Assembly (NCBI RefSeq): GCF_027023985.1 | Contig: NZ_JALVTW010000010.1 | Coordinates: 62,001 to 126,000 of the forward strand | Direction: 5' to 3' | Source: Persephonella sp. | Lineage (GTDB): Bacteria; Aquificota; Aquificia; Aquificales; Hydrogenothermaceae | DNA: 64,000 nt | Notes under the pieces: generated by a model | What the model was told of the DNA's origin: nothing | Database searches by the model: none | The model's input: the letters and a program-made list of their open reading frames with translations, nothing else | Shown: positions 1 to 64,000 of the stretch, in pieces | How the letters are laid out: each line of letters opens with the position of its first letter | Position numbering within the stretch: the first letter of the stretch is position 1 | Made by a program: the position numbers and the translations under genes

Positions 1-2589
1 CAGCTGGATTATATCTATTCCCAGCTTGACAAACCATTACTTGGTAGAGAAGAACTGGTAAAAGAGGCATTAGAAATAGCGAAAAATACAAATTTTAATC
101 AACTTTCTGAAAAAATAACATTTTTTAAACTGAAACATTTTTCCCGTATAATAGCCAAAGACATTTACAAAAAACATGATTTGCTTGAACTGACAGAAGA
201 ATACTCATATCTGGCAGATGCATGTCTGGAAGCTGCATACAAGGCATCCCTTGAAAAAGCAAAGAGCAAATACGGAACACCTATAGACCAGAACACAGCC
301 AAAGAAGCCGAAGGAAGCGTAATTGCACTGGGTAAACACGGAGGTTTAGACCTTAACTACTACTCAGACATAGACATTATGTATATTTACTCTGAAGAAG
401 GAAAAACAGATAAAGGCATATCAAACAGGGAATTTTTCTTTGAAGTCTTTAGAAATGTCACCCAGATACTAATTAGAAGAAATATTGAAGGTCAGGCATG
501 GATTGTAGACCTTGACCTGAGACCTGAAGGCTCAAAAGGAATGATAGCTTACTCCCTTCCTGCTATTGAGTTTTATTACTGGACTCACGGAAGAACATGG
601 GAAAGGCATATGCTAATAAAGGCCAGACATGCTGCAGGAAGCAAAAAAGTATCACAGGAGTTTATGGATATTATAAAGCCTTTTGTTTACAGAAGAAGCA
701 CCGGTGCAGAAGTATTTGAAGAAATAGTTGAGATAAAAAAGCTAATAGAAGAGAATGCCAACAAAAAGGTTCAAAACGGAATTGATATTAAAAAAAGCAA
801 GGGAGGAATTAGGGAAATTGAGTTTACCATTCAGGTATTCCAGCTGTTATACGGAGGGAAAATCCCTGAGCTTCAGGAAAGAAGGACAATAAAAGCCCTA
901 AAAAAACTGATTGAGTTTGAAATAATAGACTCCAGATCAGGAAAACTACTTGAAGAGGCATACTACTTCTTCAGAAAGCTGGAACATTTATTACAGATAA
1001 AAAACTGTGTTCAGACCCAGAAATTTTACTTCAAAGATGCAGATGAATATGCCAGAAAAATGGGTTTTGAAGATACAGAGCAGTTTTTACAAAAGCTAAA
1101 TGACTACAGAGAAAAGGTTAACCAGATTTTTGAAAATCTTACTCCACAGGCAGAAGTTCAGCTTACTCCACTACAAAAATTTATCCTCACAAAGCAGTAT
1201 GAAGAAGAGGCAATAGAATATCTATCTTCCCTTGGATTTAAAAAACCTGAATGGGCTTTAAAAATCTTCAAAAATATATTTTTCAGCAAGCTGTATATTG
1301 AGCTTTCTGATAATTCCAAAGAGATATTCTTTGAGTTTATTCCAACCCTTGAAGAACACCTGAAAAACTTTCCAGATAGAGAAGATTTTCTATTAAACTT
1401 CTCTAAAATGCTTATAAACGGTAGAATGCTATGGGTCTTTGTATCTGCACTGGAACAAAACCAAAAACTTGTTGAGTTTATGCTAAATATTGCAAAGCTG
1501 TCTGATTATATATCAGACCTTATGTCAAAGGACAGGGAGCTTCTTGACTGGGCGTTTGGAATTGAGGAAGTTCCCCAGACTAAAGAGGATTTTCAAAAAG
1601 AGCTTGAAATTATTAAGGAAAAAGAATTTATTGATAGGTTAAAAAAACTGAAAAAAATTGTTGAAGTGTTAGTATCCCTTAGATATCTATCAAAAATTGA
1701 CCAAAACGATGCATATAGCCGCCTAAAAGAAACCAATGAAGCATTATCAAATCTGGCCGATTCTATCCTTGAGCAGCTATACAACTATTTTGAAGGGAAA
1801 GAGTTTGCAATATACGGACTTGGTAAATTAGGTAGCAGAGAAATGAATATTGGTTCTGACCTTGACCTTATATTTGTATTTAAAGATGAAAAAAGCAAAT
1901 ACCAATTTTTAAAAATTCCCCAGCAGATAGTCAATGCCCTTACATCTTACTCAAAGGAAGGCATTTTATACAATCTGGATTTAAGACTCAGACCTTTTGG
2001 AAAAGCAGGAGAGCTATCTCCTCAGCTATCCTTCTATGAAAACTACTTTAAAAAGGAAGCACGGGTCTGGGAAAGACTTGCATGGACTAAAGCAAGATTT
2101 ATCACAGGTGATTTATCTGTAAAACAAGAAATGGACAGGCTTATTGAGGATTTTCTGTTTTCCACAGAAATAAACAGAGAGTTTATTAATGAAGCTATTG
2201 ATATGAGGTTCAGGCTTGAGGGACTTGCAAGGGAAACTCCAGAGGAGATTGATATAAAACTTGGCAAAGGAGGAACAGCAGATATAGAATTTCTCATTCA
2301 GATTTACTCTCTGAAAAACAAAAAAAGACTTACAAACATTCTGGAAGGGGTGGAGTTATTTAAAAAGGAGCTTATAGACGATTACCTGTTTTTAAGGGAG
2401 GTAGAAACAAGACTAAGAATGATAAAAGGAATAGGCCTGTCTAAAATATACAGAAACTCTCCTTTTTTATATAGAGTAGCGCACTCATTTAAAATGGAAC
2501 CTGAGCAACTATGGGAAAAAATTATTAATACTAAAAAGGAAATAAGGGAGATATTTTTAAGGGAGATGAAAATTTTAAGGGAAAGTTAA
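1..2589 (+). CDS. glnE: Glutamine synthetase adenylyltransferase/deadenylylase, 5'-truncated by window edge
   Basis: The reading frame is open from base 1, so the start lies outside the window; 862 codons are visible. GlnE adds and removes AMP on glutamine synthetase in response to PII, setting nitrogen assimilation in the cytosol. Two nucleotidyltransferase domains are visible. The N-terminal one carries GKHGGLDLNYYSDIDIM, with the metal-binding Asp pair at visible residues 123/125. The C-terminal one carries GLGKLGSREMNIGSDLDL, with the Asp pair at 620/622. In each case a helical region follows, including the RxxKGGIREIEF and KLGKGGTADIEF motifs typical of the family. Both active sites look intact, so a bifunctional enzyme is expected. 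The first domain has GKHGG where GKLGG is usual. The gene ends just before a GC-rich hairpin and converges on the NifU-like gene. Confidence 0.93.
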   Translation, partial: QLDYIYSQLDKPLLGREELVKEALEIAKNTNFNQLSEKITFFKLKHFSRIIAKDIYKKHDLLELTEEYSYLADACLEAAYKASLEKAKSKYGTPIDQNTAKEAEGSVIALGKHGGLDLNYYSDIDIMYIYSEEGKTDKGISNREFFFEVFRNVTQILIRRNIEGQAWIVDLDLRPEGSKGMIAYSLPAIEFYYWTHGRTWERHMLIKARHAAGSKKVSQEFMDIIKPFVYRRSTGAEVFEEIVEIKKLIEENANKKVQNGIDIKKSKGGIREIEFTIQVFQLLYGGKIPELQERRTIKALKKLIEFEIIDSRSGKLLEEAYYFFRKLEHLLQIKNCVQTQKFYFKDADEYARKMGFEDTEQFLQKLNDYREKVNQIFENLTPQAEVQLTPLQKFILTKQYEEEAIEYLSSLGFKKPEWALKIFKNIFFSKLYIELSDNSKEIFFEFIPTLEEHLKNFPDREDFLLNFSKMLINGRMLWVFVSALEQNQKLVEFMLNIAKLSDYISDLMSKDRELLDWAFGIEEVPQTKEDFQKELEIIKEKEFIDRLKKLKKIVEVLVSLRYLSKIDQNDAYSRLKETNEALSNLADSILEQLYNYFEGKEFAIYGLGKLGSREMNIGSDLDLIFVFKDEKSKYQFLKIPQQIVNALTSYSKEGILYNLDLRLRPFGKAGELSPQLSFYENYFKKEARVWERLAWTKARFITGDLSVKQEMDRLIEDFLFSTEINREFINEAIDMRFRLEGLARETPEEIDIKLGKGGTADIEFLIQIYSLKNKKRLTNILEGVELFKKELIDDYLFLREVETRLRMIKGIGLSKIYRNSPFLYRVAHSFKMEPEQLWEKIINTKKEIREIFLREMKILRES

Positions 2590-2613
2590 GGGGGAAATTC
2601 CCCCCTGTTTTAT
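2590..2613 (+). terminator. Intrinsic terminator between glnE and the convergent NifU-like gene
   Basis: GGGGG (2590-2594) pairs with CCCCC (2600-2604) and is followed by TGTTTTATTT. It starts directly after the glnE stop and fills the 24-bp gap to the convergent gene, so it probably serves glnE and may also act in the other direction. Confidence 0.7.
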
Positions 2614-2895
2614 TTAAAATCCGCCAAATCCCTGCTCAAGATTTACAGCTACAACCTGCTTAACTTCAGGAATTTCTTCTTTCAGTTTCATCTCAATTCC
2701 GCCTTTGAGTGTAACCAGAGACATCGCACATCCGTGGCAAGCACCCATTAGTCTCACATAAACAGTTCCGTCTTCTCCAATATCTACAAGCTCAACATCA
2801 CCACCATCAAATCTTAAAGCAGGTCTAATTTTTTCTAAAACTTCTTCCACTTTTGCCCTATCTATTTGAACTTTTTCTTTTTGTTCTTGTGTCAT
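2614..2895 (-). CDS. NifU-like C-terminal-domain Fe-S scaffold protein
   Basis: A 93-residue protein made up almost entirely of one NifU C-terminal (Nfu) domain. Such proteins transiently hold a [4Fe-4S] cluster on a CxxC motif, usually in a dimer, and pass it to apo-enzymes in the cytosol. Visible signatures are RPALRFDGGDVELVDI near residues 24-39, the MGACHGC motif with Cys53 and Cys56, and the TLKGGIE stretch. The start is placed at the ATG at 2895 because GGAGGT lies seven bases upstream; an in-frame GTG five codons earlier overlaps that ribosome-binding site. It stands alone, convergent with glnE. Whether it serves general or dedicated Fe-S assembly cannot be told from the sequence. Confidence 0.88.
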   Translation of the reverse strand: MTQEQKEKVQIDRAKVEEVLEKIRPALRFDGGDVELVDIGEDGTVYVRLMGACHGCAMSLVTLKGGIEMKLKEEIPEVKQVVAVNLEQGFGGF

Positions 2896-3004
2896 TTTAT
2901 TAACCTCCACTGATTTTTATTTGCCATTATTATATGCCTTAATTATAGTATTCGTATGATTTTTATCAATAGCCTGATATAATTTTTTCAAAAACAGGGT
3001 TGAG

Positions 3005-3628
3005 ATGAAAGGTTATTTTATAACATTTGAAGGCGTTGAAGGGGCAGGAAAATCTACACAGGCAAAGCTTTTATACCAGTATTTAATAGATAATGGGAAA
3101 GATGTTGTCCTGACCAAAGAACCGGGAGGAACAAAAACAGGCCAGAAAATCCGCCAGATTTTACTGGAAAAAACTGATGAGATATTTCCCCCTGTAGCAG
3201 AACTTATGCTTTATGAAGCAGACAGAAATTTTCATATACATAACCTAATTAAACCTTCTTTACAGCAAGGAAAATATATAATCTGCGATAGATTTACAGA
3301 CTCAACTCTGGCATATCAGGGATATGCACGGGGACTGGATATAAACCTGATAAAACAGCTAAATGAGATAGCTACAGAGGGAATAAAACCTGATATTACA
3401 TTTTTGATAGATATTCCTGTAGAAGAAGGTCTGAAAAGAATCAGACAAACCCGTCAGGCAGACAGAATAGAGGATGAAGATATCCAATTTCACAAAAGAT
3501 TAAGGGAAGGTTTTCTGAAAATAGCCGAAAATGAAAAAGACAGAATAGTGGTTTTAGACGGAATGGAATCTCCGGAAAATATTTTTGCAAAAATTATAGA
3601 GATTTTGAAAAACAGGAATATAATCTAA
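3005..3628 (+). CDS. tmk: Thymidylate kinase (dTMP kinase)
   Basis: 207 residues, the usual length. The enzyme phosphorylates dTMP to dTDP with ATP, an essential step in dTTP synthesis. The P-loop GVEGAGKST is at residues 10-18, the DRF/TDS substrate motif (ICDRFTDSTLAYQG) lies around residue 95, and an Arg-rich LID segment (KRIRQTRQADRIE) lies near residue 140. It is the first gene of tmk-holB-ricT-kdsD, all on the plus strand with gaps of 5 and 11 bp and a short overlap. This echoes the tmk-holB-yaaT neighbourhood known from Firmicutes. A GTTGAG just before the ATG is at best a weak ribosome-binding site. Confidence 0.96.
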   Translation: MKGYFITFEGVEGAGKSTQAKLLYQYLIDNGKDVVLTKEPGGTKTGQKIRQILLEKTDEIFPPVAELMLYEADRNFHIHNLIKPSLQQGKYIICDRFTDSTLAYQGYARGLDINLIKQLNEIATEGIKPDITFLIDIPVEEGLKRIRQTRQADRIEDEDIQFHKRLREGFLKIAENEKDRIVVLDGMESPENIFAKIIEILKNRNII

Positions 3629-3633
3629 AAGTT

Positions 3634-4557
3634 ATGAAACTAATAGGCCATGAAGACACAAAGCATATAATAAGGCTTTTTTTAGATAAGGATTTTCATT
3701 CCTATACATTTTTATTTGAAGGAAAGGATTGTATAGGTAAAAAATTAGTTGCCCTACAGACTGCACGGGCTTTTCTGTGTGAAAAGGGATACGGTTTTGG
3801 GTGTGGTGAGTGTGAAAGTTGCAGGCTGGTAAACAACACAATATCCAATATTTACGAAAATTCCCAGCTAAATCCACATCCTGATTTGAAGCTCATATCT
3901 CCTGAAAAAGAGATAAAAATAGACCAGATAAGGCAAATTATAGATTTTCTGAAACTAAAATCTGTCTCAGGTAAGGTGGTAATTATTGAAAAAGCAGAAA
4001 AAATGAATAAAGAGGCAGCAAATGCCCTGCTAAAAACCCTTGAAGAACCACCTGAAAACTCAATGATAATCCTTACAACATCAAATCAAAATGCCATTTT
4101 GCCTACGGTAGTATCAAGAACCAGAAAAATAAGATTTAAGCCCCTTAAAAAAGAGGAAATACTACAGATTCTGCAGCTAAAAACAGACGACCAAAAACTT
4201 TTAAAAACCCTGATAGCTCTTGCAGATGGAAGTTTATGTCTTCCTGACAAAATACTAAAAAAACCTGAACTATTAAAATACGCAAAAGACCTGTTTAGCC
4301 TACTCGCTGTTCAGCAGTTACATCCTGAAGGAATAATTACTTTAGGGGATGTTTTTGACAAACTGGATATTGATGATATCAACACAACACTGGACATCGT
4401 AGAAAAAATAGCATATAAAAAAATGCTTAAAGGAGATATATCCTCAGAATTTTATGATAAATTTATTAAGGAAAATCAAGAACTTAAGAATGCAATTGGC
4501 AAAGGAGTTAAGAAAAAACTTGCTCTGGAAGGAATGTATTTTAATCTCAAAACATAA
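3634..4557 (+). CDS. holB: DNA polymerase III delta' subunit
   Basis: 307 residues, a clamp-loader AAA+ subunit that helps open and load the beta sliding clamp at replication forks. The P-loop is degenerate (GKDCIGKK), as is normal for delta', which does not hydrolyse ATP. A four-cysteine zinc module (CEKGYGFGCGECESC) follows near residues 49-63. The AEKMNKEAANALLKTLEEPP segment is the Walker-B/box region typical of HolB and DnaX. SRTRKIRF stands where an SRC sensor motif is expected. It starts five bases after the tmk stop, so the two are likely cotranscribed. Confidence 0.93.
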   Translation: MKLIGHEDTKHIIRLFLDKDFHSYTFLFEGKDCIGKKLVALQTARAFLCEKGYGFGCGECESCRLVNNTISNIYENSQLNPHPDLKLISPEKEIKIDQIRQIIDFLKLKSVSGKVVIIEKAEKMNKEAANALLKTLEEPPENSMIILTTSNQNAILPTVVSRTRKIRFKPLKKEEILQILQLKTDDQKLLKTLIALADGSLCLPDKILKKPELLKYAKDLFSLLAVQQLHPEGIITLGDVFDKLDIDDINTTLDIVEKIAYKKMLKGDISSEFYDKFIKENQELKNAIGKGVKKKLALEGMYFNLKT

Positions 4558-4568
4558 GGAGGATAATA

Positions 4569-5456
4569 ATGTCTGTTGCTATAGATACAAAAACAGTAAG
4601 GATAAGATTTTTAGATACGCATAAATTCAGTGATGTGGAAAATGTCCCTGAAGATGTCCAGAAAGGAGATTTTATTGTAATAGAAACAGAAAAAGGGGAA
4701 GAGCTTGTTCTTGTAGTGGGCAGGTCTGTGCCCGACCCTGATAACCCATCCCAGTATAAATTCCTCAGAAAAGCTACGAAGAAGGATATTTCTACATTTG
4801 ATAAACATGAAAAAGAGGCAGAAAAAGCACTGGCATTGTGTAAAAAGCTTGCCGAAAATCTGGGACTAAAAATGAACCTGCTTAAATCCTATATTCCTCT
4901 AAATCGCTCTAAAATCATGTTTTATTATGTGTCTGAAGGAAGAGTTGACTTCAGGCAACTGGTAAAGGAGCTGGCTAAAAGGCTTAAGATGAGAATTGAG
5001 ATGAGACAGGTCGGTGTCAGAGATGGTGTCCAGATGGCAGGTGCTATCGGTGTATGTGGACAGCAATGCTGCTGCTCAGTATTCATAGACAAGTTTGATA
5101 CTGTAAATGTTGAAATGTTAGAAGAGCAAAATCTTCCACCTACCCCGACAAAATTCACCGGTATATGCGGCAGACTTATGTGTTGTCTTGCATTTGAGGT
5201 TGATAACTACTCAATTAGAAAAAACCTACCTGAGCTGGAATCAGAAGTTGAGATAAACGGTAAAAAATACATTGTGAAAGATTATGATTTTATAAAAGAA
5301 ACAATTACCTTGATGAGCGAAGATGGAGAAACTGTTATATATACTTTTGACCAGATAGATGAGCTGGGATTAAAAAGGGAAAGTCCCTGTAGTAATTGCG
5401 GAATGAAAAACAACGAGGTAGAAAGGGTTGAAATTGAAGGAAATGAAAATTCTTGA
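4569..5456 (+). CDS. ricT: PSP1-domain protein, RicT/YaaT family
   Basis: 295 residues of the PSP1 (YaaT/RicT) family. In Bacillus subtilis RicT joins RicA and RicF in an Fe-S complex that helps RNase Y in mRNA maturation; a role here is extrapolation. The N-terminal half is the PSP1 core. A cysteine-rich part carries GVCGQQCCCSVF near residues 158-170 and CGRLMCCLAFE near 200-211, followed by a C-terminal CSNC. These are consistent with cluster binding. A strong ribosome-binding site (AAGGAGG) precedes the ATG. The gene sits directly after tmk-holB, the conserved location. No RicA or RicF gene was recognised in the window. Confidence 0.9.
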   Translation: MSVAIDTKTVRIRFLDTHKFSDVENVPEDVQKGDFIVIETEKGEELVLVVGRSVPDPDNPSQYKFLRKATKKDISTFDKHEKEAEKALALCKKLAENLGLKMNLLKSYIPLNRSKIMFYYVSEGRVDFRQLVKELAKRLKMRIEMRQVGVRDGVQMAGAIGVCGQQCCCSVFIDKFDTVNVEMLEEQNLPPTPTKFTGICGRLMCCLAFEVDNYSIRKNLPELESEVEINGKKYIVKDYDFIKETITLMSEDGETVIYTFDQIDELGLKRESPCSNCGMKNNEVERVEIEGNENS

Positions 5457-6396
5457 TATAGGCAAAAGGGTTCTTCAGGAAGAAAAGAAAGCATTAGAAA
5501 ATCTTATAGAAGCCTTAGATGAAAATTTTGAAAAGGCAGTCCAGCTTATTCTGGACACAAAGGGTAAAGTAATTGTTACAGGAATGGGGAAATCCGGCCA
5601 TATTGGAAATAAAATAGCAGCCACCCTTGCGTCCACCGGAACCCCTGCATTTTTCCTTCATCCTGCAGAGGCAATCCATGGTGATTTGGGTATGATTTCA
5701 AGAGAGGATATTATCCTTGCAATATCAAATAGCGGTGAAACCCCTGAACTCCTTGCCATTATTCCCACCATAAAAAGATGGGGAAACAAAATCATATCTA
5801 TAACAAATAACCCAAAATCTTCTCTGGCACAGGAAAGTGATATTCATCTGTTTTTAAATGTGGAAAAGGAAGCCTGCCCGTTAAATCTTGCACCTACTTC
5901 ATCCTCTACAGCCACACTGGCATTGGGAGATGCACTTGCAGTTGCATTACTTGAAATGAGAGGCTTTACAGCGGAGGATTTTGCCCAGTTCCATCCAGGA
6001 GGTTCACTGGGTAAAAAACTTATGAAAGTCAAAGAAATCATGCATACAGGGAATAAATTACCTGTTGTTTCCCCTGATACACCTTTACAGGAAACAGTAA
6101 TCACAATGTCAGAAAAAGGATTTGGTGCTGCCCTTGTGGCTGAAGATAATAAACTTATTGGTATAATCACAGATGGAGATTTAAGAAGATTTATAAAAGC
6201 AGGGGGAAGTATTGATAAAAGCTATGCAAAAGATACAATGACAGTATCACCTAAGACAATCTCAGAGGATAGATTGGTAGTAGAAGCTTTAGAGCTTATG
6301 GAAAGATACAATATTACCGTTTTACCTGTTACAAAAGATGGCCGTATTATAGGCCTGATTCATATGCATGATATACTCAAAAGCGGTGTTATTTAA
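5443..6396 (+). CDS. kdsD: Arabinose-5-phosphate isomerase (SIS + tandem CBS)
   Basis: About 317 residues of the KpsF/GutQ/KdsD family. It interconverts ribulose 5-phosphate and arabinose 5-phosphate, the first committed step to Kdo for lipopolysaccharide. The SIS domain has VTGMGKSGHIGNKIAATLAS, HGDLGMI and the SNSGETPE loop. The FHPGGSLGKKL signature follows, and two CBS domains (MHTGNKLPVVS... and MTVSPKTIS...) fill the C-terminal third. The ATG at 5443 overlaps the ricT stop by 14 bp and has GAAGG just upstream; an in-frame TTG at 5428 is an alternative start. The later pathway enzyme KdsC is encoded at 38607-39131. The gene converges with the LysR gene with an 8-bp overlap. Confidence 0.94.
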   Translation: MKILDIGKRVLQEEKKALENLIEALDENFEKAVQLILDTKGKVIVTGMGKSGHIGNKIAATLASTGTPAFFLHPAEAIHGDLGMISREDIILAISNSGETPELLAIIPTIKRWGNKIISITNNPKSSLAQESDIHLFLNVEKEACPLNLAPTSSSTATLALGDALAVALLEMRGFTAEDFAQFHPGGSLGKKLMKVKEIMHTGNKLPVVSPDTPLQETVITMSEKGFGAALVAEDNKLIGIITDGDLRRFIKAGGSIDKSYAKDTMTVSPKTISEDRLVVEALELMERYNITVLPVTKDGRIIGLIHMHDILKSGVI

Positions 6397-7270
6397 GATT
6401 TAATAAATATGAAACAAATTCCCTGTCTATTTTTGGCAGTCTTATGTTTTTCTGGGTTATGCAGTAGAACTTTCTTGTAAGGTTTAGTCCCTTTACTTTT
6501 ACTTCTTTTAGCTGTGTTCCAAGTAGATTTTTCACAACAAGTCTTGAAACAAAGGATAAATAATCTGTATTTGATACAAGCCTTGCGATAGCATTACTGC
6601 TGCTTATCTCAATATCCGGTTTTATTTTAATCCCTTTTTTCTCAAGATTTTTTTCAACTATATTTCTTGTTCCTGAGCCTGTTTCCCTGAAAATAAACTT
6701 ATATTTTTTCAGGTCTTTAACATCAATCTCTTCAGGAATATCAGTATTTTTTGAAGCTATCAGGATAATCTCATCATTGTAGAACTCAACGATTTCATAT
6801 TTGCTTGAATGGATTTCATCTTCTATAAGTCCTATATAAAAGGTTTTTGAAAGGATACCTTCTTCAATTTCTTTTGAATTCCCCACAAAAAGACTGATTT
6901 TTATATCCTTTTTTTCCTTTAAAAATTCAGGAAGAATGTCAGGAAGGAGAAAATCACCTATCGTTGTGCTGGCACCAATCCTTAAGGTTTTTTGGAGGTT
7001 TTCCTTCAGGTCAGATAAACCTTCTTCCAGCAGGTCATAATCTTCAAGGATTTTTGATATGTATTTATAGAAAATTTCACCTTCTCTGGTAAGTAAAACG
7101 CCCTTTTTATCCCTATGGAAAAGGGTAATTCCCAGATAGTTTTCCAGTTTTTTTACCTGAAGTGTTACTGTAGGCTGAGATAAAAACAGCAGTTCTGCTG
7201 CTTTTGAAAAACTTTTTGTGTCTGCTACCGTTTTAAAAATTTTAAGCTTATGATAATCAAGGACTTCCAT
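6389..7270 (-). CDS. LysR-family transcriptional regulator
   Basis: 293 residues with an N-terminal winged helix-turn-helix. The signature FSKAAELLFLSQPTVTLQVK lies at about residues 21-40 and is followed by LENYLGITLFHRDKK. The C-terminal 200 residues match the periplasmic-binding-protein-like effector fold of the family. LysR proteins usually regulate a divergent neighbour, but here the neighbour upstream on the same strand is tlyA. The target is therefore unclear, and autoregulation is likely. AGGTGA precedes the ATG. The effector cannot be inferred. The last codons overlap the kdsD 3' end. Confidence 0.9.
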   Translation of the reverse strand: MEVLDYHKLKIFKTVADTKSFSKAAELLFLSQPTVTLQVKKLENYLGITLFHRDKKGVLLTREGEIFYKYISKILEDYDLLEEGLSDLKENLQKTLRIGASTTIGDFLLPDILPEFLKEKKDIKISLFVGNSKEIEEGILSKTFYIGLIEDEIHSSKYEIVEFYNDEIILIASKNTDIPEEIDVKDLKKYKFIFRETGSGTRNIVEKNLEKKGIKIKPDIEISSSNAIARLVSNTDYLSFVSRLVVKNLLGTQLKEVKVKGLNLTRKFYCITQKNIRLPKIDREFVSYLLNLK

Positions 7271-7338
7271 AATTCACCTGTAAAGTTATTTATTAATTTA
7301 TCAAAATATCAAAATAAATGAATATTGTATGATTAAAA

Positions 7339-8157
7339 TCAATTTCTGGATTGTTTAAATTTTTCGTGGGCTTGTTGAACTACCCGTTTTATTTTTTCTT
7401 CTGAAATCTGACTCTTTTTGCAATTGGTTCCCTTTTCAATAAAAGCGAGAAACTCTATATTTCCTTCAGGACCCCATGTTTCAGAAAAGTCTAAATCTTT
7501 AACACAATAACAACTTTCTTCTAAACCATCTATAACTTTTTTAATAGCTTTTTGGTGGAGTTTTTTATCCTTTACAACACCACCTTTAACCTCATTCTTT
7601 GATAATTCAAACTGGGGTTTTATAAGAATTATTCCCTCTGCACCATCTTTTAAAAGTTCACATATATTGGGAAGTATTTTCAATATTGAAATAAAAGAGA
7701 CATCAGAAACAACAAAATCAATTTTTTCAGGGATTTCTTTTTCTGTTAAATATCTGGCATTGGTTTTTTCAAGGGATACTACAGCCGGGTTATTTCTTAG
7801 TTTTTCATGGAGCTGGTTTGTTCCAACATCAACGGCATATACTTTTTTAGCCCCGTGTTGCAGAAGGCAATCTGTGAAACCACCTGTCGAGGCACCTATA
7901 TCAAGGCAGATTTTATCTTTTATATCTGTTTTGAAAACATTTATTCCCTTTTCCAGTTTATAGCCGCCTCTGGATACGTATTTTTCTTTTTCTTTTATGT
8001 AAATATTGGCATCTGTTTTTACTTTTGTCCCAGGTTTATCAACTTTCTGATTGTTAACAAATACAACTCCGGCCATTATAAGCCGCTGGGCTTTTTCCCT
8101 ACTTTCAACCAGTCCTTTTTCCACAAGAAGTTTATCCAATCTCTCTTTTGTAGCCAT
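7339..8157 (-). CDS. tlyA: TlyA-family rRNA 2'-O-methyltransferase
   Basis: 272 residues. TlyA proteins (also called hemolysin A) methylate 2'-OH groups of cytidines in 16S and/or 23S rRNA. An N-terminal S4 RNA-binding domain begins RLDKLLVEKGLVESREKAQR. An FtsJ-like SAM-dependent methyltransferase domain follows, with CLDIGASTGGFTDCLLQ as the SAM-binding motif I and FVVSDVSFIS later. The start is set at the ATG beginning MATKERLDK. An in-frame ATG 19 codons further upstream (8214) would add residues outside the S4 domain. The region to the next gene on the other strand probably holds both promoters. Confidence 0.93.
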   Translation of the reverse strand: MATKERLDKLLVEKGLVESREKAQRLIMAGVVFVNNQKVDKPGTKVKTDANIYIKEKEKYVSRGGYKLEKGINVFKTDIKDKICLDIGASTGGFTDCLLQHGAKKVYAVDVGTNQLHEKLRNNPAVVSLEKTNARYLTEKEIPEKIDFVVSDVSFISILKILPNICELLKDGAEGIILIKPQFELSKNEVKGGVVKDKKLHQKAIKKVIDGLEESCYCVKDLDFSETWGPEGNIEFLAFIEKGTNCKKSQISEEKIKRVVQQAHEKFKQSRN

Positions 8158-8240
8158 AATCCCAAAATATAAGAAGTTTAAATACTTTGCAACAGTTTTA
8201 CGATACTTATACATATATAAAATACAAAACAGGATTTCCT

Positions 8241-8444
8241 ATGGATTTCAGAGAAGGATTAAATGAGTTTGGGAAAGCATTAATCAATATAGGCGTAGCA
8301 TCAATAATATTTGCAATTATACAACCTCTTGTAAAAAATGAATTTTCAAGTAAATTAGGTATTATAGCCTTAATTATGTTTATAATTTTATCAGGGATTG
8401 GTATTTTACTGATTTCCCTGGGAGGAAAAAATAATGACTGTTGA
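8241..8444 (+). CDS. Small two-helix membrane protein
   Basis: 67 residues starting MDFREGLNEF; AGGA lies about six bases upstream of the ATG. Two hydrophobic segments (about residues 16-28 and 37-58) suggest a membrane hairpin with a polar tail ending GGKNNDC. I do not recognise a family with certainty. The next tiny membrane ORF starts inside its last codons, which suggests translational coupling and a joint function. It is divergent from tlyA. Confidence 0.6.
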   Translation: MDFREGLNEFGKALINIGVASIIFAIIQPLVKNEFSSKLGIIALIMFIILSGIGILLISLGGKNNDC

Positions 8445-8541
8445 AGAATATATGATTCTGGTAACTGTTGTCCTTTCTATAATGGGTTTAATCCTGTTCT
8501 TTATCGGCCTTAAATTAGAGAAAAAGAAAAACAGAACATAA
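8434..8541 (+). CDS. 35-residue single-pass membrane protein overlapping the previous gene
   Basis: The ORF runs from ATG 8434 to TAA 8541 and encodes MTVEEYMILV... with one strongly hydrophobic helix (about residues 7-26) and a basic tail KKKNRT, fitting the positive-inside rule. A GGGAGG ribosome-binding site at 8420-8425 sits within the preceding gene, and the start overlaps its last 11 bases. The combination of a good ribosome-binding site, a clean topology and the overlap supports a real small gene. Function is unknown. Confidence 0.5.
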   Translation: MTVEEYMILVTVVLSIMGLILFFIGLKLEKKKNRT

Positions 8542-8630
8542 TCTAAACCTTTCAAATCAGAGATTTCTCATAAAATCCTTCTCTTTCCAAGAATAAAATT
8601 CTGATATAGACAAATCAGTGGAGGCAAAGT

Positions 8631-9524
8631 ATGTTCTGGGCACAGATTGATAGACACAAAATCAAAGTTTATGGAAAAGAAAGTAAACTACTGCTAAAAA
8701 ATCAAATGAGAGACGATATAGCTTTTTTACATAACCTTCTTTCAAATGATATAAAAGGTCTTCAAACAGGAAAATTTAATTATAATCTCAGGCTTACAGG
8801 TAATGGAGAACCTATTCAGGACTTTTTTGTTTATAAAGATGATGATTTTTTTATTCTGGATACAGATGAGAATCCGGAAGAGCTTGCATCAGAGCTTAAT
8901 AAACTAAAACTTTCCCTGAAGGTATTCTTTGAGCCTTTAATCTATCAGCATGTTATTATCTGGGGAGAGGAAGCAGCAGAGTTTTTGAAAAACTTGGGAT
9001 TTGAAATTCCACAGGAGTTTGGTTTCACAAAAAAAGATGAAATATATCTGGCTAATAACCCGCTGAGGATAGGACAAGGAGTTTATGAGCTGTTTGGAAA
9101 TCTGGAAAGTGTTCTTTCCCTCTTGAAAAAATTTGAGAAGGTAAAGCAGGAAACTCTGGAAAAACTCAGGATAAAAAATTGTATCCCCAAAATTGGAAAA
9201 GAATTAAAAAAAGGATTTCATCCTTTGGAAGCAAATATTTTGTATGCTTTTAGCTTTGAAAAAGGTTGTTATGTGGGGCAGGAGGCAATCGCAAGGGTTT
9301 ATTTCAGAGGCAGACCTCCAAGGACTCTATCTAAATTTCAGATTGAAAAACCTGTAGAAGAAAACGAAAAAATCTATTTAAATGACAAACCTGTAGGGGT
9401 GATAACCTCTGTATCCCCTGACAAAACCATAGCACTGGGATACATACTCAGAAGTCTGTTTGAGGAAGGAAAAACTTTTAAAACAGACAGCGGAGAGGTA
9501 AAAATCATAAAAGAGTGTAATTAA
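8631..9524 (+). CDS. ygfZ: YgfZ/GcvT-domain folate-binding protein
   Basis: 297 residues related to YgfZ, a tetrahydrofolate-binding protein that supports Fe-S enzymes and tRNA thiomodification in E. coli. The family signature KGCYVGQEAIARVYFRG is clear near residues 211-227, preceded by an FHPLEANILYAFSFEKGC stretch and followed by a barrel-like C-terminal domain ending in GYILRSLFEEG. It lacks the full-length GcvT architecture, so glycine cleavage is unlikely. GGAGG lies just before the ATG. It appears to be monocistronic. Confidence 0.85.
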   Translation: MFWAQIDRHKIKVYGKESKLLLKNQMRDDIAFLHNLLSNDIKGLQTGKFNYNLRLTGNGEPIQDFFVYKDDDFFILDTDENPEELASELNKLKLSLKVFFEPLIYQHVIIWGEEAAEFLKNLGFEIPQEFGFTKKDEIYLANNPLRIGQGVYELFGNLESVLSLLKKFEKVKQETLEKLRIKNCIPKIGKELKKGFHPLEANILYAFSFEKGCYVGQEAIARVYFRGRPPRTLSKFQIEKPVEENEKIYLNDKPVGVITSVSPDKTIALGYILRSLFEEGKTFKTDSGEVKIIKECN

Positions 9525-9606
9525 ATATTTAGTTGAGGAATAACAAGAAATCACCGATTTTGTGATAAAATACTAAAAAAAACACTTTAAAAGTAGGGAA
9601 GTCCTT

Positions 9607-10479
9607 ATGAAAAAATCTTTTCTATTTTTAAGTTTAATTGCAATTTTTTTATTTGTTTCCTGTGCTAAGCCACCACAAGTAGTTTCTTTTAGCCCTTCAA
9701 CACAAAACAAAAATGTGTTCAAAATAGTTGAAGGAAAAAAAACTAATAAAAATCTTGGTTTGACTACTGCACTTATATTACCTAAAGGTTCTATTCCTTC
9801 TTTCGAGCAAACTTCATCTACTACTAATCCTTTTACTAATCCTTTAACGTTGATGCAGAATATTTTAAGAGCATATAAAATTTCCTATAAATCAGCAAAC
9901 TTACCTGAAGATTTTAAAAGGAATTTAGCAAAATCACTTGAAGCTATTTTATTAAACAAAGGATATAAAGTTACAGGCCCTTATAAATCTTTAAATGAAA
10001 TGACCTATAGTGACAAAAAGTCTGTAGATTTTGTATTAATTCCTGTAGTTGAGTTATATCCAGAAATACAAGATAACGGATGTAAAAATAAAACACCTTT
10101 AACTGTATCTTCTTTAACACCTGCTGTTCAAAAAGGGGAAATTTATTGTTCTGGACAAGTCAGGTTTAAAGGTCAATTGTTATTTGAACTTCGCGAACCA
10201 TTAACACAAGAAAAAATTTATATCAAAGGAATAGATTTCGAGACAGAACCAGAAAACTTTGAAGCTAAAGTTGTCTACGAAAGAGAACAAGATATGTCTC
10301 AAGCAATAATGCTAGCTCAAAGAACAAAACTAATGGCAATTAACAATGCTTTAAACAATGCATTAGTATCTGCCTATAATAAGTTTATAGAAATGTTCAA
10401 AAAATATATGCCCGAAGGAGAAGAAGCACGTCAATTAGAAAAACAAATTAAAGAACTTAAAAAACTCAAAAGGTATTAA
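9607..10479 (+). CDS. HpaA-like outer-membrane lipoprotein
   Basis: 290 residues. The N-terminus is a lipoprotein signal (LSLIAIFLFVSCAKPP, lipobox Cys near residue 19). The rest resembles Helicobacter HpaA (neuraminyllactose-binding hemagglutinin family) in order and pattern: AILLNKGYKV, an MTYSDKKSVDFVLIPVVELY block, an FELREPLTQE segment, then a long amphipathic C-terminal helix ending KQIKELKKLKRY. The similarity was judged from memory of HpaA, not by alignment. HpaA is a surface or flagellar-sheath lipoprotein in Helicobacter; the function here is unknown. A hairpin terminator follows immediately. Confidence 0.65.
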   Translation: MKKSFLFLSLIAIFLFVSCAKPPQVVSFSPSTQNKNVFKIVEGKKTNKNLGLTTALILPKGSIPSFEQTSSTTNPFTNPLTLMQNILRAYKISYKSANLPEDFKRNLAKSLEAILLNKGYKVTGPYKSLNEMTYSDKKSVDFVLIPVVELYPEIQDNGCKNKTPLTVSSLTPAVQKGEIYCSGQVRFKGQLLFELREPLTQEKIYIKGIDFETEPENFEAKVVYEREQDMSQAIMLAQRTKLMAINNALNNALVSAYNKFIEMFKKYMPEGEEARQLEKQIKELKKLKRY

Positions 10480-10488
10480 TAAATTTTT

Positions 10489-10515
10489 GCCTCCCTTTAT
10501 AGGGAGGCTTCTCAT
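10489..10515 (+). terminator. Intrinsic terminator after the HpaA-like gene
   Basis: GCCTCCCT (10489-10496) and AGGGAGGC (10501-10508) form a perfect 8-bp stem with a TTAT loop, followed by TTCTCATATTT. The gene ends nine bases upstream. Confidence 0.8.
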
Positions 10516-10653
10516 ATTTCAACATATCTTTCAATTTGTCTCAAATTTTTCAATCTGTCAAAAATTGGTATTACAAATATTATAAAAAGTAGTGTAATTT
10601 TGAAAATTTAAATATAAAATAAATAAGGTTTAAATTTATATGGAGGCTATTTA

Positions 10654-11826
10654 ATGAAATTTTCAGAAAGGGTTCTCAGGGTTCAACCTTCACAGACACT
10701 TGTTATCACTGCGAAAGCTGCAGAAATGAGAAATAAAGGCATTGATGTTATTGGATTTGGTGCAGGAGAACCTGATTTTGATACTCCAGACTTTGTAAAA
10801 GAAGCAGCAATAAAAGCACTAAAAGAAGGAAAAACAAAATACACACCAGCAGCAGGAATACCTGAGCTTAGAGAAGGAATAGCCAAAAGATTAAAAGAAA
10901 AAAACAATATTGATTATAAACCTTCAGAAGTTATTGTTACCCCCGGTGCAAAAATGGGGCTTTATGAAATATTTGCCACGATACTAAATCCCGGAGACGA
11001 GGTAATAGTTCCGGCACCTTACTGGGTTTCATATACAGAGCAGATTAAACTTTGTGATGGTATACCTGTTATAGTAGAAATGTCAGAAGAAAATGGTTTT
11101 GTTTTAACGGCTGACCTTGTTGAAAGTGCAATAACGGACAAAACAAAAGCCCTTGTTCTAAATACACCTTCCAATCCAACAGGAGCAGTTATACCCCGTA
11201 GCGAACTGGAAAAAATAGCAGAGGTTTGCCTGAAGCACAATATATTAATTATCTCTGATGAATGTTATGAGGAATTCTGCTACGACGAAGAACATGTAAG
11301 CATTGCATCCCTTTCTCCGGAGATCAGAGATATAACATTTACCGTAAATGCCTTCTCCAAAGCTTACTCAATGACTGGCTGGAGACTTGGATGGGTTGCA
11401 GCTCCTGAAGAGTATATTAAGAAAATCAACATAATCCAGTCCCAAACAATCTCCAATCCAACTTCATTTGCCCAGTATGGAGCACTGGCAGCACTGGAAG
11501 ACAAAGGCAAATTCCCTGCTATGATGAAAGAGGAATTTAGGAAAAGAAGAGATTTTATAGTTCAGGAGTTTTTATCTATAGAAGGAATTACCTGCCCTAT
11601 GCCCAAAGGAGCTTTTTATGTATTTCCTAATATCTCTGCATATATAAAAGGTGATATCAAAAATGATATCGATTTCACAGCATATCTCCTTGAAGAAGCA
11701 AAAGTTGCCGTTGTTCCCGGCTCAGCATTTGGTAAAGAGGGATATATAAGACTTTCCTATGCAACATCAATGGAAAATATAAAAGAGGGAATGAGGAGAA
11801 TTAAGGAGGCTCTGGCAAAATTATAA
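10654..11826 (+). CDS. aspC: Class I pyridoxal-phosphate aminotransferase (aspartate aminotransferase type)
   Basis: 390 residues, fold type I. The PLP-binding Lys236 lies in NAFSKAYSMTGWRLGW, the classic aspartate aminotransferase Ib (thermophile-type) motif. Other matches are GFGAGEPDFDTPDF near the N-terminus, PTPGAKMGLYE-like residues (VTPGAKMGLYE), NTPSNPTGAV and the C-terminal Arg motif YIRLSYATSMENI. It likely transfers amino groups between aspartate and 2-oxoglutarate, and could also accept prephenate. GGAGG precedes the ATG at good spacing. The thioredoxin-like lipoprotein gene follows after 16 bp, so they may share a transcript. Confidence 0.92.
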   Translation: MKFSERVLRVQPSQTLVITAKAAEMRNKGIDVIGFGAGEPDFDTPDFVKEAAIKALKEGKTKYTPAAGIPELREGIAKRLKEKNNIDYKPSEVIVTPGAKMGLYEIFATILNPGDEVIVPAPYWVSYTEQIKLCDGIPVIVEMSEENGFVLTADLVESAITDKTKALVLNTPSNPTGAVIPRSELEKIAEVCLKHNILIISDECYEEFCYDEEHVSIASLSPEIRDITFTVNAFSKAYSMTGWRLGWVAAPEEYIKKINIIQSQTISNPTSFAQYGALAALEDKGKFPAMMKEEFRKRRDFIVQEFLSIEGITCPMPKGAFYVFPNISAYIKGDIKNDIDFTAYLLEEAKVAVVPGSAFGKEGYIRLSYATSMENIKEGMRRIKEALAKL

Positions 11827-11842
11827 GAACAGGAGTTAAAAG

Positions 11843-12352
11843 ATGAGAAAATTTTTCTATCTATTTTTTACAGTGGTTTTAGTAGCTTTTTTAGGATGCC
11901 AGCAAAAAGCCTCAGAGAAGTTCAAAGTTGACCCAGAGCCTATTATTCAGGATGCAATGAAAAATAAGAAGTTCCTTATTCTTGTGTTTGAATCAGCAAG
12001 CTGTCAGTATTGTGCAAGATTAAATAAAGAAGTTTTATCCCAACCTGATGTTAAAGAAAAATTGATAAAAAACAAAATAAATGTTGCTATTATTAATATT
12101 TACGGAAACAGAAAAATAACCGACCCTGAAACAAAACAACAGATGGAAGAAAGTGCACTTGCTGTAGCAGATAGGGTGGACGGTCTTCCAACTGTGATAG
12201 TCTACGACCCTGAAAACAATTACAAGGTCTTATTCAGATGGTCTGGATACGTTCCTAAAAATGATTTTAAAGATTTCTTAGATTATCTTGGCTCTAAATG
12301 TTATAAAAAAGTAAAATTTGAAGAGTTTGAACAAAAAGGAAAATCCTGTTAG
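11843..12352 (+). CDS. Thioredoxin-fold lipoprotein
   Basis: 169 residues. A lipoprotein signal (YLFFTVVLVAFLGC, lipidated Cys19) anchors it outside the cytoplasm. The thioredoxin-like core has a SASCQYCARL redox site (Cys54/Cys57) and a GLPTV cis-proline loop. It resembles SoxW and DUF255-like periplasmic thioredoxins, which keep sulfur-oxidation or cytochrome-maturation proteins reduced. That role is inferred from family resemblance only. Two further cysteines lie near the C-terminus (SKCYKK and a terminal KSC). AGGAG precedes the ATG. Confidence 0.82.
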   Translation: MRKFFYLFFTVVLVAFLGCQQKASEKFKVDPEPIIQDAMKNKKFLILVFESASCQYCARLNKEVLSQPDVKEKLIKNKINVAIINIYGNRKITDPETKQQMEESALAVADRVDGLPTVIVYDPENNYKVLFRWSGYVPKNDFKDFLDYLGSKCYKKVKFEEFEQKGKSC

Positions 12353-12361
12353 GAGTTAGAG

Positions 12362-12775
12362 ATGAGTGTTCCACAAATCTACATAGGAGAAAACTGGTTT
12401 GATATAAATGATGTGCTGAATAGCTACAAAGATGAAACATGTGGAGCGGTAGATATTTTTCTGGGTATTCCAAGGTCAGCTCCGGAAGATGGAGAAGTAA
12501 AAGAACTCCACTATGAAGCTTATGTATCAATGGCAGAAAAGGTAATAAATGAAATAATAAATGAAGCAAAGGAAAAGTTTGGAATTAAATATGCAGTAGT
12601 TCATCACAGAACAGGAGTTGTGCCTGTTCTGGTTCCTTCATTTCTGGTTGCTGTATGGGCAGGACATAGACAAGAAGCATTTGAGGCTTGCAGATATATA
12701 GTAGATGAAACGAAGGCAAGGGCTCCTATCTGGAAAAAAGAGGTTTTTAAGACCGGTGAAGAAAGCTGGAAGTAA
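12362..12775 (+). CDS. moaE: Molybdopterin synthase catalytic subunit
   Basis: 137 residues. MoaE pairs with thiocarboxylated MoaD to insert the dithiolene sulfurs into precursor Z, making molybdopterin. Family blocks are GAVDIFLG, LHYEAYVSMAEK, IKYAVVHHRTGVVPV, the conserved WAGHRQEAFEACRYIVDETK and KARAPIWKKE with the catalytic lysines. The usual GxxR after the first block reads GIPRSAP. No moaD is next to it. The last 29 bases overlap the convergent DUF808 gene. Confidence 0.93.
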   Translation: MSVPQIYIGENWFDINDVLNSYKDETCGAVDIFLGIPRSAPEDGEVKELHYEAYVSMAEKVINEIINEAKEKFGIKYAVVHHRTGVVPVLVPSFLVAVWAGHRQEAFEACRYIVDETKARAPIWKKEVFKTGEESWK

Positions 12776-13577
12776 GTTGTTTTGTAAAAAAAGCAAAAAT
12801 TCCCAGAATTAAGCCTATTAAAAATTCACCAATAAGAGCAGGAATAGGTTCTGTTAAATGATGCAAAAACTCTAAACTATGTAAATAAATTCCACCTGCC
12901 ACCAGAAGCATAGCCAAAGTTCCAATAACAGATAGGGCTTTTATTATATATGGCAACGATTTAACCATTAATATGCCTATTTTCTCTAAAAAACCATCAT
13001 AATTTTCTATCAAATAAATCCCCATATCATCCAGACGAACGATAAGAGCAACAAAACCATAAACTCCTATTGTGGCCAGGACAGCCACTATAGAGACAGA
13101 AATAACCTGAACTAAAAAGGGTTTATCCTGCACCGTAGAAATGGCAATAATTACTATTTCCAGAGAAAGTATAAAATCAGTGATAATCGCAGATTTGATT
13201 TTTTCTTTTTCTGATAATTTTCTCTCTTCTGAATGATGTTTAACCAAATCTAAAAACTCCAGAATTTTTTCTGCACCCTCATAAGCCAGATATAACCCAC
13301 CTATCATTAACACAGGCTTGATAATGAAAGGTAGAAAATAATTAAGAGCCAGTATGAAAGGAACAACAATCAGTTTGTTTAAAAAGGAACCCTTTATAAT
13401 TGCCCATAAAACAGGTAGTTCTCTACTTGGAGGATATTCAGAAGCCTTTTTTGCACCTACGGCAAGGTCATCTCCTAAAACTGCAGATGTTTTCTGGGCA
13501 GCAATTTTCGTAGAAGACGCCACATCATCCATTAAATAAGCAATATCATCAAGCAGAGCAAATATCCCCGAAGCCAT
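12747..13577 (-). CDS. DUF808 (YedI-like) inner-membrane protein
   Basis: 276 residues. The N-terminus MASGIFALLDDIAYLMDD and the following KTSAVLGDDLAVGAKKASEY block are diagnostic of the DUF808/YedI family. Five to six hydrophobic segments lie downstream (about residues 70-100, 135-180, 205-235, 245-270). The biochemical role of the family is unknown. It is encoded alone and overlaps the end of moaE on the opposite strand by 29 bp. Confidence 0.85.
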   Translation of the reverse strand: MASGIFALLDDIAYLMDDVASSTKIAAQKTSAVLGDDLAVGAKKASEYPPSRELPVLWAIIKGSFLNKLIVVPFILALNYFLPFIIKPVLMIGGLYLAYEGAEKILEFLDLVKHHSEERKLSEKEKIKSAIITDFILSLEIVIIAISTVQDKPFLVQVISVSIVAVLATIGVYGFVALIVRLDDMGIYLIENYDGFLEKIGILMVKSLPYIIKALSVIGTLAMLLVAGGIYLHSLEFLHHLTEPIPALIGEFLIGLILGIFAFFTKQLTSSFLHRS

Positions 13578-13690
13578 TTATTACCTTTCGTGTTTTTTCT
13601 TTAGTTTACTATGTAAATTTAAATAAGTTGAAAAGTTAAAGTTTTTTCTTACATTTTGGTAAAATTTGGTTTTAATTTTATATTTAATCC

Positions 13691-13712
13691 CAATACTGTA
13701 TGTGGAGTATTG
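13691..13712 (+). promoter_or_regulatory. Inverted repeat overlapping the antitoxin ribosome-binding site
   Basis: CAATACT (13691-13697) and AGTATTG (13706-13712) form 7-bp arms around an 8-base spacer. The GGAG ribosome-binding site (13704-13707) for the antitoxin is partly inside the right arm. It could be a DNA operator for toxin-antitoxin autoregulation or an RNA hairpin that masks translation. Confidence 0.4.
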
Positions 13713-13714
13713 TA

Positions 13715-13939
13715 ATGAAATTAATGATAGAAATTCCTGATGAAGAAATTTATGAAACAGGGAAGGAAACTTTAAAAAAGAAAATAGAAGAATACCTTGA
13801 GTTTATAAAATTAGAAAAAGACATAAAAGAGATATCCAAAGAACTAAAAGAAATCTTCTCTGAAAATAGATATTGGGAAGAAGTAGAAAAGATTAGACAA
13901 GAGGCCTGGCAAGAATATAAAAAAAGTCTTGAACTATAA
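13715..13939 (+). CDS. Putative type II antitoxin paired with a PIN toxin
   Basis: 74 highly charged residues beginning MKLMIEIPDEEIYETGKETL, a pattern common in small antitoxins, then predicted helices rich in Glu/Lys. The ATG at 13715 is chosen over an ATG 15 bases earlier because GGAG lies seven bases upstream. Its stop overlaps the start of the PIN-domain gene by one base (TAATG), a typical antitoxin-toxin coupling. The family could not be named; identification rests on context. Confidence 0.65.
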   Translation: MKLMIEIPDEEIYETGKETLKKKIEEYLEFIKLEKDIKEISKELKEIFSENRYWEEVEKIRQEAWQEYKKSLEL

Positions 13940-14355
13940 TGAAAATTGTTGTTGATGCCAATATCATTTTCTCTGCATTGATAAAAGGGAATCAGGTTTA
14001 TATAAAAATACTAAATAATAGTGATGCACCTGATTTCATATTTGTGGAGCTTGAAAAATATGAAAATAGAATTTTAAGAAAGGTATCAAACAGACAAAAA
14101 ATGAAAAAAATTATCCATAAATTGTTTAAAAAAATTTCTATAATTCCCAAAATAGGATTAGCAAAAACAAATATAAGAAAAGCCTATAACCTTTGCAAAG
14201 ATATAGATGAAAAGGATACCCCATATGTGGCTTTAGCTCTTGAACTTGATGCATATTTATGGACAAATGATAAAAAATTAGAAAATAAGCTAAAAGAAAA
14301 AGGATTTTCCAAAATTTTAACGACAGAGGAACTTGTTAAATTGATAGAAATATAA
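13939..14355 (+). CDS. PIN-domain ribonuclease toxin (VapC-like)
   Basis: 138 residues with PIN-fold landmarks: MKIVVDANIIFSAL carrying the first acidic residue (Asp6), a central Glu (FVELEKYENRI), then DEKDTPYVALALELDAYLWT and NDKKLE with the C-terminal acidic cluster. PIN toxins cleave RNA with Mg2+ and are held inactive by the cognate antitoxin. It sits directly after the antitoxin gene. The sequence differs from the second PIN protein at 41494-41892, so the two modules are not recent copies. trmFO follows after 18 bp. Confidence 0.8.
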   Translation: MKIVVDANIIFSALIKGNQVYIKILNNSDAPDFIFVELEKYENRILRKVSNRQKMKKIIHKLFKKISIIPKIGLAKTNIRKAYNLCKDIDEKDTPYVALALELDAYLWTNDKKLENKLKEKGFSKILTTEELVKLIEI

Positions 14356-14373
14356 AGTAGGTAAAGGAGAAAG

Positions 14374-15684
14374 ATGAAAAAAGTAGCAGTTATAGGAGCA
14401 GGGCTTGCAGGTAGCGAAGCAGCTTACAAAATAGCAGAAGAAGGATTTAATGTTGATTTATATGAAATGAGACCTGTTAAACAGACCCCTGCCCACAGGA
14501 CAGAAAAATTTGCTGAACTGGTATGTTCAAACTCCCTTGGAGGAAAGGAAATCACAACAGGGGCAGGGCTTTTAAAAGAAGAAATGAAAAAATTAGATTC
14601 TCTTGTTGTAGAAACTGCAGAAAAATTTGATGTTCCGGCAGGGGGAGCACTGGCAGTTGACAGGGAAAAATTTTCAGAGGAAATAACAAAAATCCTTGAA
14701 AACCATCCAAATATAAAAGTAATCAGAAAAGAGATAACAAAAATTCCCGAGGATTACGATTTTGTAATAATAGCCACAGGGCCTTTAACATCTGAAGAAC
14801 TTTCAAAAGAGATACAAAAGATAACAGGAGCAGAGCATTTATACTTTTATGATGCTATTGCCCCAACCGTTGATGCAGAAACTGTTGATTATTCAAAGGG
14901 TTTCTGGGGTGATAGATACGGTAAAGGAGAAGGGGACTATTTTAACTGTGTTTTAACAGAGGAAGAGTACGAGCAGTTTTACAATGAGCTTTTAAAAGGT
15001 GAGCAGATTCCACTAAAGGATTTTGAAAGGGCTGTATTTTTTGAAGGTTGCCTGCCTATTGAGGAGATAGCCAGAAGAGGAAAACAGACCCTTTTATTTG
15101 GACCTATGAAACCAGTTGGACTTGTTGACCCAAGAACCGGTAAACAGCCCTTCGCAGTAGTTCAGCTCAGAAAGGAAAACAGAGAAGGAACTCTGCTTTC
15201 AATGGTCGGATTTCAAACAAAGCTGAAATATCCTGAGCAAAAAAGGATTTTCAGACTTATACCGGCCTTAAAAGATGCCACATTTGTCCGACTGGGGTCT
15301 ATCCATAGAAATACATTTATACAATCCCAGAAGGTATTAAAGCCAACCCTCCAGCTTAAAAAAGACCCTAAGATACTCTTTGCAGGTCAGATAACAGGTG
15401 TTGAAGGATATGCTGCATCTGCAGCAACAGGAATACTGGCAGGAATTAATGTTGTTAGAATGTTAAAAGGCAAAGAGCCTGTCGTTCCACCTGAAACAAC
15501 AATGCTCGGTGGACTTGTAAAATATATAACAGAGCCAAAGGATGAACTACAACCTATGAACCCAAATTTTGCCCTTTTACCTGATCTGAACAAAAAAGTA
15601 AAAGATAAAAGAAAAAGGAAACTTCTGAAAGCAGAAAGGGCATTAAAAGACATGGAGGAGTTTGCAAGAAATTGGAGAAATTAG
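14374..15684 (+). CDS. trmFO: Methylenetetrahydrofolate-tRNA (uracil-5-)-methyltransferase
   Basis: 436 residues, full length. TrmFO uses methylenetetrahydrofolate and FADH2 to make m5U54 in the tRNA T-loop. The N-terminal FAD-binding motif is [14 protein letters not shown], followed by [13 protein letters not shown] and LVCSNSLGG, both diagnostic of the Gid/TrmFO family. AVDREKFSE and the C-terminal [16 protein letters not shown] are further matches. AAGGAG is well placed before the ATG. The YkgJ-like gene starts within its last 13 bases. Use of the folate-dependent enzyme fits Aquificota, which lack TrmA. Confidence 0.96.
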
Positions 15685-16322
15685 AAAATCTCATACTTGC
15701 TGCTGCAGGAATTTACAGACAACCAGAACTTGTTGATGAGATTATTACTTTGCAGGAAGAATTAAACCAGCAGATTGATAAACAGATAAATAAGCAAAAA
15801 GGATTAGACTGTCAAAAAGGCTGCTCTTACTGCTGTTATGGCTGGAATGTTCAGATGACTATCCCAGAAATGCTGATGATTATAAAAGATTTAAATTCCT
15901 TTCCCCCAGGAAAAAGAAGAAGAATAGCTGACAGAATATATGAATTTTCTAATCAAACTGATTACGAAGGTGTAGCCTGTCCTTTGCTTGAGGATAATCT
16001 ATGTCTGGTTTATGAAAGTAGACCTTTTATCTGCAGAACATACTCTTCTTATGATGTTTCTTTATGCGAAAATAGAAAGAAATTTGTTTTTCCTCCCTTT
16101 GTTGAAGAAATAATAAAAAATGTTGTTCTTCCATTTGAAGAAAATATAGAAGAGCCCTTTAGAACTCTTTTTGAAACAAAAGTTCCTATTTCTAATATAA
16201 AATTTGATTACTACAGAGACTTATTTTATCTAAATCTGGCAAATACAATAAAGATTGTTCCTATTCATGAAAAAATAGAAATTATTCCACTGGAATTTGC
16301 AAAAAAATATCTTCAAACCTAA
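15672..16322 (+). CDS. YkgJ-family cysteine-cluster protein
   Basis: 216 residues with the cysteine pattern of the YkgJ/Fliw-like 'zinc or iron chelating' family: [15 protein letters not shown] near residues 45-60 and [22 protein letters not shown] near 100-121. The pattern suggests metal or Fe-S cluster binding in the cytosol; substrates are unknown. The start is a TTG at 15672, supported by GGAGGAG eleven bases upstream and by the 13-bp overlap with trmFO. The two genes are therefore probably cotranscribed. Confidence 0.82.
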
Positions 16323-16378
16323 GTAATTCATTGATAGATGATATAATTAAAAATAATCAACAATAAGGGGGTATGTCT

Positions 16379-17755
16379 ATGCCAACTATAGCAAAAAATA
16401 CAGAAGAACTTAATTCTTTGTTGAATGGTGTTGTATCTGTAGAAGGAGAAAAAGTTTCTATAACAGATGAAAGCAAACTAAGAGAAAGTGTAATTGATGA
16501 CCTTATTTATACAGCTGTTTTTTCTGAAGACGAAAGCACAAAAGAAGAAGCAAAAAGGCTTATAAGGGAAATTGCCAATGAGTTTGGAGCTGTTGCAGCT
16601 TCTATACATGACTTTTATATGGCAATGGGCAGAGGTGAAGTTGATAAGATTACAACCCCTGCTGTAAATATCAGGGGAATGACCTATGATGTTGCCAGAC
16701 AAATATTCAAAGTTGCTCTTAACCACAATATTGGAGCCTTTATCTTTGAAATAGCAAAATCAGAAATTGGATATACATTCCAAAGACCCTCTGAGTATGC
16801 TGCTTGTGTTTTAGCAGCTGCAATAAAAGAAGGATACAAAGGACCTGTTTTCATACAGGGAGACCACTTCCAGTTTAACGCTAAAAAATATGCAGAAGAC
16901 CCTGAAAAAGAGCTTCAGGCTATAAAAGACCTTACAGAAGAAGCTCTAAAAGCAGGCTTTTACAACATAGATATTGACCCATCAACTCTCGTTGACTACT
17001 CAAAACCAACTCTTAAAGAACAGCAGTATCACAACTATATAAATACTGCAAAAATGACCCAGTTTATCAGAGAGATAGAACCTGAAGGGGTTACTGTTTC
17101 TGTTGGTGGAGAGATTGGACATATCGGTGGTAAAAACTCAACTGTAGAAGAGTTTGAGGCATTTATGGAAGGTTATCTTGAGGAACTTCCAGAAGGTATG
17201 CCTGGAATTTCTAAAATATCTGTTCAAACAGGAACAGAACACGGTGGAATTCCTCTACCTGATGGAAGAGTAGCAGAGGTTAAACTGGACTTTAATGTTC
17301 TCAGAGATATCGGAAAAGTGGCAAGGGAAAAATACGGCCTTGGTGGAACAGTTCAACACGGGGCTTCAACACTTCCAGATGAACTATTTGACAAATTCCC
17401 TGAAAACAACTGCTGTGAAATTCACCTTGCAACAGGATTTCAAAACATAATGTATGACCTTATACCTGAAGACTTCAAACAAAAAATCTATAGCTGGATA
17501 AAAGAGAACCTCAAAAATGAATGGAAAGAAGGCTGGACAGAAGAGCAATTTATCTACAAAACAAGGAAAAAAGGTTTTGGACCATTTAAATATGAATGGT
17601 GGACATTAGACGAAGAATATAAAAACAAAATCCTTGATGCCCTTTACAAAAAGTTTGAGTTCCTATTTGGAAAACTAAACGCATTTAACACAAAAGAACT
17701 TGTTGAAAAGTATGTCAAACCTGTAAAACTTCCTTACGGTGCAATCAGAAAATAA
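16379..17755 (+). CDS. Class II fructose-bisphosphate aldolase-like enzyme (long form)
   Basis: 458 residues, well above the usual 290-360 of class II aldolases. The zinc-aldolase core is visible: IQGDHFQFN (catalytic Asp and metal His), GEIGHIGGKNST, TGTEHGGIP and TVQHGASTLPDE with further metal His. About 100 residues precede the barrel, and a C-terminal extension (IKENLKNEWKEGW...) follows. It likely cleaves or forms a ketose bisphosphate, but the exact substrate is uncertain because a separate class I FBP aldolase is encoded at 55089-56000. The ATG at 16379 has TAAGGGGGT at ideal spacing; an ATG at 16373 is too close to it. A terminator follows. Confidence 0.75.
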   Translation: MPTIAKNTEELNSLLNGVVSVEGEKVSITDESKLRESVIDDLIYTAVFSEDESTKEEAKRLIREIANEFGAVAASIHDFYMAMGRGEVDKITTPAVNIRGMTYDVARQIFKVALNHNIGAFIFEIAKSEIGYTFQRPSEYAACVLAAAIKEGYKGPVFIQGDHFQFNAKKYAEDPEKELQAIKDLTEEALKAGFYNIDIDPSTLVDYSKPTLKEQQYHNYINTAKMTQFIREIEPEGVTVSVGGEIGHIGGKNSTVEEFEAFMEGYLEELPEGMPGISKISVQTGTEHGGIPLPDGRVAEVKLDFNVLRDIGKVAREKYGLGGTVQHGASTLPDELFDKFPENNCCEIHLATGFQNIMYDLIPEDFKQKIYSWIKENLKNEWKEGWTEEQFIYKTRKKGFGPFKYEWWTLDEEYKNKILDALYKKFEFLFGKLNAFNTKELVEKYVKPVKLPYGAIRK

Positions 17756-17762
17756 TCAAACT

Positions 17763-17790
17763 GGCAGGGTTTCTACCCCTGCCTTATATT
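17763..17790 (+). terminator. Intrinsic terminator after the class II aldolase-like gene
   Basis: GGCAGGG (17763-17769) pairs with CCCTGCC (17777-17783), followed by TTATATTTA. It lies eight bases after the stop codon. Confidence 0.8.
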
Positions 17791-17817
17791 TAGATAAAAA
17801 ACCTGTGAGGATTCATC

Positions 17818-18423
17818 ATGCCAACAGCAACTCTGTCCAAAAAATCTTCCTCAAAGCAAAAATCACCTAAACCATACAAATTCACCATAAATCATCTAAA
17901 AAAAATGTATGAGGCGGGGATATTTAATCCAGAAGAAAAAATAGAATTAATAAACGGGGAGCCTTTTATCATGACACCAATAGGATTTAGACATGCAAAA
18001 GTTTTAGAGAGATTAGAAAGGAAGCTTTACGAGATTATTTATTCTGACCCTGAACTTAAAGAAAAATTTGTTATCTGGACACAAAACCCTATAAGAATTA
18101 ATTCAAAAAACCTCCTATATCCAGATATAGCTATATATCCAGAAGAGATTTACAAAAAGGAAGATATTCCAAAAATAAAAGATGCAGTTTTAATAATAGA
18201 GATTTCAGACACAACCCTTGATTACGACAAAGAAATAAAACTTCCAGTTTATGCAAAGGGTAAAGCCAAAGAAGTCTGGATAATAAACCTAAAAGATAAC
18301 GTCTTTGAAAAATACACCCAGCCATCAAAAAAAATGTTCAAATCAATCCATATCTACCAGAAGGACGAACAGGTTAAAATCCTCAATAAAAAGATTAACC
18401 TTTCAGAAATTTTAAATGGCTAA
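17818..18423 (+). CDS. Uma2-family putative endonuclease (DUF820)
   Basis: 201 residues with the PD-(D/E)XK-like Uma2 core: EEKIELINGEPFIMTPIG, LLYPDIAIYPEE (PD motif), VLIIEISDTTLDYDKEIKLP (E-x-S motif) and YAKGKAKEVWIINL. An N-terminal Ser/Lys-rich tail precedes it. The family is expanded in cyanobacteria and other phyla and its biological role is not settled. The GC and codon usage look like the neighbours. GTGAGG lies upstream of the ATG. It is flanked by a terminator on its left. Confidence 0.85.
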   Translation: MPTATLSKKSSSKQKSPKPYKFTINHLKKMYEAGIFNPEEKIELINGEPFIMTPIGFRHAKVLERLERKLYEIIYSDPELKEKFVIWTQNPIRINSKNLLYPDIAIYPEEIYKKEDIPKIKDAVLIIEISDTTLDYDKEIKLPVYAKGKAKEVWIINLKDNVFEKYTQPSKKMFKSIHIYQKDEQVKILNKKINLSEILNG

Positions 18424-18493
18424 AACTTATAGGCAAAAACAACACTCTAATTGTAAAATAGTTTTATTCTAAACAATCAAAAGGAAGGAATTA

Positions 18494-19006
18494 ATGTCCA
18501 TATTAGATCAGCAGATAAATGCGATAAAAGAAATTTATTCTGAGATTAAAAAGTCAGGAGCAAAAATTCAGCCGGTAATCGTTGGAAAATTTGCCCTTAC
18601 TGTTTACACACAAGGGATGTATCCTGCAAATATCATATCCTTTTTATATCCTGATTTACAACTGCTAACAAAGGTTCTCAAAGAGCTTGGGTATCAACAG
18701 ATGGGAGATTTTTGGACTAGGGGAGATATAGTTGTAGAAGTTAGCAAGAAATTTAAGCTTATTCCTACAGGTTCTTTTAATCAGATTGAGGTTGATGGTC
18801 AGATTATAAATGTAGTATCCCTGGAAGACTTACTTGTAGATATGATGAATGAATGCGTCGCCGGAGATGAAACTGTATGCGAGCTTATAAAAATGCTTAT
18901 AAAATCATATTTACCGGTTTTAGATTTTCATCATATATATTCCAATTTAAAAAATAAACAGGCTGTAATAAAATTTAAACAGTATAGAAAAGAGGCAGAG
19001 GGGTAA
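18494..19006 (+). CDS. Hypothetical protein, possible nucleotidyltransferase-fold
   Basis: 170 residues. VIVGKFALTVYT near residue 29 resembles the GG-A motif region of minimal nucleotidyltransferases or DUF6036-type proteins, and SLEDLLVDMMNE resembles their later helix. The catalytic acidic pair is not evident, so it may be inactive. AAGGAAGG precedes the ATG. It ends one base before fbp, which suggests cotranscription with fbp-crcB-DUF190. Confidence 0.6.
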   Translation: MSILDQQINAIKEIYSEIKKSGAKIQPVIVGKFALTVYTQGMYPANIISFLYPDLQLLTKVLKELGYQQMGDFWTRGDIVVEVSKKFKLIPTGSFNQIEVDGQIINVVSLEDLLVDMMNECVAGDETVCELIKMLIKSYLPVLDFHHIYSNLKNKQAVIKFKQYRKEAEG

Positions 19007-19007
19007 A

Positions 19008-19973
19008 ATGACACAGATAGGGATTGATTTAAACAGATTTATTTTAGAAGAAGAAAGAAAATTTCCAAAAGCAACCGGTTCATTATCTATGGCACTCATG
19101 GCCATAGAAGCTGCAGCTAAAGTTATAGCTTCCCATGTTAGAATGGCAGGACTTGCAGATGTGCTGGGAAAAGCAGGAAAAGTTAATGTTCAGGGTGAAG
19201 AAGTCCAGAAACTTGATGAACTTTCCAATGAAATACTGATTAATCATCTATCAGATTGTGGGCAGTTCTATGCACTGGCTTCAGAAGAATTAGATGAACC
19301 TATATTTCCTTCAAAAGGAGTTGATGGAAAATATGTCATCTCTTTTGACCCGTTAGATGGTTCTTCAAATATAGACGTTAACGTTAGTATCGGGACAATT
19401 TTTTCCATTCATAAAAAAGTGACAGGAACAATTGATGATTTTCTACAAGAAGGTTATAAACAGATTGCAGCAGGATATATTATTTACGGTTCTTCCACAA
19501 TGTTTGTCCTGACTACAGGAAATGGAGTTAACGGATTTACATTAGATCCTTCTGTTGGTATGTTTTTACTCTCCCATCCTGATATGAAAATTCCAGAAAA
19601 AGGAAAAATCTATTCTATAAATGAAGCAAATGCTAAAAAATGGACACAGCCTAAACTTATTGATTATATAGAAACACTAAAAGAAGAAGGCTATACAACA
19701 AGATATATAGGTTCAATGGTAGCCGATGTTCACAGAACACTTATAAAGGGTGGAATATTTGGATACCCTGCAGATAAGAAAAACACAAACGGAAAACTCA
19801 GACTTCTTTATGAAGCTGCTCCAATGGCATTTTTAATAGAGCAGGCCGGCGGAAAAGCAACAAACGGAGAAATTGATATACTCCAGATAAAACCTACAGA
19901 TATCCATCAAAGAACCCCTGTTTTCCTTGGAAGTCCAAAAGAAATTAATCAATTAATGGAGTTTATAGGATAA
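19008..19973 (+). CDS. fbp: Fructose-1,6-bisphosphatase class I
   Basis: 321 residues. It removes the 1-phosphate of fructose 1,6-bisphosphate in gluconeogenesis. The metal-site motif FDPLDGSSNIDVNVSIGTIF is present near residues 113-132, with ASEELDEP upstream and KLRLLYEAAPMAFLIEQAGG near the C-terminus. These are hallmark class I blocks. It starts two bases after the previous gene's stop and abuts crcB without a gap, so the three are likely one transcript. Together with ppsA and the aldolases in the window it outlines sugar synthesis from pyruvate. Confidence 0.96.
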   Translation: MTQIGIDLNRFILEEERKFPKATGSLSMALMAIEAAAKVIASHVRMAGLADVLGKAGKVNVQGEEVQKLDELSNEILINHLSDCGQFYALASEELDEPIFPSKGVDGKYVISFDPLDGSSNIDVNVSIGTIFSIHKKVTGTIDDFLQEGYKQIAAGYIIYGSSTMFVLTTGNGVNGFTLDPSVGMFLLSHPDMKIPEKGKIYSINEANAKKWTQPKLIDYIETLKEEGYTTRYIGSMVADVHRTLIKGGIFGYPADKKNTNGKLRLLYEAAPMAFLIEQAGGKATNGEIDILQIKPTDIHQRTPVFLGSPKEINQLMEFIG

Positions 19974-20348
19974 ATGCAATATCTGGCTATTATGTTAGGT
20001 GGAGCCCTTGGGGCTCTCTTTAGATTTTTTGTTTCGTCCTTTGTTAACAAATATTCCGGACTTGAATTCCCTGCAGGAACTCTGACTGTAAATGTAATCG
20101 GCTCATTTATCCTTGTGTTTTTTACAGTTATAACCCTTGAAAAGCTAAGTATAGATCCTTTATGGAGAATGTTTTTTGCAGTAGGATTTTTAGGGGCTTT
20201 TACTACCTTTTCAACATTTTCCTATGAAACTATAGCTTTAATGCAGGATGGGGAATATTTTAAAAGTATATTAAATATTTTACTGAATAATGGACTATCT
20301 ATAGCTGCAGGAATAGGTGGTTTAATTCTGGCAAAAAGTTTGTCCTAA
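19974..20348 (+). CDS. crcB: Fluoride ion exporter CrcB/Fluc
   Basis: 124 residues with four hydrophobic helices. The family motifs GGALGALFRFFVS, GTLTVNVIGSFIL and FLGAFTTFSTFSYE (pore Phe/Ser/Thr track) are clear. Fluc proteins form dual-topology dimers that let F- leave the cell and protect phosphoryl-transfer enzymes such as enolase and pyrophosphatase. The ATG directly follows the fbp stop, and DUF190 follows after 10 bp, a known Fluc partner. No fluoride riboswitch was seen; the gene is internal to a transcript. Confidence 0.93.
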   Translation: MQYLAIMLGGALGALFRFFVSSFVNKYSGLEFPAGTLTVNVIGSFILVFFTVITLEKLSIDPLWRMFFAVGFLGAFTTFSTFSYETIALMQDGEYFKSILNILLNNGLSIAAGIGGLILAKSLS

Positions 20349-20358
20349 GGAGCTTATT

Positions 20359-20697
20359 ATGAAAATAGAGGGAGAGGCTTATTTACTTAGAATATTTATA
20401 GGCGAAAATGACAGAATAGATGGAAAGCTGGCATATAAGAAACTTGTTGAGATTATGAGGGAAAATGATATAGCTGGAGCTACAGTTTTAAGGGGAATAC
20501 TTGGATATGGTGCTTCCAGCAGAATACATGCAGCAGGATTATTAACCCTCTCCGGAGATTTACCTGTTGTAATAGAAGCTGTAGATAGAGAAGAAAAAAT
20601 TAAAAAATTAATTCCTGAAATAGAAAAATACATAAAAAATGGTCTCGTAACCCTTGAAAAAGTCCATGTGATTAAATATGTGTATGATAAATCATAA
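20359..20697 (+). CDS. DUF190-family protein
   Basis: 112 residues, single DUF190 domain with a PII-like ferredoxin fold. Diagnostic segments are LRIFIGENDRIDGKLAYKK and GATVLRGILGYGASSRIH, then LPVVIEAVDREEKI. The family is often encoded next to crcB, as here, and is presumed to regulate or assist it; the mechanism is unknown. AAGGAG precedes the ATG. Confidence 0.9.
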   Translation: MKIEGEAYLLRIFIGENDRIDGKLAYKKLVEIMRENDIAGATVLRGILGYGASSRIHAAGLLTLSGDLPVVIEAVDREEKIKKLIPEIEKYIKNGLVTLEKVHVIKYVYDKS

Positions 20698-20751
20698 ACA
20701 AAACCCAAAAATTATTAGATAATCTAAAAAACCAAAATCTTTGAGGAAAAG

Positions 20752-21330
20752 ATGCTTTTCATAGGAATAGAAACAAATCCTGATAAAACTTATACAGTAG
20801 CTCAGATGGATAAAAACAGAAATATTCTTTATCTGAGTTCTTTCTGGCGTGAAGGACTTTTATGGTTTTTAGACCATAAAAATATAAATGTTGTGGCAGT
20901 CAATCTCCCTTCCTGGTATAAAATAAATCAGCAAAAAAATGCCCTTGATGTAATCAGAACTTTAACCGATATATTTGAATTTCAGGAGGCAGGGGAGGAA
21001 ACAGAAAAAGAAAAAATTGTTATCAAAACAGATACAGATCTATTTTTTAGTCAACTGGTAAGAAAAGACCTATTGCCTATAACAACCCCAGAAGGTTTAG
21101 AACAGAGAATCTACAATCTTCCAAAAGCCGGAATTATAGTTCAACCTGAAATGTTTTCAAAAGAAAGAAAACAGATTCAAAGGGAGCTTGGAGCGATAGC
21201 ATCAGCATTTGCAGCATATTCTTATTATCACGACACCTATGATACTGTAGAAAGAGAAGAGGATAAACTTTATATTCCTAAATACAGTTTCGTTCCAAAA
21301 GAAAAAAGAATAATTTCCCGTTTATATTAA
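20752..21330 (+). CDS. Hypothetical protein (possible RNase H-fold, DUF429-like)
   Basis: 192 residues beginning MLFIGIETNPDKTYTVAQMD, then WFLDHKNINVVAVNLPSW, which loosely resembles the first strands of RNase H-fold DUF429 proteins. The acidic catalytic residues are not clearly conserved. I cannot name it with confidence. TGAGGAAAAG lies just before the ATG. Its stop shares four bases with the convergent Sel1-repeat gene. Confidence 0.6.
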   Translation: MLFIGIETNPDKTYTVAQMDKNRNILYLSSFWREGLLWFLDHKNINVVAVNLPSWYKINQQKNALDVIRTLTDIFEFQEAGEETEKEKIVIKTDTDLFFSQLVRKDLLPITTPEGLEQRIYNLPKAGIIVQPEMFSKERKQIQRELGAIASAFAAYSYYHDTYDTVEREEDKLYIPKYSFVPKEKRIISRLY

Positions 21331-21806
21331 TTCTTTTCTTTATACATGGACATAAAGTTTCTACAGGCGAGTTCATCACCTAAACCACATGCTTTTTTAA
21401 AAAACTGCTTCGCTTTTTTATAGTCTCTCTTTACACCTATTCCCTGATTATATAGAACCCCAAGATTATTACAGGCAAAACTGTAATCCAAATCACACGC
21501 TTTTTTGAAAAACCATATAGCCTTTTTTATATTTTTTCCCACATTATGCCCATAAAAATAGATTATCCCTAAATCATAACAGGCAAGGGGATAACCTAAA
21601 CTACAAGATTTTTCATAAAAATAAAGAGCTTTTCTAAAATCCTTTCCATCGTAAATTGAGCCTAAATGAAAGCAAACTTTGGCATTTCCTTCATTACAGG
21701 ACTTTTTTAAATTTTTAATATCTTCCCCAAAGGAAAAACTAAATAGAATAAGAAGCAATCCTATAAATAAACCTGACTTTATTTCAAAAATCTTTTGCAT
21801 TCCCAT
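21327..21806 (-). CDS. Secreted Sel1-repeat (Hcp-like) protein
   Basis: 159 residues. A hydrophobic signal (LFIGLLLILFSFSFG, residues about 13-27) is followed by roughly three and a half Sel1-like repeats of 36 residues. Each has paired cysteines spaced as in Helicobacter cysteine-rich proteins: KKSCNEGNAKVC, EKSCSLGYPLAC, KKACDLDYSFAC, KKACGLGDELAC. Disulfides are expected between repeat helices, so export is likely. Sel1 proteins are scaffold-like; some Hcp proteins bind beta-lactams. Its stop overlaps the neighbouring gene's stop. Confidence 0.85.
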   Translation of the reverse strand: MGMQKIFEIKSGLFIGLLLILFSFSFGEDIKNLKKSCNEGNAKVCFHLGSIYDGKDFRKALYFYEKSCSLGYPLACYDLGIIYFYGHNVGKNIKKAIWFFKKACDLDYSFACNNLGVLYNQGIGVKRDYKKAKQFFKKACGLGDELACRNFMSMYKEKN

Positions 21807-21860
21807 TTTTTGACTGTAAGTTTAATACTGCCGGTATTTATTTTATAAAATTCACAAGAC

Positions 21861-21888
21861 TTGACAAATTTGAGTGTAGATATATAAT
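21861..21888 (+). promoter_or_regulatory. Sigma-70-type promoter of hsp20
   Basis: TTGACA (21861-21866) and TATAAT (21883-21888), both perfect consensus hexamers, are separated by 16 bp and lie 44 bp upstream of the hsp20 start. No CIRCE-like inverted repeat was seen. Confidence 0.75.
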
Positions 21889-21931
21889 ATTTTATGTAAA
21901 TAAAATTATAAAATTTATGGAGGTGAGGACG

Positions 21932-22387
21932 ATGGACAGAAGAAACTTACCAGCATTCGGATGGAACCCATTCAGAGAATTGACAAGAATAGAACAAGAA
22001 TTAAATAAAGTATTTAACGAACTTGTTCCAACTCCAAAAAGCGGTGAACTTGTGGAAGTCACAACTTGGGCTCCAAGAGTTGATGTTTATGAAAAAGATA
22101 ACAAACTAATTATTGAAGCTGAAATCCCAGGTGCTAAAAAAGAAGATGTGGAAGTTAAAATTAAAGATAACGCAGTAGTAATAAAAGGCGAAGTAAAAAA
22201 AGAAGCAGAAGAAAAAGACAAAACTTACTATAGAACAGAAAGATTCTACGGTGTATTTGAAAGGGTTATCCCATTACCAGTAGAAGTAAAAGCCGAAGAA
22301 GCTAAAGCTTCATTTGAAAACGGCGTCCTGAAAATAGAAATACCTAAAGCTATAGAAGAAAAAGAAGTCAAAATCGAAGTTCAATAA
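21932..22387 (+). CDS. Small heat-shock protein, Hsp20/alpha-crystallin family
   Basis: 151 residues. The alpha-crystallin domain spans about residues 45-140: WAPRVDVYEKDNKLIIEAEI, PGAKKEDVEVKIKDNAVVIK, then YRTERFYGVFERVIPLP and the FENGVLKIEIPK beta-9 motif. The C-terminal VKIEVQ is a variant of the IxI anchor. It is an ATP-independent holdase that keeps unfolding proteins soluble. The ATG at 21932 is chosen because GGAGGT lies seven bases upstream; a more distal ATG overlaps that site. A near-perfect promoter suggests strong expression. Confidence 0.95.
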   Translation: MDRRNLPAFGWNPFRELTRIEQELNKVFNELVPTPKSGELVEVTTWAPRVDVYEKDNKLIIEAEIPGAKKEDVEVKIKDNAVVIKGEVKKEAEEKDKTYYRTERFYGVFERVIPLPVEVKAEEAKASFENGVLKIEIPKAIEEKEVKIEVQ

Positions 22388-23583
22388 TTGGCCTCCTCAA
22401 AGCTCCCTTCAGGGAGCTTTCTCCTATCCTTTGCATTTTGAAGCCATTCAAAGAAGAAAGCTAAAAATATTCCCAGAAATAACCCTGAAACTATTGAAAC
22501 AACCATAATTAGCATTTTCTTTGGTTTTGCCGGTTTATCAGAAATACTTTTGCTTAAAACTTTAAAATTCTCTGTCAAAGGTGGTTTTAAAGAAAGTTCT
22601 AACATCTTAATTTGTCTATCTATATTTTTCAGTCGCAAGCGGAAATTTTCTAATTTTTCATCTATGGATTTTATCTGTATTTCATTAATCTGTTTTACTT
22701 TCTTTTCAATTGCCGGAATTTGTTCCTGTTCTATGTTTTTAATCTCAAGCTGATAATTTTTAATTTTATTTTGCAGAGAGGTAATCAGATTTTCATATTG
22801 GGCTATTTGATTTGAAACTATTAATAAGGAAGAATCTGAAAGATTAGGATTTTTCATTGCTATTGATAAATTTTTAATAGCTTTTTCATAATCATTTATA
22901 GAAGATAAATAGCTTTTGATTAGCAAATTAAGGTTTTTTTCTTTTTCCTGTAAAAATGCCATTTTTCTCTTTAAAAGTGGTATTTCTTCTTTTATGAGAA
23001 AATCTTTCTGTCTCTCTAATTCTTTTATTTTGTAATCTTGAATTACTTTCTTTTCTTCCTCTAATCGTTCAATTTTGTTTTTTGTATCTAAAATAAATTT
23101 CTGTAAAACAGGTTTATATTCAGATTGCAGATATTGAAGTATTTTACTTATTGCTTCTTCTCCTTTTTTATTGGAAAGACTATACACCCTTATTAAAAAA
23201 ATATCTGTTTTATCCCTTTTAACTGTTTGAATATTAACATCATCCAGATAAAAACCGTTTTCTTTTAAAAATTTTTTTCTATCGGTTCCTTCTTTGTAAA
23301 ATTTTGCCTTTACCAGACCTATAATCTTTGATATATCATTGGCAGGAACTCCATTTATATAAATATTTTTAATGTTTGCTTCTACTTTATACAAAGGAGT
23401 TGATAAAATAATATAGACTAATCCTGTAAAGAATATAAATACCGTAGAAATGATAATTATCTTCCATCTCTTTTTTAGTATTAGAAAAAGCTCATAAAGG
23501 TCTATCTCGTCTTCCTGACAATAGACAATTTTATTTGCGTCTGTGTCGTCTGCTTTTATTATTGGGATTTTCTTTTCATACAT
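22381..23583 (-). CDS. Wzz-type polysaccharide chain-length / co-polymerase protein
   Basis: 400 residues. A transmembrane helix follows DEIDLYELFLILKKRWKIII (about residues 27-65). A long periplasmic region rich in coiled coil (about 160-330) and a second transmembrane helix (KKMLIMVVSIVSGLFLGIF, about 355-375) follow. This is the polysaccharide co-polymerase topology. The pre-TM2 segment SDKPAKPKK carries the Pro-rich motif of Wzz proteins. It would set O-antigen or exopolysaccharide chain length; no polymerase or flippase is nearby. The last codons overlap hsp20 and contain its terminator hairpin. Confidence 0.8.
   Translation of the reverse strand: MYEKKIPIIKADDTDANKIVYCQEDEIDLYELFLILKKRWKIIIISTVFIFFTGLVYIILSTPLYKVEANIKNIYINGVPANDISKIIGLVKAKFYKEGTDRKKFLKENGFYLDDVNIQTVKRDKTDIFLIRVYSLSNKKGEEAISKILQYLQSEYKPVLQKFILDTKNKIERLEEEKKVIQDYKIKELERQKDFLIKEEIPLLKRKMAFLQEKEKNLNLLIKSYLSSINDYEKAIKNLSIAMKNPNLSDSSLLIVSNQIAQYENLITSLQNKIKNYQLEIKNIEQEQIPAIEKKVKQINEIQIKSIDEKLENFRLRLKNIDRQIKMLELSLKPPLTENFKVLSKSISDKPAKPKKMLIMVVSIVSGLFLGIFLAFFFEWLQNAKDRRKLPEGSFEEANY
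22399..22424 (+). terminator. hsp20 terminator embedded in the convergent wzz-like coding sequence
   Basis: AAAGCTCCC (22399-22407) and GGGAGCTTT (22412-22420) form a 9-bp perfect stem with a TTCA loop 11 bp after the hsp20 stop. The same bases encode the C-terminal KLPEGSF of the convergent gene. Confidence 0.7.
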
Positions 23584-23679
23584 AATTATTTTTCTATATT
23601 TTTTTATAATTAATATATCACATTAAATAATAAATTAATAATTCATACAAAAGAAAAATTTTTGGTCTAAAATTTTTTT

Positions 23680-23949
23680 ATGATAATAATTCATTATTTA
23701 GATAATAATCTTATTACTTTTGAACTAAAGTCCTTATCTGCAATCCCTCTGGCATCTAACGTTCTTTCAAAACTAAAGGAAGACCTCTATGTAGATTGGG
23801 CTTTTATTTTGGAAGAACTTAATGAAACTGTTGAGGAAGGTATAAAAGGCAAGAAAATCAATGTCCTTGAAATGAGGGATACTTCAAAAGAAAAAATAGT
23901 TATCATCTCAGTTGAAGAATACGACCTTGTTGCCATAATCCCATCCTGA
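23680..23949 (+). CDS. Hypothetical protein upstream of trpE
   Basis: 89 residues, no signal or membrane segment: MIIIHYLDNNLITFELKSLS at the start and VIISVEEYDLVAIIPS at the end. I do not recognise a family. It lies 31 bp before trpE in the same orientation, so it may be cotranscribed. No good ribosome-binding site is visible before the ATG, which lowers confidence. Confidence 0.5.
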   Translation: MIIIHYLDNNLITFELKSLSAIPLASNVLSKLKEDLYVDWAFILEELNETVEEGIKGKKINVLEMRDTSKEKIVIISVEEYDLVAIIPS

Positions 23950-23980
23950 TAAAATAGTTTTAAAAACCATTGAGGTTGAA

Positions 23981-25468
23981 ATGTCTGTAAATCTTTCCTT
24001 TGAAGAATTTAAAAAGCTTGCAACAGAATATAATGTAATTCCTGTTTATAAAGAGATACTTCTTGATTTGGATACTCCTCTATCTGTATTCTTAAAAATT
24101 TTCTCTCCTGAAAGATTTAGCTTTTTATTTGAAAGTGTAGAGCAAGGGGAAAACATAGGGAGATACTCTTTTATAGGTTCTTCTTTACCTGTTTACATAA
24201 AAACAAAAAAAACATTTGCAGAATTCTATAACAACGGTCAGATAGAATGTAAAAATACAAAAGACCCTATAGATGAGCTTAAAAATCATCTCAAAAAATA
24301 TAAACCTGCAAAGCTTGAAGACCTTCCACCATTTTGGGGTGGTTTTGTTGGGTATGTTGGATATGATGTGATTTCTTTTTATGAGCCTATTCCGGATATT
24401 AAACCGGACACTTTAAAACTACCTGATATCTTCTTTTTCCTTAGCGATGAGGTAATTGCTTTTGATAATGTGAAAAAGACAATAAAAATCATAGTCAGTG
24501 CTATATTAGAGCCTGAAGATAATATAGAAGAAAAATACAATGAAACATTAAATAGAATTAATGAGATTGAAAATAGGCTTAACCGAGAGGTAAAGCTAAA
24601 TAGACTGCCAATAATAAACATAAAAGATGTTGATATTAGCAGATGGAAATCAAACTTTAAAAAAGAGGATTTTCTAAAAGCTGTTGAAAAATGCAAATAC
24701 TACATCAGAGAAGGGGACATTATACAGGTTGTTATCTCCCAGAGATTTCATAAAAAGCTTGAAACAGACCCTATTAATGTTTATAGAGCAGTAAGGGCGA
24801 TAAATCCTTCACCATATCTTTTTTATCTGGATTTCAGGGATATTAAGCTGATAGGTTCTTCTCCGGAAATACTGGTTTCTGTAAAAAATGGAAAAATACA
24901 GACAAAACCTATAGCAGGAACAAGACCAAGAGGGAAAACATCGGAAGAAGATAAAAAACTTGCAGAAGAGCTTATTTCTGATGAAAAAGAAAGGGCAGAA
25001 CACCTTATGCTTGTTGATTTGGCAAGAAATGATGTTGGAAAGGTTGCAAAAGCAGGCAGCGTAAAGGTTGATAGATTTATGTATATTGAAAATTATTCCC
25101 ATGTGATGCATATAGTTTCTGATGTTTCCGGTGAGTTAAAAGAAGGACTTTATCCCCTTGACGTGCTTAAATCGGTATTCCCTGTTGGAACTGTAAGCGG
25201 TGCTCCAAAAGTTAGGGCAATGCAGATTATAGAAGAACTGGAACCAGAAAAAAGAGGTCCCTATGCCGGTGCCGTAGGATATATTTCTTTTGATGGTAAT
25301 CTGGATACTGCTATTGCAATAAGAACAGCAATTGTTAGAAAAGATGATATTTATGTGCAGGCAGGGGCAGGTATTGTGGCAGACTCAATCCCTGAAAATG
25401 AATATCAGGAAACAGTAAATAAAGCAAAAGCCCTTATAAAAGCGATTGAAATAGCAGAGAATGTCTGA
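23981..25468 (+). CDS. trpE: Anthranilate synthase component I
   Basis: 495 residues, standard length. It converts chorismate to anthranilate with ammonia supplied by TrpG, opening tryptophan synthesis. The N-terminal lobe has [20 protein letters not shown], carrying the LExS-like feedback-site element seen as FESVE. The chorismate-binding domain has [60 protein letters not shown] and [12 protein letters not shown]. TrpG is not encoded nearby. TGAGG lies upstream of the ATG. The similar enzyme PabB is less likely given the length and the N-terminal motif. Confidence 0.95.
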
Positions 25469-25472
25469 TTAT

Positions 25473-25631
25473 TTATTTTATGAATTCCTTTAATTCTTGA
25501 AGATTATTTATTTCAATCATATTTTGTTCTTTTCTTGCTTCTTCAATTACTTTTTGGGTTTTCAAGTTAGGAATTTTACTTTGTTTCTTATCAACAAATT
25601 TCCAAATAATATTGCGTATTATTTTTATCAT
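25473..25631 (-). CDS. 52-residue protein coupled to the M20 peptidase gene; antitoxin-tail-like
   Basis: The ORF runs from ATG (25629-25631) to TAA (25473-25475). Its ATG overlaps the peptidase stop as ATGA, so translation is probably coupled. The protein is basic at the start (MIKIIRNIIWKFVDKK). Its second half, TQKVIEEARKEQNMIE plus NNLQELKEF, resembles the C-terminal toxin-binding tail of RelB/DinJ-type antitoxins. No toxin gene is adjacent. It may be a remnant antitoxin or an unrelated small protein. Confidence 0.5.
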   Translation of the reverse strand: MIKIIRNIIWKFVDKKQSKIPNLKTQKVIEEARKEQNMIEINNLQELKEFIK

Positions 25632-26695
25632 TTTTCTACTCTGATAAAGTCAGACAGTATCTCAAAGTTTTTGTATAGATTTTCAAGGGGAATGTTTTCA
25701 TTTTTCTGGTGTGCCTGTGCTGCTTCTCCGGGACCAAAGTTAACAGCATCTATTCCATACAGAGATAATCTTGCAACATCTGTCCATGCCTGTTTAGCTT
25801 CAACAGGGAGGGAGTATTTTTCTATAAGCTCCGATAAAACAGGATTATACAGGCAAACATTTCCAGATGGGCAAAGGTCTGTAAATTCAACCTCAGCTTC
25901 ACCATTTACCAGTTTTAAAACATCCTCTTTAGCCTGTTCGATAGTTTTCCCCGGAGCAAAGCGATAGTTAACATTAATAACAAATTTATCCGGAATTATA
26001 TTTCTTCCTCCTGAAAACTCAACCATTGTGGCATTCATAACTTCTAAAAATTTCATTCCATCAAATTCATACTCATGTATTCCGTAATCTGCAAGTCTTT
26101 TTAGGAAATCTGCTGCCTTATGGATTGCATTTTCTCCCTGCCAAGGACGGGCTGAATGTGCCCTTTTTCCTTTGAAAATAATAGAAGCGTGGAGTGTGCC
26201 AAGACAGCCAACCTGAACTTTGTTATCTGTAGGCTCTAAAGCTATCGCAAGGTCAGCTTTTTGAATAATATCAAACTCTGATAAAAGCGGTTCAAGACCA
26301 TTATCAACATAAGGACCTTCTTCTTTTTCATAAAAAACGTATATCAAATTAAATCTTTTCTCTTTATTAGAAAAATAATCCATCAATCCCATCATTACAG
26401 CAAGGCCACCTTTCATATCAGAAGCACCAAGTCCATAAAGACGACCATCTATGATTTGACCTGTCAAATCATTTTCGCCGGGAACGGTATCCAGATGACC
26501 AACAAGTGCAAGGGTTTTCTTAGATGGGTCTATTTCATCAAAAACCATCAAAGAGTTGTTGTATCTGATTATATTTGATGGGGGATAATATCTTTCTACA
26601 AAATTTTGTGTGTAATCGGCTATCTCTTTTTCATTTCCTATAACAGATGGGATTTCAACAAGGTCCTTCAGATATTTAACCAGTTTTTCTTTCAT
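25628..26695 (-). CDS. M20-family metallopeptidase, DapE/ArgE type
   Basis: 355 residues. The two-zinc M20 ligands are visible: GHLDTVPG (His near residue 66), GASDMKGGLAV (bridging Asp), YEKEEGPY (catalytic Glu and metal Glu), ALEPTDN and a late His in EAAQAHQKNE. This length and spacing resemble succinyl-diaminopimelate desuccinylases of the short actinobacterial type, or N-acetyl-lysine/ornithine deacetylases. It probably deacylates an amino-acid intermediate of lysine or arginine synthesis. Its start overlaps the IclR-like gene's stop by four bases (ATGA), placing a regulator and enzyme in one operon. Confidence 0.85.
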   Translation of the reverse strand: MKEKLVKYLKDLVEIPSVIGNEKEIADYTQNFVERYYPPSNIIRYNNSLMVFDEIDPSKKTLALVGHLDTVPGENDLTGQIIDGRLYGLGASDMKGGLAVMMGLMDYFSNKEKRFNLIYVFYEKEEGPYVDNGLEPLLSEFDIIQKADLAIALEPTDNKVQVGCLGTLHASIIFKGKRAHSARPWQGENAIHKAADFLKRLADYGIHEYEFDGMKFLEVMNATMVEFSGGRNIIPDKFVINVNYRFAPGKTIEQAKEDVLKLVNGEAEVEFTDLCPSGNVCLYNPVLSELIEKYSLPVEAKQAWTDVARLSLYGIDAVNFGPGEAAQAHQKNENIPLENLYKNFEILSDFIRVEK

Positions 26696-27477
26696 TCCTG
26701 TGTATAACCTAACCTTTCTGATAATTCCTGAGATTTTTTGATAAATTCATCTTTGACTTTACCTGTTAATTCCTCGTAAGGAATTCTCCATGATGGAGCA
26801 GATAAAGTCATTGCTGCAACTACTCTACCTGTATGGTCTCTAACCGGCACAGAAAGACATCTAACTTCTTCTTCCCATTCCTCATCATCTATTGCATATC
26901 CGTTTTCTTTTACCATACGTATATGTTTTAAGAGCTCGTTCTTGTCTGTTATTGTTTTGGAAGTATATGGGACAAGTTTTTCATCCCTGAAAAATTCCTC
27001 AAGTTCATCCTCATCCATATCTGCCAGATGAACTTTTCCTGAGGCTGAAGCATAAAGGGGAAGCAATCTTCCAACCCTTGATTTAACAACGACAGGCCTG
27101 TTAACCTCATATGCATCAATATAAACTATTTCAAAACCACTCCTAACAGCCAGATAAACATTTTCCTGAAATTTTTCACCTAAATACTGAAGATAAGGTC
27201 TTGCTATGTTTCTAAGGTCTACATGGGACAGATAAGAATAACCGACCTCAAAATTTTTTATTCCAAGGGAGTATGTTTTTTTCTTTGGATTATAGTTTAC
27301 ATATCCTCTGTTTATGAGAACTTCAAGGATTTTTTCTATCTGATACAAGGAAGCATCTATATTTTTTTCTATTTCTTCAAGGGATACTTCGGAGTTTTTG
27401 GCAATAAAAAAAAGGATATCAAATGCTAAAGCTACGTTGTGGACAATGTAATCTTTTTTTGTTCTTTTTCTATACAT
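26692..27477 (-). CDS. IclR-family transcriptional regulator
   Basis: 261 residues. An N-terminal winged helix-turn-helix (about residues 14-75) contains SLEEIEKNIDASLYQIEKIL and YNPKKKTYSLG. The C-terminal IclR effector domain has GFEIVYIDAYEV, GRLLPLYASASGKVHLA (an IclR hallmark) and YAIDDEEWEEEVRCLSVPV. Effectors are usually small organic acids. It leads the operon with the M20 peptidase and the 52-residue protein. It could regulate that operon itself. Confidence 0.92.
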   Translation of the reverse strand: MYRKRTKKDYIVHNVALAFDILFFIAKNSEVSLEEIEKNIDASLYQIEKILEVLINRGYVNYNPKKKTYSLGIKNFEVGYSYLSHVDLRNIARPYLQYLGEKFQENVYLAVRSGFEIVYIDAYEVNRPVVVKSRVGRLLPLYASASGKVHLADMDEDELEEFFRDEKLVPYTSKTITDKNELLKHIRMVKENGYAIDDEEWEEEVRCLSVPVRDHTGRVVAAMTLSAPSWRIPYEELTGKVKDEFIKKSQELSERLGYTQE

Positions 27478-27501
27478 TGAATTTCTCGGGAGTTATTTTA
27501 A

Positions 27502-27580
27502 TGGCGGAGCCGACGGGATTCGAACCCGCGACCTCCGGCGTGACAGGCCGGCGTTCTGGGCCAGGCTGAACTACGGCTCC
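27502..27580 (-). tRNA. tRNA-Asp (GTC)
   Basis: The minus strand folds as a cloverleaf: acceptor GGAGCCG/CGGCTCC, anticodon stem GCCGG... with loop CTGTCAC (anticodon GTC), T-loop GGTTCGAATCC, discriminator G and an encoded 3' CCA (27502-27504). It is ten bases downstream of tRNA-Val and likely processed from one transcript. Confidence 0.97.
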
Positions 27581-27590
27581 GCAAAATAAG

Positions 27591-27664
27591 TGGGCGGTAT
27601 AGGATTCGAACCTATGACCCCCTCCTTGTAAGGGAGGTGCTCTGGCCAACTGAGCTAACCGCCC
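27591..27664 (-). tRNA. tRNA-Val (TAC)
   Basis: The minus strand reads GGGCGGT...ACCGCCC with discriminator A. The anticodon stem CCTCC/GGAGG encloses loop CTTACAA (anticodon TAC). D-loop AGCTCAGTTGG and T-loop GGTTCGAATCC are canonical. Unlike the adjacent tRNA-Asp, no CCA is encoded (CTT follows), so it must be added by a nucleotidyltransferase. Confidence 0.97.
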
Positions 27665-27702
27665 AATCAGGACAAATATAATATAAACTTTTTTTCAAAA
27701 TG

Positions 27703-28524
27703 TCAACACTCTTTGGCAGTTTTAAGCCTGTTTACCATAAGTGTGCCGCAGCCACCTATTTTCCTTGTTCTATATTTATTTGATAAAGTAACCCTGATAT
27801 CCTTGTTTTTCAGGAATAGGAAAGCTTTTTCATACTCTTCATCAGAGGTGGTTTTATATGGAATACCTTCTATCTCATTGTATTTTAGCAGGGATACTCC
27901 TATTCTTAACTCTTTTGCAATCTGGGCAAGTTTTTCCAATTCCTCAGGTGAATCATTTACTCCATTAATCAGCAAATATGCTATGTTATACATTTTTCTT
28001 TTTCTGTTTGATAGTTTTGATAAATGTTCTTTTAAAACAGGAATTATTTTTTCCAGTGGCTCCCCGTAAGGAATTATCTGTTTTCTTTTCTGGGTATCAA
28101 CGCTGTGGAAGGATATATTTACCCCATTGTGTGGTAGTTCAAGAAGTTCTTTAAGATGCTTAACAGGAAAGCCGGTTGTATAAAATGAGCATTTGAGCCC
28201 TTTTTCTTTGAAATACCAGAATGCCTTTTTGACATTTTCCCAGTTAAGAAGCGGTTCTCCAATACCTGCAAAAGCAATATTTTTTATCTCAAGACCATCT
28301 TTGGTCGCCAGTTCGTATTGAAAGATTATTTCATCTGCAGACAGATTTCTGATTAGCCCATTCATACCAGAAGCACAAAAGGAGCATCTAACAGGACAAC
28401 CAAGCTGTGAGGATACACACAGAGTATCTCCTCTATAATAAACAGCCTCTACGGTAAATTGGTCATCGGTTTGAACTTCCAATAATTTATTAAGCTGGTC
28501 TTCTATTACAGTTTCTACCTTCAT
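27703..28524 (-). CDS. RlmN-like radical SAM protein lacking the N-terminal domain
   Basis: 273 residues. SSQLGCPVRCSFCASGMNG carries the radical SAM CxxxCxxC (Cys43, Cys47, Cys50), followed by RNLSADEIIFQYE, AFAGIGEPLLNW and the C-terminal RTRKIGGCGTL, where RlmN/Cfr have the methyl-carrying cysteine. RlmN makes m2A in 23S rRNA and tRNA. The protein is about 80 residues shorter than RlmN because the N-terminal accessory RNA-binding domain is reduced. It may be a divergent RlmN-like enzyme with a different target. The gene lies upstream of the tRNA pair on the other side of a 38-bp gap. Confidence 0.8.
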   Translation of the reverse strand: MKVETVIEDQLNKLLEVQTDDQFTVEAVYYRGDTLCVSSQLGCPVRCSFCASGMNGLIRNLSADEIIFQYELATKDGLEIKNIAFAGIGEPLLNWENVKKAFWYFKEKGLKCSFYTTGFPVKHLKELLELPHNGVNISFHSVDTQKRKQIIPYGEPLEKIIPVLKEHLSKLSNRKRKMYNIAYLLINGVNDSPEELEKLAQIAKELRIGVSLLKYNEIEGIPYKTTSDEEYEKAFLFLKNKDIRVTLSNKYRTRKIGGCGTLMVNRLKTAKEC

Positions 28525-28596
28525 GGCAGGTATAATATACTCCTTGAAATAAATTCAATCAATATCATTTTGATTTATAATTATCTAAAAAAATAA

Positions 28597-31248
<2,652 letters not shown>

Positions 31249-31250
31249 TT

Positions 31251-32189
31251 ATGTTTTTAAAACCAAAAAGACAGGGAACTGTTATATTTTTCCTTGTCCT
31301 TTATACCACTGCTTTCTCACAGGAGAGTTTTATTGATATACTTCACAGAAAAATATCTGCTGTAGTTCATAATACAGCAGGGAAATTAGACAGTTTTTTT
31401 GCCGACCCTAAGATTAAAGAAGAAACAAAAGCATATCTAAGGCTTAGAGCAGGATTTGAGTATAACACTTCTCCTGATTTTAAAGATATATTTAAAGCTG
31501 ATTTTAAAATAAGACTGGCAAAATTAGAAAAAAGTCTTGGTTTGTATATAGAAAGTTATCGGGAAAAACTACCTCATAAAGAAGAGGAGGAACCTGTAAA
31601 AATAGAAGAAGAGCAAAAAGGTAATATATCCGTTGGAATTGAGTATAAACCTAAGACAAAGTTCATAAAACATAAATTTTCCGTCGGACTAACAGGTTCT
31701 CCCAAAATCTATGCAAAATACCAGATTTACAATAAGCCGATTGTATATAAAAGATGGGAAATTACTGCATATCAAAGGTTCAGGGCAGAAAGGAAGTTAA
31801 ATGACTACAGATTAGAAGAAAGCACAGAAATTTATATAGACAGGCTAATTAGGAAAAATACTATATGGAGAATATATTTAGAAAGATATAAAGCCTCAAA
31901 TGTGCCCTATCAGATACTTAATTACTCTACGGCAATAAGAATTTATAATCCATTAAAAAAAATATATAAAAGGCCTACCGCTGTGGAGTTTTCTGGGGGA
32001 ATAAACCAGCATAGATTAATAAATGGTTTTGTGAATAGCTATACCATTCAAAATAAACTCAGGTTCAACTTCTGGAAAAAATGGGCATTTTTTAATATCT
32101 ATACAGGTTCTAATTGGGAAAAAGATAGAGGATTTAAAGGAACACCTTTTATAAAGGTATTTTTTGAGTTTTATTTTGGTAAGATGTAA
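31251..32189 (+). CDS. Predicted exported outer-membrane beta-barrel protein
   Basis: 312 residues. A signal peptide (GTVIFFLVLYTTAFSQE, residues about 9-25) is followed by a charged region with a Glu-rich stretch (about 105-122) and many alternating hydrophobic/aromatic strands such as NISVGIEYKPKTKF, HKFSVGLTGSPKIY and KKWAFFNIYTGSNWE. The last residues, FIKVFFEFYFGKM, do not end in the classic C-terminal Phe but contain an aromatic strand. No family is recognised. It directly follows alaS, a placement likely due to packing. Confidence 0.6.
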   Translation: MFLKPKRQGTVIFFLVLYTTAFSQESFIDILHRKISAVVHNTAGKLDSFFADPKIKEETKAYLRLRAGFEYNTSPDFKDIFKADFKIRLAKLEKSLGLYIESYREKLPHKEEEEPVKIEEEQKGNISVGIEYKPKTKFIKHKFSVGLTGSPKIYAKYQIYNKPIVYKRWEITAYQRFRAERKLNDYRLEESTEIYIDRLIRKNTIWRIYLERYKASNVPYQILNYSTAIRIYNPLKKIYKRPTAVEFSGGINQHRLINGFVNSYTIQNKLRFNFWKKWAFFNIYTGSNWEKDRGFKGTPFIKVFFEFYFGKM

Positions 32190-32275
32190 ACCGTCTTAAT
32201 GGCTTTTAAAAAATTGCAAACTAAAACTTGTTGACGAAAAGAAAAAGGTAGTTATCAAAAAACTTGAGGTGGTTT

Positions 32276-32749
32276 TTGAACCAAAGAAGGTTTAAAGAAA
32301 TTCAAAAATCTATAGAAGAAAAGTTTGTAAAAAATCTGGAAAAGCTTGATTTATCTTCAAAAGAAAGGTTTTTGGAAACCTTTCCTAATATCTGGAAGAA
32401 GAAAAGAAAGTTTGAAGAACATGTTAGGAAGAGAATTGAAATGGGACATATTTCACTTGAAAACTCTGAGTTGTTTTACGCCAAAAAAATTATAGAAGTG
32501 TTGGCAACAGCAGAAGATATTTATGTTGAATTTGGAGAAACGGAACACAAAGTTGATTATGTGAAATCAAAAGATTGGATTGTAATTCTCGGGAAAAAAG
32601 GAAAGATAGAAACAGCCTATAAGTTAGAAATAAATTTGCAAACTCTTTTGGAAAGCCATAAAATTAAATATGAAATACAAAGAGGACATTTTAATGAAGA
32701 ATTTAGAAAAGCTATTAAAAGCTTATGGAATAGGGTTAAGTTATTTTAA
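32276..32749 (+). CDS. Hypothetical protein, possible BECR-fold nuclease toxin
   Basis: 157 residues, very basic, no signal. EEHVRKRIEMGHISLENSELF followed by YAKKIIEVL and later DWIVILGKKGKIETAYKL recalls phage-type Barnase/ColicinE5-D/RelE-like (PBECR) nucleases, which pair an early His/Lys/Arg with a late strand. This is pattern recognition only. The TTG at 32276 has GAGGTGG just upstream; an earlier in-frame TTG is 32264. The following gene starts 56 bp before its stop, an overlap common in toxin-antitoxin pairs. It opens the accessory island. Confidence 0.5.
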   Translation: MNQRRFKEIQKSIEEKFVKNLEKLDLSSKERFLETFPNIWKKKRKFEEHVRKRIEMGHISLENSELFYAKKIIEVLATAEDIYVEFGETEHKVDYVKSKDWIVILGKKGKIETAYKLEINLQTLLESHKIKYEIQRGHFNEEFRKAIKSLWNRVKLF

Positions 32750-32969
32750 TGAAGATGACCCTGAAGCTGATTTACTTTTTGTTTACCGTTCCGAAATAGA
32801 AAAACATAAGCAAATATTAACTCCTTCCCAATTAAATGAACTTTATAAATATGACCTTAAAGCCTTTGAACTTTATGAAAAATATAAAAACTTTAAAACA
32901 GAAGCAGTTGACTGGTTAAGAGAAACTGTTAAACTGGCAAAATCTAACCTTTCTCCTCAACTTAAATAA
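32694..32969 (+). CDS. Hypothetical protein overlapping the possible toxin gene
   Basis: 91 residues with mainly helical, acidic character (MKNLEKLLKAYGIGL, then DPEADLLFVYRSEIEK). The ATG at 32694 is chosen because GAGG lies eight bases upstream; an ATG at 32670 overlaps this site. The gene begins inside the upstream coding region. If the upstream protein is a toxin, this is the obvious antitoxin candidate, but no family motif supports it. Confidence 0.5.
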   Translation: MKNLEKLLKAYGIGLSYFNEDDPEADLLFVYRSEIEKHKQILTPSQLNELYKYDLKAFELYEKYKNFKTEAVDWLRETVKLAKSNLSPQLK

Positions 32970-33152
32970 AATCATAAATGAAAATTTGTGATTGTTTATC
33001 TCCTCTTTACTTCTATTTATTTTTACCTACGTTGGTAAACAGTTCCCCACATAGGATTTAAGTTATGGTAAAATTTACACAGTCAGTTATTTGGACGGTT
33101 TCTTTGGAAGATTCCTACACTCCCACCACTCTTGAAATCTTTCTACAAATTT

Positions 33153-33458
33153 CTACATTTTATTTTTTAGTTCTTTAGCCATTTTTAAAAGTTCTTTTGC
33201 TGTCTTTAACTGCAAATCAGCTTGATCTCTTCCTGTTTTATGACGCATGGATTTTGTTAATCCTCCAACCATACCTTTCAACTTGTTTATTAAAGATTCA
33301 TCTCCTAATTTTTGAGCCAAATCTAAAAGTTCTCTTGCTGTTTTTAATTGTTCCTCTGCAGGATCACGGTTTAAATTATACCTTGTAGATTTTGTTAAAC
33401 CTCCTATCATTCCTATTAGTCTTCTTATAAGAAGGTTCAAAAGTTCTTCTTTATCCAT
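33153..33458 (-). CDS. Small tandem-repeat protein next to the dynamin genes
   Basis: 101 residues. Two copies of a roughly 38-residue unit are visible: LIGMIGGLTKSTRYNLNRD then EEQLKTARELLDLAQKL, and LKGMVGGLTKSMRHKTGRD then LQLKTAKELLKMAKEL. The copies differ at several positions, so the duplication is old. It is predicted all-helical with a Gly-rich turn. The ATG at 33458 has AGAGGAT eight bases upstream. It is the last minus-strand gene before the dynamin-like GTPase genes and may be cotranscribed with them. No known function. Confidence 0.6.
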   Translation of the reverse strand: MDKEELLNLLIRRLIGMIGGLTKSTRYNLNRDPAEEQLKTARELLDLAQKLGDESLINKLKGMVGGLTKSMRHKTGRDQADLQLKTAKELLKMAKELKNKM

Positions 33459-33581
33459 CCGTATATCCTCTTTATTAATAAAAACTATATTTATTAAATC
33501 TAAAAATTTTATTCTATTCTGCAATCAAAAAAAGCATTCTATCTATCACATTTACACTTTTAAATAAATAAAAAACAAAAA

Positions 33582-34259
33582 TTATTTAAGTTCGTTTTCA
33601 TATTTTAAAAATATTTCATGGCTTCTTTTAAAGAATTCAGATTTATGTTTTTCTATACTAAGATTATCTTTCAACTCTTGTATAGAATTAAAAATATAGA
33701 CATTCTCTTTACTTATTCCTATAAGCTCTAATTTGGTCAAAACTTCTTCGCAAGTCTTGCACAAAACTAAAAAATGAGTTCCTTCTTTTAAGGAAACTTG
33801 AATATAACCAAATTCTATATTTTTATCCAAATATTTTAGAAAAGTTTCCGATGTTGCGTAGTTTATCATTTTAAGCTCATCTATGATTTTTTGTAAAGAA
33901 TCTGTAATTTCCTTATTTTTCGATGTGATTTTTTTGAACTCTCTTACAATATTGTAAAAATTATTTTCTATCTTTTTTATTTCTCTATTTATTTTTAAAG
34001 AAATTTCCTTTCTAATCTTTGTGGCTATCTTTTTCACTTCATATCGAGCTTTTCTTTTGGCATTTGCTTTTTTTCTATCAGGATTATCAAAAAACCAGTC
34101 CCAGATTTTCCTCAAGGCAGATATTACTATTGCAGCTATTCCTACCACCTTTGCAATTGAAAAAGCTGCTATTATCCCTATTACGATAAATATTAAATCT
34201 ACTATTTCCTTAAATATTTCTTCTAGTTTCCACTCAAGTTCTTTTAAAATATTTTCCAT
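33582..34259 (-). CDS. Membrane-paddle and C-terminal fragment of the split dynamin-like gene
   Basis: 225 residues if started at the ATG at 34259, but the frame is open further upstream to the A8 run, adding about 50 residues. A hydrophobic hairpin (DLIFIVIGIIAAFSIAKVVG, then IAAIVISALRKIWDW) matches the membrane-inserting paddle of bacterial dynamins. Lys/Glu-rich helices and a tail containing KTCEEVL follow. Confidence 0.5.
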   Translation of the reverse strand: MENILKELEWKLEEIFKEIVDLIFIVIGIIAAFSIAKVVGIAAIVISALRKIWDWFFDNPDRKKANAKRKARYEVKKIATKIRKEISLKINREIKKIENNFYNIVREFKKITSKNKEITDSLQKIIDELKMINYATSETFLKYLDKNIEFGYIQVSLKEGTHFLVLCKTCEEVLTKLELIGISKENVYIFNSIQELKDNLSIEKHKSEFFKRSHEIFLKYENELK

Positions 34260-34408
34260 TTTGATATTAATTTCGGAAGTCGCGATAGAAACATCCTTTT
34301 CTTTTTTTTGGAAAAATTTGTTTAATACTTTTAGGAGATACCTTATTTTTTCTGCTGTTAAATCAATACGTTTTTTGGTCTTCTGAGAATAGTTTTTAAT
34401 CTCTCTTT

Positions 34409-35026
34409 CTATTTTTTTTCTAAACTTGCAGAAAATAGTTTTTGTCTATACGTTATTTCTTCTTCTATTTTTTTTTCATCGTATTCATATTCGATGGCCT
34501 CATATAAAAACTCTAATAAATCATTCTCAAATTTAGCTATTTCTATATCCGTTATCTTTTTTATATTTTCTTTCAATATATCCTTTTCTTTCTTCAAGTT
34601 TTCTTGAAGAGATTTTATTTCTTCAGTTACTTCTTTTAGCGATTTATCAAGATTTTTCTTTAAAGATAAAATATTCCTTATAACATTCTCCTGGGATTTT
34701 AAAATCTTCCTCGTATAATCCCATGGAATTACTACGTTTTTCCTTTGATTCTCTTTTTTGAGTATTTCTTCAAGAATTCTTATATTTGAAATTTCCTCTA
34801 AATATTCTCTCGTTGAATAATTTTTTAGAGCACTTTCAAAACTTGACTTTAGATTATCTGGGATACGCTTGGCTCTTGCAAAAAAAGCATATAATGCATG
34901 AATTATAAAAATATCTTTAAAAGATTCTCCTAAATACTCTTCTAAATGTTTTCTTGATCTTTCTTCTACTATCTTAATATTGTTTTTTAATAATTTTTCC
35001 AAAGCCAAAGGGGGGGAGAATTCCAC
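34409..35026 (-). CDS. Stalk fragment of the split dynamin-like gene
   Basis: Read alone, 205 residues from a GTG inside the previous fragment. After the C7 run the natural continuation is LALEKLLKNNIKI. The segment is helical with long heptad-like stretches (ILSLKKNLDKSLKEVTEEIK), consistent with a dynamin stalk. It terminates at a TAG made by the A8 run. As a stand-alone gene it has no good ribosome-binding site. Confidence 0.45.
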   Translation of the reverse strand: MEFSPPLALEKLLKNNIKIVEERSRKHLEEYLGESFKDIFIIHALYAFFARAKRIPDNLKSSFESALKNYSTREYLEEISNIRILEEILKKENQRKNVVIPWDYTRKILKSQENVIRNILSLKKNLDKSLKEVTEEIKSLQENLKKEKDILKENIKKITDIEIAKFENDLLEFLYEAIEYEYDEKKIEEEITYRQKLFSASLEKK

Positions 35027-35549
35027 GAATATTTATCAATCCGTATACATATGTATTTTTATTTAGATATTGACGAATTTTTAATAAAGTATTTTTTTCA
35101 GGTTCTTTACTATGAGGAAAGATATAGAAAACAATATGAGCTTTATTTACAGCTTTCCATATTTCATTTTTAACTTTCTTTTCATCTCCTTCAATTCCAG
35201 GCATATCTAACAGTCTTATTTTTTTTCCAAAAGAAAAACTTCTTATTTCTCTTGTAAAATCTTTTACACCTGTTCCTATACTTCTTCCGTCTCCTTTTAT
35301 TAATGCTTCTATTAGAGTGCTTTTTCCAGCATTTGTTTCACCAAAAAATGCTACATTTAAAGTATCCCATTCTAAATGTTGAAATTTTCTTAAATAACTG
35401 CTGAGTCTCTCTATTTCTGTAAATATTGCTTTTTTTAAAGTATCAAATTCATCCTTATTTTCTTCTTGTAAAGATAATTCATATAGAGACTTAGATGAAG
35501 AGATAAATTGATCAACAAGTTTATCAATATCTTGTTTTAATTTTTCCAT
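34974..35549 (-). CDS. GTPase-domain fragment of the split dynamin-like gene
   Basis: 191 residues if read alone. The P-loop GETNAGKSTLIEAL (about residues 70-83) and DMPGIEGDEK (G3) define the GTPase domain. FTREIRSF near residue 98 may be the G2 region. The usual NKxD is replaced by LINIRG, so nucleotide specificity may be relaxed. Translation runs out of frame after NIRGILPP and ends IIKKQY. It starts two bases after the neighbouring dynamin gene stop. Confidence 0.6.
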   Translation of the reverse strand: MEKLKQDIDKLVDQFISSSKSLYELSLQEENKDEFDTLKKAIFTEIERLSSYLRKFQHLEWDTLNVAFFGETNAGKSTLIEALIKGDGRSIGTGVKDFTREIRSFSFGKKIRLLDMPGIEGDEKKVKNEIWKAVNKAHIVFYIFPHSKEPEKNTLLKIRQYLNKNTYVYGLINIRGILPPFGFGKIIKKQY

Positions 35550-35551
35550 CT

Positions 35552-37171
35552 TTAAACTTCCTTACATTTATTTAAAATAACATTTAATTTTTTCAATTTG
35601 TTTAATTGATTATTATAATTTTCATATTGTTCAATCACTAATTTTTCATTCTCTTCATAATCACTAATTACAAACAAAAAGTTTCCTTTCAAAAATTCTG
35701 GATTTGTTTGATTTATTAATTCTCCAAATAATTCATTTAAATTTCGGATAAGTTCATCCTTTTTCTTATCAAACATAATTTTACTTGCCACTTTTCCACC
35801 AACAATTAAAACTTCAATTAATATTCCTATTCCTTTTAAAGCAGTAGAGATTTTTCCTGCTAATTTGGTTGCTCCCCACGGTTTAAACTTAATTGGAAGT
35901 TTAAAGAAATCTCTTGTTTTTAATACCGCTTCAGAAGAAATATTAGCTTTGGATATAAAAGCTCTCAGCATAGGTCCTGCAAATTCTATTTTTTTTACAA
36001 GCTCTAAAGAAAGGTTATCTATCTCTTCATAAGTAAAGTATATTTTTTCTAGGGTATTTTGAACCTCTTTTAAATATCTATACAAAGACTCAATTTCTTT
36101 TTCATATATTTTTTCAATTTGGGTTTTTAATATTTCTGCAGTTTCTGAAGTGCCTATTTCTTTTTGTATAACTTCTTTTAACTCTTTAGCATCAGCAGTA
36201 GCCTGTATATCTGTAATTAAATTTCTTCTTAAATTATCTAATCTTTCCTTAATCCGATTACTAGTCTTAATTAGCTCATTCCTAACTTCATCTAATTCTT
36301 GCTGCAATTCTTTTTTTTGCAATTCTACTTCTTCAAGTTTCATTTCTAACTCTTCAATCCATTGTTCAATTTCCGATTTTATTCTTAACACCACATCCTT
36401 TATAACAGAATCAACTTTCTTTTGAATCAACTCGTATTTTTTCTTTTCGATAATAGAATTTATTATTTTTTCCAATTCTCTGATATTAGATAGTTTTTCA
36501 TATTCTTCTTTATTTTCTAACCAATACTTAATCCCCATTTCCCAAGGATCGGCGACTAAACAAACCACTAAATAGTCTTTTCTTTCAATTCCTAATATTT
36601 GATTTAAGGTAGATACTACTACATCTTTTTTTATTGAACAGGTTTCAGTAAAATCATCTTTGTTATTTATATCTATTCCCGTTTCATCCAATCTGTTTAT
36701 AACAAAAATTGTTTGATCCAATTTACCCAAATCTCTTAAGAGCCATTCTATAGTCTGATGTTGACTTTCCCTCAAAGGATTCATAGCATTAGTTACAAAA
36801 ATAACAAGATCCGTTTCAGATATATATTTTTTAGTTTTTTCATCATGTTCTATATGTTCTGAGAATAACCCTGGCGTATCTATTATTATGTAATCCTCAA
36901 ACAAATATTCTTCTATCTTATCTGTTGTAGGAGCTGGCGAAATCTTTAAATCTGTCCTGTTTAATAATGCAGACAAAATAGTAGTTTTACCATCAGAAAA
37001 TCCACCAAAGAAGACAATTCTGAATTTTTCATCTTTTAAATCTTCTATAGTCCGTTCTATTTTTTCTAACAATTCTTCTACATTCACAAATTCACGTGCT
37101 TCACCGATAATTTTTTTACATGTTTCAAGTTTTTTAATTGATTTACTCTTAAAATCGGAAAATCTTTTCAT
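35552..37171 (-). CDS. Dynamin-like GTPase, intact partner
   Basis: 539 residues. GTPase motifs are complete: GGFSDGKTTILSAL (G1, about residues 56-69), a Thr in PAPTTDK (G2), IIIDTPGLFSE (G3) and VINRLDE (G4). A coiled-coil stalk spans about 240-390 and a hydrophobic paddle lies near KISTALKGIGILIEVLIVGG. The GxFSDGKT loop recalls LeoA and related bacterial dynamins, which usually come in adjacent pairs (Campylobacter DLP1/2, ETEC LeoA/B). Such proteins bend or fuse membranes; some protect against phage. It starts 79 bp from a divergent nuclease gene, so the promoters share a region. Confidence 0.8.
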   Translation of the reverse strand: MKRFSDFKSKSIKKLETCKKIIGEAREFVNVEELLEKIERTIEDLKDEKFRIVFFGGFSDGKTTILSALLNRTDLKISPAPTTDKIEEYLFEDYIIIDTPGLFSEHIEHDEKTKKYISETDLVIFVTNAMNPLRESQHQTIEWLLRDLGKLDQTIFVINRLDETGIDINNKDDFTETCSIKKDVVVSTLNQILGIERKDYLVVCLVADPWEMGIKYWLENKEEYEKLSNIRELEKIINSIIEKKKYELIQKKVDSVIKDVVLRIKSEIEQWIEELEMKLEEVELQKKELQQELDEVRNELIKTSNRIKERLDNLRRNLITDIQATADAKELKEVIQKEIGTSETAEILKTQIEKIYEKEIESLYRYLKEVQNTLEKIYFTYEEIDNLSLELVKKIEFAGPMLRAFISKANISSEAVLKTRDFFKLPIKFKPWGATKLAGKISTALKGIGILIEVLIVGGKVASKIMFDKKKDELIRNLNELFGELINQTNPEFLKGNFLFVISDYEENEKLVIEQYENYNNQLNKLKKLNVILNKCKEV

Positions 37172-37250
37172 TGCTTTTCTCCCTCTATTTATTATGTAAT
37201 ATAATTACAAAAGACAATTTCGGTATAAATTTTACAATATAAAGAATATT

Positions 37251-37868
37251 ATGAATATAAATGAACTCAAAAAAGAACTTGAAGAAAATTTTAAAGAAAT
37301 ATCCTCTAACAATGAAAATGAAGTTATAGACTTCATAATTAGACCAATTTTAGAGTTCTCTCTGAGAGAAAAAGGATTAAAATATAAACCTCATTATGTT
37401 AAAAGAAGTAATCAAAGTGGAAACAAGAATTTTAATCCAGATTTTATTTTGATGAAAAATGAAAATTATACTACCATGATTGAAGCAAAGAAACTAAATG
37501 AAACTTTTAATATTAATAGCTCTAAAGCGCTACTAAAATTTAAGAAAAACAAGTACACAAACGATGATAATGATGTTTTTGGTCAAATGCATCGTTATTT
37601 TCTTTATGCTAAGAAAGAATTAAAAGTAGAAATACCTATTGGAGTTCTAACAAATGGAAAAGATTGGTTATTCATAAAAGGTAAAGATTTTTGTGATTAT
37701 AACAACCTTAAATATTTATTTAATACATCTAAAAAATTTCCAAGTTTATATCCTAAAAATGGTTGGAAAGAACAAATTGAACAAATATCTATCTATAAAG
37801 ATGGAAAAGTTGATAAAGATAGGTTATCTGAATTAATTAATAAACTTCTAAGAATTTTTTGTCATTAA
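37251..37868 (+). CDS. PD-(D/E)XK nuclease, type I HsdR N-terminal-like
   Basis: 205 residues. FNPDFILMKNENYTTMIEAK has the spacing of a PD...ExK catalytic site, and FGQMHRYFLYAKKEL plus PIGVLTNGKDWLFIKG is the HsdR-N signature. Here it stands alone, without the helicase part of type I restriction enzymes. It would cut DNA if active. It is divergent from the dynamin genes with only 79 bp between starts. That and its AT-richness suggest it belongs to the same accessory module. Confidence 0.75.
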   Translation: MNINELKKELEENFKEISSNNENEVIDFIIRPILEFSLREKGLKYKPHYVKRSNQSGNKNFNPDFILMKNENYTTMIEAKKLNETFNINSSKALLKFKKNKYTNDDNDVFGQMHRYFLYAKKELKVEIPIGVLTNGKDWLFIKGKDFCDYNNLKYLFNTSKKFPSLYPKNGWKEQIEQISIYKDGKVDKDRLSELINKLLRIFCH

Positions 37869-38029
37869 TATAGCTTTAGTATTTAAGAAACTGTTTGCAT
37901 AACTGCCGATAGTATAGATAGAGCTGCCTAAAAATGACTATAAACTGTTTGTCTCGTAAATTTAAACGAATAACAAAAACACTATCACGAATAAAACTCT
38001 GTCATTATTCTTAGTATATCAACGAATTT

Positions 38030-38602
38030 TCATAAAAAGCATTTTTTAATTGCAACCAGAGAAGATACAAAAGCTTTTTCGCCGTTCGGTTTTGTGATTT
38101 TCTTCTCTTGATAAAAAACTATATAAAGGTCAGAAAAAAGTCTTAAAAGCTCATTAGGTCTAAGAAGATAATCTTTATTTTTAGGCTGCATAACGTCTTT
38201 ATCTTCAGATAAAGTAAATGTTTCAAAAATCAGAACACCTTCTTTTTTTAATCCTTCTTTTATTTGGGGAACAAGTCTTCTGTTTAAATAATTGATGTTT
38301 ACAATAAGGTCATAAGTATTTTCTGGAATATTATATGTATCAAGGTCAGCATTTATAGTATTTATCTGTGGAGCTTTTTCTTTTAATTTTTTTAAAGCTA
38401 CATCAGATATATCAACTGCATCTACATCAAAACCTTTTTGAGCAAGAAAAATAGAATTTCTTCCTAATCCGCAAGCCAAATCAAGGGCTTTTCCTTTATT
38501 TTTGGCAAGAGTATAGAACTTTTCCACTATTTCAGATGGATTTTCCCACGGATATTCCTCTTCTTGATATTTTTTGTTCCACTTTTCCTTATCTTTTTCC
38601 AT
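38030..38602 (-). CDS. Class I SAM-dependent methyltransferase (TehB-like)
   Basis: 190 residues. Motif I ALDLACGLGRNSIFLAQKG, then VDAVDISDVALKKL, and motif IV-like TYDLIVNINYLNRRLVPQI define the fold. The WNKKYQEEEYPWENPSEIVE start is seen in TehB-like proteins. Substrate unknown: family members act on small molecules or tellurite. It starts four bases after the kdsC stop, so it is cotranscribed with that gene. Confidence 0.85.
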   Translation of the reverse strand: MEKDKEKWNKKYQEEEYPWENPSEIVEKFYTLAKNKGKALDLACGLGRNSIFLAQKGFDVDAVDISDVALKKLKEKAPQINTINADLDTYNIPENTYDLIVNINYLNRRLVPQIKEGLKKEGVLIFETFTLSEDKDVMQPKNKDYLLRPNELLRLFSDLYIVFYQEKKITKPNGEKAFVSSLVAIKKCFL

Positions 38603-38606
38603 ATTT

Positions 38607-39131
38607 TTACCTGTAATAATCTTTTATTACATCTTCATATTTTCCTCGTAATTTTAAAATTAACTCTGCTATTTCCCTTACGGCTCCTTCTCCGCCTTTT
38701 TTTCTGGTTATATAAGCAACCAAATCCTTAAGCTCATTTACAGCATCTTTTACACAAACAGGAAAACCGACCCTTTTTAAAACAGGAATATCCACCAAAT
38801 CATCGCCAATATAAAGAATTTCTTCATCTGCAATATTGTATTTTTCCTTTAAATATCCATATGCTTCAAGCTTGTTTTTTGCATTCTGAATAACTTCTGT
38901 TATTCCCAGTTCTAAAGCTCTTTTTTGAACTACAGATGAACTACGGCTGGTTATAATAGCCGTTTTAATACCAGCTTTATGAAGAAGATTTATTCCAAGA
39001 CCATCTTTTACATTAAATTGCTTTAGTTCATTTCCTTCAGAATCATAAATAATTTTGCCATCTGTCAGAACACCATCAACATCAAAAATACACCACTTTA
39101 TTTTTAGAGCTCTACCTTTAAGATTTTCCAT
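38607..39131 (-). CDS. kdsC: Kdo 8-phosphate phosphatase
   Basis: 174 residues of the HAD C0 subfamily. The nucleophile motif CIFDVDGVLTDGKI is at the N-terminus, then NVKDGLGI, TSRSSSVV and IGDDLVDIPVLKRVG with the metal-binding Asp pair. KdsC hydrolyses Kdo-8-P to Kdo in lipopolysaccharide synthesis, following the KdsD encoded at 5443-6396. Upstream on its strand is a strong hairpin, which may attenuate it or end another transcript. The methyltransferase gene follows. Confidence 0.93.
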   Translation of the reverse strand: MENLKGRALKIKWCIFDVDGVLTDGKIIYDSEGNELKQFNVKDGLGINLLHKAGIKTAIITSRSSSVVQKRALELGITEVIQNAKNKLEAYGYLKEKYNIADEEILYIGDDLVDIPVLKRVGFPVCVKDAVNELKDLVAYITRKKGGEGAVREIAELILKLRGKYEDVIKDYYR

Positions 39132-39151
39132 TTTTTCTCCGAAATAGAAAT

Positions 39152-39173
39152 GAGGTACCTTTTATGGTACCTC
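39152..39173. terminator. 8-bp hairpin upstream of kdsC
   Basis: GAGGTACC (39152-39159) and GGTACCTC (39166-39173) form a perfect stem with a 6-base loop. On the minus strand, ATTTCTATTT follows, a weak T-tract, 21 bp before the kdsC ATG. It might be an attenuator or a terminator of an unseen upstream RNA. Confidence 0.4.
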
Positions 39174-39268
39174 AGGTGGCAGGTTCGGTAAAGATTATTA
39201 GGAGGGTAGCATTTAAATTATATATTAATATCCGAATATTCGCAAATTAAACCAAATATAAAATTGAT

Positions 39269-39297
39269 TTGACCTTTGTAGAATTAACTATTAAGAT
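39269..39297 (+). promoter_or_regulatory. Putative promoter of the coiled-coil lipoprotein gene
   Basis: TTGACC (39269-39274) and TAAGAT (39292-39297) are spaced by 17 bp. The hexamers each differ from consensus by one or two bases and lie 33 bp upstream of the start. Confidence 0.5.
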
Positions 39298-39329
39298 AAT
39301 TCTAAAATACACATTAGGGAGGTTAGATT

Positions 39330-39689
39330 ATGTTTGGAAAAGTATTAAAAGTAGGTGCTGTTTTAGGCATCTCAGCAGCAGTTCTTACAGGTTGTGCATC
39401 TAAGTCTTATGTTGACGAGCAAGATGCAAAAATCTTAGAAAAACTTCAAACTCTTGAAGGAAAAGTTAACGGGCTGGAAAAAGGAGATGCAGATATCAAA
39501 GCTAAACTTGGAGACCTGGAAGGAAAAGTTAGCTCTATGGAGCAAGAACATGCTTCTATGAAAAGCCAAATTCAAGAAAATTCTTCTGCTATCCAAAACC
39601 TCAGCCAAAGAGTTGATGCACTTGAAGGTAAATTAGACAGAATTTCTTCAAACATTGAAAGAGTAATGAGAAAATCTCTTTCTAAATAA
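39330..39689 (+). CDS. Lpp-like coiled-coil outer-membrane lipoprotein
   Basis: 119 residues. A lipoprotein signal (VLGISAAVLTGCASKS, Cys22) is followed by about 85 residues of heptad coiled coil (LQTLEGKVNGLEKGD, LGDLEGKVSSMEQEH, IQNLSQRVDALEGKL). It ends RVMRKSLSK with a C-terminal lysine, like Braun lipoprotein, whose terminal Lys is attached to peptidoglycan. The convergent gene is an L,D-transpeptidase, the enzyme class that makes that link. A GGGAGG ribosome-binding site precedes the ATG. A hairpin ends the transcript. Confidence 0.8.
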   Translation: MFGKVLKVGAVLGISAAVLTGCASKSYVDEQDAKILEKLQTLEGKVNGLEKGDADIKAKLGDLEGKVSSMEQEHASMKSQIQENSSAIQNLSQRVDALEGKLDRISSNIERVMRKSLSK

Positions 39690-39690
39690 C

Positions 39691-40986
39691 TTAATGTAAA
39701 AGGGGGATTGCATATCCCCTTTTTTCCTTTCCATAAAATTCTATTAAATGAGACGATACATTAGCCCCTTTTTCCCTTAAAAGTTTTAAAATCTGGCTTT
39801 TATCCTTTTCATTTAGGCTAAATATCTCAAGGTAAACATTGTGATTTTTGTAAATCTTATAATCTTTTTCTGTTATAACGACCTTTGTTCCTTTTGGAAC
39901 TATATCAAACAGCCTTATTATATCGCTATTATACATTCTTATACAGCCGTGGCTTACTTTCATTCCAATACCGAATTTTTTACTTGTCCCATGTAACAAA
40001 TAATCTGTATGACCGAGCCTCATCGCCCTTACACCAAGGGGATTATTAGGTCCAGGCGGAACTACAGGAGGTAAATCCGGATTTTCCTCTCTAATTGATT
40101 TTGGAACAACCCATTCTGGATGTTCTTTTTTCTGAGTTATCTTAAATTCTCCAACAGGGGATTTTTTTTCATCAACACCAATCCCAACAGGAAAAGTTAT
40201 AACGTAAGCATCTCCATCTATTATTAATGGATAATAAAGTCTTTTTTCAGAAAGGTTTATATAGATAGTTCCAAATTCAAAATCTTGTTCAGGAAGAAGT
40301 CTTCTTCTAGGGATAAAAACTGCCATTCTTTTTTGAACATCAAATGGGTCAATATGTGGATTGGCAATCCTTAGCTCATCATATCCAAGATCAAGCTTTT
40401 TAGCGATTTCTACAAGAGTTGTATTTTCCTTTGAGATATAAAGTTCATTCCAGCCTATAAGATTATCTTCTTGTAGTTTAAATATATTAACTCCCGGGTC
40501 AAATCTTTGATACTCTGGGGTTGTTATATTGAAAATTGGTTTTTCTGTTTTAAGCAGATAGGCTGCTTTTTTCTTTATATAGCTACAGATTTTGTATGCA
40601 CCTTTATCTATAAAAAAATTATTTGTCACAACAAAAATTCTCATTTTTGTATCTTTAGAAAATTTAGAGTTTATATATCTGTTGAATAGTTTCAGTAATT
40701 TTTTTCTCTGGCCTGTTTTTGCATAGGCGACTGATAGCATATAAACAAGGTCTTCTTTTTGAGAAACTGAGTTAATATTTTTTAGAGCTTTAAGGCCATG
40801 GTGTATGGCCATTTGATACAATCCATCATTAAAAGACCTCAAGGCAATAACATAGTCCTTATCTAAACTCTCCTGCTCAGCCTGTGTAAGTGCATCATTC
40901 AGGAGAGCATCAAAATCCTCTGAAAAAGCTGTCTGTATAAGTAATAAAACTGCTAAAATAAAATACATAACTAAAGATTTTATCAT
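39691..40986 (-). CDS. LysM-containing L,D-transpeptidase
   Basis: 431 residues. A signal peptide (YFILAVLLLIQTAFSED) is followed by a TPR-like helical region (about 25-140) and a LysM-like segment (TTLVEIAKKLDLGYDELRIANPHI). The YkuD domain carries HTDYLLHGTSKKFGIG and SHGCIRMYNSDIIRLFD, with the catalytic Cys in HGC. These enzymes form 3-3 crosslinks or attach lipoproteins to peptidoglycan in the periplasm. It converges on the Lpp-like gene, a candidate substrate. Confidence 0.93.
   Translation of the reverse strand: MIKSLVMYFILAVLLLIQTAFSEDFDALLNDALTQAEQESLDKDYVIALRSFNDGLYQMAIHHGLKALKNINSVSQKEDLVYMLSVAYAKTGQRKKLLKLFNRYINSKFSKDTKMRIFVVTNNFFIDKGAYKICSYIKKKAAYLLKTEKPIFNITTPEYQRFDPGVNIFKLQEDNLIGWNELYISKENTTLVEIAKKLDLGYDELRIANPHIDPFDVQKRMAVFIPRRRLLPEQDFEFGTIYINLSEKRLYYPLIIDGDAYVITFPVGIGVDEKKSPVGEFKITQKKEHPEWVVPKSIREENPDLPPVVPPGPNNPLGVRAMRLGHTDYLLHGTSKKFGIGMKVSHGCIRMYNSDIIRLFDIVPKGTKVVITEKDYKIYKNHNVYLEIFSLNEKDKSQILKLLREKGANVSSHLIEFYGKEKRGYAIPLLH
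39698..39728 (+). terminator. Terminator of the Lpp-like gene, inside the convergent coding region
   Basis: AAAAGGGG (39698-39705) pairs with CCCCTTTT (39716-39723), followed by TTCCTTTCC. It starts eight bases after the Lpp-like stop and lies in the last codons of the convergent L,D-transpeptidase gene. Confidence 0.75.
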
Positions 40987-40999
40987 TTAAGGTGGCTAT

Positions 41000-41497
41000 T
41001 TGAAAAAAATATTTCTTGCTTTAGGTTCAAATATCGGCAATAGGCAGGAAAATATAAATCAGGCAATAAGGTTTTTATCTAAAGAAATTACTGATATAAA
41101 ACGAGCACCAATCTATGAATCAAAGGCTGTAGGCTATGAAGACCAGCCCGATTTTTTAAATACAGTTATATCTGGATATACAGATTTATCCCCTGAAGAG
41201 TTATTGAATTTCGTTAAAAAAGTTGAAAAACAGACAGGGAGAATAAAAAGATTTAGATGGGGTCCAAGAGAGATTGATATAGATATCATTTTTTATGGGA
41301 ATTTAGTTATAGAAAAAGATAATCTTATAATCCCCCATCCTCGCATTCAGGAACGGGATTTTGTCTTAAAACCGCTTTGCGATTTGGAACCTGAGTTTAT
41401 ACATCCTGTTTTGAAAAAAACCGTTCTGGAACTTTTAAACAATCTAAAAGAAAAATCAATAATCAGGGAAACCTCAAAAACTGGGAATAAATGCTAA
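41000..41497 (+). CDS. folK: 6-hydroxymethyl-7,8-dihydropterin pyrophosphokinase
   Basis: 165 residues. FALGSNIGNR-type start (LALGSNIGNRQENI), RFRWGPREIDIDIIFYG and IIPHPRIQERDFVLKPL are the standard FolK motifs. The enzyme pyrophosphorylates the pterin with ATP in folate synthesis. AAGGTGG precedes a TTG start at 41000. No folP or folB was recognised nearby. The stop shares four bases (CTAA) with the convergent VapC stop. Confidence 0.95.
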   Translation: MKKIFLALGSNIGNRQENINQAIRFLSKEITDIKRAPIYESKAVGYEDQPDFLNTVISGYTDLSPEELLNFVKKVEKQTGRIKRFRWGPREIDIDIIFYGNLVIEKDNLIIPHPRIQERDFVLKPLCDLEPEFIHPVLKKTVLELLNNLKEKSIIRETSKTGNKC

Positions 41498-41892
41498 TGA
41501 TTTTTTAGTAATTTTTTAGAAAATTCTGATAAAAGTTCAACTTCAGGATAATGTTTAACATTTCTTGTTACTATTTTTAGATTTTTTTCTTTTGCAGTTG
41601 CCATTATTAAGCAATCAATATTAGAAAGTGTAATACCTTTTTTTCTGTAATTTCTATAAAACTCAGCTCCAGTTTTTATAATGTTTTCATCTAAATTTAT
41701 TATTTCTATTAACTTTACAAAATCCTGAATTATCTTTTGTTGTCTTACTGCAAAAGCTCCTTTTAATAGCTCATAGTGAGTTAATATACTTATATAGCAA
41801 TCTTCATTTAGAATTTCTGAGAAAAGATTTACTGCATAATCCTTATTCTTTAGAAAATCTATGCAAACATCAGTATCTATTATGTATCCCAT
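41494..41892 (-). CDS. VapC-type PIN-domain toxin
   Basis: 132 residues. GYIIDTDVCIDFLKN (first Asp), ISILTHYELLKGAF (conserved Glu), TLSNIDCLIMATAKEKNLKIVT (Asp) and TRNVKHY give the PIN acidic quartet in proper order. VapC toxins cut specific RNAs, often tRNA or rRNA loops. It starts 13 bp inside the antitoxin gene. Confidence 0.9.
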   Translation of the reverse strand: MGYIIDTDVCIDFLKNKDYAVNLFSEILNEDCYISILTHYELLKGAFAVRQQKIIQDFVKLIEIINLDENIIKTGAEFYRNYRKKGITLSNIDCLIMATAKEKNLKIVTRNVKHYPEVELLSEFSKKLLKNH

Positions 41893-42134
41893 TCTTTCTC
41901 CCTTTCCTTTTGAGTTCTAATATCCTCTTTCCTTGCTTTATTTTCATATTCCAAACCATCTTTTATTTCCCAATCTTTTAGACTTCCTGCCATTGACAAA
42001 ATTTTTTCTTTTTTCTTCTTCTTTAAATAATCTTCAAGGGCTTCTTTTACTATATGACTGAAATTTTCTGAAAATTCTCTTGCTTCTTTATAAATATTCT
42101 CAGGAATAGAAATAGTTTTTTTTACTACACCCAT
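41880..42134 (-). CDS. Ribbon-helix-helix-type VapB antitoxin
   Basis: 84 residues starting MGVVKKTISIPENIYKEARE, the RHH DNA-binding strand-helix typical of antitoxins, with a C-terminal acidic/basic tail that would wrap the toxin. The ATG at 42134 follows AAGGAGGTGA by seven bases; an earlier GTG falls within that site. The palindrome just upstream is a likely autoregulatory operator. The operon borders the DnaA-box cluster. Confidence 0.85.
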   Translation of the reverse strand: MGVVKKTISIPENIYKEAREFSENFSHIVKEALEDYLKKKKKEKILSMAGSLKDWEIKDGLEYENKARKEDIRTQKEREKEWDT

Positions 42135-42171
42135 TATTATCACCTCCTTATTCTAAAGTAAGAATATTTTA

Positions 42172-42189
42172 TAATACTTTCAAGTATTA
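42172..42189 (-). promoter_or_regulatory. Palindromic operator upstream of vapBC
   Basis: TAATACTT (42172-42179) and AAGTATTA (42182-42189) flank a 2-bp spacer, 38 bp upstream of the antitoxin start. A second, weaker inverted repeat (TATTCT/AGAATA) lies at 42149-42166. Position and symmetry fit autoregulation by the VapB antitoxin. Confidence 0.5.
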
Positions 42190-42209
42190 CAAAGATACCC
42201 AAAAACGAG

Positions 42210-42612
42210 TTATCCACAGGTTATCCACAAGGCGAACATTATGTAAGTGATTGATAAATATATGAAATTAAAAAATTATCCACAGGGGTTGTGGATAACT
42301 CAGAAAAAATTGTGGATAACTGGGCAAAAGTTGTGGATAACTTAGCCTTAAATTGTGGATAACTTCAACTTATCCACAAAGTTATCCACAGGGTTAAGTA
42401 GTTGAAAAACAAGAAAAGTTAGTTGATATTAACCTGTAAGTTATTGTAATAAAAAGATTTTTCAAAAATTGAGTTATCCACAGGTTATCCACAAGTTATC
42501 CACATTTTTGAACTACTATAAGTTATTGAAAAATATATAAAAAATTAAGTTATCCACATATCCACAGGCCATTATTATTCTTATTATTATTTATATTTTT
42601 AAAAACTAAAAA
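42210..42612. other. oriC: Candidate replication origin (oriC): DnaA-box cluster with DnaA-trio-like run
   Basis: No gene lies here. Thirteen perfect TTATCCACA boxes were counted: forward at 42210, 42221, 42276, 42370, 42382, 42474, 42485, 42496 and 42550; reverse at 42290, 42311, 42332 and 42354 (start positions). A near-match ATATCCACA is at 42558. Reverse boxes are 21-22 bp apart and several forward boxes 11-12 bp apart, so they face the same side of the helix. After the last box come GGCC, an ATT/TTA trinucleotide run (42571-42593) resembling DnaA-trios, and an AT-rich stretch. That order matches a bacterial basal unwinding system. dnaA itself is not adjacent. The alternative is a DnaA-titrating locus. 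Confidence 0.85.
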
Positions 42613-43314
42613 TTAAAAAGAAAAGAATCTATCTAAAAACCGGTAAAGATGATTTTCAAGCTGGATAAATTTTTTGTAATCGGATATCATCTCTTCAGGT
42701 TTCTGGATATATTTTCCTTCCTGTTTAAGCTCAGTTTCTCCTTCTTTAATCCAGTTTCTAACACTTTCTAAGTCAACTTCAAAGTGGAACTGAAGGGCAA
42801 CTACTTTTCCATCTTCCGTTTCAAAAGCCTGATTAGGACATCCTTCACTGTAAAATGTGTGAATGGTTCCTGCCGGAATATCAAATGTATCTCCATGCCA
42901 ATGGAAAACTTCTATTTCCTGTGGAAAGTCGTAAAAATATTTGGATTGCTCTGCTTTATCTGTTTTAAAAACCGGAAACCAGCCAATCTCTTTATCACCA
43001 CATTTATAAATTTTGCTTCCCATTACTTCAGCAATTAATTGAGCTCCAAGACATACTCCCAGAACTTTTTTACCAAGTTTTATTGCATTTTCTATAAAAA
43101 CTTTTTCTTTTTTTAGAAATGGATATTTATCTTCATCATAAACCCCCATAGGACCACCCATTATTACGAGGACATCAAATGATGAAAAGTCCGGAAATGG
43201 TTCATTTTTATATAAATGTGTTCCTTTTATTTGAGTTATATCCCTGTCTTTTGCCCATCTGAATATATTTGCAGGGGTTTCGTAAGGAACATGTTGAAAA
43301 TAATGTATTCTCAT
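42613..43314 (-). CDS. Class I glutamine amidotransferase-like protein
   Basis: 233 residues. IMGGPMGVYDE, the nucleophile elbow VLGVCLGAQLIAEVMG (Cys) and LQFHFEVDLESV (His and Glu) form the GATase triad. It resembles free-standing GMP-synthase-like amidotransferases (YfeJ-type) of unknown acceptor. The start at the MRIHYF ATG (43314) is supported by GGAGGA five bases upstream. It lies beside the DnaA-box cluster, transcribed towards it. Confidence 0.88.
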   Translation of the reverse strand: MRIHYFQHVPYETPANIFRWAKDRDITQIKGTHLYKNEPFPDFSSFDVLVIMGGPMGVYDEDKYPFLKKEKVFIENAIKLGKKVLGVCLGAQLIAEVMGSKIYKCGDKEIGWFPVFKTDKAEQSKYFYDFPQEIEVFHWHGDTFDIPAGTIHTFYSEGCPNQAFETEDGKVVALQFHFEVDLESVRNWIKEGETELKQEGKYIQKPEEMISDYKKFIQLENHLYRFLDRFFSF

Positions 43315-43367
43315 TATTTCCTCCAAATTTAGTTATATCATTTATTTCGTAACAGGAAACTTTTTCC

Positions 43368-46067
43368 TTATATTGATTTATTTTCTTTCCATCTTATCCA
43401 TTTATAAGTTTCAACCACAAGGAATATTGGAATCGCTACTGCAAAAATAAGTCCCCAATCTTCAAGTTTCAGCGGAACTGTGTGGAGTGCTTTTTGTAAG
43501 AACGGAACATAAACTGCAGCAACCTGGGAGCCAACTGTTACTGTCCATGCAAGAAGAAGCCATGGATTTGTAAAAAATCCTATATATTTCATAGGAGCAA
43601 CAAGAGAACGGAAATTAAACACATTCATTTTTTCAAGGATTATTATTCCTGTAAATGCCACAGTCTGTGCAGTCATTACAGCTTCTGCCCCACCTTTTTC
43701 AAGGTAATGATGGAATAGCCATAGCGTAGCGAGACCGATATAAAAGCCAAGGAAAATAATTATTACGATACCTTTCCAGTCAAGTATATGTTCTTTAGGG
43801 GAGCGGGGTGGTCTTTCCATTATTCCTTTCTCTGCAGGCTCAACGCCAAGGGCAACAGCAGTCATTCCATCTGTAATAAGATTCATCCATAAGATCTGAA
43901 CAGGTAAAAGAATTAAAGGCCCTCCAATTATCACATTTGAGAAAATAGCAACAACCTCACCTGTATTTGAAGATAAAAGGTATCGGACAAATTTTTGAAT
44001 ATTGTCATACTGTCTTCTTCCTTCTTCAACACCGCCAATAATTGAGGCAAAGTTATCATCAAGGAGTATGACATCTGCGGCTTCTTTTGCTACATCTGTT
44101 CCCCTCAGTCCCATCGCTATTCCGATATCAGCCTTTTTTAGAGCAGGTGCGTCATTAACTCCATCTCCTGTCATTCCGACAATCAGACCTTCTCCTTGTA
44201 GAACAGTTACAATCCTCAGTTTATTCTCTGGTGTTGTTCTGGCAAATATAACATCTTCTTTTAATAATTCTTTAAGTTCTTCATCTGACATATTTTTAAG
44301 TTGCTGTCCTAAAATAGCCTTTTTAGCAGGAAGTCCTATTTTTTTAGCTACAGCAAGAGCTGTTTCAGGTGCATCACCTGTTATCATGATTACTTTAATT
44401 CCTGCTTTTTTTGCAAGCTCAATTGCAGATGGAACTTCAGGTCTTGGAGGGTCTATCATACCGACAACACCTAAAAGAGTAAGGTCTTTTTCTACTTCAT
44501 CTTCTGTTAGTTTTATGTTTTCAGGTAAAACCCTTTTGGCAAGGGCAAGGGTTCTTAAACCATTTTCAGCCATCTGTTTGTATGCCTGAATAAATTTCTG
44601 TTTATCTTCTTCTGTGAGATCTTTTTCTTCTCCATTTTCCAAAATTTTTGAACATCTTTCTATTATTACTTCAGGGGCACCTTTTGTATAAGCAACTTTT
44701 TTTCCGTCTTCATTAACTATCACAGTCATTCTTTTTCTTATGGAGTTAAAAGAAAATTCTGTGTAATGTTTTAGGTCAGGAACAGAAAGCCATGCTTTGT
44801 AAGCAGCAACTATTAAAGCAGCTTCGGTAGGCTCACCTTGAATATGCCATCCTTTTTCATCATGAATAAGCTTTGCGTGGTTACATATCATTCCTGTTTT
44901 TAAAAGCTCTAAAAGGTCAGGATATTTGTGATAATCAATCTTTTTACCGTTCATCTCAAAATGTCCGGCAGGGTCATATCCATATCCTGTAACATCTATC
45001 CATCCGATAGGAAGCCAGATTTTTCTAACAGTCATTTCATTTTTGGTAAGTGTTCCTGTTTTATCTGTGCATATCACCTGTGCAGAGCCAAGGGCTTCAG
45101 CAGCCTGAAGCCTCCGTAATAGGACTTTTCTCTTTACCATAGCTTTTACACCAAGGGCAAGGGTAATTGTAACAACTGCAGGAAGACCTTCTGGAACCAC
45201 TGCAACGGCAAGGGAGATACCTGTCATAAACATCTCAAAAAGAGACTTACCTGCTATCCAGCCAACAATTGCAACAATGATCGATATGGCAATAGATATA
45301 GCCCCAAGTTGTTTACCTAAAACAGCTAATTTTCTTTGAAGTGGTGTTGGTTTCGTTTCTACCGTTTGTGTCAATTTTGCTATTTTTCCGAATTCTGTTT
45401 CCATTCCTGTTGCGACTACAACGCCTTTTCCGACTCCATTAACTATACTTGTTCCCATCCAGACCATAGAAGATTTTGCTGCAAGGGGAGTTCCAGGTTT
45501 TACTGGTTCGACAGATTTATGAACCGGAACAGATTCACCGGTAAGCGGTGATTCATCTGTTTTTAGATTTATGGCTTCTATGAGACGAAGGTCTGCTGGA
45601 ACTTTATCTCCTATCTGGAGAACAACAATATCTCCAGGAACGATATATTTAGCATCAATTTCTATCTGTTTTCCATCCCGAATAACCTTTGCCTTTGGGG
45701 AAAGCATTTTTTGGAGGGCTTCTATGGCTTTTTCTGCTTTCCACTCCTGAACAAAACCAAGTATTCCGTTTAAGATTACAATAGCTAAAATTGTGAGGGC
45801 ATCTCCTATTTCACCAATAGCAAAAGAAATTCCAGCTGCAATTAAAAGAATAATAATTAACACATCTATAAACTGTCTTGCTAAAACTTCATACCATTTT
45901 GCTCTTTTATATTTTTGTAATTGGTTTAGCCCATATTTTTTTAGTCTTTTTTCAGCTTCTTCAGATGATAATCCTTTTTCTGGATCTGTTTTTAGAGCTT
46001 TTACTACATCTTCTACTTTTAAAGCTGCCCAGTCGTATTTATTTTCTAAGATCTTCTTTTCAGCCAT
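43368..46067 (-). CDS. P2-type cation-transporting ATPase (Ca2+-ATPase-like)
   Basis: 899 residues. The actuator loop has LTGES, the phosphorylation motif is VICTDKTGTLTKNEM, and GMTGDGVNDAPALKKADIG is the hinge. AVAVVPEGLPAVVTITLALG in M4 carries the PEGL ion-site motif of P2 Ca2+/Na+ pumps. About ten transmembrane helices are expected. The C-terminal half encodes M5-M10 (LLSSNTGEVVAIF, LPVQILWMNLITDGMTA). It probably exports Ca2+ or another divalent cation. The start overlaps the antiporter stop by one base (TGATG), so they are coupled. Confidence 0.9.
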   Translation of the reverse strand: MAEKKILENKYDWAALKVEDVVKALKTDPEKGLSSEEAEKRLKKYGLNQLQKYKRAKWYEVLARQFIDVLIIILLIAAGISFAIGEIGDALTILAIVILNGILGFVQEWKAEKAIEALQKMLSPKAKVIRDGKQIEIDAKYIVPGDIVVLQIGDKVPADLRLIEAINLKTDESPLTGESVPVHKSVEPVKPGTPLAAKSSMVWMGTSIVNGVGKGVVVATGMETEFGKIAKLTQTVETKPTPLQRKLAVLGKQLGAISIAISIIVAIVGWIAGKSLFEMFMTGISLAVAVVPEGLPAVVTITLALGVKAMVKRKVLLRRLQAAEALGSAQVICTDKTGTLTKNEMTVRKIWLPIGWIDVTGYGYDPAGHFEMNGKKIDYHKYPDLLELLKTGMICNHAKLIHDEKGWHIQGEPTEAALIVAAYKAWLSVPDLKHYTEFSFNSIRKRMTVIVNEDGKKVAYTKGAPEVIIERCSKILENGEEKDLTEEDKQKFIQAYKQMAENGLRTLALAKRVLPENIKLTEDEVEKDLTLLGVVGMIDPPRPEVPSAIELAKKAGIKVIMITGDAPETALAVAKKIGLPAKKAILGQQLKNMSDEELKELLKEDVIFARTTPENKLRIVTVLQGEGLIVGMTGDGVNDAPALKKADIGIAMGLRGTDVAKEAADVILLDDNFASIIGGVEEGRRQYDNIQKFVRYLLSSNTGEVVAIFSNVIIGGPLILLPVQILWMNLITDGMTAVALGVEPAEKGIMERPPRSPKEHILDWKGIVIIIFLGFYIGLATLWLFHHYLEKGGAEAVMTAQTVAFTGIIILEKMNVFNFRSLVAPMKYIGFFTNPWLLLAWTVTVGSQVAAVYVPFLQKALHTVPLKLEDWGLIFAVAIPIFLVVETYKWIRWKENKSI

Positions 46068-47350
46068 CAGCTTTCACCTTTAAAATCGTGAAGTTTTTTA
46101 GTTTTGATATGTTCTTCACTTACTTCAAGAACAGGTGGAGCTTGAAGTTCTTTGCCCCACATTCTTACAAAGAGGGTGAATAAAACTGGAACTACAACTG
46201 TAGAAACAGAAGAAGCTGCCACTAAAGCAGTAAACAGTTCAATATCTATTAAATGAGCATCATAAAGAAGTTTTGCCACTATTATTTCAGTTGTAAGTCT
46301 TGCGTTAAGCCCAATACCGATTGTCCATGCTTCTTTTATGGTTATTTTTTTCATAGGAACCATTAAAAATATTCCCACTAACTTACCTACAAATGCAGCG
46401 AGGAAAAGGAGTATTGCAAGTTCTGGATGTTCAAATAATCCTGTTAAATCAACACTAATTCCAATCCATAAAAAGAAAACTACACCGAAAAATCCATAAC
46501 TGATTGCCCTTAAAACATGAACAGTTTCTTCACCTATATCTTTTGCTGCATTTAAAGCAGGTCTCATTATTATTCCTGCAACAATTGCACCGACAACAAG
46601 TCCAAGTCCCACATATTGGGAAAATCCACCGAAGGCAAGAAGAATAAACATGCTGAGAAGAACAAGATTTGCAGGTTTTGGCTTTAGCCAGTGTGAAATA
46701 GGTTTAATAATCCATTTATAAACAACAAAGGTTGCTATTATAAAGATAACTGTTCCTAAAATAACATCCCCAATTTCCCTTTCAACGCTCATGTGAGTTC
46801 CGGTTGCCTGTGCTATCCATATGGAAACAACAGCCACAAGGAAAACCTCAATTACATCATCAAGGACTCCTGCTCCTACAATAAAACTACCGACTCTGGT
46901 TTTTATTAGATTAAACTCATCTAAGATTGGAACAATAACAGCCTCTGCCGTTGGCATTCTTGTTAATCCGATGACGAAGGCAATCATCCATCCGTAGCCT
47001 AAAAGAAGCATTACAAGAACACCAAACAAAAAAGGAAAAGCAGTATTTAAAACAGTAGCCCAGATTATATCTTTACTGAGCTTTTTCATTTCAGAAAAGT
47101 CTATCTGGAGACCAATATAAAAAAGTAGAAAAAGGACTCCAAGTTCTGCGAGGAAATTAAACCCTGTTGCCGTTGCTCCATTTGTCAGGATTCTATCAAC
47201 AATAGTCGTATAATGAATTCCCATCCCAACAAAAAGAGCACCTAAGATAACAGGAATTCTTGCTTTGAGGAGAAGACCCCCGAGGGCGTAACTGAGACCG
47301 AATAAAAGGGCTAATATTAAAAGCAGTTCACCAAGCTGGGCTTCTGTCAA
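46067..47350 (-). CDS. CPA2-family cation:proton antiporter
   Basis: 427 residues with about twelve hydrophobic segments. The DD pair in VGAGVLDDVIEVFLVAVV is the hallmark of the antiporter core (electrogenic Na+/H+ exchangers such as NapA and KefB). GFLAELGVLFLLFYIG-type and KEAWTIGIGLNARLTTEI segments also fit. There is no C-terminal RCK/TrkA domain. It likely exchanges Na+ or K+ for H+. It precedes the P2-type ATPase in one transcript. Confidence 0.88.
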   Translation of the reverse strand: MTEAQLGELLLILALLFGLSYALGGLLLKARIPVILGALFVGMGIHYTTIVDRILTNGATATGFNFLAELGVLFLLFYIGLQIDFSEMKKLSKDIIWATVLNTAFPFLFGVLVMLLLGYGWMIAFVIGLTRMPTAEAVIVPILDEFNLIKTRVGSFIVGAGVLDDVIEVFLVAVVSIWIAQATGTHMSVEREIGDVILGTVIFIIATFVVYKWIIKPISHWLKPKPANLVLLSMFILLAFGGFSQYVGLGLVVGAIVAGIIMRPALNAAKDIGEETVHVLRAISYGFFGVVFFLWIGISVDLTGLFEHPELAILLFLAAFVGKLVGIFLMVPMKKITIKEAWTIGIGLNARLTTEIIVAKLLYDAHLIDIELFTALVAASSVSTVVVPVLFTLFVRMWGKELQAPPVLEVSEEHIKTKKLHDFKGES

Positions 47351-47414
47351 GGCTAAATCCTAAGTATTAATTTTATTTATAAAGATAAGGTTTTATAGGA
47401 TAGATGTCATTGAT

Positions 47415-48053
47415 TTAATATAACTTCCAGAGAGCTTTTATTCCGCTTATTATAAACTGTGCAGCTATTGCACCAACTATCAGACCCATGATTCTGGTGG
47501 TTATTTTGATTCCTGTTACTCCTAATAGTCTGTTTAAAAACACAGCATTTCTTAGGGTCAAGAATACTATAAAGCTTGATAAAACTATTGAAGCTACTAA
47601 AAGACCTAAATCTATAATAGATATTGCTTTTGTTTTAAAAATAATTAAGGTTGCTATAACACCGGGACCAAATAAAACAGGTATTCCAAGAGGAATAATT
47701 GAAATATCCTCTTTTTCTCTTGCTTCTTCGGACTCCTCTGAAGAATGCTTTGTTTCCGAAATCTGACCTTTTATCATGCTTAATGCAAGGACAAATAAAA
47801 CAACTCCACCTATAACTTTTATGGAATAAATGTTAATGCCAAAAATTTTAAAAATTAAATCACCTAAAAAAACAGTTGCTAAAGATGCTACCAGAACAGT
47901 GATACTTGTTTTTTTACTAATAGAGTTGATTTCCTGTCTTGAAGGAATAGAAGGTAAAAGACTTACCATAATTGCAGCAGCAGCAATTGGATTTAAAATA
48001 GTCAAAAGCCCTATTGTAAAATGCAAAAATGTTTTTATATGTTCAAATTCCAT
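47415..48053 (-). CDS. MarC-family integral membrane protein
   Basis: 212 residues with six hydrophobic helices. TIGLLTILNPIAAAAIMVSLLP, GVVLFVLALSMIKGQ, PLGIPVLFGPGVIATLI and ITRIMGLIVGAIAAQFIISGI are the MarC (UPF0056) landmarks. The central loop is unusually charged and Glu/Ser-rich (SEESEEAREKEDIS). The family's transport role is unsettled. It ends in a gap before the antiporter and starts three bases after the APC permease stop. Confidence 0.9.
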   Translation of the reverse strand: MEFEHIKTFLHFTIGLLTILNPIAAAAIMVSLLPSIPSRQEINSISKKTSITVLVASLATVFLGDLIFKIFGINIYSIKVIGGVVLFVLALSMIKGQISETKHSSEESEEAREKEDISIIPLGIPVLFGPGVIATLIIFKTKAISIIDLGLLVASIVLSSFIVFLTLRNAVFLNRLLGVTGIKITTRIMGLIVGAIAAQFIISGIKALWKLY

Positions 48054-48055
48054 AT

Positions 48056-49648
48056 TTAACCTATTTTTTTAGCAGTTTTCGGTAATTTCTCCTTTTCCTC
48101 TTTCCTCAAAAATTTTATATGAACTGGATGATGTTTTGCCAAATTAAGCAATGTTTTTATTTTGTTTTCTTCTTCTGTTTCATTTTTTATCTTTTTATCG
48201 GTAATAACAACTAAATTTATATGTCCTGCTTTTTCCTTACCTTTTTCGACAAGTTTACCTGTTAGGTATATCTCTGGACGATCATATTTTTCTTTTATTT
48301 TTTTACTTATTTCAGGAAGTATTTTTTCATAAATCTTAATTAAATTTTCTCCTTCTTTTAGTCTCCAATCTATATACTCCTGTAATCGAACTTTTGTAAA
48401 AAATCTGTATGTAATCTCAAATAAAAGAGTTAATACAAGAATTACAATAGATGAGCTAAGGGCATCAGGATTTGTTTTGAGATTATATCCAATTAGAACA
48501 ACAATAGATATCACACATAATAAAAATGCTATTAGAGATATCAATCTATTTGAATCTGTATAATAGGCAAGTTTTACATTTGCAAGATTTACTCCTGCAA
48601 ATATGATTAAGAATCCCAGACTACCTGCAATGGATATATTTTCCAGATTAAATGTTGTGGCAAATATGATTGTTAAAACAGCAAGTATAAAAAGTCCTTC
48701 TGTTGCATGTTTCCATACATTTTTAGTTATGTTTTTAGGAAGTGCTCCGAATTTTGCTACCAGATAGCTAACCCTTGCACTTCCGTAAAGAGTAGCATTT
48801 ATAGCAGATGCAGTTGATAAGAGAGCAGCAATTCCAATAAGAACAAATCCGGCCTGTCCTAAAAATGGTTTTGCAGCTACAGCAAGGGCATAATCCTGAT
48901 ATTTTTGAACTTGTTCATAAGTCAGATTTGCTACAGCTACAGCAGAAACAAGAACATATATAAAAATAACAGTGGTAACAGCAGCATAAAAGGCTTTAGG
49001 AAGAGTTCTCTCTGGATCTTCTATATCCTGTGCTGTATTTGCAATAAGCTCAAAGCCTTCATAAGCAAGAAATATGATAAGACCACCTGTCATTATTTTA
49101 AGTATGCTTTCCCAGTGTTCAGGGGAAAGTTTTGAAAAATCTCCTGTTAAAAATCCAAGGGCAGAGAAAAATAGAAGAATTCCAACCTTCATAAAAACCA
49201 TAACATCTTCAGCTTTTCCACTTATGTAAGCCCCAAGTGCATTTATTACAGTAAAGAAAATAATTACAAAAACAATAAATAATTTTTTGGCCAGTTCTAC
49301 TTCATGACCTAAAAATAAGGCAGAGGCATAGCTGCCAAATGCATAAGAATAAAGGGAAAGCATAATTACATAACTGGCAAGTAATAGGGTGTTGAGATAT
49401 GCTGTAAAAATATTATTCCCAAAGGCTCTCACTAAATATTCAACAGTTCCACCCTCAGATGGATATCTAACTGATAATTTTGCATAAGAATAAGATGTCA
49501 AAAGGGCTATTATTCCTGCAAATATAAAAGCAACAGGTGCGGCTCCTTTAGCAAGTAGAATAGTCAAACCAAGAACGGCAAAGATTCCGCCACCTATCAT
49601 ACCACCAACACCTATTGAGTAAGCTTCCCAGAAACCTATTTTCCTCAT
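48056..49648 (-). CDS. APC-superfamily amino-acid permease
   Basis: 530 residues. GFWEAYSIGVGGMIGGGIFAV is the APC TM1 motif, and about twelve helices follow. A cytosolic C-terminal region of about 120 residues (YDRPEIYLTGKLVEKGKEK...) resembles a USP/CBS-like regulatory tail. It would take up or exchange an amino acid with a cation. It is preceded by the Nramp gene after four bases and followed by MarC. Confidence 0.88.
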   Translation of the reverse strand: MRKIGFWEAYSIGVGGMIGGGIFAVLGLTILLAKGAAPVAFIFAGIIALLTSYSYAKLSVRYPSEGGTVEYLVRAFGNNIFTAYLNTLLLASYVIMLSLYSYAFGSYASALFLGHEVELAKKLFIVFVIIFFTVINALGAYISGKAEDVMVFMKVGILLFFSALGFLTGDFSKLSPEHWESILKIMTGGLIIFLAYEGFELIANTAQDIEDPERTLPKAFYAAVTTVIFIYVLVSAVAVANLTYEQVQKYQDYALAVAAKPFLGQAGFVLIGIAALLSTASAINATLYGSARVSYLVAKFGALPKNITKNVWKHATEGLFILAVLTIIFATTFNLENISIAGSLGFLIIFAGVNLANVKLAYYTDSNRLISLIAFLLCVISIVVLIGYNLKTNPDALSSSIVILVLTLLFEITYRFFTKVRLQEYIDWRLKEGENLIKIYEKILPEISKKIKEKYDRPEIYLTGKLVEKGKEKAGHINLVVITDKKIKNETEEENKIKTLLNLAKHHPVHIKFLRKEEKEKLPKTAKKIG

Positions 49649-49652
49649 TTTT

Positions 49653-50873
49653 TTACCCCTTTATAAGACTGTAAAACAAGTATATAGTTGCGATCACAGA
49701 AATTAAAAAAGTTAATATTAAAAATAGATTGTTGAATTTGCTGTTTATATAATTCCCTAAAACTTTTTTATTGTTTCCCAGTATAAAAAGTAAACCACTC
49801 AGTATAGGCAGTAATATTCCATCAAATATCTGGCTGTAGTATAAGGCATCTACTGCTGATACACCTGTCAGATTTATTAAATCTCCAACAAATAATGAAC
49901 CTAAAAATACCAGATAAAAACCTTTTGCATCACTCACTCTATTATCCATCCCTTCACGCCAGCCAAATGTATCTGCCACTGCATAGGCAGTTGAACCTGC
50001 AAGAACAGGAATTGCCAAAAATCCTGATACTATTACCCCTATACTAAATAATAGAAATGCATATTCCCCTGCCGCAGGTTTCAGTGCAAGGGCTGCATCG
50101 GCTATGGTCTGAATCTCTTTGTGACCAAATAGCATAACTGCAGAAGAAACTATAATCGCATAAGCAATCACATTTGAATAAATCATTCCAAGTGCTGTAT
50201 CTGCTTCCATAACTTTTGCCTGGGATACTGTTGCATGTTCTTCTTTTTCTTCTGAAGCCTGCCAAAAAATCATATAAGGGGAAATTGTCGTTCCTAAAAG
50301 TCCAAGAGCAGCAAGAATAAAGGCTAAGTTAGGTTTGATATGGGGAATAAATGTGTTAATTAGTAGTTGCTCTAAATCGGGTTTTGCAAGAATAGCAGAA
50401 ATTATATAAACTGCAAGTAATGATGTAAGAAATATAAGAACTTTTTTGACTGTTTTATAGGCTTTAAATATTACCAGATATGCAATTAATAGAGTTATGG
50501 GAATGAGTAAATATATAGCTTTTATTCCTGTAATAATTTCAAATATTGCGGCTATAGCTTCTAAATCTGCTCCTATAGTCAAGATATTGGCTATAGCAAG
50601 GCTTAGAACTATGAAATATGTAAACTTTTTTGAGTAATAGGTATTTAGAATTTCTGGTAAACTTTTTCCTGTGGCAAGAGCAAGTTTTGCAGCTGTATCT
50701 TGGACAGCAATCATCATTGGGGTTGATAGAAGCATGAGCCATAACTGTGAAAATCCTGTTGTCGCTCCAACAATGGTATATGTGAGAATACCGGCAGGGT
50801 CATCTCCGGCCCCACCGGTTATTATTCCGGGACCAAATTTTTTGATTTCTTGTTTTATTCTATTATTAGCCAC
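49653..50873 (-). CDS. Nramp-family metal transporter, non-canonical
   Basis: 406 residues, eleven helices. GPGIITGGAGDDPAGILTY in TM1 replaces the usual DPGN metal motif with DPAG. TM6 reads TTISPYMIFWQASEE, whereas canonical Nramps have MPHN(L/V) there. The Met that selects against Ca2+/Mg2+ is therefore absent. The substrate may be Mg2+ or another hard cation rather than Mn2+/Fe2+, as reported for NRMT-type members. It overlaps the end of the P3-type ATPase by 8 bp, which places transport genes in one operon. Confidence 0.82.
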   Translation of the reverse strand: MANNRIKQEIKKFGPGIITGGAGDDPAGILTYTIVGATTGFSQLWLMLLSTPMMIAVQDTAAKLALATGKSLPEILNTYYSKKFTYFIVLSLAIANILTIGADLEAIAAIFEIITGIKAIYLLIPITLLIAYLVIFKAYKTVKKVLIFLTSLLAVYIISAILAKPDLEQLLINTFIPHIKPNLAFILAALGLLGTTISPYMIFWQASEEKEEHATVSQAKVMEADTALGMIYSNVIAYAIIVSSAVMLFGHKEIQTIADAALALKPAAGEYAFLLFSIGVIVSGFLAIPVLAGSTAYAVADTFGWREGMDNRVSDAKGFYLVFLGSLFVGDLINLTGVSAVDALYYSQIFDGILLPILSGLLFILGNNKKVLGNYINSKFNNLFLILTFLISVIATIYLFYSLIKG

Positions 50874-53535
50874 TATGTCCTACCTTTTCTCCCATCTCCT
50901 TTTTAAGCCATGTGAAATGTCCCGGTGCAAAGAAGAATTTCTTAGACCAATACATTTTTAGAATAGCCATTTTTACGACATCATTAAATAAGAACCATAC
51001 CATTGCATATCCCCAGATAAACAATGCCCAACCCCAGCCCACAGGGGTAAATAGTCCCCATCCACCGTAAACAGCTATAATGGTTCCTAAAATCCTTGTT
51101 CCAAAAGTTGCAACAAATAGAATTAGAGAAGGCCATGGTTTTTTCCAGAACCAGTCTTTTACACGGGTGTTGTAGATTGTTCCGTGTCCTGCGACAACAA
51201 GTTTTGTAAAGATAATGGACTGGATTAAATCTTCAGGTAATTTCCAGTATTCTACTAGAAGGAAAAACAGAGTAAATGAGGAAATAACTCCTGCCACTCC
51301 CAGCCAGAAGGCCATTATATTAATCTCATACATATCCCATCTAACCGGTTTTGGAGATATCTTTGCATTGTCATAGGCTATAGATAGGATTGGAATGTCG
51401 TTTAATAGTGCCAAAAGTATAATCATTAATGCAGTAACAGGATAAAACTGGAATATCATAATGGATAAAGCCATAAAGAAAACAACCCTTATCGTTTCAG
51501 CGATTCTATATATTGTATATGCTTCCATTCTACCGAATATTTGGCGAGCTATTTCTATAGCTTTTATTATAACCATTAGACCCGGTGCAAGTAGAACAAG
51601 GTCTGCAGCAGCACGTGCAGCATCGGTTGCATTCGAAACTGCAATTCCTGCATCTGCTTTCCTAAGGGCAGGTGCGTCATTAACCCCGTCTCCTGTCATT
51701 CCTACGATATGGTCTGCTTTCTGGAGTTTATCAACGATAAAATATTTATCTTCAGGGAAGACCTCTGCAAAGCCATTTGCTTCTTCTATGATTTTTATTA
51801 TCTCTGATTCGTGTCTTTTTATGGTTCCTTTTGGAAGTTTTGCTCCCTCAAGTTCTTTTTCCACAAGTTTTGCGATTTTTCTTGCTCTTTTTTCTGCCTC
51901 TTCAGGAGACAATCCCTCTTCAACTTGTAGTAAGGCTTTTGTTATAACCTGTGCCAGAATAACATATTCTTCATAAGTTTCTCCCCGTAATTCCCTTGCA
52001 CTGTAAATCTTATCTCCAATACCAAGTAGTTTTGCTATATATCTGGCAACAGCGATATTATCACCTGTTACCATTTTTACTTCTACGCCGTATTTTTTTG
52101 CTTCCTCAATAGCCGGTTTTGAATCCTCACGGGGAGGGTCAAACAGAGGAATAAGACCTACAAAGTGAAACTCTTCTTCATCAGGATTTTTGTATGCAAC
52201 CCCTAATGTCCTAAAACCTTTTTCTGCAAACTCTTCAACTCTCTGATATGCAACACTTTTATCAAATTCTGAAGGATCACATAATTCTATAATTACCTGA
52301 GGTGCACCTTTTGTGACAACTAATTCTTTACCATCACATTCTACCAGAGCTTCTGTTCTTTTCCGGACAGGGTCAAAGGGTATGAATTTCTTTTGAACAC
52401 ATTGTTTTGTTTTTTCATAAAGGTTATGTTCTTTTAGCCAGTCAAAAATTGGAATTTCTATAGGGTCTTTATTTTCTTCTTTTGATGCTAAGGCAGCATA
52501 AAACATAAGATCTTCTGATTTATAACCATCAACAGTGAATGGAACAGATATAGTCATCTGGTTTTTTGTTAATGTTCCTGTTTTATCTGAGCAAAGAACA
52601 TCTACCCCAGCAAGTTCTTCAATTGAAGCAAGACGGCTTACAATGACCTGTTTCTTGGCAAGATATAAAGCACCTATGGCCATTGTTACTGTGAGAACTG
52701 CAGGTAAAGCAACCGGGATTGCTGCAACTGTTAAAACAAGGGAGAATCTAAGTAGTTCTTTCCAATCAGCCCCTCTGTTTAATTCAAACAAAATCATTAA
52801 AGCAACAATAATTAGGGTAAGCACTATTAGAAAGTTTCCAACCTTGATAACCATCTCTTGAAAGTGTGAACGTTGTTCCCTTTCTGCCTTTGCAACCAGT
52901 TTTACAGTTTTTCCAAAGTATGTGTTAAGTCCGGTTGCAACAGCAACAGCAATCATTTCCCCCTGTTTTACAATTGAATTGGCATAAGCTATATCACCTA
53001 CTTTTTTGGTAACAGGAAGAGATTCGCCTGTAAGGGCAGACTGGTCTACAAGAATAAAATCCCCCTGCACAAGCTTAACATCTGCAGGGATAATGTCACC
53101 AATTTTTAGTTTTATAATATCTCCTGGGACTATATACCGGGCATCAACTTCTTTCCATACACCATCTCTTAAAACAAGACTTTTCTTTGCAAGTTTTTCT
53201 TTTAAAACTTTTAAGGCTGATAAAGCTTTATGTTCTTGCCAGAAATCAACCCCTGCATTCACAAACAGGAGAATCATGATGATTGTAAAATCTTCCCATT
53301 TTTGAACAGAGGCAGAGAGAATGGCTGCTATTTCAATCATCCATGGAATAGGACCCCAGAAACGCCTGAATATTCTATGCCATAGAGGTTCTTCTTTTTC
53401 GGGTATCTCGTTTAATCCATATTTTTTAAGTCTTTCTTTGGCTTCTTCTTCTGATAATCCTTTATTTAAATCTGTTTGTAGTTCTTTTATTACTTCATCA
53501 ATAGGCTTGTCTTTGAACTCGTCTATGTTGGCCAA
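50866..53535 (-). CDS. P3A-type plasma-membrane H+-ATPase, copy 1
   Basis: 889 residues. LTGESLPVTKKVG, CSDKTGTLTKNQM and GMTGDGVNDAPALRKADAG define the P-type core. KKYGLNEIPEKEEPLWHRIF near the N-terminus and FRRFWGPIPWMIEIAA are P3A (Pma1-like) motifs. It would pump protons outward. A long, very similar paralogue is at 56013-58667. Between TM3 and TM4 there is a hydrophilic region with an EEGLSPEEAEKRARKIAK insertion. It follows a 44-residue membrane protein gene. Confidence 0.92.
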   Translation of the reverse strand: MANIDEFKDKPIDEVIKELQTDLNKGLSEEEAKERLKKYGLNEIPEKEEPLWHRIFRRFWGPIPWMIEIAAILSASVQKWEDFTIIMILLFVNAGVDFWQEHKALSALKVLKEKLAKKSLVLRDGVWKEVDARYIVPGDIIKLKIGDIIPADVKLVQGDFILVDQSALTGESLPVTKKVGDIAYANSIVKQGEMIAVAVATGLNTYFGKTVKLVAKAEREQRSHFQEMVIKVGNFLIVLTLIIVALMILFELNRGADWKELLRFSLVLTVAAIPVALPAVLTVTMAIGALYLAKKQVIVSRLASIEELAGVDVLCSDKTGTLTKNQMTISVPFTVDGYKSEDLMFYAALASKEENKDPIEIPIFDWLKEHNLYEKTKQCVQKKFIPFDPVRKRTEALVECDGKELVVTKGAPQVIIELCDPSEFDKSVAYQRVEEFAEKGFRTLGVAYKNPDEEEFHFVGLIPLFDPPREDSKPAIEEAKKYGVEVKMVTGDNIAVARYIAKLLGIGDKIYSARELRGETYEEYVILAQVITKALLQVEEGLSPEEAEKRARKIAKLVEKELEGAKLPKGTIKRHESEIIKIIEEANGFAEVFPEDKYFIVDKLQKADHIVGMTGDGVNDAPALRKADAGIAVSNATDAARAAADLVLLAPGLMVIIKAIEIARQIFGRMEAYTIYRIAETIRVVFFMALSIMIFQFYPVTALMIILLALLNDIPILSIAYDNAKISPKPVRWDMYEINIMAFWLGVAGVISSFTLFFLLVEYWKLPEDLIQSIIFTKLVVAGHGTIYNTRVKDWFWKKPWPSLILFVATFGTRILGTIIAVYGGWGLFTPVGWGWALFIWGYAMVWFLFNDVVKMAILKMYWSKKFFFAPGHFTWLKKEMGEKVGHSG

Positions 53536-53538
53536 TTT

Positions 53539-53673
53539 CTACTCCTCCTGCTCTTCCTGTTTTTTTCTTTTTAGCCAGTCCATAAATATAAATACACCTG
53601 CAAATAAGGCTCCTCCTATCGCTATGTATCCAAGATAATAAAATATGCAAAATAGAATATCCTTATCACACAT
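53539..53673 (-). CDS. 44-residue single-pass membrane protein between lpd and the H+-ATPase
   Basis: The ORF runs from ATG (53671-53673) to TAG (53539-53541). It encodes MCDKDILFCIFYYLG..., one hydrophobic helix of about 25 residues, then a DWLKRKKQEEQEE cytosolic tail. AGGAGG lies nine bases upstream of the ATG. The start overlaps the lpd stop by 8 bp and the ATPase starts four bases after its stop. This layout is typical of small accessory subunits (KdpF-like) or regulators of P-type ATPases. The link is inferred from position. Confidence 0.6.
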   Translation of the reverse strand: MCDKDILFCIFYYLGYIAIGGALFAGVFIFMDWLKRKKQEEQEE

Positions 53674-55072
53674 GCTGGCTAACCTCCTGCATCAACATAT
53701 TCTTTGCAAGCAGCTCAAAACTTTCTGTTAGTGTAGGGTGTGGATGTATTCCATTTGCCACCTGCTCTAAAGTTAATTTATTGGCAACTATAAGGGAAGC
53801 CTCTCCAATAAGAGAAGATGCCCCTTCTGTTATTATATGAATGCCTATTATCTGGTTGTTTTTCTTATTAACTACAAACTTTAAAAATCCAAAATCTGTA
53901 TCAAATATCTGTGCCCTTGCGTCTATCTGATATGGGTATTTGCCAATTATATAATCAATTCCTCTGCTTTTTGCTTGCTGTTCTGTAAGTCCAGCTGATG
54001 CAATTTCTGGGTCAGAGAATAAAACCCATGATAGTTTATCAAGGTTAACAGTGTGTTTATTGCCTTCTAAGATATTTCTTGCAGCAGATAATCCCTGATT
54101 CCTTGCAAGGTGCTGGAATTTAGGCTGTTTTATAACATCTCCAACTGCATATATATCTGGATTTGAGGTTTGATAATATTCGTTTGTAATTATTCCTTTT
54201 TTATCATACTCAACATTAACTTTTTCAAGGTTTAAACCTTCTATATTTGGTTTTCTTCCAACGGCTATTAAAACCTTTTCTACTTCTACTGTTTGGAGAT
54301 TTCCTTCTTTTTCAAATGATACTTTGAATCTGCCGTTCTCAAAATCAATCCTTTTCACAAGGGATTTTAGATGAAGCTGTATTCCATCCTTTTGTATTTT
54401 ATCCTGTAAAATAAGTGCAAATTCTTCATCAACAGGCATTAAAATTCTTTCCATCAGCTCAACAATAATAATTTTTACGCCTAGTTTATTAAACATCTGC
54501 CCAAATTCTATTCCTATAGGGCCACCACCAACGATAAGAATTGATTCTGGAAGCTCTTCCATATCAAAAATATTCCTATTTGTCCATACTTTATCTAAAC
54601 CATTTCCTTCAATTGGTGGTATAAAAGGGGAAGAACCTGTTGCGATTATTGCCTTTTCAAATTCTACCGTTTCAGTTGAACCATCTAATTTTTTAATCTC
54701 AATCTGATTTTCAGAAATAAAACTTCCTTTGCCTTTTTTAAAAGTAAGATTTTCTATTTGAGAAAGTCTTTTAAGGGCAGTATTTGCTCTTCTTTCAAGG
54801 ATACTTTCTTTCCTTTTTATTACATTTTTCCAGTTTATTTTTATATTTCCTTCTATATCTATTCCAAAAATATCTAATTTTTTTGTCTGATAAAAATAAT
54901 CAGCTGAGGTTTCAAGAATTTTTGATGGAATACAACCTTCAAATAAACATTCTCCACCAGGTTTTCCTCTTTCATCTATCAACAGGACTTTTTTTCTTTT
55001 TTTTGCTAAAAATTCTGCTGCTGGAGTTCCTCCAGGCCCTGCACCTATAATTACTACATCATATTTTTCCAT
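53666..55072 (-). CDS. Dihydrolipoyl-dehydrogenase-like flavoprotein disulfide reductase
   Basis: 468 residues. VIIGAGPGGTPAAEFLAKK binds FAD. The redox pair is GGECLFEGCIPSK (Cys42, Cys47) rather than the usual GGTCLNVGCIPSK. The NAD site is SILIVGGGPIGIEFGQMFNK, and HPHPTLTE provides the C-terminal His-Glu. It resembles lipoamide dehydrogenase and mercuric-reductase-like proteins. Substrate identity is uncertain. Neighbours are class I aldolase upstream and P-type ATPase downstream. No lipoyl-acyltransferase gene is nearby. Confidence 0.87.
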   Translation of the reverse strand: MEKYDVVIIGAGPGGTPAAEFLAKKRKKVLLIDERGKPGGECLFEGCIPSKILETSADYFYQTKKLDIFGIDIEGNIKINWKNVIKRKESILERRANTALKRLSQIENLTFKKGKGSFISENQIEIKKLDGSTETVEFEKAIIATGSSPFIPPIEGNGLDKVWTNRNIFDMEELPESILIVGGGPIGIEFGQMFNKLGVKIIIVELMERILMPVDEEFALILQDKIQKDGIQLHLKSLVKRIDFENGRFKVSFEKEGNLQTVEVEKVLIAVGRKPNIEGLNLEKVNVEYDKKGIITNEYYQTSNPDIYAVGDVIKQPKFQHLARNQGLSAARNILEGNKHTVNLDKLSWVLFSDPEIASAGLTEQQAKSRGIDYIIGKYPYQIDARAQIFDTDFGFLKFVVNKKNNQIIGIHIITEGASSLIGEASLIVANKLTLEQVANGIHPHPTLTESFELLAKNMLMQEVSQHV

Positions 55073-55088
55073 TTTGACCCTCCAATTT

Positions 55089-56000
55089 TTATAATGTTTC
55101 TCCTTTAAGAATTTGCAAAGCTTCTTCTACTGTTTTGTTTTCAACAGTTATTGCATAAATTGCATTGGCCATTTTTATGGCATCTTCAAGGGTATTTTGG
55201 TGAATATTTCTTCCTGTGCCGTTTCCCCTTGCTCCTCCAATATGTATTTGCTCATAAAGTTCAGTCAAAAACTGCTCAGGATTTTCTTTTTTACCTCCTT
55301 CACAGAGAACTCCCGTATTTCCTGCAGCTAAAACAGCTTCTTTTAAAGCTTCTGCAGATTTATGTCCTTCTTTATAAGGAACTTTTAGTTTTACAAAATC
55401 AGCTCCAAGGCAGTTTGCAACACCTGCTGCACCTGCTATCAGATGAGGATCGTGCTCATCTTTTATGGCTTTTCCTTTTGGATACATCCATAAAACAGCA
55501 ACCATACCTTGTTGATGTGCTTCGTAGATAAGCTGTGCAGCCTGTTTTAGCATCTTGTGTTCAAACTCACTTCCTAAATAAACTGTATATCCAATACCGT
55601 AGATTTTTAGTCCAGACTTTTCCTTAAAATCTAAAACCTGCTCAAATGAATACCACGCAAGGCTTATTGGATCTCTTATTTCATAGGGAACAAGATTAGT
55701 TTTTGAGTTTATTTTTACAAGGTAAGGAACCGTGGGGTATTTTTTGCCGTATCTTGCTATTAATCCCATCTGAGTTGCAAATATACCTATTTTTGCAAGA
55801 GAGGCTATTCTAAAAAGATGTTCAGGATGAGCATCATCTAACGGAATTCCTTCTCCATAAAAATCGTCATTCAAATGTTCTACTTTCTGATCACCGGCAA
55901 AAAGCATAAGCCTTCCACTTCCACCGGTGATTTCGTTCATATTCTTTATATATTCATTAACTTTATCTTTAGGCACATCTGAAGGGACTTCAAAATTCAT
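55089..56000 (-). CDS. Archaeal-type class I fructose-1,6-bisphosphate aldolase
   Basis: 303 residues of the DhnA/FbaB (DeoC-like) family. It forms fructose 1,6-bisphosphate from the triose phosphates by a Schiff base. FVKLKVPY carries the likely Schiff-base Lys, and GGARGNGTGRNIHQ is the phosphate loop. FAGDQKVEHLN near the N-terminus and LWMYPKG are family hallmarks. It is part of a minus-strand gene set with ppsA, in line with gluconeogenesis. The class II-like enzyme at 16379 is a separate family. Confidence 0.9.
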   Translation of the reverse strand: MNFEVPSDVPKDKVNEYIKNMNEITGGSGRLMLFAGDQKVEHLNDDFYGEGIPLDDAHPEHLFRIASLAKIGIFATQMGLIARYGKKYPTVPYLVKINSKTNLVPYEIRDPISLAWYSFEQVLDFKEKSGLKIYGIGYTVYLGSEFEHKMLKQAAQLIYEAHQQGMVAVLWMYPKGKAIKDEHDPHLIAGAAGVANCLGADFVKLKVPYKEGHKSAEALKEAVLAAGNTGVLCEGGKKENPEQFLTELYEQIHIGGARGNGTGRNIHQNTLEDAIKMANAIYAITVENKTVEEALQILKGETL

Positions 56001-56012
56001 TTTTATCCTCCT

Positions 56013-58667
56013 TTAAAAAACTTGGCTTTTAAGTTGTTTTTTAAATCCAGGGAATTTTGCAAATACAAATCTTTTGTTCCTATAAACGTGGAAGAAAAAT
56101 ACTTTTACAGCGTCGTTAAATAGGAACCATACCATTGCATATCCCCACATAAATAAAGCCCATTCCCATCCAATTGGCGTAATAAGGTCAAATCCGTAAA
56201 CAGCTATAACCGTTCCAATAAAGCTTGTTCCTATTGTGGCCCAGAATAAAGTAGAAGAAGGCCATGGTTTTTCCCAGAACCATGTTTTTCTTCTTGTGTT
56301 GAAAATAGTGTTATGTCCTGCAACAAGAAGTTTTGTGAAGATAATAGACTGAATCATATCCATTGGCAGTTTCCAGTATTCTACAAGTAGGAAATACAAT
56401 GTAAATGAAGAAATAACTCCTGCTACTCCTAGCCATGATGAAAGAACTAGTATTTCTGTCATATCCCAAGTCTGTGGTTTTGGAGAAGCTTTTTCATGGT
56501 CGTAAGCTATAGTGAGAATAGGAATATCATTTAATAAAGCTAAAAGGATAATCATAAGAGCTGTTATTGGATAGAAATTAAATATTACGATGGAGAGAGT
56601 CATAAACAGGATTATTCTAATTGTTTCTGCAATTCTATAAATAGTGTAAGATTCCATTCTTCTGAAAATTTCTCTTGAGATTCTGATTGCATCAACTATC
56701 ACTTTTAGACCAGGTGCAAGAAGGACAATATCAGCAGCAGCCCTTGCAGCGTCAGTAGCTCCTGCCACAGCAATACCACAGTCGGCTTTTCTGAGAGCTG
56801 GTGCATCATTAACACCATCTCCAGTCATTCCAACGATATGTCCTGCCTTTTGAAGTTTATCCACAATAAAGTATTTATCCTCTGGAAACACCTGTGCAAA
56901 ACCGTTTGCTTCTTCAATAATTTTGATGATTTCTGATTCGTGTCTTTTAACAATTCCGGCAGGCAGTTTTCTTCTTTCAAGTTCTTGTTCTACCAACTGG
57001 GCGATTTCTTCTGCAAACTTCTCAGCTTCCTTTTCAGTCACGTGTGGGCTTAGTTTTTGATAAATTGCTTTTGCTATAACTTCTGCTAAAACTGTGTATT
57101 CTTCGTAAGTCTCACCTCTAAGCTGTTTTATATCGTATATCTTTTCTCCGATACCGAGTATCTTGGCTATGTATCTGGCAACGGCAATGTTATCACCTGT
57201 TACCATTTTTACTTCTACGCCGAGTCTTTTTGCCTCTTCAACAGCCTCTTTTGAATCTTCCCGAGGTGGATCAAACAGTGGAATAAGACCTACAAAATGG
57301 AATTTAGGTTCATCAGGTTTTTTATATGCAACCCCTAAAGTTCTAAAACCATTTTGTGCAAACTCTTCTACTTTTTGATAAACAACCTCTTTATCAAATT
57401 CTGAATCATCACACATTTCAATAATAACTTGAGGTGCACCTTTAGCCACCAATAATTGAGTTCCATCATGTTCTACAATGGCTTCTGTTCTTTTTCTGAC
57501 AGGGTCAAAAGGAATGAACTTAATCTGTTTCCACTCTTTAAGTTTATCGTAAAGATTGTGTTCTTTTAGCCAATCAAATATAGGAATTTCAATTGGGTCT
57601 TTATTTTCTTCTTTTGAAGCAAGGGCGGCATAAAATATTACATCTTCAGTCTTATAACCATCTACCGTAAATGGTATAGAAATAGTCATCTGATTTTTTG
57701 TAAGGGTTCCAGTTTTATCGGAACAAAGAATATCCATTCCAGACATTTCCTCAATTGAGGCAAGCCTGCTGACAATAGCCTGTTTCTTTGCTAAGGAAAG
57801 GGCTCCTATTGCCATTGTAACCGTAAGAACAGCAGGCAGTGCGACCGGAATAGCCGAAACCGTTAATACAAGGGAAAATCTAAGAAGTTCTATATAGGAT
57901 TCATGCCGTGATATTCCAACTAATATAATAATTGCCACAAGGAATATTGTGATAATAATAAGAAAGTTTCCAACTTTAATAACCATTTCCTGAAGGTGAG
58001 AGCGTTGTTCTCTCTCAGCCTGTGCTACCAGTTTTACAGTTTTTCCAAAATATGTGTTAAGTCCGGTGGCAACTACAACACCAACCATTTCACCCTGTTT
58101 TACAACAGAGTTGGCATAAGCTACATCACCTACTTTTTTGGTAACAGGAAGAGATTCGCCTGTAAGGGCAGACTGGTCTACAAGGATAAAATCCCCTTCT
58201 ATAAGCTTCATATCAGCAGGAATAATATCCCCTATCCTGAGTTTTACTATATCCCCAGGAACAATATATTTTGCATCTATTTCTTTCCATACGCCGTCTC
58301 TGAGAACTATAGCTTTCCTTGCTAACTTTTGTTTTAAAACCTTTAAAGCAGAAAGTGCTTTATGCTCCTGCCAGAAATCAACCCCTGCATTCACAAACAG
58401 GAGGATCATGATGATTGTAAAATCTTCCCATTTTTGAACAGAGGCAGAGAGGATGGCTGCTATTTCTATCATCCATGGAATAGGACCCCAGAAACGCCTG
58501 AATATCCTGTGCCATAGAGGTTCCTCTTTCTCTGGTATCTCATTCAGCCCATACTTTTCTAAGCGTTTTTTAACTTCTTCTTCAGAAAGTCCTTTATTTT
58601 TATCAACTCCTAACTCTATTAGTGTTTCTTCTACAGATTTATTCTTATACTCATCAACAACAGCCAT
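56013..58667 (-). CDS. P3A-type plasma-membrane H+-ATPase, copy 2
   Basis: 884 residues, colinear with the copy at 50866-53535. Motifs LTGESLPVTKKVG, CSDKTGTLTKNQM and GMTGDGVNDAPALRKADCG are present. The segment from RFWGPIPWMIEIAA through the TM2/loop is almost identical between copies, down to synonymous sites, while the first 40 and last 60 residues diverge. It has KLSPHVTEKEAEKFAEEIAQ at the hydrophilic insert. It sits between the class I aldolase and ppsA. Regulation is not visible. Confidence 0.92.
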   Translation of the reverse strand: MAVVDEYKNKSVEETLIELGVDKNKGLSEEEVKKRLEKYGLNEIPEKEEPLWHRIFRRFWGPIPWMIEIAAILSASVQKWEDFTIIMILLFVNAGVDFWQEHKALSALKVLKQKLARKAIVLRDGVWKEIDAKYIVPGDIVKLRIGDIIPADMKLIEGDFILVDQSALTGESLPVTKKVGDVAYANSVVKQGEMVGVVVATGLNTYFGKTVKLVAQAEREQRSHLQEMVIKVGNFLIIITIFLVAIIILVGISRHESYIELLRFSLVLTVSAIPVALPAVLTVTMAIGALSLAKKQAIVSRLASIEEMSGMDILCSDKTGTLTKNQMTISIPFTVDGYKTEDVIFYAALASKEENKDPIEIPIFDWLKEHNLYDKLKEWKQIKFIPFDPVRKRTEAIVEHDGTQLLVAKGAPQVIIEMCDDSEFDKEVVYQKVEEFAQNGFRTLGVAYKKPDEPKFHFVGLIPLFDPPREDSKEAVEEAKRLGVEVKMVTGDNIAVARYIAKILGIGEKIYDIKQLRGETYEEYTVLAEVIAKAIYQKLSPHVTEKEAEKFAEEIAQLVEQELERRKLPAGIVKRHESEIIKIIEEANGFAQVFPEDKYFIVDKLQKAGHIVGMTGDGVNDAPALRKADCGIAVAGATDAARAAADIVLLAPGLKVIVDAIRISREIFRRMESYTIYRIAETIRIILFMTLSIVIFNFYPITALMIILLALLNDIPILTIAYDHEKASPKPQTWDMTEILVLSSWLGVAGVISSFTLYFLLVEYWKLPMDMIQSIIFTKLLVAGHNTIFNTRRKTWFWEKPWPSSTLFWATIGTSFIGTVIAVYGFDLITPIGWEWALFMWGYAMVWFLFNDAVKVFFFHVYRNKRFVFAKFPGFKKQLKSQVF

Positions 58668-58685
58668 CCTTTCCCCTCCACTGTA

Positions 58686-61118
58686 TTATTCATTATGCAT
58701 TCCAAGTTTTTTTTCTATTTCATATACAGCAAGGGTTGTTTTGATTATTGCGTCTGGATTGATAGATATTGTGTCTATTCCCTGTTCAACAAGAAACTGG
58801 GCAAAATCCGGATGGTCTGATGGTGCCTGTCCACATATACCAATTTTTCTTCCTACTTTTTTGGCTTTGTGAATTGCCATCGCTACCATTTCTTTAACGG
58901 CTTCATTTCTTTCATCATATAAATGGGCTACAAGGTTTGAGTCCCTATCAAGACCCAGGGTTAACTGTGTTAAATCATTTGAGCCAATTGAAAATCCGTC
59001 AAAATACTGGGCAAATTTTTCAAGGAGAATTACGTTAGATGGTATTTCTGTCATTACGTAAACCTGCAGACCATTTTCTCCTCTTTTAAGGCCGTATTCA
59101 TTCATAACTTCTTCTACTTTTTTACCTTCCTCTACTGTTCTACAGAAAGGTATCATCGTTATTACATTGTCCAGTCCCATTTCCTCCCTAACCTTCTTAA
59201 TAGCTTTGCACTCAAGACCAAAGGCGTCTTTAAATTCCGGAGAATAATACCTTGAGGCTCCTCTCCATCCAAGCATTGGGTTTTCTTCTTTTGGCTCAAA
59301 ATAATGTCCACCTAATAGATTTGCATACTCGTTTGATTTAAAATCTGAAAATCTAACTATCACTGGCTTTGGATAAAATGCAGCTGCAATTTTTGCTATA
59401 CCATAGGAAAGTTTATCCACATAAAATTGGGTGCAGCTATTATATCCAAAGGTTCTAACTTCTATTTCTCTTGCAAGATGAGGGTCTTTTTCTTTAATTT
59501 CTTCAAAGTGCAGTAATGCGTTAGGGTGAATTCCAATATAGTTGTTTATAATAAATTCCTCCCTTGCAAGACCCACCCCTGCATTTGGGAAGAATGAATA
59601 CATAAATGCATTTTCAGGGGTAGCAATATTCATCATTATTGGAGTTTTTGTTTTAGGAAGTTTTGTAAGGTCAAACTCTTCTTCTTCATATTCTATTTTT
59701 CCTTCATATACGTATCCGGTATCTCCTTCTGCACAGGAAACGGTGACCAGCTGACCATCTTTTAAAACTTCTGTTGCGTTATGGGTTCCGACAACAGCAG
59801 GAACTCCAAGTTCCCTTGCAACAATTGCAGCGTGGCAAGTTCTTCCTCCTCTATTTGTAACAATAGCTGCTGCCTTTTTCATTATTGGTTCCCAATCTGG
59901 ATCTGTCATATCTGTGACTAAAACATCGCCTTCCTCAAAATTTTCCCCTTCTTCCGGAGACATAAGGATTTTTACTTTTCCTGAAGCTATTTTGCTTCCT
60001 ACAGCAATACCTGTAACGAGAACTTTTTTTCTTCTTTCTTCAGGTGGTTCGGTGATTTTATAGACTTTGATTTTTGTCCGATCTTTTCTTGAATGAACTG
60101 TTTCAGGTCTTGCCTGAACTACAAATAATTCATTTAATTCCCCATCTTTTGCCCATTCTATATCCATAGGAGTCCATCTGCCATTTCTTTCTGAGTAATG
60201 CTCTTCAATAAGCATTCCCCATTTGGCAAGTTTAAGGACTTCTTTATCTGTAAGGGAAAATTTTTTCTGTTGTTCTAAAGGAACAGGAACTATTTTTGTT
60301 TTTTCCTCTCCTTCCCCGTAAATCATCTTTTTATCTTTGTGTCCTAATTTTTTCTCAATTATTGCTTTATAGCCTTTTTGGAGAGTTGGTTTGAATACAA
60401 GGAATTCATCAGGTGTAACGGCACCGCCTACTATAAGTTCCCCTAATCCGTATATTGATGTAATGAGAACAACGTCTTTAAATCCACTTTCAGTATCTAA
60501 TGTGAACATAACACCTGAAGAACCTTTGTCTGAACGAACCATTTTTTGAACTGTTGCTGAAAGAGCTACAGAAAAATGGTCAAATCCAAATGTTTCTCTG
60601 TATGAAATAGCCCTGTCTGTGAAAAGAGACGCATAGCATCTTTTAATTGCATCTAAAAGGGCTTCATCTCCTTTGATGTTTAGATATGTTTCTTGCTGTC
60701 CTGCAAATGATGCTTCTTCTGTGTCTTCTGCAGTTGCAGATGAACGAACGGCAACATCAACGTATTCCTGACCGTATTCTTTGCTTAACTGATGGTAATA
60801 ATCAAGAATTTTTTCTTTTAGGTCTGGAGGAAATTCTCCTCCCCTTATAAGATTTCTAACCTTTACACCATGTCTGTGGAGATTTTCTACGTCATTTACA
60901 TCAAGGTCTTTTAATGCTTCTTTAATTTTTTCTTTGAGATTGTTGTAATCAAGGAAATACCAGTAAGCTTCTGAGGTGGTGGCAAAACCATTAGGGACAT
61001 TTACACCTTTTGAAGATAGGGCATTAATCATTTCCCCAAGGGAAGCATTTTTACCCCCTACCAGTGGGACATCATCCATTGTAACTTCTTTTAGCCAGAC
61101 AACTAATTTTTTATCCAT
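58686..61118 (-). CDS. ppsA: Phosphoenolpyruvate synthase
   Basis: 810 residues. The N-terminal ATP-grasp domain begins VGGKNASLGEMINALSSKG. The swivelling domain has GGRTCHAAIVARELGVPAVV with the phosphohistidine. The PEP/TIM domain has KPVIVRFSDFKSNEYANL, VYVMTEIPSNVIL, FDGFSIGSNDLTQLTLGLDRDS and GICGQAPSDHPDF with the catalytic Cys. It makes PEP from pyruvate, ATP and water, entering gluconeogenesis. A 24-bp perfect palindrome lies 42 bp upstream of the start and may be an operator. Confidence 0.96.
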   Translation of the reverse strand: MDKKLVVWLKEVTMDDVPLVGGKNASLGEMINALSSKGVNVPNGFATTSEAYWYFLDYNNLKEKIKEALKDLDVNDVENLHRHGVKVRNLIRGGEFPPDLKEKILDYYHQLSKEYGQEYVDVAVRSSATAEDTEEASFAGQQETYLNIKGDEALLDAIKRCYASLFTDRAISYRETFGFDHFSVALSATVQKMVRSDKGSSGVMFTLDTESGFKDVVLITSIYGLGELIVGGAVTPDEFLVFKPTLQKGYKAIIEKKLGHKDKKMIYGEGEEKTKIVPVPLEQQKKFSLTDKEVLKLAKWGMLIEEHYSERNGRWTPMDIEWAKDGELNELFVVQARPETVHSRKDRTKIKVYKITEPPEERRKKVLVTGIAVGSKIASGKVKILMSPEEGENFEEGDVLVTDMTDPDWEPIMKKAAAIVTNRGGRTCHAAIVARELGVPAVVGTHNATEVLKDGQLVTVSCAEGDTGYVYEGKIEYEEEEFDLTKLPKTKTPIMMNIATPENAFMYSFFPNAGVGLAREEFIINNYIGIHPNALLHFEEIKEKDPHLAREIEVRTFGYNSCTQFYVDKLSYGIAKIAAAFYPKPVIVRFSDFKSNEYANLLGGHYFEPKEENPMLGWRGASRYYSPEFKDAFGLECKAIKKVREEMGLDNVITMIPFCRTVEEGKKVEEVMNEYGLKRGENGLQVYVMTEIPSNVILLEKFAQYFDGFSIGSNDLTQLTLGLDRDSNLVAHLYDERNEAVKEMVAMAIHKAKKVGRKIGICGQAPSDHPDFAQFLVEQGIDTISINPDAIIKTTLAVYEIEKKLGMHNE

Positions 61119-61159
61119 TTTGGTAACCTCCTATTCTGTTGAAATGCAACCACATTTAT

Positions 61160-61183
61160 AAATATAAGAATATTCTTATATTT
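61160..61183 (-). promoter_or_regulatory. 24-bp perfect palindrome upstream of ppsA
   Basis: Bases 61160-61171 are perfectly complementary to 61172-61183, with core AAGAATATTCTT. It is 42 bp upstream of the ppsA start and 125 bp from the small membrane ORF on the other strand. A dimeric regulator of ppsA is the likely ligand. Confidence 0.5.
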
Positions 61184-61308
61184 GTGTAGGGGTTTTTGTA
61201 TTAATTTAGATTCAGATTCAGTTTCTATAATTCCATTGATATCATAGATATTGAGACTAAATATCAATTATGGTAAAATAACAAAGGTTAAATATAAAAA
61301 GGTAAAAT

Positions 61309-61407
61309 ATGGAATATTTGATAATAGAGGTTTTTTTGCTTATTGCCGGTTATATTCTTTATAAGAGGATTTTCGATAAGAAAAAATGCCCGAAATGTGA
61401 GGTATAA
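61309..61407 (+). CDS. 32-residue single-pass membrane protein with a C-terminal CPKC
   Basis: ATG 61309 to TAA 61407: MEYLIIEVFLLIAGYILYKR, then FDKKKCPKCEV. A single helix is followed by a basic stretch and a CxxC that may bind metal. AAAAAGG precedes the ATG. It ends two bases before the porin-like gene. No family recognised. Confidence 0.4.
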   Translation: MEYLIIEVFLLIAGYILYKRIFDKKKCPKCEV

Positions 61408-61409
61408 GT

Positions 61410-62402
61410 ATGAAAAGATGCTTATTAGCTGTGGCTGGTTTGGGTTTTTATACTGCTGTTGCACAGGAGCCACAAAAGCCGTTTATACTGGAACATATAC
61501 TTCATAAACATAAGATAAATTTTGTTAATTCAACTGTTTATCAGCAGATAAATGGTTATGGGGCTATTTTTAACAGTTCTCATGTTTTTACATTATTAAA
61601 ATTTACACCTGAAGATGAACTATTTATCAACGCTTCAATAACATTTGGAAATGGAATTACTTACAAACTGGAAAGGGAAGGATATTCTCTGTCTTCAACT
61701 GCAGATGACCTTGAGGATTATCTAAAGGATATTAATGATACAGGCAGAGATTATCTGCTAGAGCTTTATTATCAAAGATATTTCGGAAATTTAACATTTG
61801 CAGGAGGGCTTATAGATTCAACCGCTTATATTGATGCAAATAATTTTGCCAATGATGAAAATACACAATTTTTGAATGATGCTTTTGTTAATAATCCGAT
61901 AGCTGTTTTGCCTTCTTATAATCCCGGTATTTATCTTTCTTACAAGGTTTCCGATACTACCGGAATTTCAGGGGTTTATATGCAGAACAAACCGGATAAA
62001 GGTAATGTCGGTATTGTTGAAATTGAGTATGAGACAGATGATTTTTCAGTAAGACCTTATTACTACTATCTGTTTGGAACTTATGAGGATAAAGGTGCCG
62101 GAGTTTCGGCGGATTATTCTTTTTCAGAAAATACTGGTCTGTTTTTCAGGGGAGGTATATCAAATTCTAACCATGACTATTTTGTGAGTGGTGGTTTTCA
62201 GATTGGTAACCTATTTTTTGACGACCAGATTGGCTTAGGAGTCGGATATGTCCACGGAGATAATACAGAAGATATAACAGTTTCAGAAGCTTACTATAAA
62301 ATAAATCTATCCAAAATGCTTTCCTTTACTGCAGATATTCAATATATGGAAGAAATTAAGGAAGATTATATATACGGAGGAAGGCTGTATTTCTCATATT
62401 AG
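61410..62402 (+). CDS. Porin-like outer-membrane beta-barrel protein
   Basis: 330 residues. A short signal (LLAVAGLGFYTAVAQE, cleavage near residue 19) is followed by a beta-rich barrel: FTLLKFTPEDELFINASITFG, YYYLFGTYEDKGAG, NLFFDDQIGLGVGYVHGDN. The C-terminus YIYGGRLYFSY ends in an aromatic, typical of barrel assembly. It resembles OprB-like or family porins, without a clear substrate. The stop codon overlaps the convergent radical SAM gene by 4 bp. Confidence 0.72.
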   Translation: MKRCLLAVAGLGFYTAVAQEPQKPFILEHILHKHKINFVNSTVYQQINGYGAIFNSSHVFTLLKFTPEDELFINASITFGNGITYKLEREGYSLSSTADDLEDYLKDINDTGRDYLLELYYQRYFGNLTFAGGLIDSTAYIDANNFANDENTQFLNDAFVNNPIAVLPSYNPGIYLSYKVSDTTGISGVYMQNKPDKGNVGIVEIEYETDDFSVRPYYYYLFGTYEDKGAGVSADYSFSENTGLFFRGGISNSNHDYFVSGGFQIGNLFFDDQIGLGVGYVHGDNTEDITVSEAYYKINLSKMLSFTADIQYMEEIKEDYIYGGRLYFSY

Positions 62403-63301
62403 TCTTTTACTATATTTAGGCCAGCCTTCTCTGTATATTCCAATGCATCAAAATACTCTTTGGTTGTGATTCTTCTGTTTAATTCTGGATAATCATAGGC
62501 TTTATAATACGGATGGTATTGTGCCATTATGTTTACATGCATATTAGGTGAAACAGATTTGAGAAAATCAATTACTTCTTTTGACGTGGATATATCATTA
62601 GGCAGAACAAGATGTCTGACCAGTAAGCCCCTGTAAGCTATTCCATGTTCATCTGTTTTCAGGTCTCCTACCTGTCTGTGCATCTCTTTTATCGCTTCTT
62701 TTGCAACTTGAGGATAATTTTTCACCTTTGAGTATTTTCTACCATATTCTTCATTCAGGTATTTCAGGTCGGCAAGATAGATATCTACTATCCCATCAAG
62801 TAGTTTTAAACTTTCTATGCTGTCATAAGAAGAAGTATTGTAAACAATTGGAATTTTAAGTCCTTTTTGGGCTGCTATGTATGTAGCTTCTATAAGCTGG
62901 GGAACAATATGAGAAGGGGTTACCCAATTTATATTGTGGCATCCTTCTTCTTGAAGATAAAGCATAATTGCTGCAAGTTCTTCAGGAGATATCTCCTTAC
63001 CCTCTCCTAACTGGCTTATATCATAGTTCTGGCAGTATACACATCCAAGATTGCAGTATGAGAAAAATATTGTTCCACTTCCATATCTTCCTCTAATTGG
63101 AAATTCCTCTCCATGATGTGGGAAAAAGGAAGCAACATAAACATTTTTACCTGTTTTGCAGAAACCTGTTTTATTATCCAGTCTATTAACTTTACACTCC
63201 CGAGGACAAACTGTGCACTCTAATAACATTTCTTTTGCTTTTTCTACTCTCTCCTTGAGCTCACCTGTTTCAAGGAGTTTTATGTAAGTCGGTTCCCTCA
63301 T
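62399..63301 (-). CDS. PflA-like radical SAM protein (COG1313 type)
   Basis: 300 residues. FFSYCNLGCVYCQNYDISQ contains the radical SAM CxxxCxxC. The N-terminal CTVCPRECKVNR and TGFCKTG add a second cysteine set. HHGEEFPIRGRYGSGTIF is the family's signature. Proteins of this type resemble pyruvate formate-lyase activating enzyme, but no cognate glycyl-radical enzyme is in the window. The target is unknown. The gene converges on the porin. Confidence 0.88.
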   Translation of the reverse strand: MREPTYIKLLETGELKERVEKAKEMLLECTVCPRECKVNRLDNKTGFCKTGKNVYVASFFPHHGEEFPIRGRYGSGTIFFSYCNLGCVYCQNYDISQLGEGKEISPEELAAIMLYLQEEGCHNINWVTPSHIVPQLIEATYIAAQKGLKIPIVYNTSSYDSIESLKLLDGIVDIYLADLKYLNEEYGRKYSKVKNYPQVAKEAIKEMHRQVGDLKTDEHGIAYRGLLVRHLVLPNDISTSKEVIDFLKSVSPNMHVNIMAQYHPYYKAYDYPELNRRITTKEYFDALEYTEKAGLNIVKD

Positions 63302-63508
63302 CTTTTGTTTTCAATTTATTATTTTTTCCAATCTGAAATATATGCAATCTCCAGAAAATATAAAGCCTAAACTTTTATAAACCTTATTCTGCAGCACTTT
63401 CCATAGTTAATTATAAATAATGTATTGACAGTAAAAATTACAGTTTTTATCTTTAAACATATAACAATATTTAAGGTCAATAAATATATTTTTATATAGG
63501 AGGGTAGC

Positions 63509-63907
63509 ATGGAAAATAAACTTGTCATTGTTTTAGGAACAGGAACACTTGAAAAGCTCCAGATGGCTGCAATGCTGTCTTCTGTTGTTGCCACTTTTGG
63601 AACACCTGTCCGTATATTCGTCACAATGGGTGCTATACCGCCATTTAAAAAAGGTCTTTCAAAAGAGGAGAGGGCAAAAGTAGAAAGCATCGTTGGAAAT
63701 GCAATTCTGGAAAAGAATGCACCGTTTTTTATTGATGTTTTCAAACAGGCAAAGGAAATGGGAGACGTAAAACTTTATGCCTGCGGTCTGGCTATGGATG
63801 TTCTTGGATGGGAAGTTGAAGACCTTGAGGAAGGCCTTTTTGATGAAATGGTTGGAATTACAGAATTCCTCGGTATAGCAGAAGGTGGACAGGTAATGGT
63901 TATTTAA
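63509..63907 (+). CDS. DsrE-family sulfur-transfer protein
   Basis: 132 residues. KLVIVLGTGTLEKLQMAAML, FGTPVRIFVTMGAIPPFKKG and VKLYACGLAMDVLGWEVEDL fit the DsrE/DsrF-like fold. A single Cys (ACGLAMD) is the likely persulfide carrier. AGGAGG precedes the ATG at 63509. A TusA-like gene follows after 24 bp. Together they form a sulfane-sulfur relay, expected in a sulfur-metabolising autotroph. Confidence 0.88.
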   Translation: MENKLVIVLGTGTLEKLQMAAMLSSVVATFGTPVRIFVTMGAIPPFKKGLSKEERAKVESIVGNAILEKNAPFFIDVFKQAKEMGDVKLYACGLAMDVLGWEVEDLEEGLFDEMVGITEFLGIAEGGQVMVI

Positions 63908-63931
63908 CAAATAAGCTTTGGAGGTAAAAAA

Positions 63932-64000
63932 ATGTCAGAAAATGTTGTGGTTGTTGATGCAAGAGGTTCTTTTTGTCCAGGGCCTTTAATGGAATTAATA
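63932..64000 (+). CDS. TusA-family sulfur carrier, truncated by the window end
   Basis: 23 codons visible: MSENVVVVDARGSFCPGPLM... The DxRGxxCPxPxxx motif, with the Cys that carries sulfur, identifies the TusA/SirA family. AGGAGGT-like GGAGGT lies just upstream. It follows dsrE as a probable second gene in the operon. Confidence 0.88.
   Translation, partial: MSENVVVVDARGSFCPGPLMELI

Follow-up and report, generated by a model that had tools for sequence, protein, structure and literature searches.

A predicted LeoA-LeoBC dynamin pair with a disrupted second gene in a Persephonella-like genome

PADLOC-DB places LeoA and LeoBC among defence-system proteins. We take Eleos to be the name that later defence catalogues use for the LeoA/LeoBC pair. 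The name itself is found in defence surveys such as PMC10482375. In E. coli H10407 the second protein of the pair is naturally split, ahead of Switch 2, into LeoC and LeoB, and a dependence of LeoA on LeoBC is assumed (PMC4159319). The activity of the Cj-DLP1/Cj-DLP2 pair of Campylobacter jejuni requires both partners (PMC6104087), and DynA, a bacterial dynamin of Bacillus subtilis, is reported to give protection from phages (PMC8844932).

The gene pair and the insertion carrying it

The window, i.e. the whole stretch of 64,000 nucleotides that was analysed, contains genes which, as read from the sequence, are a LeoA-LeoBC dynamin pair with a disrupted second gene (Table 1). LeoA matched its family profile along its length (PADLOC LeoA, PDLC03840, E 1e-95, residues 2-537). 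It also matched the Pfam families DLP_helical (1e-38) and Dynamin_N (1.5e-13) and the structure of E. coli LeoA (4aur, E 6e-44, 447 residues covered). On the same strand, leoBC begins 2 bp after leoA. The locus resembles that of E. coli H10407 (PMC4159319) in the tandem arrangement of two dynamin-like GTPase genes, in the match of LeoA to 4aur and in the match of the second gene to the LeoBC profile. In contrast to H10407, LeoBC is encoded in one frame and not as LeoC plus LeoB in the close relatives of the window, and the breaks in the window are located elsewhere. With the LeoA/LeoBC system of PADLOC-DB the locus shares the matches to both profiles, the adjacency of the genes and the location on a variable insertion, but its second gene is disrupted and a defence role is putative here. 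The Campylobacter pair is comparable in architecture only. An intact pair would probably work at membranes as a heteromeric GTPase and serve an accessory function such as phage defence.

Table 1. Features of the accessory insertion and of the disrupted gene (window positions)
Feature	Position	Strand	Description	Basis
Accessory insertion	32976..38013	.	~27% GC; LeoA-LeoBC and two small genes	blastn vs congeners
123-aa ORF	33153..33524	-	visible internal repeat	without Pfam or PADLOC match
leoBC	33582..35549	-	655 codons, two frame breaks, three frames	ORF reading and profile matches
leoBC piece 3	33582..34259	-	paddle plus C-terminal part; ORF of 225 aa beginning at the first ATG of its frame	PADLOC LeoBC 451-590, E 2e-9
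A8 run	34412..34419	-	frame break 2, TAG directly after	sequence and alignment to L003
leoBC piece 2	34409..35026	-	middle (neck/trunk) part; 205-aa ORF with a chance GTG start	PADLOC LeoBC 213-396, E 1.5e-17
C7 run	35010..35016	-	frame break 1, after residue ~177	shift pinned by alignment to L003
leoBC piece 1	34974..35549	-	most of the GTPase domain; 191 aa, last ~14 residues out of frame	PADLOC LeoBC 23-193, E 6e-51
leoA	35552..37171	-	intact, 539 aa, dynamin-like GTPase	PADLOC, Pfam, structure match
Small divergent gene	37251..37868	+	205 aa, weakly HSDR_N nuclease-like	Pfam HSDR_N E 2e-5, just under cut-off

The insertion is 5,038 bp (5.04 kb) long, and its GC content of ~27% compares with ~35% in most of the window. 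In a close congener (G006) the site is empty: in a blastn comparison window positions 32975 and 38014 mapped to adjacent bases (L124 19091/19089). The same block was found by blastn to be missing from a second congener (G005, L120 18880/18849). LeoBC was present in 4 of the 112 genomes of the order. The insertion is thus a patchy accessory element, and this distribution, together with its absence from the two congeners, fits a dispensable gene. No integrase or clear terminal repeat was seen by eye at the insertion, and the 205-aa and 123-aa ORFs had no relative among 60 related genomes. The former, which weakly resembles HSDR_N (the N-terminus of the type I restriction R subunit), is a possible small nuclease, and the latter, an orphan, carries two copies of a GGLTKS..R motif unit. 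The LeoBC family, the intact LeoA partner and the carrying insertion are additions to an earlier note on this DNA, which had described the disrupted gene.

Two frame breaks in leoBC and its intact relatives

According to the earlier note, one dynamin gene lies here in three frames with breaks at a C7 and an A8 run, and joining the frames at both runs yields a continuous dynamin of 655 residues. Both statements were borne out, and the frame changes coincide exactly with the two runs. The runs are present on the plus strand as G7 and T8, corresponding to C7 and A8 of the coding strand. Starting with the ATG at 35549, frame 0 encodes the conserved protein as far as C7 and then adds ~14 unrelated residues before a stop at 34974-34976. 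Frame +1, open from ~35032 to the TAG right after A8, carries the conserved protein between the two runs, and frame 0 reopens at ~34445 and continues as far as the stop at 33582. Joined at C7 and A8, the three frames encode 655 residues. The three pieces were collinear on a single PADLOC LeoBC profile in the profile search (PDLC03841), and matches in this order make the split of leoBC more than a chance arrangement. No further stop or shift was found across the 655 codons of the joined gene, which implies that the breakage is recent.

Two other statements of the note were correct in part. The shifts, which it called compensating, are opposite in sign, but they do not compensate functionally, as the middle third in the conserved frame is unreachable from the start. 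The 148 bp described as otherwise unused do belong to the coding frame; they are ordinary coding sequence immediately before the first ATG that remains in the last frame.

In the sister genus (G017, locus L003) LeoBC is encoded by one intact ORF of 650 codons, and its product is 54% identical to the joined protein. The two proteins align end to end and without a gap at both junctions. In this alignment NIRG-LP stands before break 1 and ALEK after it, which pins the first shift to the C run. A second member of the order (G107) has an intact LeoBC of 669 residues. Both relatives are read through in a single frame, have neither break and lack the C7 and A8 runs.

An alignment-based scan yielded 80 LeoBC loci, and the comparisons made here use ~80 loci from other bacteria; a scan of named genomes with the joined protein as query gave no match. 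Nearly all of the ~80 loci had either a single frame or the canonical split at profile position ~130-145, the natural LeoC/LeoB split being found in roughly a third of the LeoBC loci. The gene in the window has neither form, its breaks falling at profile positions ~247-255 and ~442-454. The order of the genes, LeoA and then LeoBC, is the reverse of that in nearly all other LeoBC loci: 78 of the 79 loci from other bacteria had the opposite order, and the remaining one was without LeoA in reach. LeoA precedes LeoBC in the Aquificales loci (window, G017, G023 and G107; L003, L026 and L191). A Paludibacteraceae MAG contains a LeoBC split at the unusual profile position ~369-381 (L067:5740-5830), and in a low-coverage Persephonella MAG LeoBC is ended by a stop near the contig end (L026:3930-4104, G023 contig 151).

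Sequencing error or mutation

The main rival explanation is sequencing or assembly error: the lengths of both runs would have been wrongly called, and LeoBC would be encoded by an ordinary intact gene. It is favoured by the location of both breaks exactly within homopolymers, by the lack of any other lesion in the gene and by the composition of leoBC, which is rich in runs and has only 26% GC. Orthologous ORFs from 694 kb of the genome were set against those from 880 kb of the close congener G006. Of 303 matched ORFs, 290 were intact across at least 93% of their length, the comparison being blind to frame breaks in the outer 7% of genes. In the ~290 kb of the assembly's conserved coding DNA that this covered, no homopolymer frameshift came to light. 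The single ORF in two frames was rejected as a frameshift, as it proved to be a 10-N scaffold gap.

Long runs, defined as A/T runs of at least 8 or G/C runs of at least 6, numbered 54 in the intact conserved coding DNA (43 A/T8, 1 A/T9, 9 G/C6 and 1 G/C7), and none was broken. In leoBC two of five were broken (hypergeometric P ~0.006), this run control being indirect, as the AT content of the insertion exceeds that of the compared genes and its coverage could have been poor. The neighbouring leoA is intact and keeps two A/T8 runs in frame, and an A9 run within leoBC (34468-34476) is also intact. Since conserved genes would reveal errors but not disabling mutations, this difference speaks for genuine mutation of a dispensable gene, and we regard miscalled runs as unlikely. 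The earlier note had listed phase variation, slippage, decay and sequencing error as options; decay emerges as the best supported of these, whereas sequencing error is disfavoured by the clean assembly. In G006 (L123-L188) about eight ORFs have frame breaks where the genome of the window has intact counterparts. These may be errors or real pseudogenes of G006, and one of them corresponds to window positions 62399-63301.

We assign a probability of roughly 0.6 to the reading that the LeoA-LeoBC pair was acquired recently and horizontally by a Persephonella-like Hydrogenothermaceae genome and that LeoBC is a young pseudogene. The pair, of the Leo or "Eleos" type, would have arrived on the AT-rich insertion. 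Replication slippage under relaxed selection would have produced two single-base indels, one in the C run past the GTPase core and one in the A run in the trunk. The indels would be real in the DNA of the cell, and the pair would now be inactive because LeoA needs LeoBC. If break 2 is the loss of one base, leoBC would once have held another A9 besides the one still present. The 694 kb contain 112 A/T runs of length 8 but 4 of length 9, a drop that fits avoidance of slip-prone runs of 9 bases (PMC1088944). Indels of this kind may be expected in a foreign AT-rich gene that holds unusually slip-prone runs and is under little selection. On this view a small insertion would have brought a LeoA-LeoBC pair into a deep-branching thermophilic lineage, in which the pair would have decayed via homopolymer slippage, a common fate of accessory genes. 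The picture would be that of a marine heat-loving bacterium with a borrowed membrane-bending dynamin pair, the damage to which is most likely ordinary recent mutation involving no special decoding.

Recoding, switching and natural fission

Transcriptional or ribosomal slippage at both runs could restore the frame in part of the products and thereby yield some full-length LeoBC. The A8 run and the TAG that follows it (GAA AAA AAA TAG, 34412-34419) contain the slippery heptamer A AAA AAA, a site of the A_AAA_AAA type, on which the earlier note had proposed a -1 slip. The A9 run of Thermus thermophilus dnaX is decoded by RNA polymerase slippage, and the A8 run of a human gene yields about a tenth correct product (PMC1088944). 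Like dnaX, leoBC is a gene of a thermophile and changes frame at a poly-A run; the run in the window, however, has a length of 8 and is not shared by relatives, and a further break, opposite in sign, would have to be overcome. Selection against slippage in many genomes is evident at length 9, not 8 (PMC1088944).

Downstream of A8 the predicted fold was no better than that of shuffled sequences (z 0.42), and the same was true downstream of C7 (z 1.37). The intact relatives retain neither run. Moreover, the shift at C7 is opposite in sign and needs a +1 event of its own, so that two inefficient events would both be required. Taking these observations into account, slippage yielding some full-length protein is very improbable, and the proposed -1 slip found no support. 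A programmed -1 frameshift was rejected, as there was no downstream fold and the site was not conserved. An extended version, in which both runs are real, slippage at each, in transcription or translation, gives little full-length LeoBC and double slippage decoding lets the thermophile tune or gate its dynamin defence pair, is highly improbable. A frame restored by slippage would, if real, be an unusual way to control a membrane GTPase, and nothing here speaks for it.

The C7 and A8 runs might also serve phase variation, as contingency tracts whose changes in length turn LeoBC on or off. G/C runs of at least 7 are rare, with three in 694 kb of the genome, and the G7 in leoBC is the sole one in the window. 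The tracts are short, however, the frame would be restored only if both runs changed together, and such tracts are absent from the intact relatives. Nor did the 694 kb contain a set of long G/C tracts of the kind expected of a switching system, the longest runs being 7 for G/C (three) and 10 for A/T (two). Switching of this kind appears very improbable.

A naturally three-piece dynamin with each piece separately initiated could be imagined from E. coli H10407 and others, in which LeoBC is divided into LeoC and LeoB (PMC4159319), but it is scarcely credible: the canonical split lies at ~130-145, before Switch 2, and was rejected as an explanation because the breaks lie here at ~247-255 and ~442-454, the GTG with which piece 2 begins is located within the overlap, no ribosome-binding site was seen by eye at either internal start, and such a dynamin would lack 148 bp of the conserved frame.

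Past the end of the PADLOC profile, the Aquificales LeoBC proteins carry a C-terminal tail with the pattern FGYIQ..L/I.EG...C...L..KL...GI..NI.I/F (window 33582-33900; ends of L003 and L191). In the sister genus G017 the pair adjoins a 390-aa ORF (L003:3720-4892) containing an LDLTHGFRS stretch that is, by eye, reminiscent of CRISPR-associated Csx/CARF proteins.

Follow-up and report, generated by a model that had tools for sequence, protein, structure and literature searches.

A probable chromosomal replication origin in Persephonella with DnaA-trios and predicted IHF-type sites

A single cluster of DnaA boxes in a genome of Persephonella sp. (Hydrogenothermaceae, Aquificota), together with the AT-rich DNA that adjoins it, very probably constitutes the chromosomal oriC of this bacterium, an origin that is ordinary in kind. 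The region, at 42210–42630 of the 64,000-nucleotide stretch analysed here (hereafter the window), was interpreted as oriC in the initial annotation, and this interpretation is now supported by the uniqueness of the cluster, the conservation of its boxes, the nucleotide skew of a close relative, a tract of DnaA-trios and low helix stability. The origin of a thermophilic genus of Aquificota can thus be placed by evidence at the DNA level, where dnaA, dnaN and parB fail as landmarks. We found no paper in the open-access literature that names the oriC of Persephonella marina, and the origin may already stand in DoriC as a prediction. The spacers between the boxes also contain putative IHF sites, of which the initial annotation makes no mention. 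If these are real, both textbook designs of origin opening, the IHF-bent half-origin and the DnaA-trio unit, would be united in one origin; their spacing, similar to that of Escherichia coli, makes a shared design and the age of bending-assisted opening testable in a distant phylum.

A unique and conserved cluster of DnaA boxes

Between 42210 and 42566 we identified 13 perfect TTATCCACA boxes and one near-box with a single mismatch (ATATCCACA, start 42558), in agreement with the count previously given for a segment of about 350 bp. The layout (Table 1) is also as first described, with four reverse boxes recurring every 21–22 bp and forward boxes in 11–12-bp tandems, except that the final pair steps by 8 bp. 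The number of perfect boxes never exceeded one per 360 bp in 20 simulated 64-kb sequences, and chance is therefore excluded as the source of the cluster. As befits an oriC, the cluster sits in an intergenic gap. It is the only TTATCCACA cluster in the genome (1.90 Mb, 38 contigs), in which the remaining 36 perfect boxes are scattered at background level (32 matches for a reversed-pattern control). Helical phasing was rejected as a rare feature, 21–22-bp triple arrays being found in many phyla. A search for an RNA family at the site of the cluster found none.

Table 1. Features of the probable origin region (positions in the window)
Feature	Position	Strand	Remarks
Forward DnaA-box tandem, starts 42210 and 42221, 11-bp step	42210–42229	+	Invariant in four Persephonella
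IHF-type site, exact to TAANNNNTTGATW (TAAGTGATTGATA)	42244–42256	+	23 bp after start of box 42221, 32 bp before box 42276
Single forward DnaA box	42276–42284	+	11-bp tandem in relatives, one copy absent in the window
Four reverse DnaA boxes, starts 42290, 42311, 42332, 42354	42290–42362	-	Phased at 21, 21 and 22 bp
Forward DnaA-box tandem, starts 42370 and 42382, 12-bp step	42370–42390	+	
IHF-type site, one mismatch (TAAGTAGTTGAAA)	42395–42407	+	13 bp after start of box 42382
Forward triple DnaA-box tandem, starts 42474, 42485, 42496, 11-bp steps	42474–42504	+	
IHF-type site, one mismatch (TAAGTTATTGAAA)	42519–42531	+	23 bp after start of box 42496, 31 bp before box 42550
Terminal overlapping box pair TTATCCACATATCCACA, starts 42550 (perfect) and 42558 (one mismatch)	42550–42566	+	Adjoins the unwinding site
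Short GC spacer, then DnaA-trio tract	42567–42595	-	Conserved in the family (first trio CTA); same polarity in other phyla
Predicted unwinding element	42571–42630		Second least stable 60-bp peak of the 64-kb window

In an alignment of the window with three other Persephonella genomes (G005, G006 and G013), none of the 125 box positions varies, compared with 49 of 232 spacer positions (Fisher p = 1.5e-10). The close relatives have 14 perfect boxes and one near-box, i.e. one box more than the window, where an 11-bp gap in the alignment corresponds to the missing copy. Named records with the same array belong to Persephonella. Tandem clusters were detected in most genera of Hydrogenothermaceae (family f1), essentially one per genome, with several incomplete genomes lacking one, and in parts of the order's two remaining families. 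The loci that we read share a recurrent order: a forward tandem comes first, followed by the reverse phased array, a second forward tandem, the triple tandem, a 54-bp gap and the terminal box. This layout varies in genera g5 and g12, and the number of boxes varies by genus; in the g5 genomes the forward tandems are longer and exact IHF-type sites are few. Within Hydrogenothermaceae, arrays are found repeatedly whose steps are 21 bp or a mixture of 11 and 21 bp.

The DnaA protein of this genome matches the DnaA structures of Bacillus subtilis and Aquifex aeolicus, and its domain IV carries the motif KKDHTTV, the canonical form, in keeping with the use of a canonical box. Within the Aquificaceae (f2), genera g7, g9, g10, g11, g18 and g22 have no tandem cluster of TTATCCACA or TTTTCCACA, chance-like single pairs aside, and the DnaA proteins of g7 and g9 keep a DHT-type motif; the origins of the Aquificaceae genera without a cluster may rely on a different box. 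In genus g21, the box used is TTTTCCACA.

The cluster occupies the interval between a VapBC-like pair (PIN toxin, 41494–41892; antitoxin-like ORF, 41880–42143) and a glutamine amidotransferase gene (42613–43326), with folK and an L,D-transpeptidase gene of the ykuD type further to the left. The suggestion that related genomes would show the cluster beside both vapBC and the amidotransferase gene was only partly confirmed: the latter lies next to the cluster in three relatives, of which a single one (G006) also has vapBC there. The pair is absent from this position in G005, and the flank of G013 is that of G005. The constant neighbours within the genus (g1) are folK and ykuD. In genera g2–g6 and g12 the cluster is kept beside unrelated genes, which indicates that the element is maintained for itself and not for a nearby gene; for the same reason, the partly shared neighbourhood does not weaken the oriC reading. 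As an origin marker, the vapBC/amidotransferase context was rejected beyond a few close relatives, and so was the amidotransferase gene in other genera, where its flanks contain no box cluster.

Unwinding unit and chromosomal position

An AT-rich element of low stability adjoins the box cluster, as expected for an oriC, and GC content over 42567–42620 is only 13%. The tract next to the terminal pair reads GG CCA TTA TTA TTC TTA TTA TTA TTT ATA on the top strand and 3'-GGT-AAT-AAT-AAG-AAT-AAT-AAT-5' on the bottom strand. A basal unwinding system is characterized by a DnaA box at most 16 bp from three or more trios with a central A (PMC8287927), and the window has such an arrangement, with a perfect box at 42550–42558 and bottom-strand trios at 42572–42592. 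The trio nearest the box is preferably 3'-GAT-5', which is a reported preference and no requirement (PMC8287927). It is CCA in the window (3'-GGT-5' on the bottom strand), which we count against the oriC reading; relatives read GGCT or GCCT, giving CTA, and most have 3'-GAT-5'. In nearly all members of the family, only a few bases separate the terminal box from CTATTATTATT or a similar sequence downstream of it, so that the bottom strand runs 3'-GAT-AAT-AAT..., the DnaA-trio pattern. The succession of box, GC, trios and AT-rich DNA that had been likened to a basal unwinding element is therefore borne out, its polarity included. The GGCC noted after the boxes is present in the window, but had to be rejected as a conserved GC element in view of the sequences of the relatives. 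A box followed by five trios was found in 26 of 148 fetched loci, always in the polarity of the window and never in an alternative one; these loci include Poribacteria, Clostridia, Meiothermus and Candidatus Binatia.

The genome of the window is a draft in 38 contigs, and skew was measured in the relative G006, whose contig of 1,910,985 bases was read whole. The sole box cluster of G006 lies at 1,611,551–1,611,910. After correction of the 4-fold degenerate sites for codon family and transcription, their skew is lowest at 1,614,000 (T-A and keto), 2.3 kb from the cluster, an agreement that is partly post hoc because several skew measures were tried; its amplitude is significant by block permutation (p = 0.001 for keto, 0.0035 for T-A). 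Other minima were found at 1,598,380 for intergenic GC (13 kb from the cluster), 1,574,915 for gene orientation (37 kb before it), 1,654,428 for raw GC skew (43 kb from it) and 1,720,000 for the corrected 4-fold G-C skew (about 108–109 kb after it). The skew minimum, a test proposed in the initial annotation, is at or near the cluster in G006. The skew is noisy, with a bootstrap interval of the minimum of about -255 to +126 kb, and would therefore not name the site by itself, but it agrees with the cluster, and the strand composition of G006 switches there within the error of the method. The scattered single boxes of G006 also switch their strand preference at the cluster (p = 0.023). A second genome, G015, has its sampled keto minimum at 6.4 kb and its cluster at 6.7 kb, which we regard as supporting evidence only, because sampling covered just the initial 1.27 Mb, at 62%.

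Further observations were counted against an oriC: the local skew within the 64-kb window is weak, the dnaA, dnaN and ParB genes of G006 lie hundreds of kb from the cluster, and no clear parS adjoins it. A second box cluster near dnaA or dnaN, the finding that would favour an origin elsewhere, was looked for and none was found, as the oriC reading anticipates. The gene for the chromosomal ParB is remote from the origin in both relatives (G006:C1:613160, G015:C2:768662), unlike the usual parABS position; in G006 it is about half a chromosome from the cluster. A search for parS near the cluster gave no match with fewer than two mismatches in G006, and matches with two or three mismatches are spread over the whole chromosome.

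IHF-type sites and a possible opening mechanism

The spacers between the boxes hold TAAGTNNTTGATW, which fits the IHF consensus TAAnnnnTTGATW (PMC10380432). Site 42519 of the window is exact to this consensus in G005 and G006. With C or T allowed as first base, 28 exact sites were counted in 16 clusters of the family (5.66 kb), against 0.54 expected from the genome rate of G006, and 23 of the 28 point in the same direction; these counts are not independent, the 16 clusters being related, but the spacer sequence that surrounds the sites changes from one genus to another. When one mismatch is tolerated, 38 of the 62 box-to-box gaps contain a site, compared with an average of 4 and never more than 11 in 500 shuffles. 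In 33 of these 38 cases, the distance from a box to the start of the site that follows it is precisely 13 or 23 bp, two values about one helical turn apart, the choice between them varying by genus. Between boxes 42382 and 42474, a gap of 92 bp, there is a further weak repeat (TAAGTTATTGTAA; 42437–42449) with two mismatches to the consensus.

Exact sites with spacings of 22–24 and 31–32 bp also occur in one member of Competibacteraceae, another proteobacterium, one member of Cytophagales and an unassigned bacterium. Units composed of a box, an IHF-type site and a box, spaced at 22–23 and 31–32 bp, were observed outside Aquificota at four loci (L210, L241, L266 and L293). At another locus, from a Cytophagales MAG (L246), four near-identical TGTTGATAACTTTTTT elements each follow a reverse box tandem, a pattern suggestive of a repeated origin or of a titration array. 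New to us is the occurrence, in one origin of Aquificota, of an unwinding unit with DnaA-trios together with repeated putative IHF sites at precise distances and in E. coli geometry; our search of the open-access literature found no work on IHF at an Aquificota oriC, the single paper that mentions IHF, Aquificota and oriC being devoted to another topic.

These features suggest how replication could start in this region. DnaA would occupy the forward tandems as well as the phased array of reverse boxes, and a protein of the IHF or HU type could bend the helix at as many as three places, each located 13 or 23 bp beyond a box tandem. Bending between the triple tandem and the terminal pair would join the two groups of DnaA molecules bound there. 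A DnaA filament starting from the terminal pair may then extend onto the bottom-strand trios (42569–42592) and open the AT-rich element for helicase loading. The origin seems to combine an unwinding unit of the B. subtilis type with a bending geometry of the E. coli type, judging from its motifs and their spacing. One can even imagine that the box/IHF-type/box unit with its quantised spacing (12–13 or 22–24 bp, then 31–32 or 41–42 bp) is a conserved origin module of Aquificota and Proteobacteria, perhaps an ancestral one, a possibility about which we are rather more doubtful than convinced. If true, sequence-directed bending of oriC would be older than the IHF of the E. coli type, working here with an unwinding unit of the B. 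subtilis type.

A cluster of many boxes with IHF-type sites in an intergenic gap could also be a site of DnaA titration or inactivation, comparable to datA of E. coli, which consists of DnaA boxes and one IHF site (PMC10380432), or a promoter regulated by DnaA, the true origin being located elsewhere. We consider such a role very unlikely, since no other box cluster is available to serve as the origin, and since a trio tract and a low-stability element are present at the end of the cluster, with the skew switch nearby. Moreover, the persistence of the cluster beside different genes in other genera means that it is not tied to one promoter. The VapBC-like toxin–antitoxin pair that adjoins the cluster in the window and in G006 might instead evoke the origin of an integrated plasmid or another mobile element rather than that of the chromosome. 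This is hardly credible given that the pair is missing beside the cluster in G005, whose flank G013 shares, and that folK and ykuD are the genes constantly found near it in the genus. The cluster of G006 furthermore lies in a 1.91-Mb contig, near the skew minimum, and the family as a whole has about one such element per genome.

It is also conceivable that the region is indeed oriC but that its IHF-type sites are fortuitous or unbound, unwinding depending on DnaA boxes and trios only. IHF has been described as confined to a small number of phyla, Proteobacteria among them (PMC10380432), and two of the three sites in the window are mismatched, which we also count against the oriC reading. The two Persephonella genomes searched have four to five genes of the HU/IHF family, which we count for the main reading; the four proteins of G006 score best to IHF-alpha/beta, but all below the curated IHF cut-offs, which we count against it. 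Idle sites nevertheless appear unlikely to us, although the chance of it is appreciable, in the face of the excess of exact sites over expectation, of the strict placement of nearly all near-exact sites relative to a box and of an arrangement that is that of R5M-IBS1-R1 in E. coli.

Comparison with known origins

We fetched and measured the left region of the E. coli oriC (DUE-R1-IBS1-R5M), in which R5M lies at -55 and IBS1 at -31 relative to R1 at 0. The corresponding elements of the window, in the same orientation, are a box at -54, an IHF-like site at -31 and a box at 0, i.e. spacings of 23 + 31 bp against 24 + 31 bp. The IHF-type site between the box proximal to the unwinding element and the next box is almost at the E. 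coli spacing, with one mismatch in the window; IBS1 of E. coli has two mismatches to the consensus used here. In both origins, the ACA end of the box faces the unwinding element. The window differs from E. coli in having three box/IHF-type/box units instead of one, perfect boxes where those of E. coli are mostly weak, a triple forward tandem and a trio tract.

In this last feature, it resembles the basal unwinding system of the B. subtilis type (PMC8287927, PMC6669920), with which it shares a perfect box, a second weaker box, a short GC spacer and repeated trios with a central A on the strand that runs 3'-5' away from the box. Unlike in that system, the last two boxes of the window overlap by virtue of their 8-bp step, as they also do in Candidatus Binatia (L270/L282), the trios are AAT and not GAT, with GGT as the first one, and the oriC is not beside dnaA. 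The oriC of Thermotoga maritima, according to the available part of its description (PMC10316083), is likewise an origin of a thermophile with trinucleotide repeats, in which helical phasing of the boxes is needed and which HU has been proposed to bend. Its minimal origin has five boxes of a different consensus and TAG repeats, and that part of the description mentions no IHF-type sites. Counterparts of the origin described here are the other clusters of Hydrogenothermaceae, most of which have a similar layout, a trio tract and IHF-type sites.
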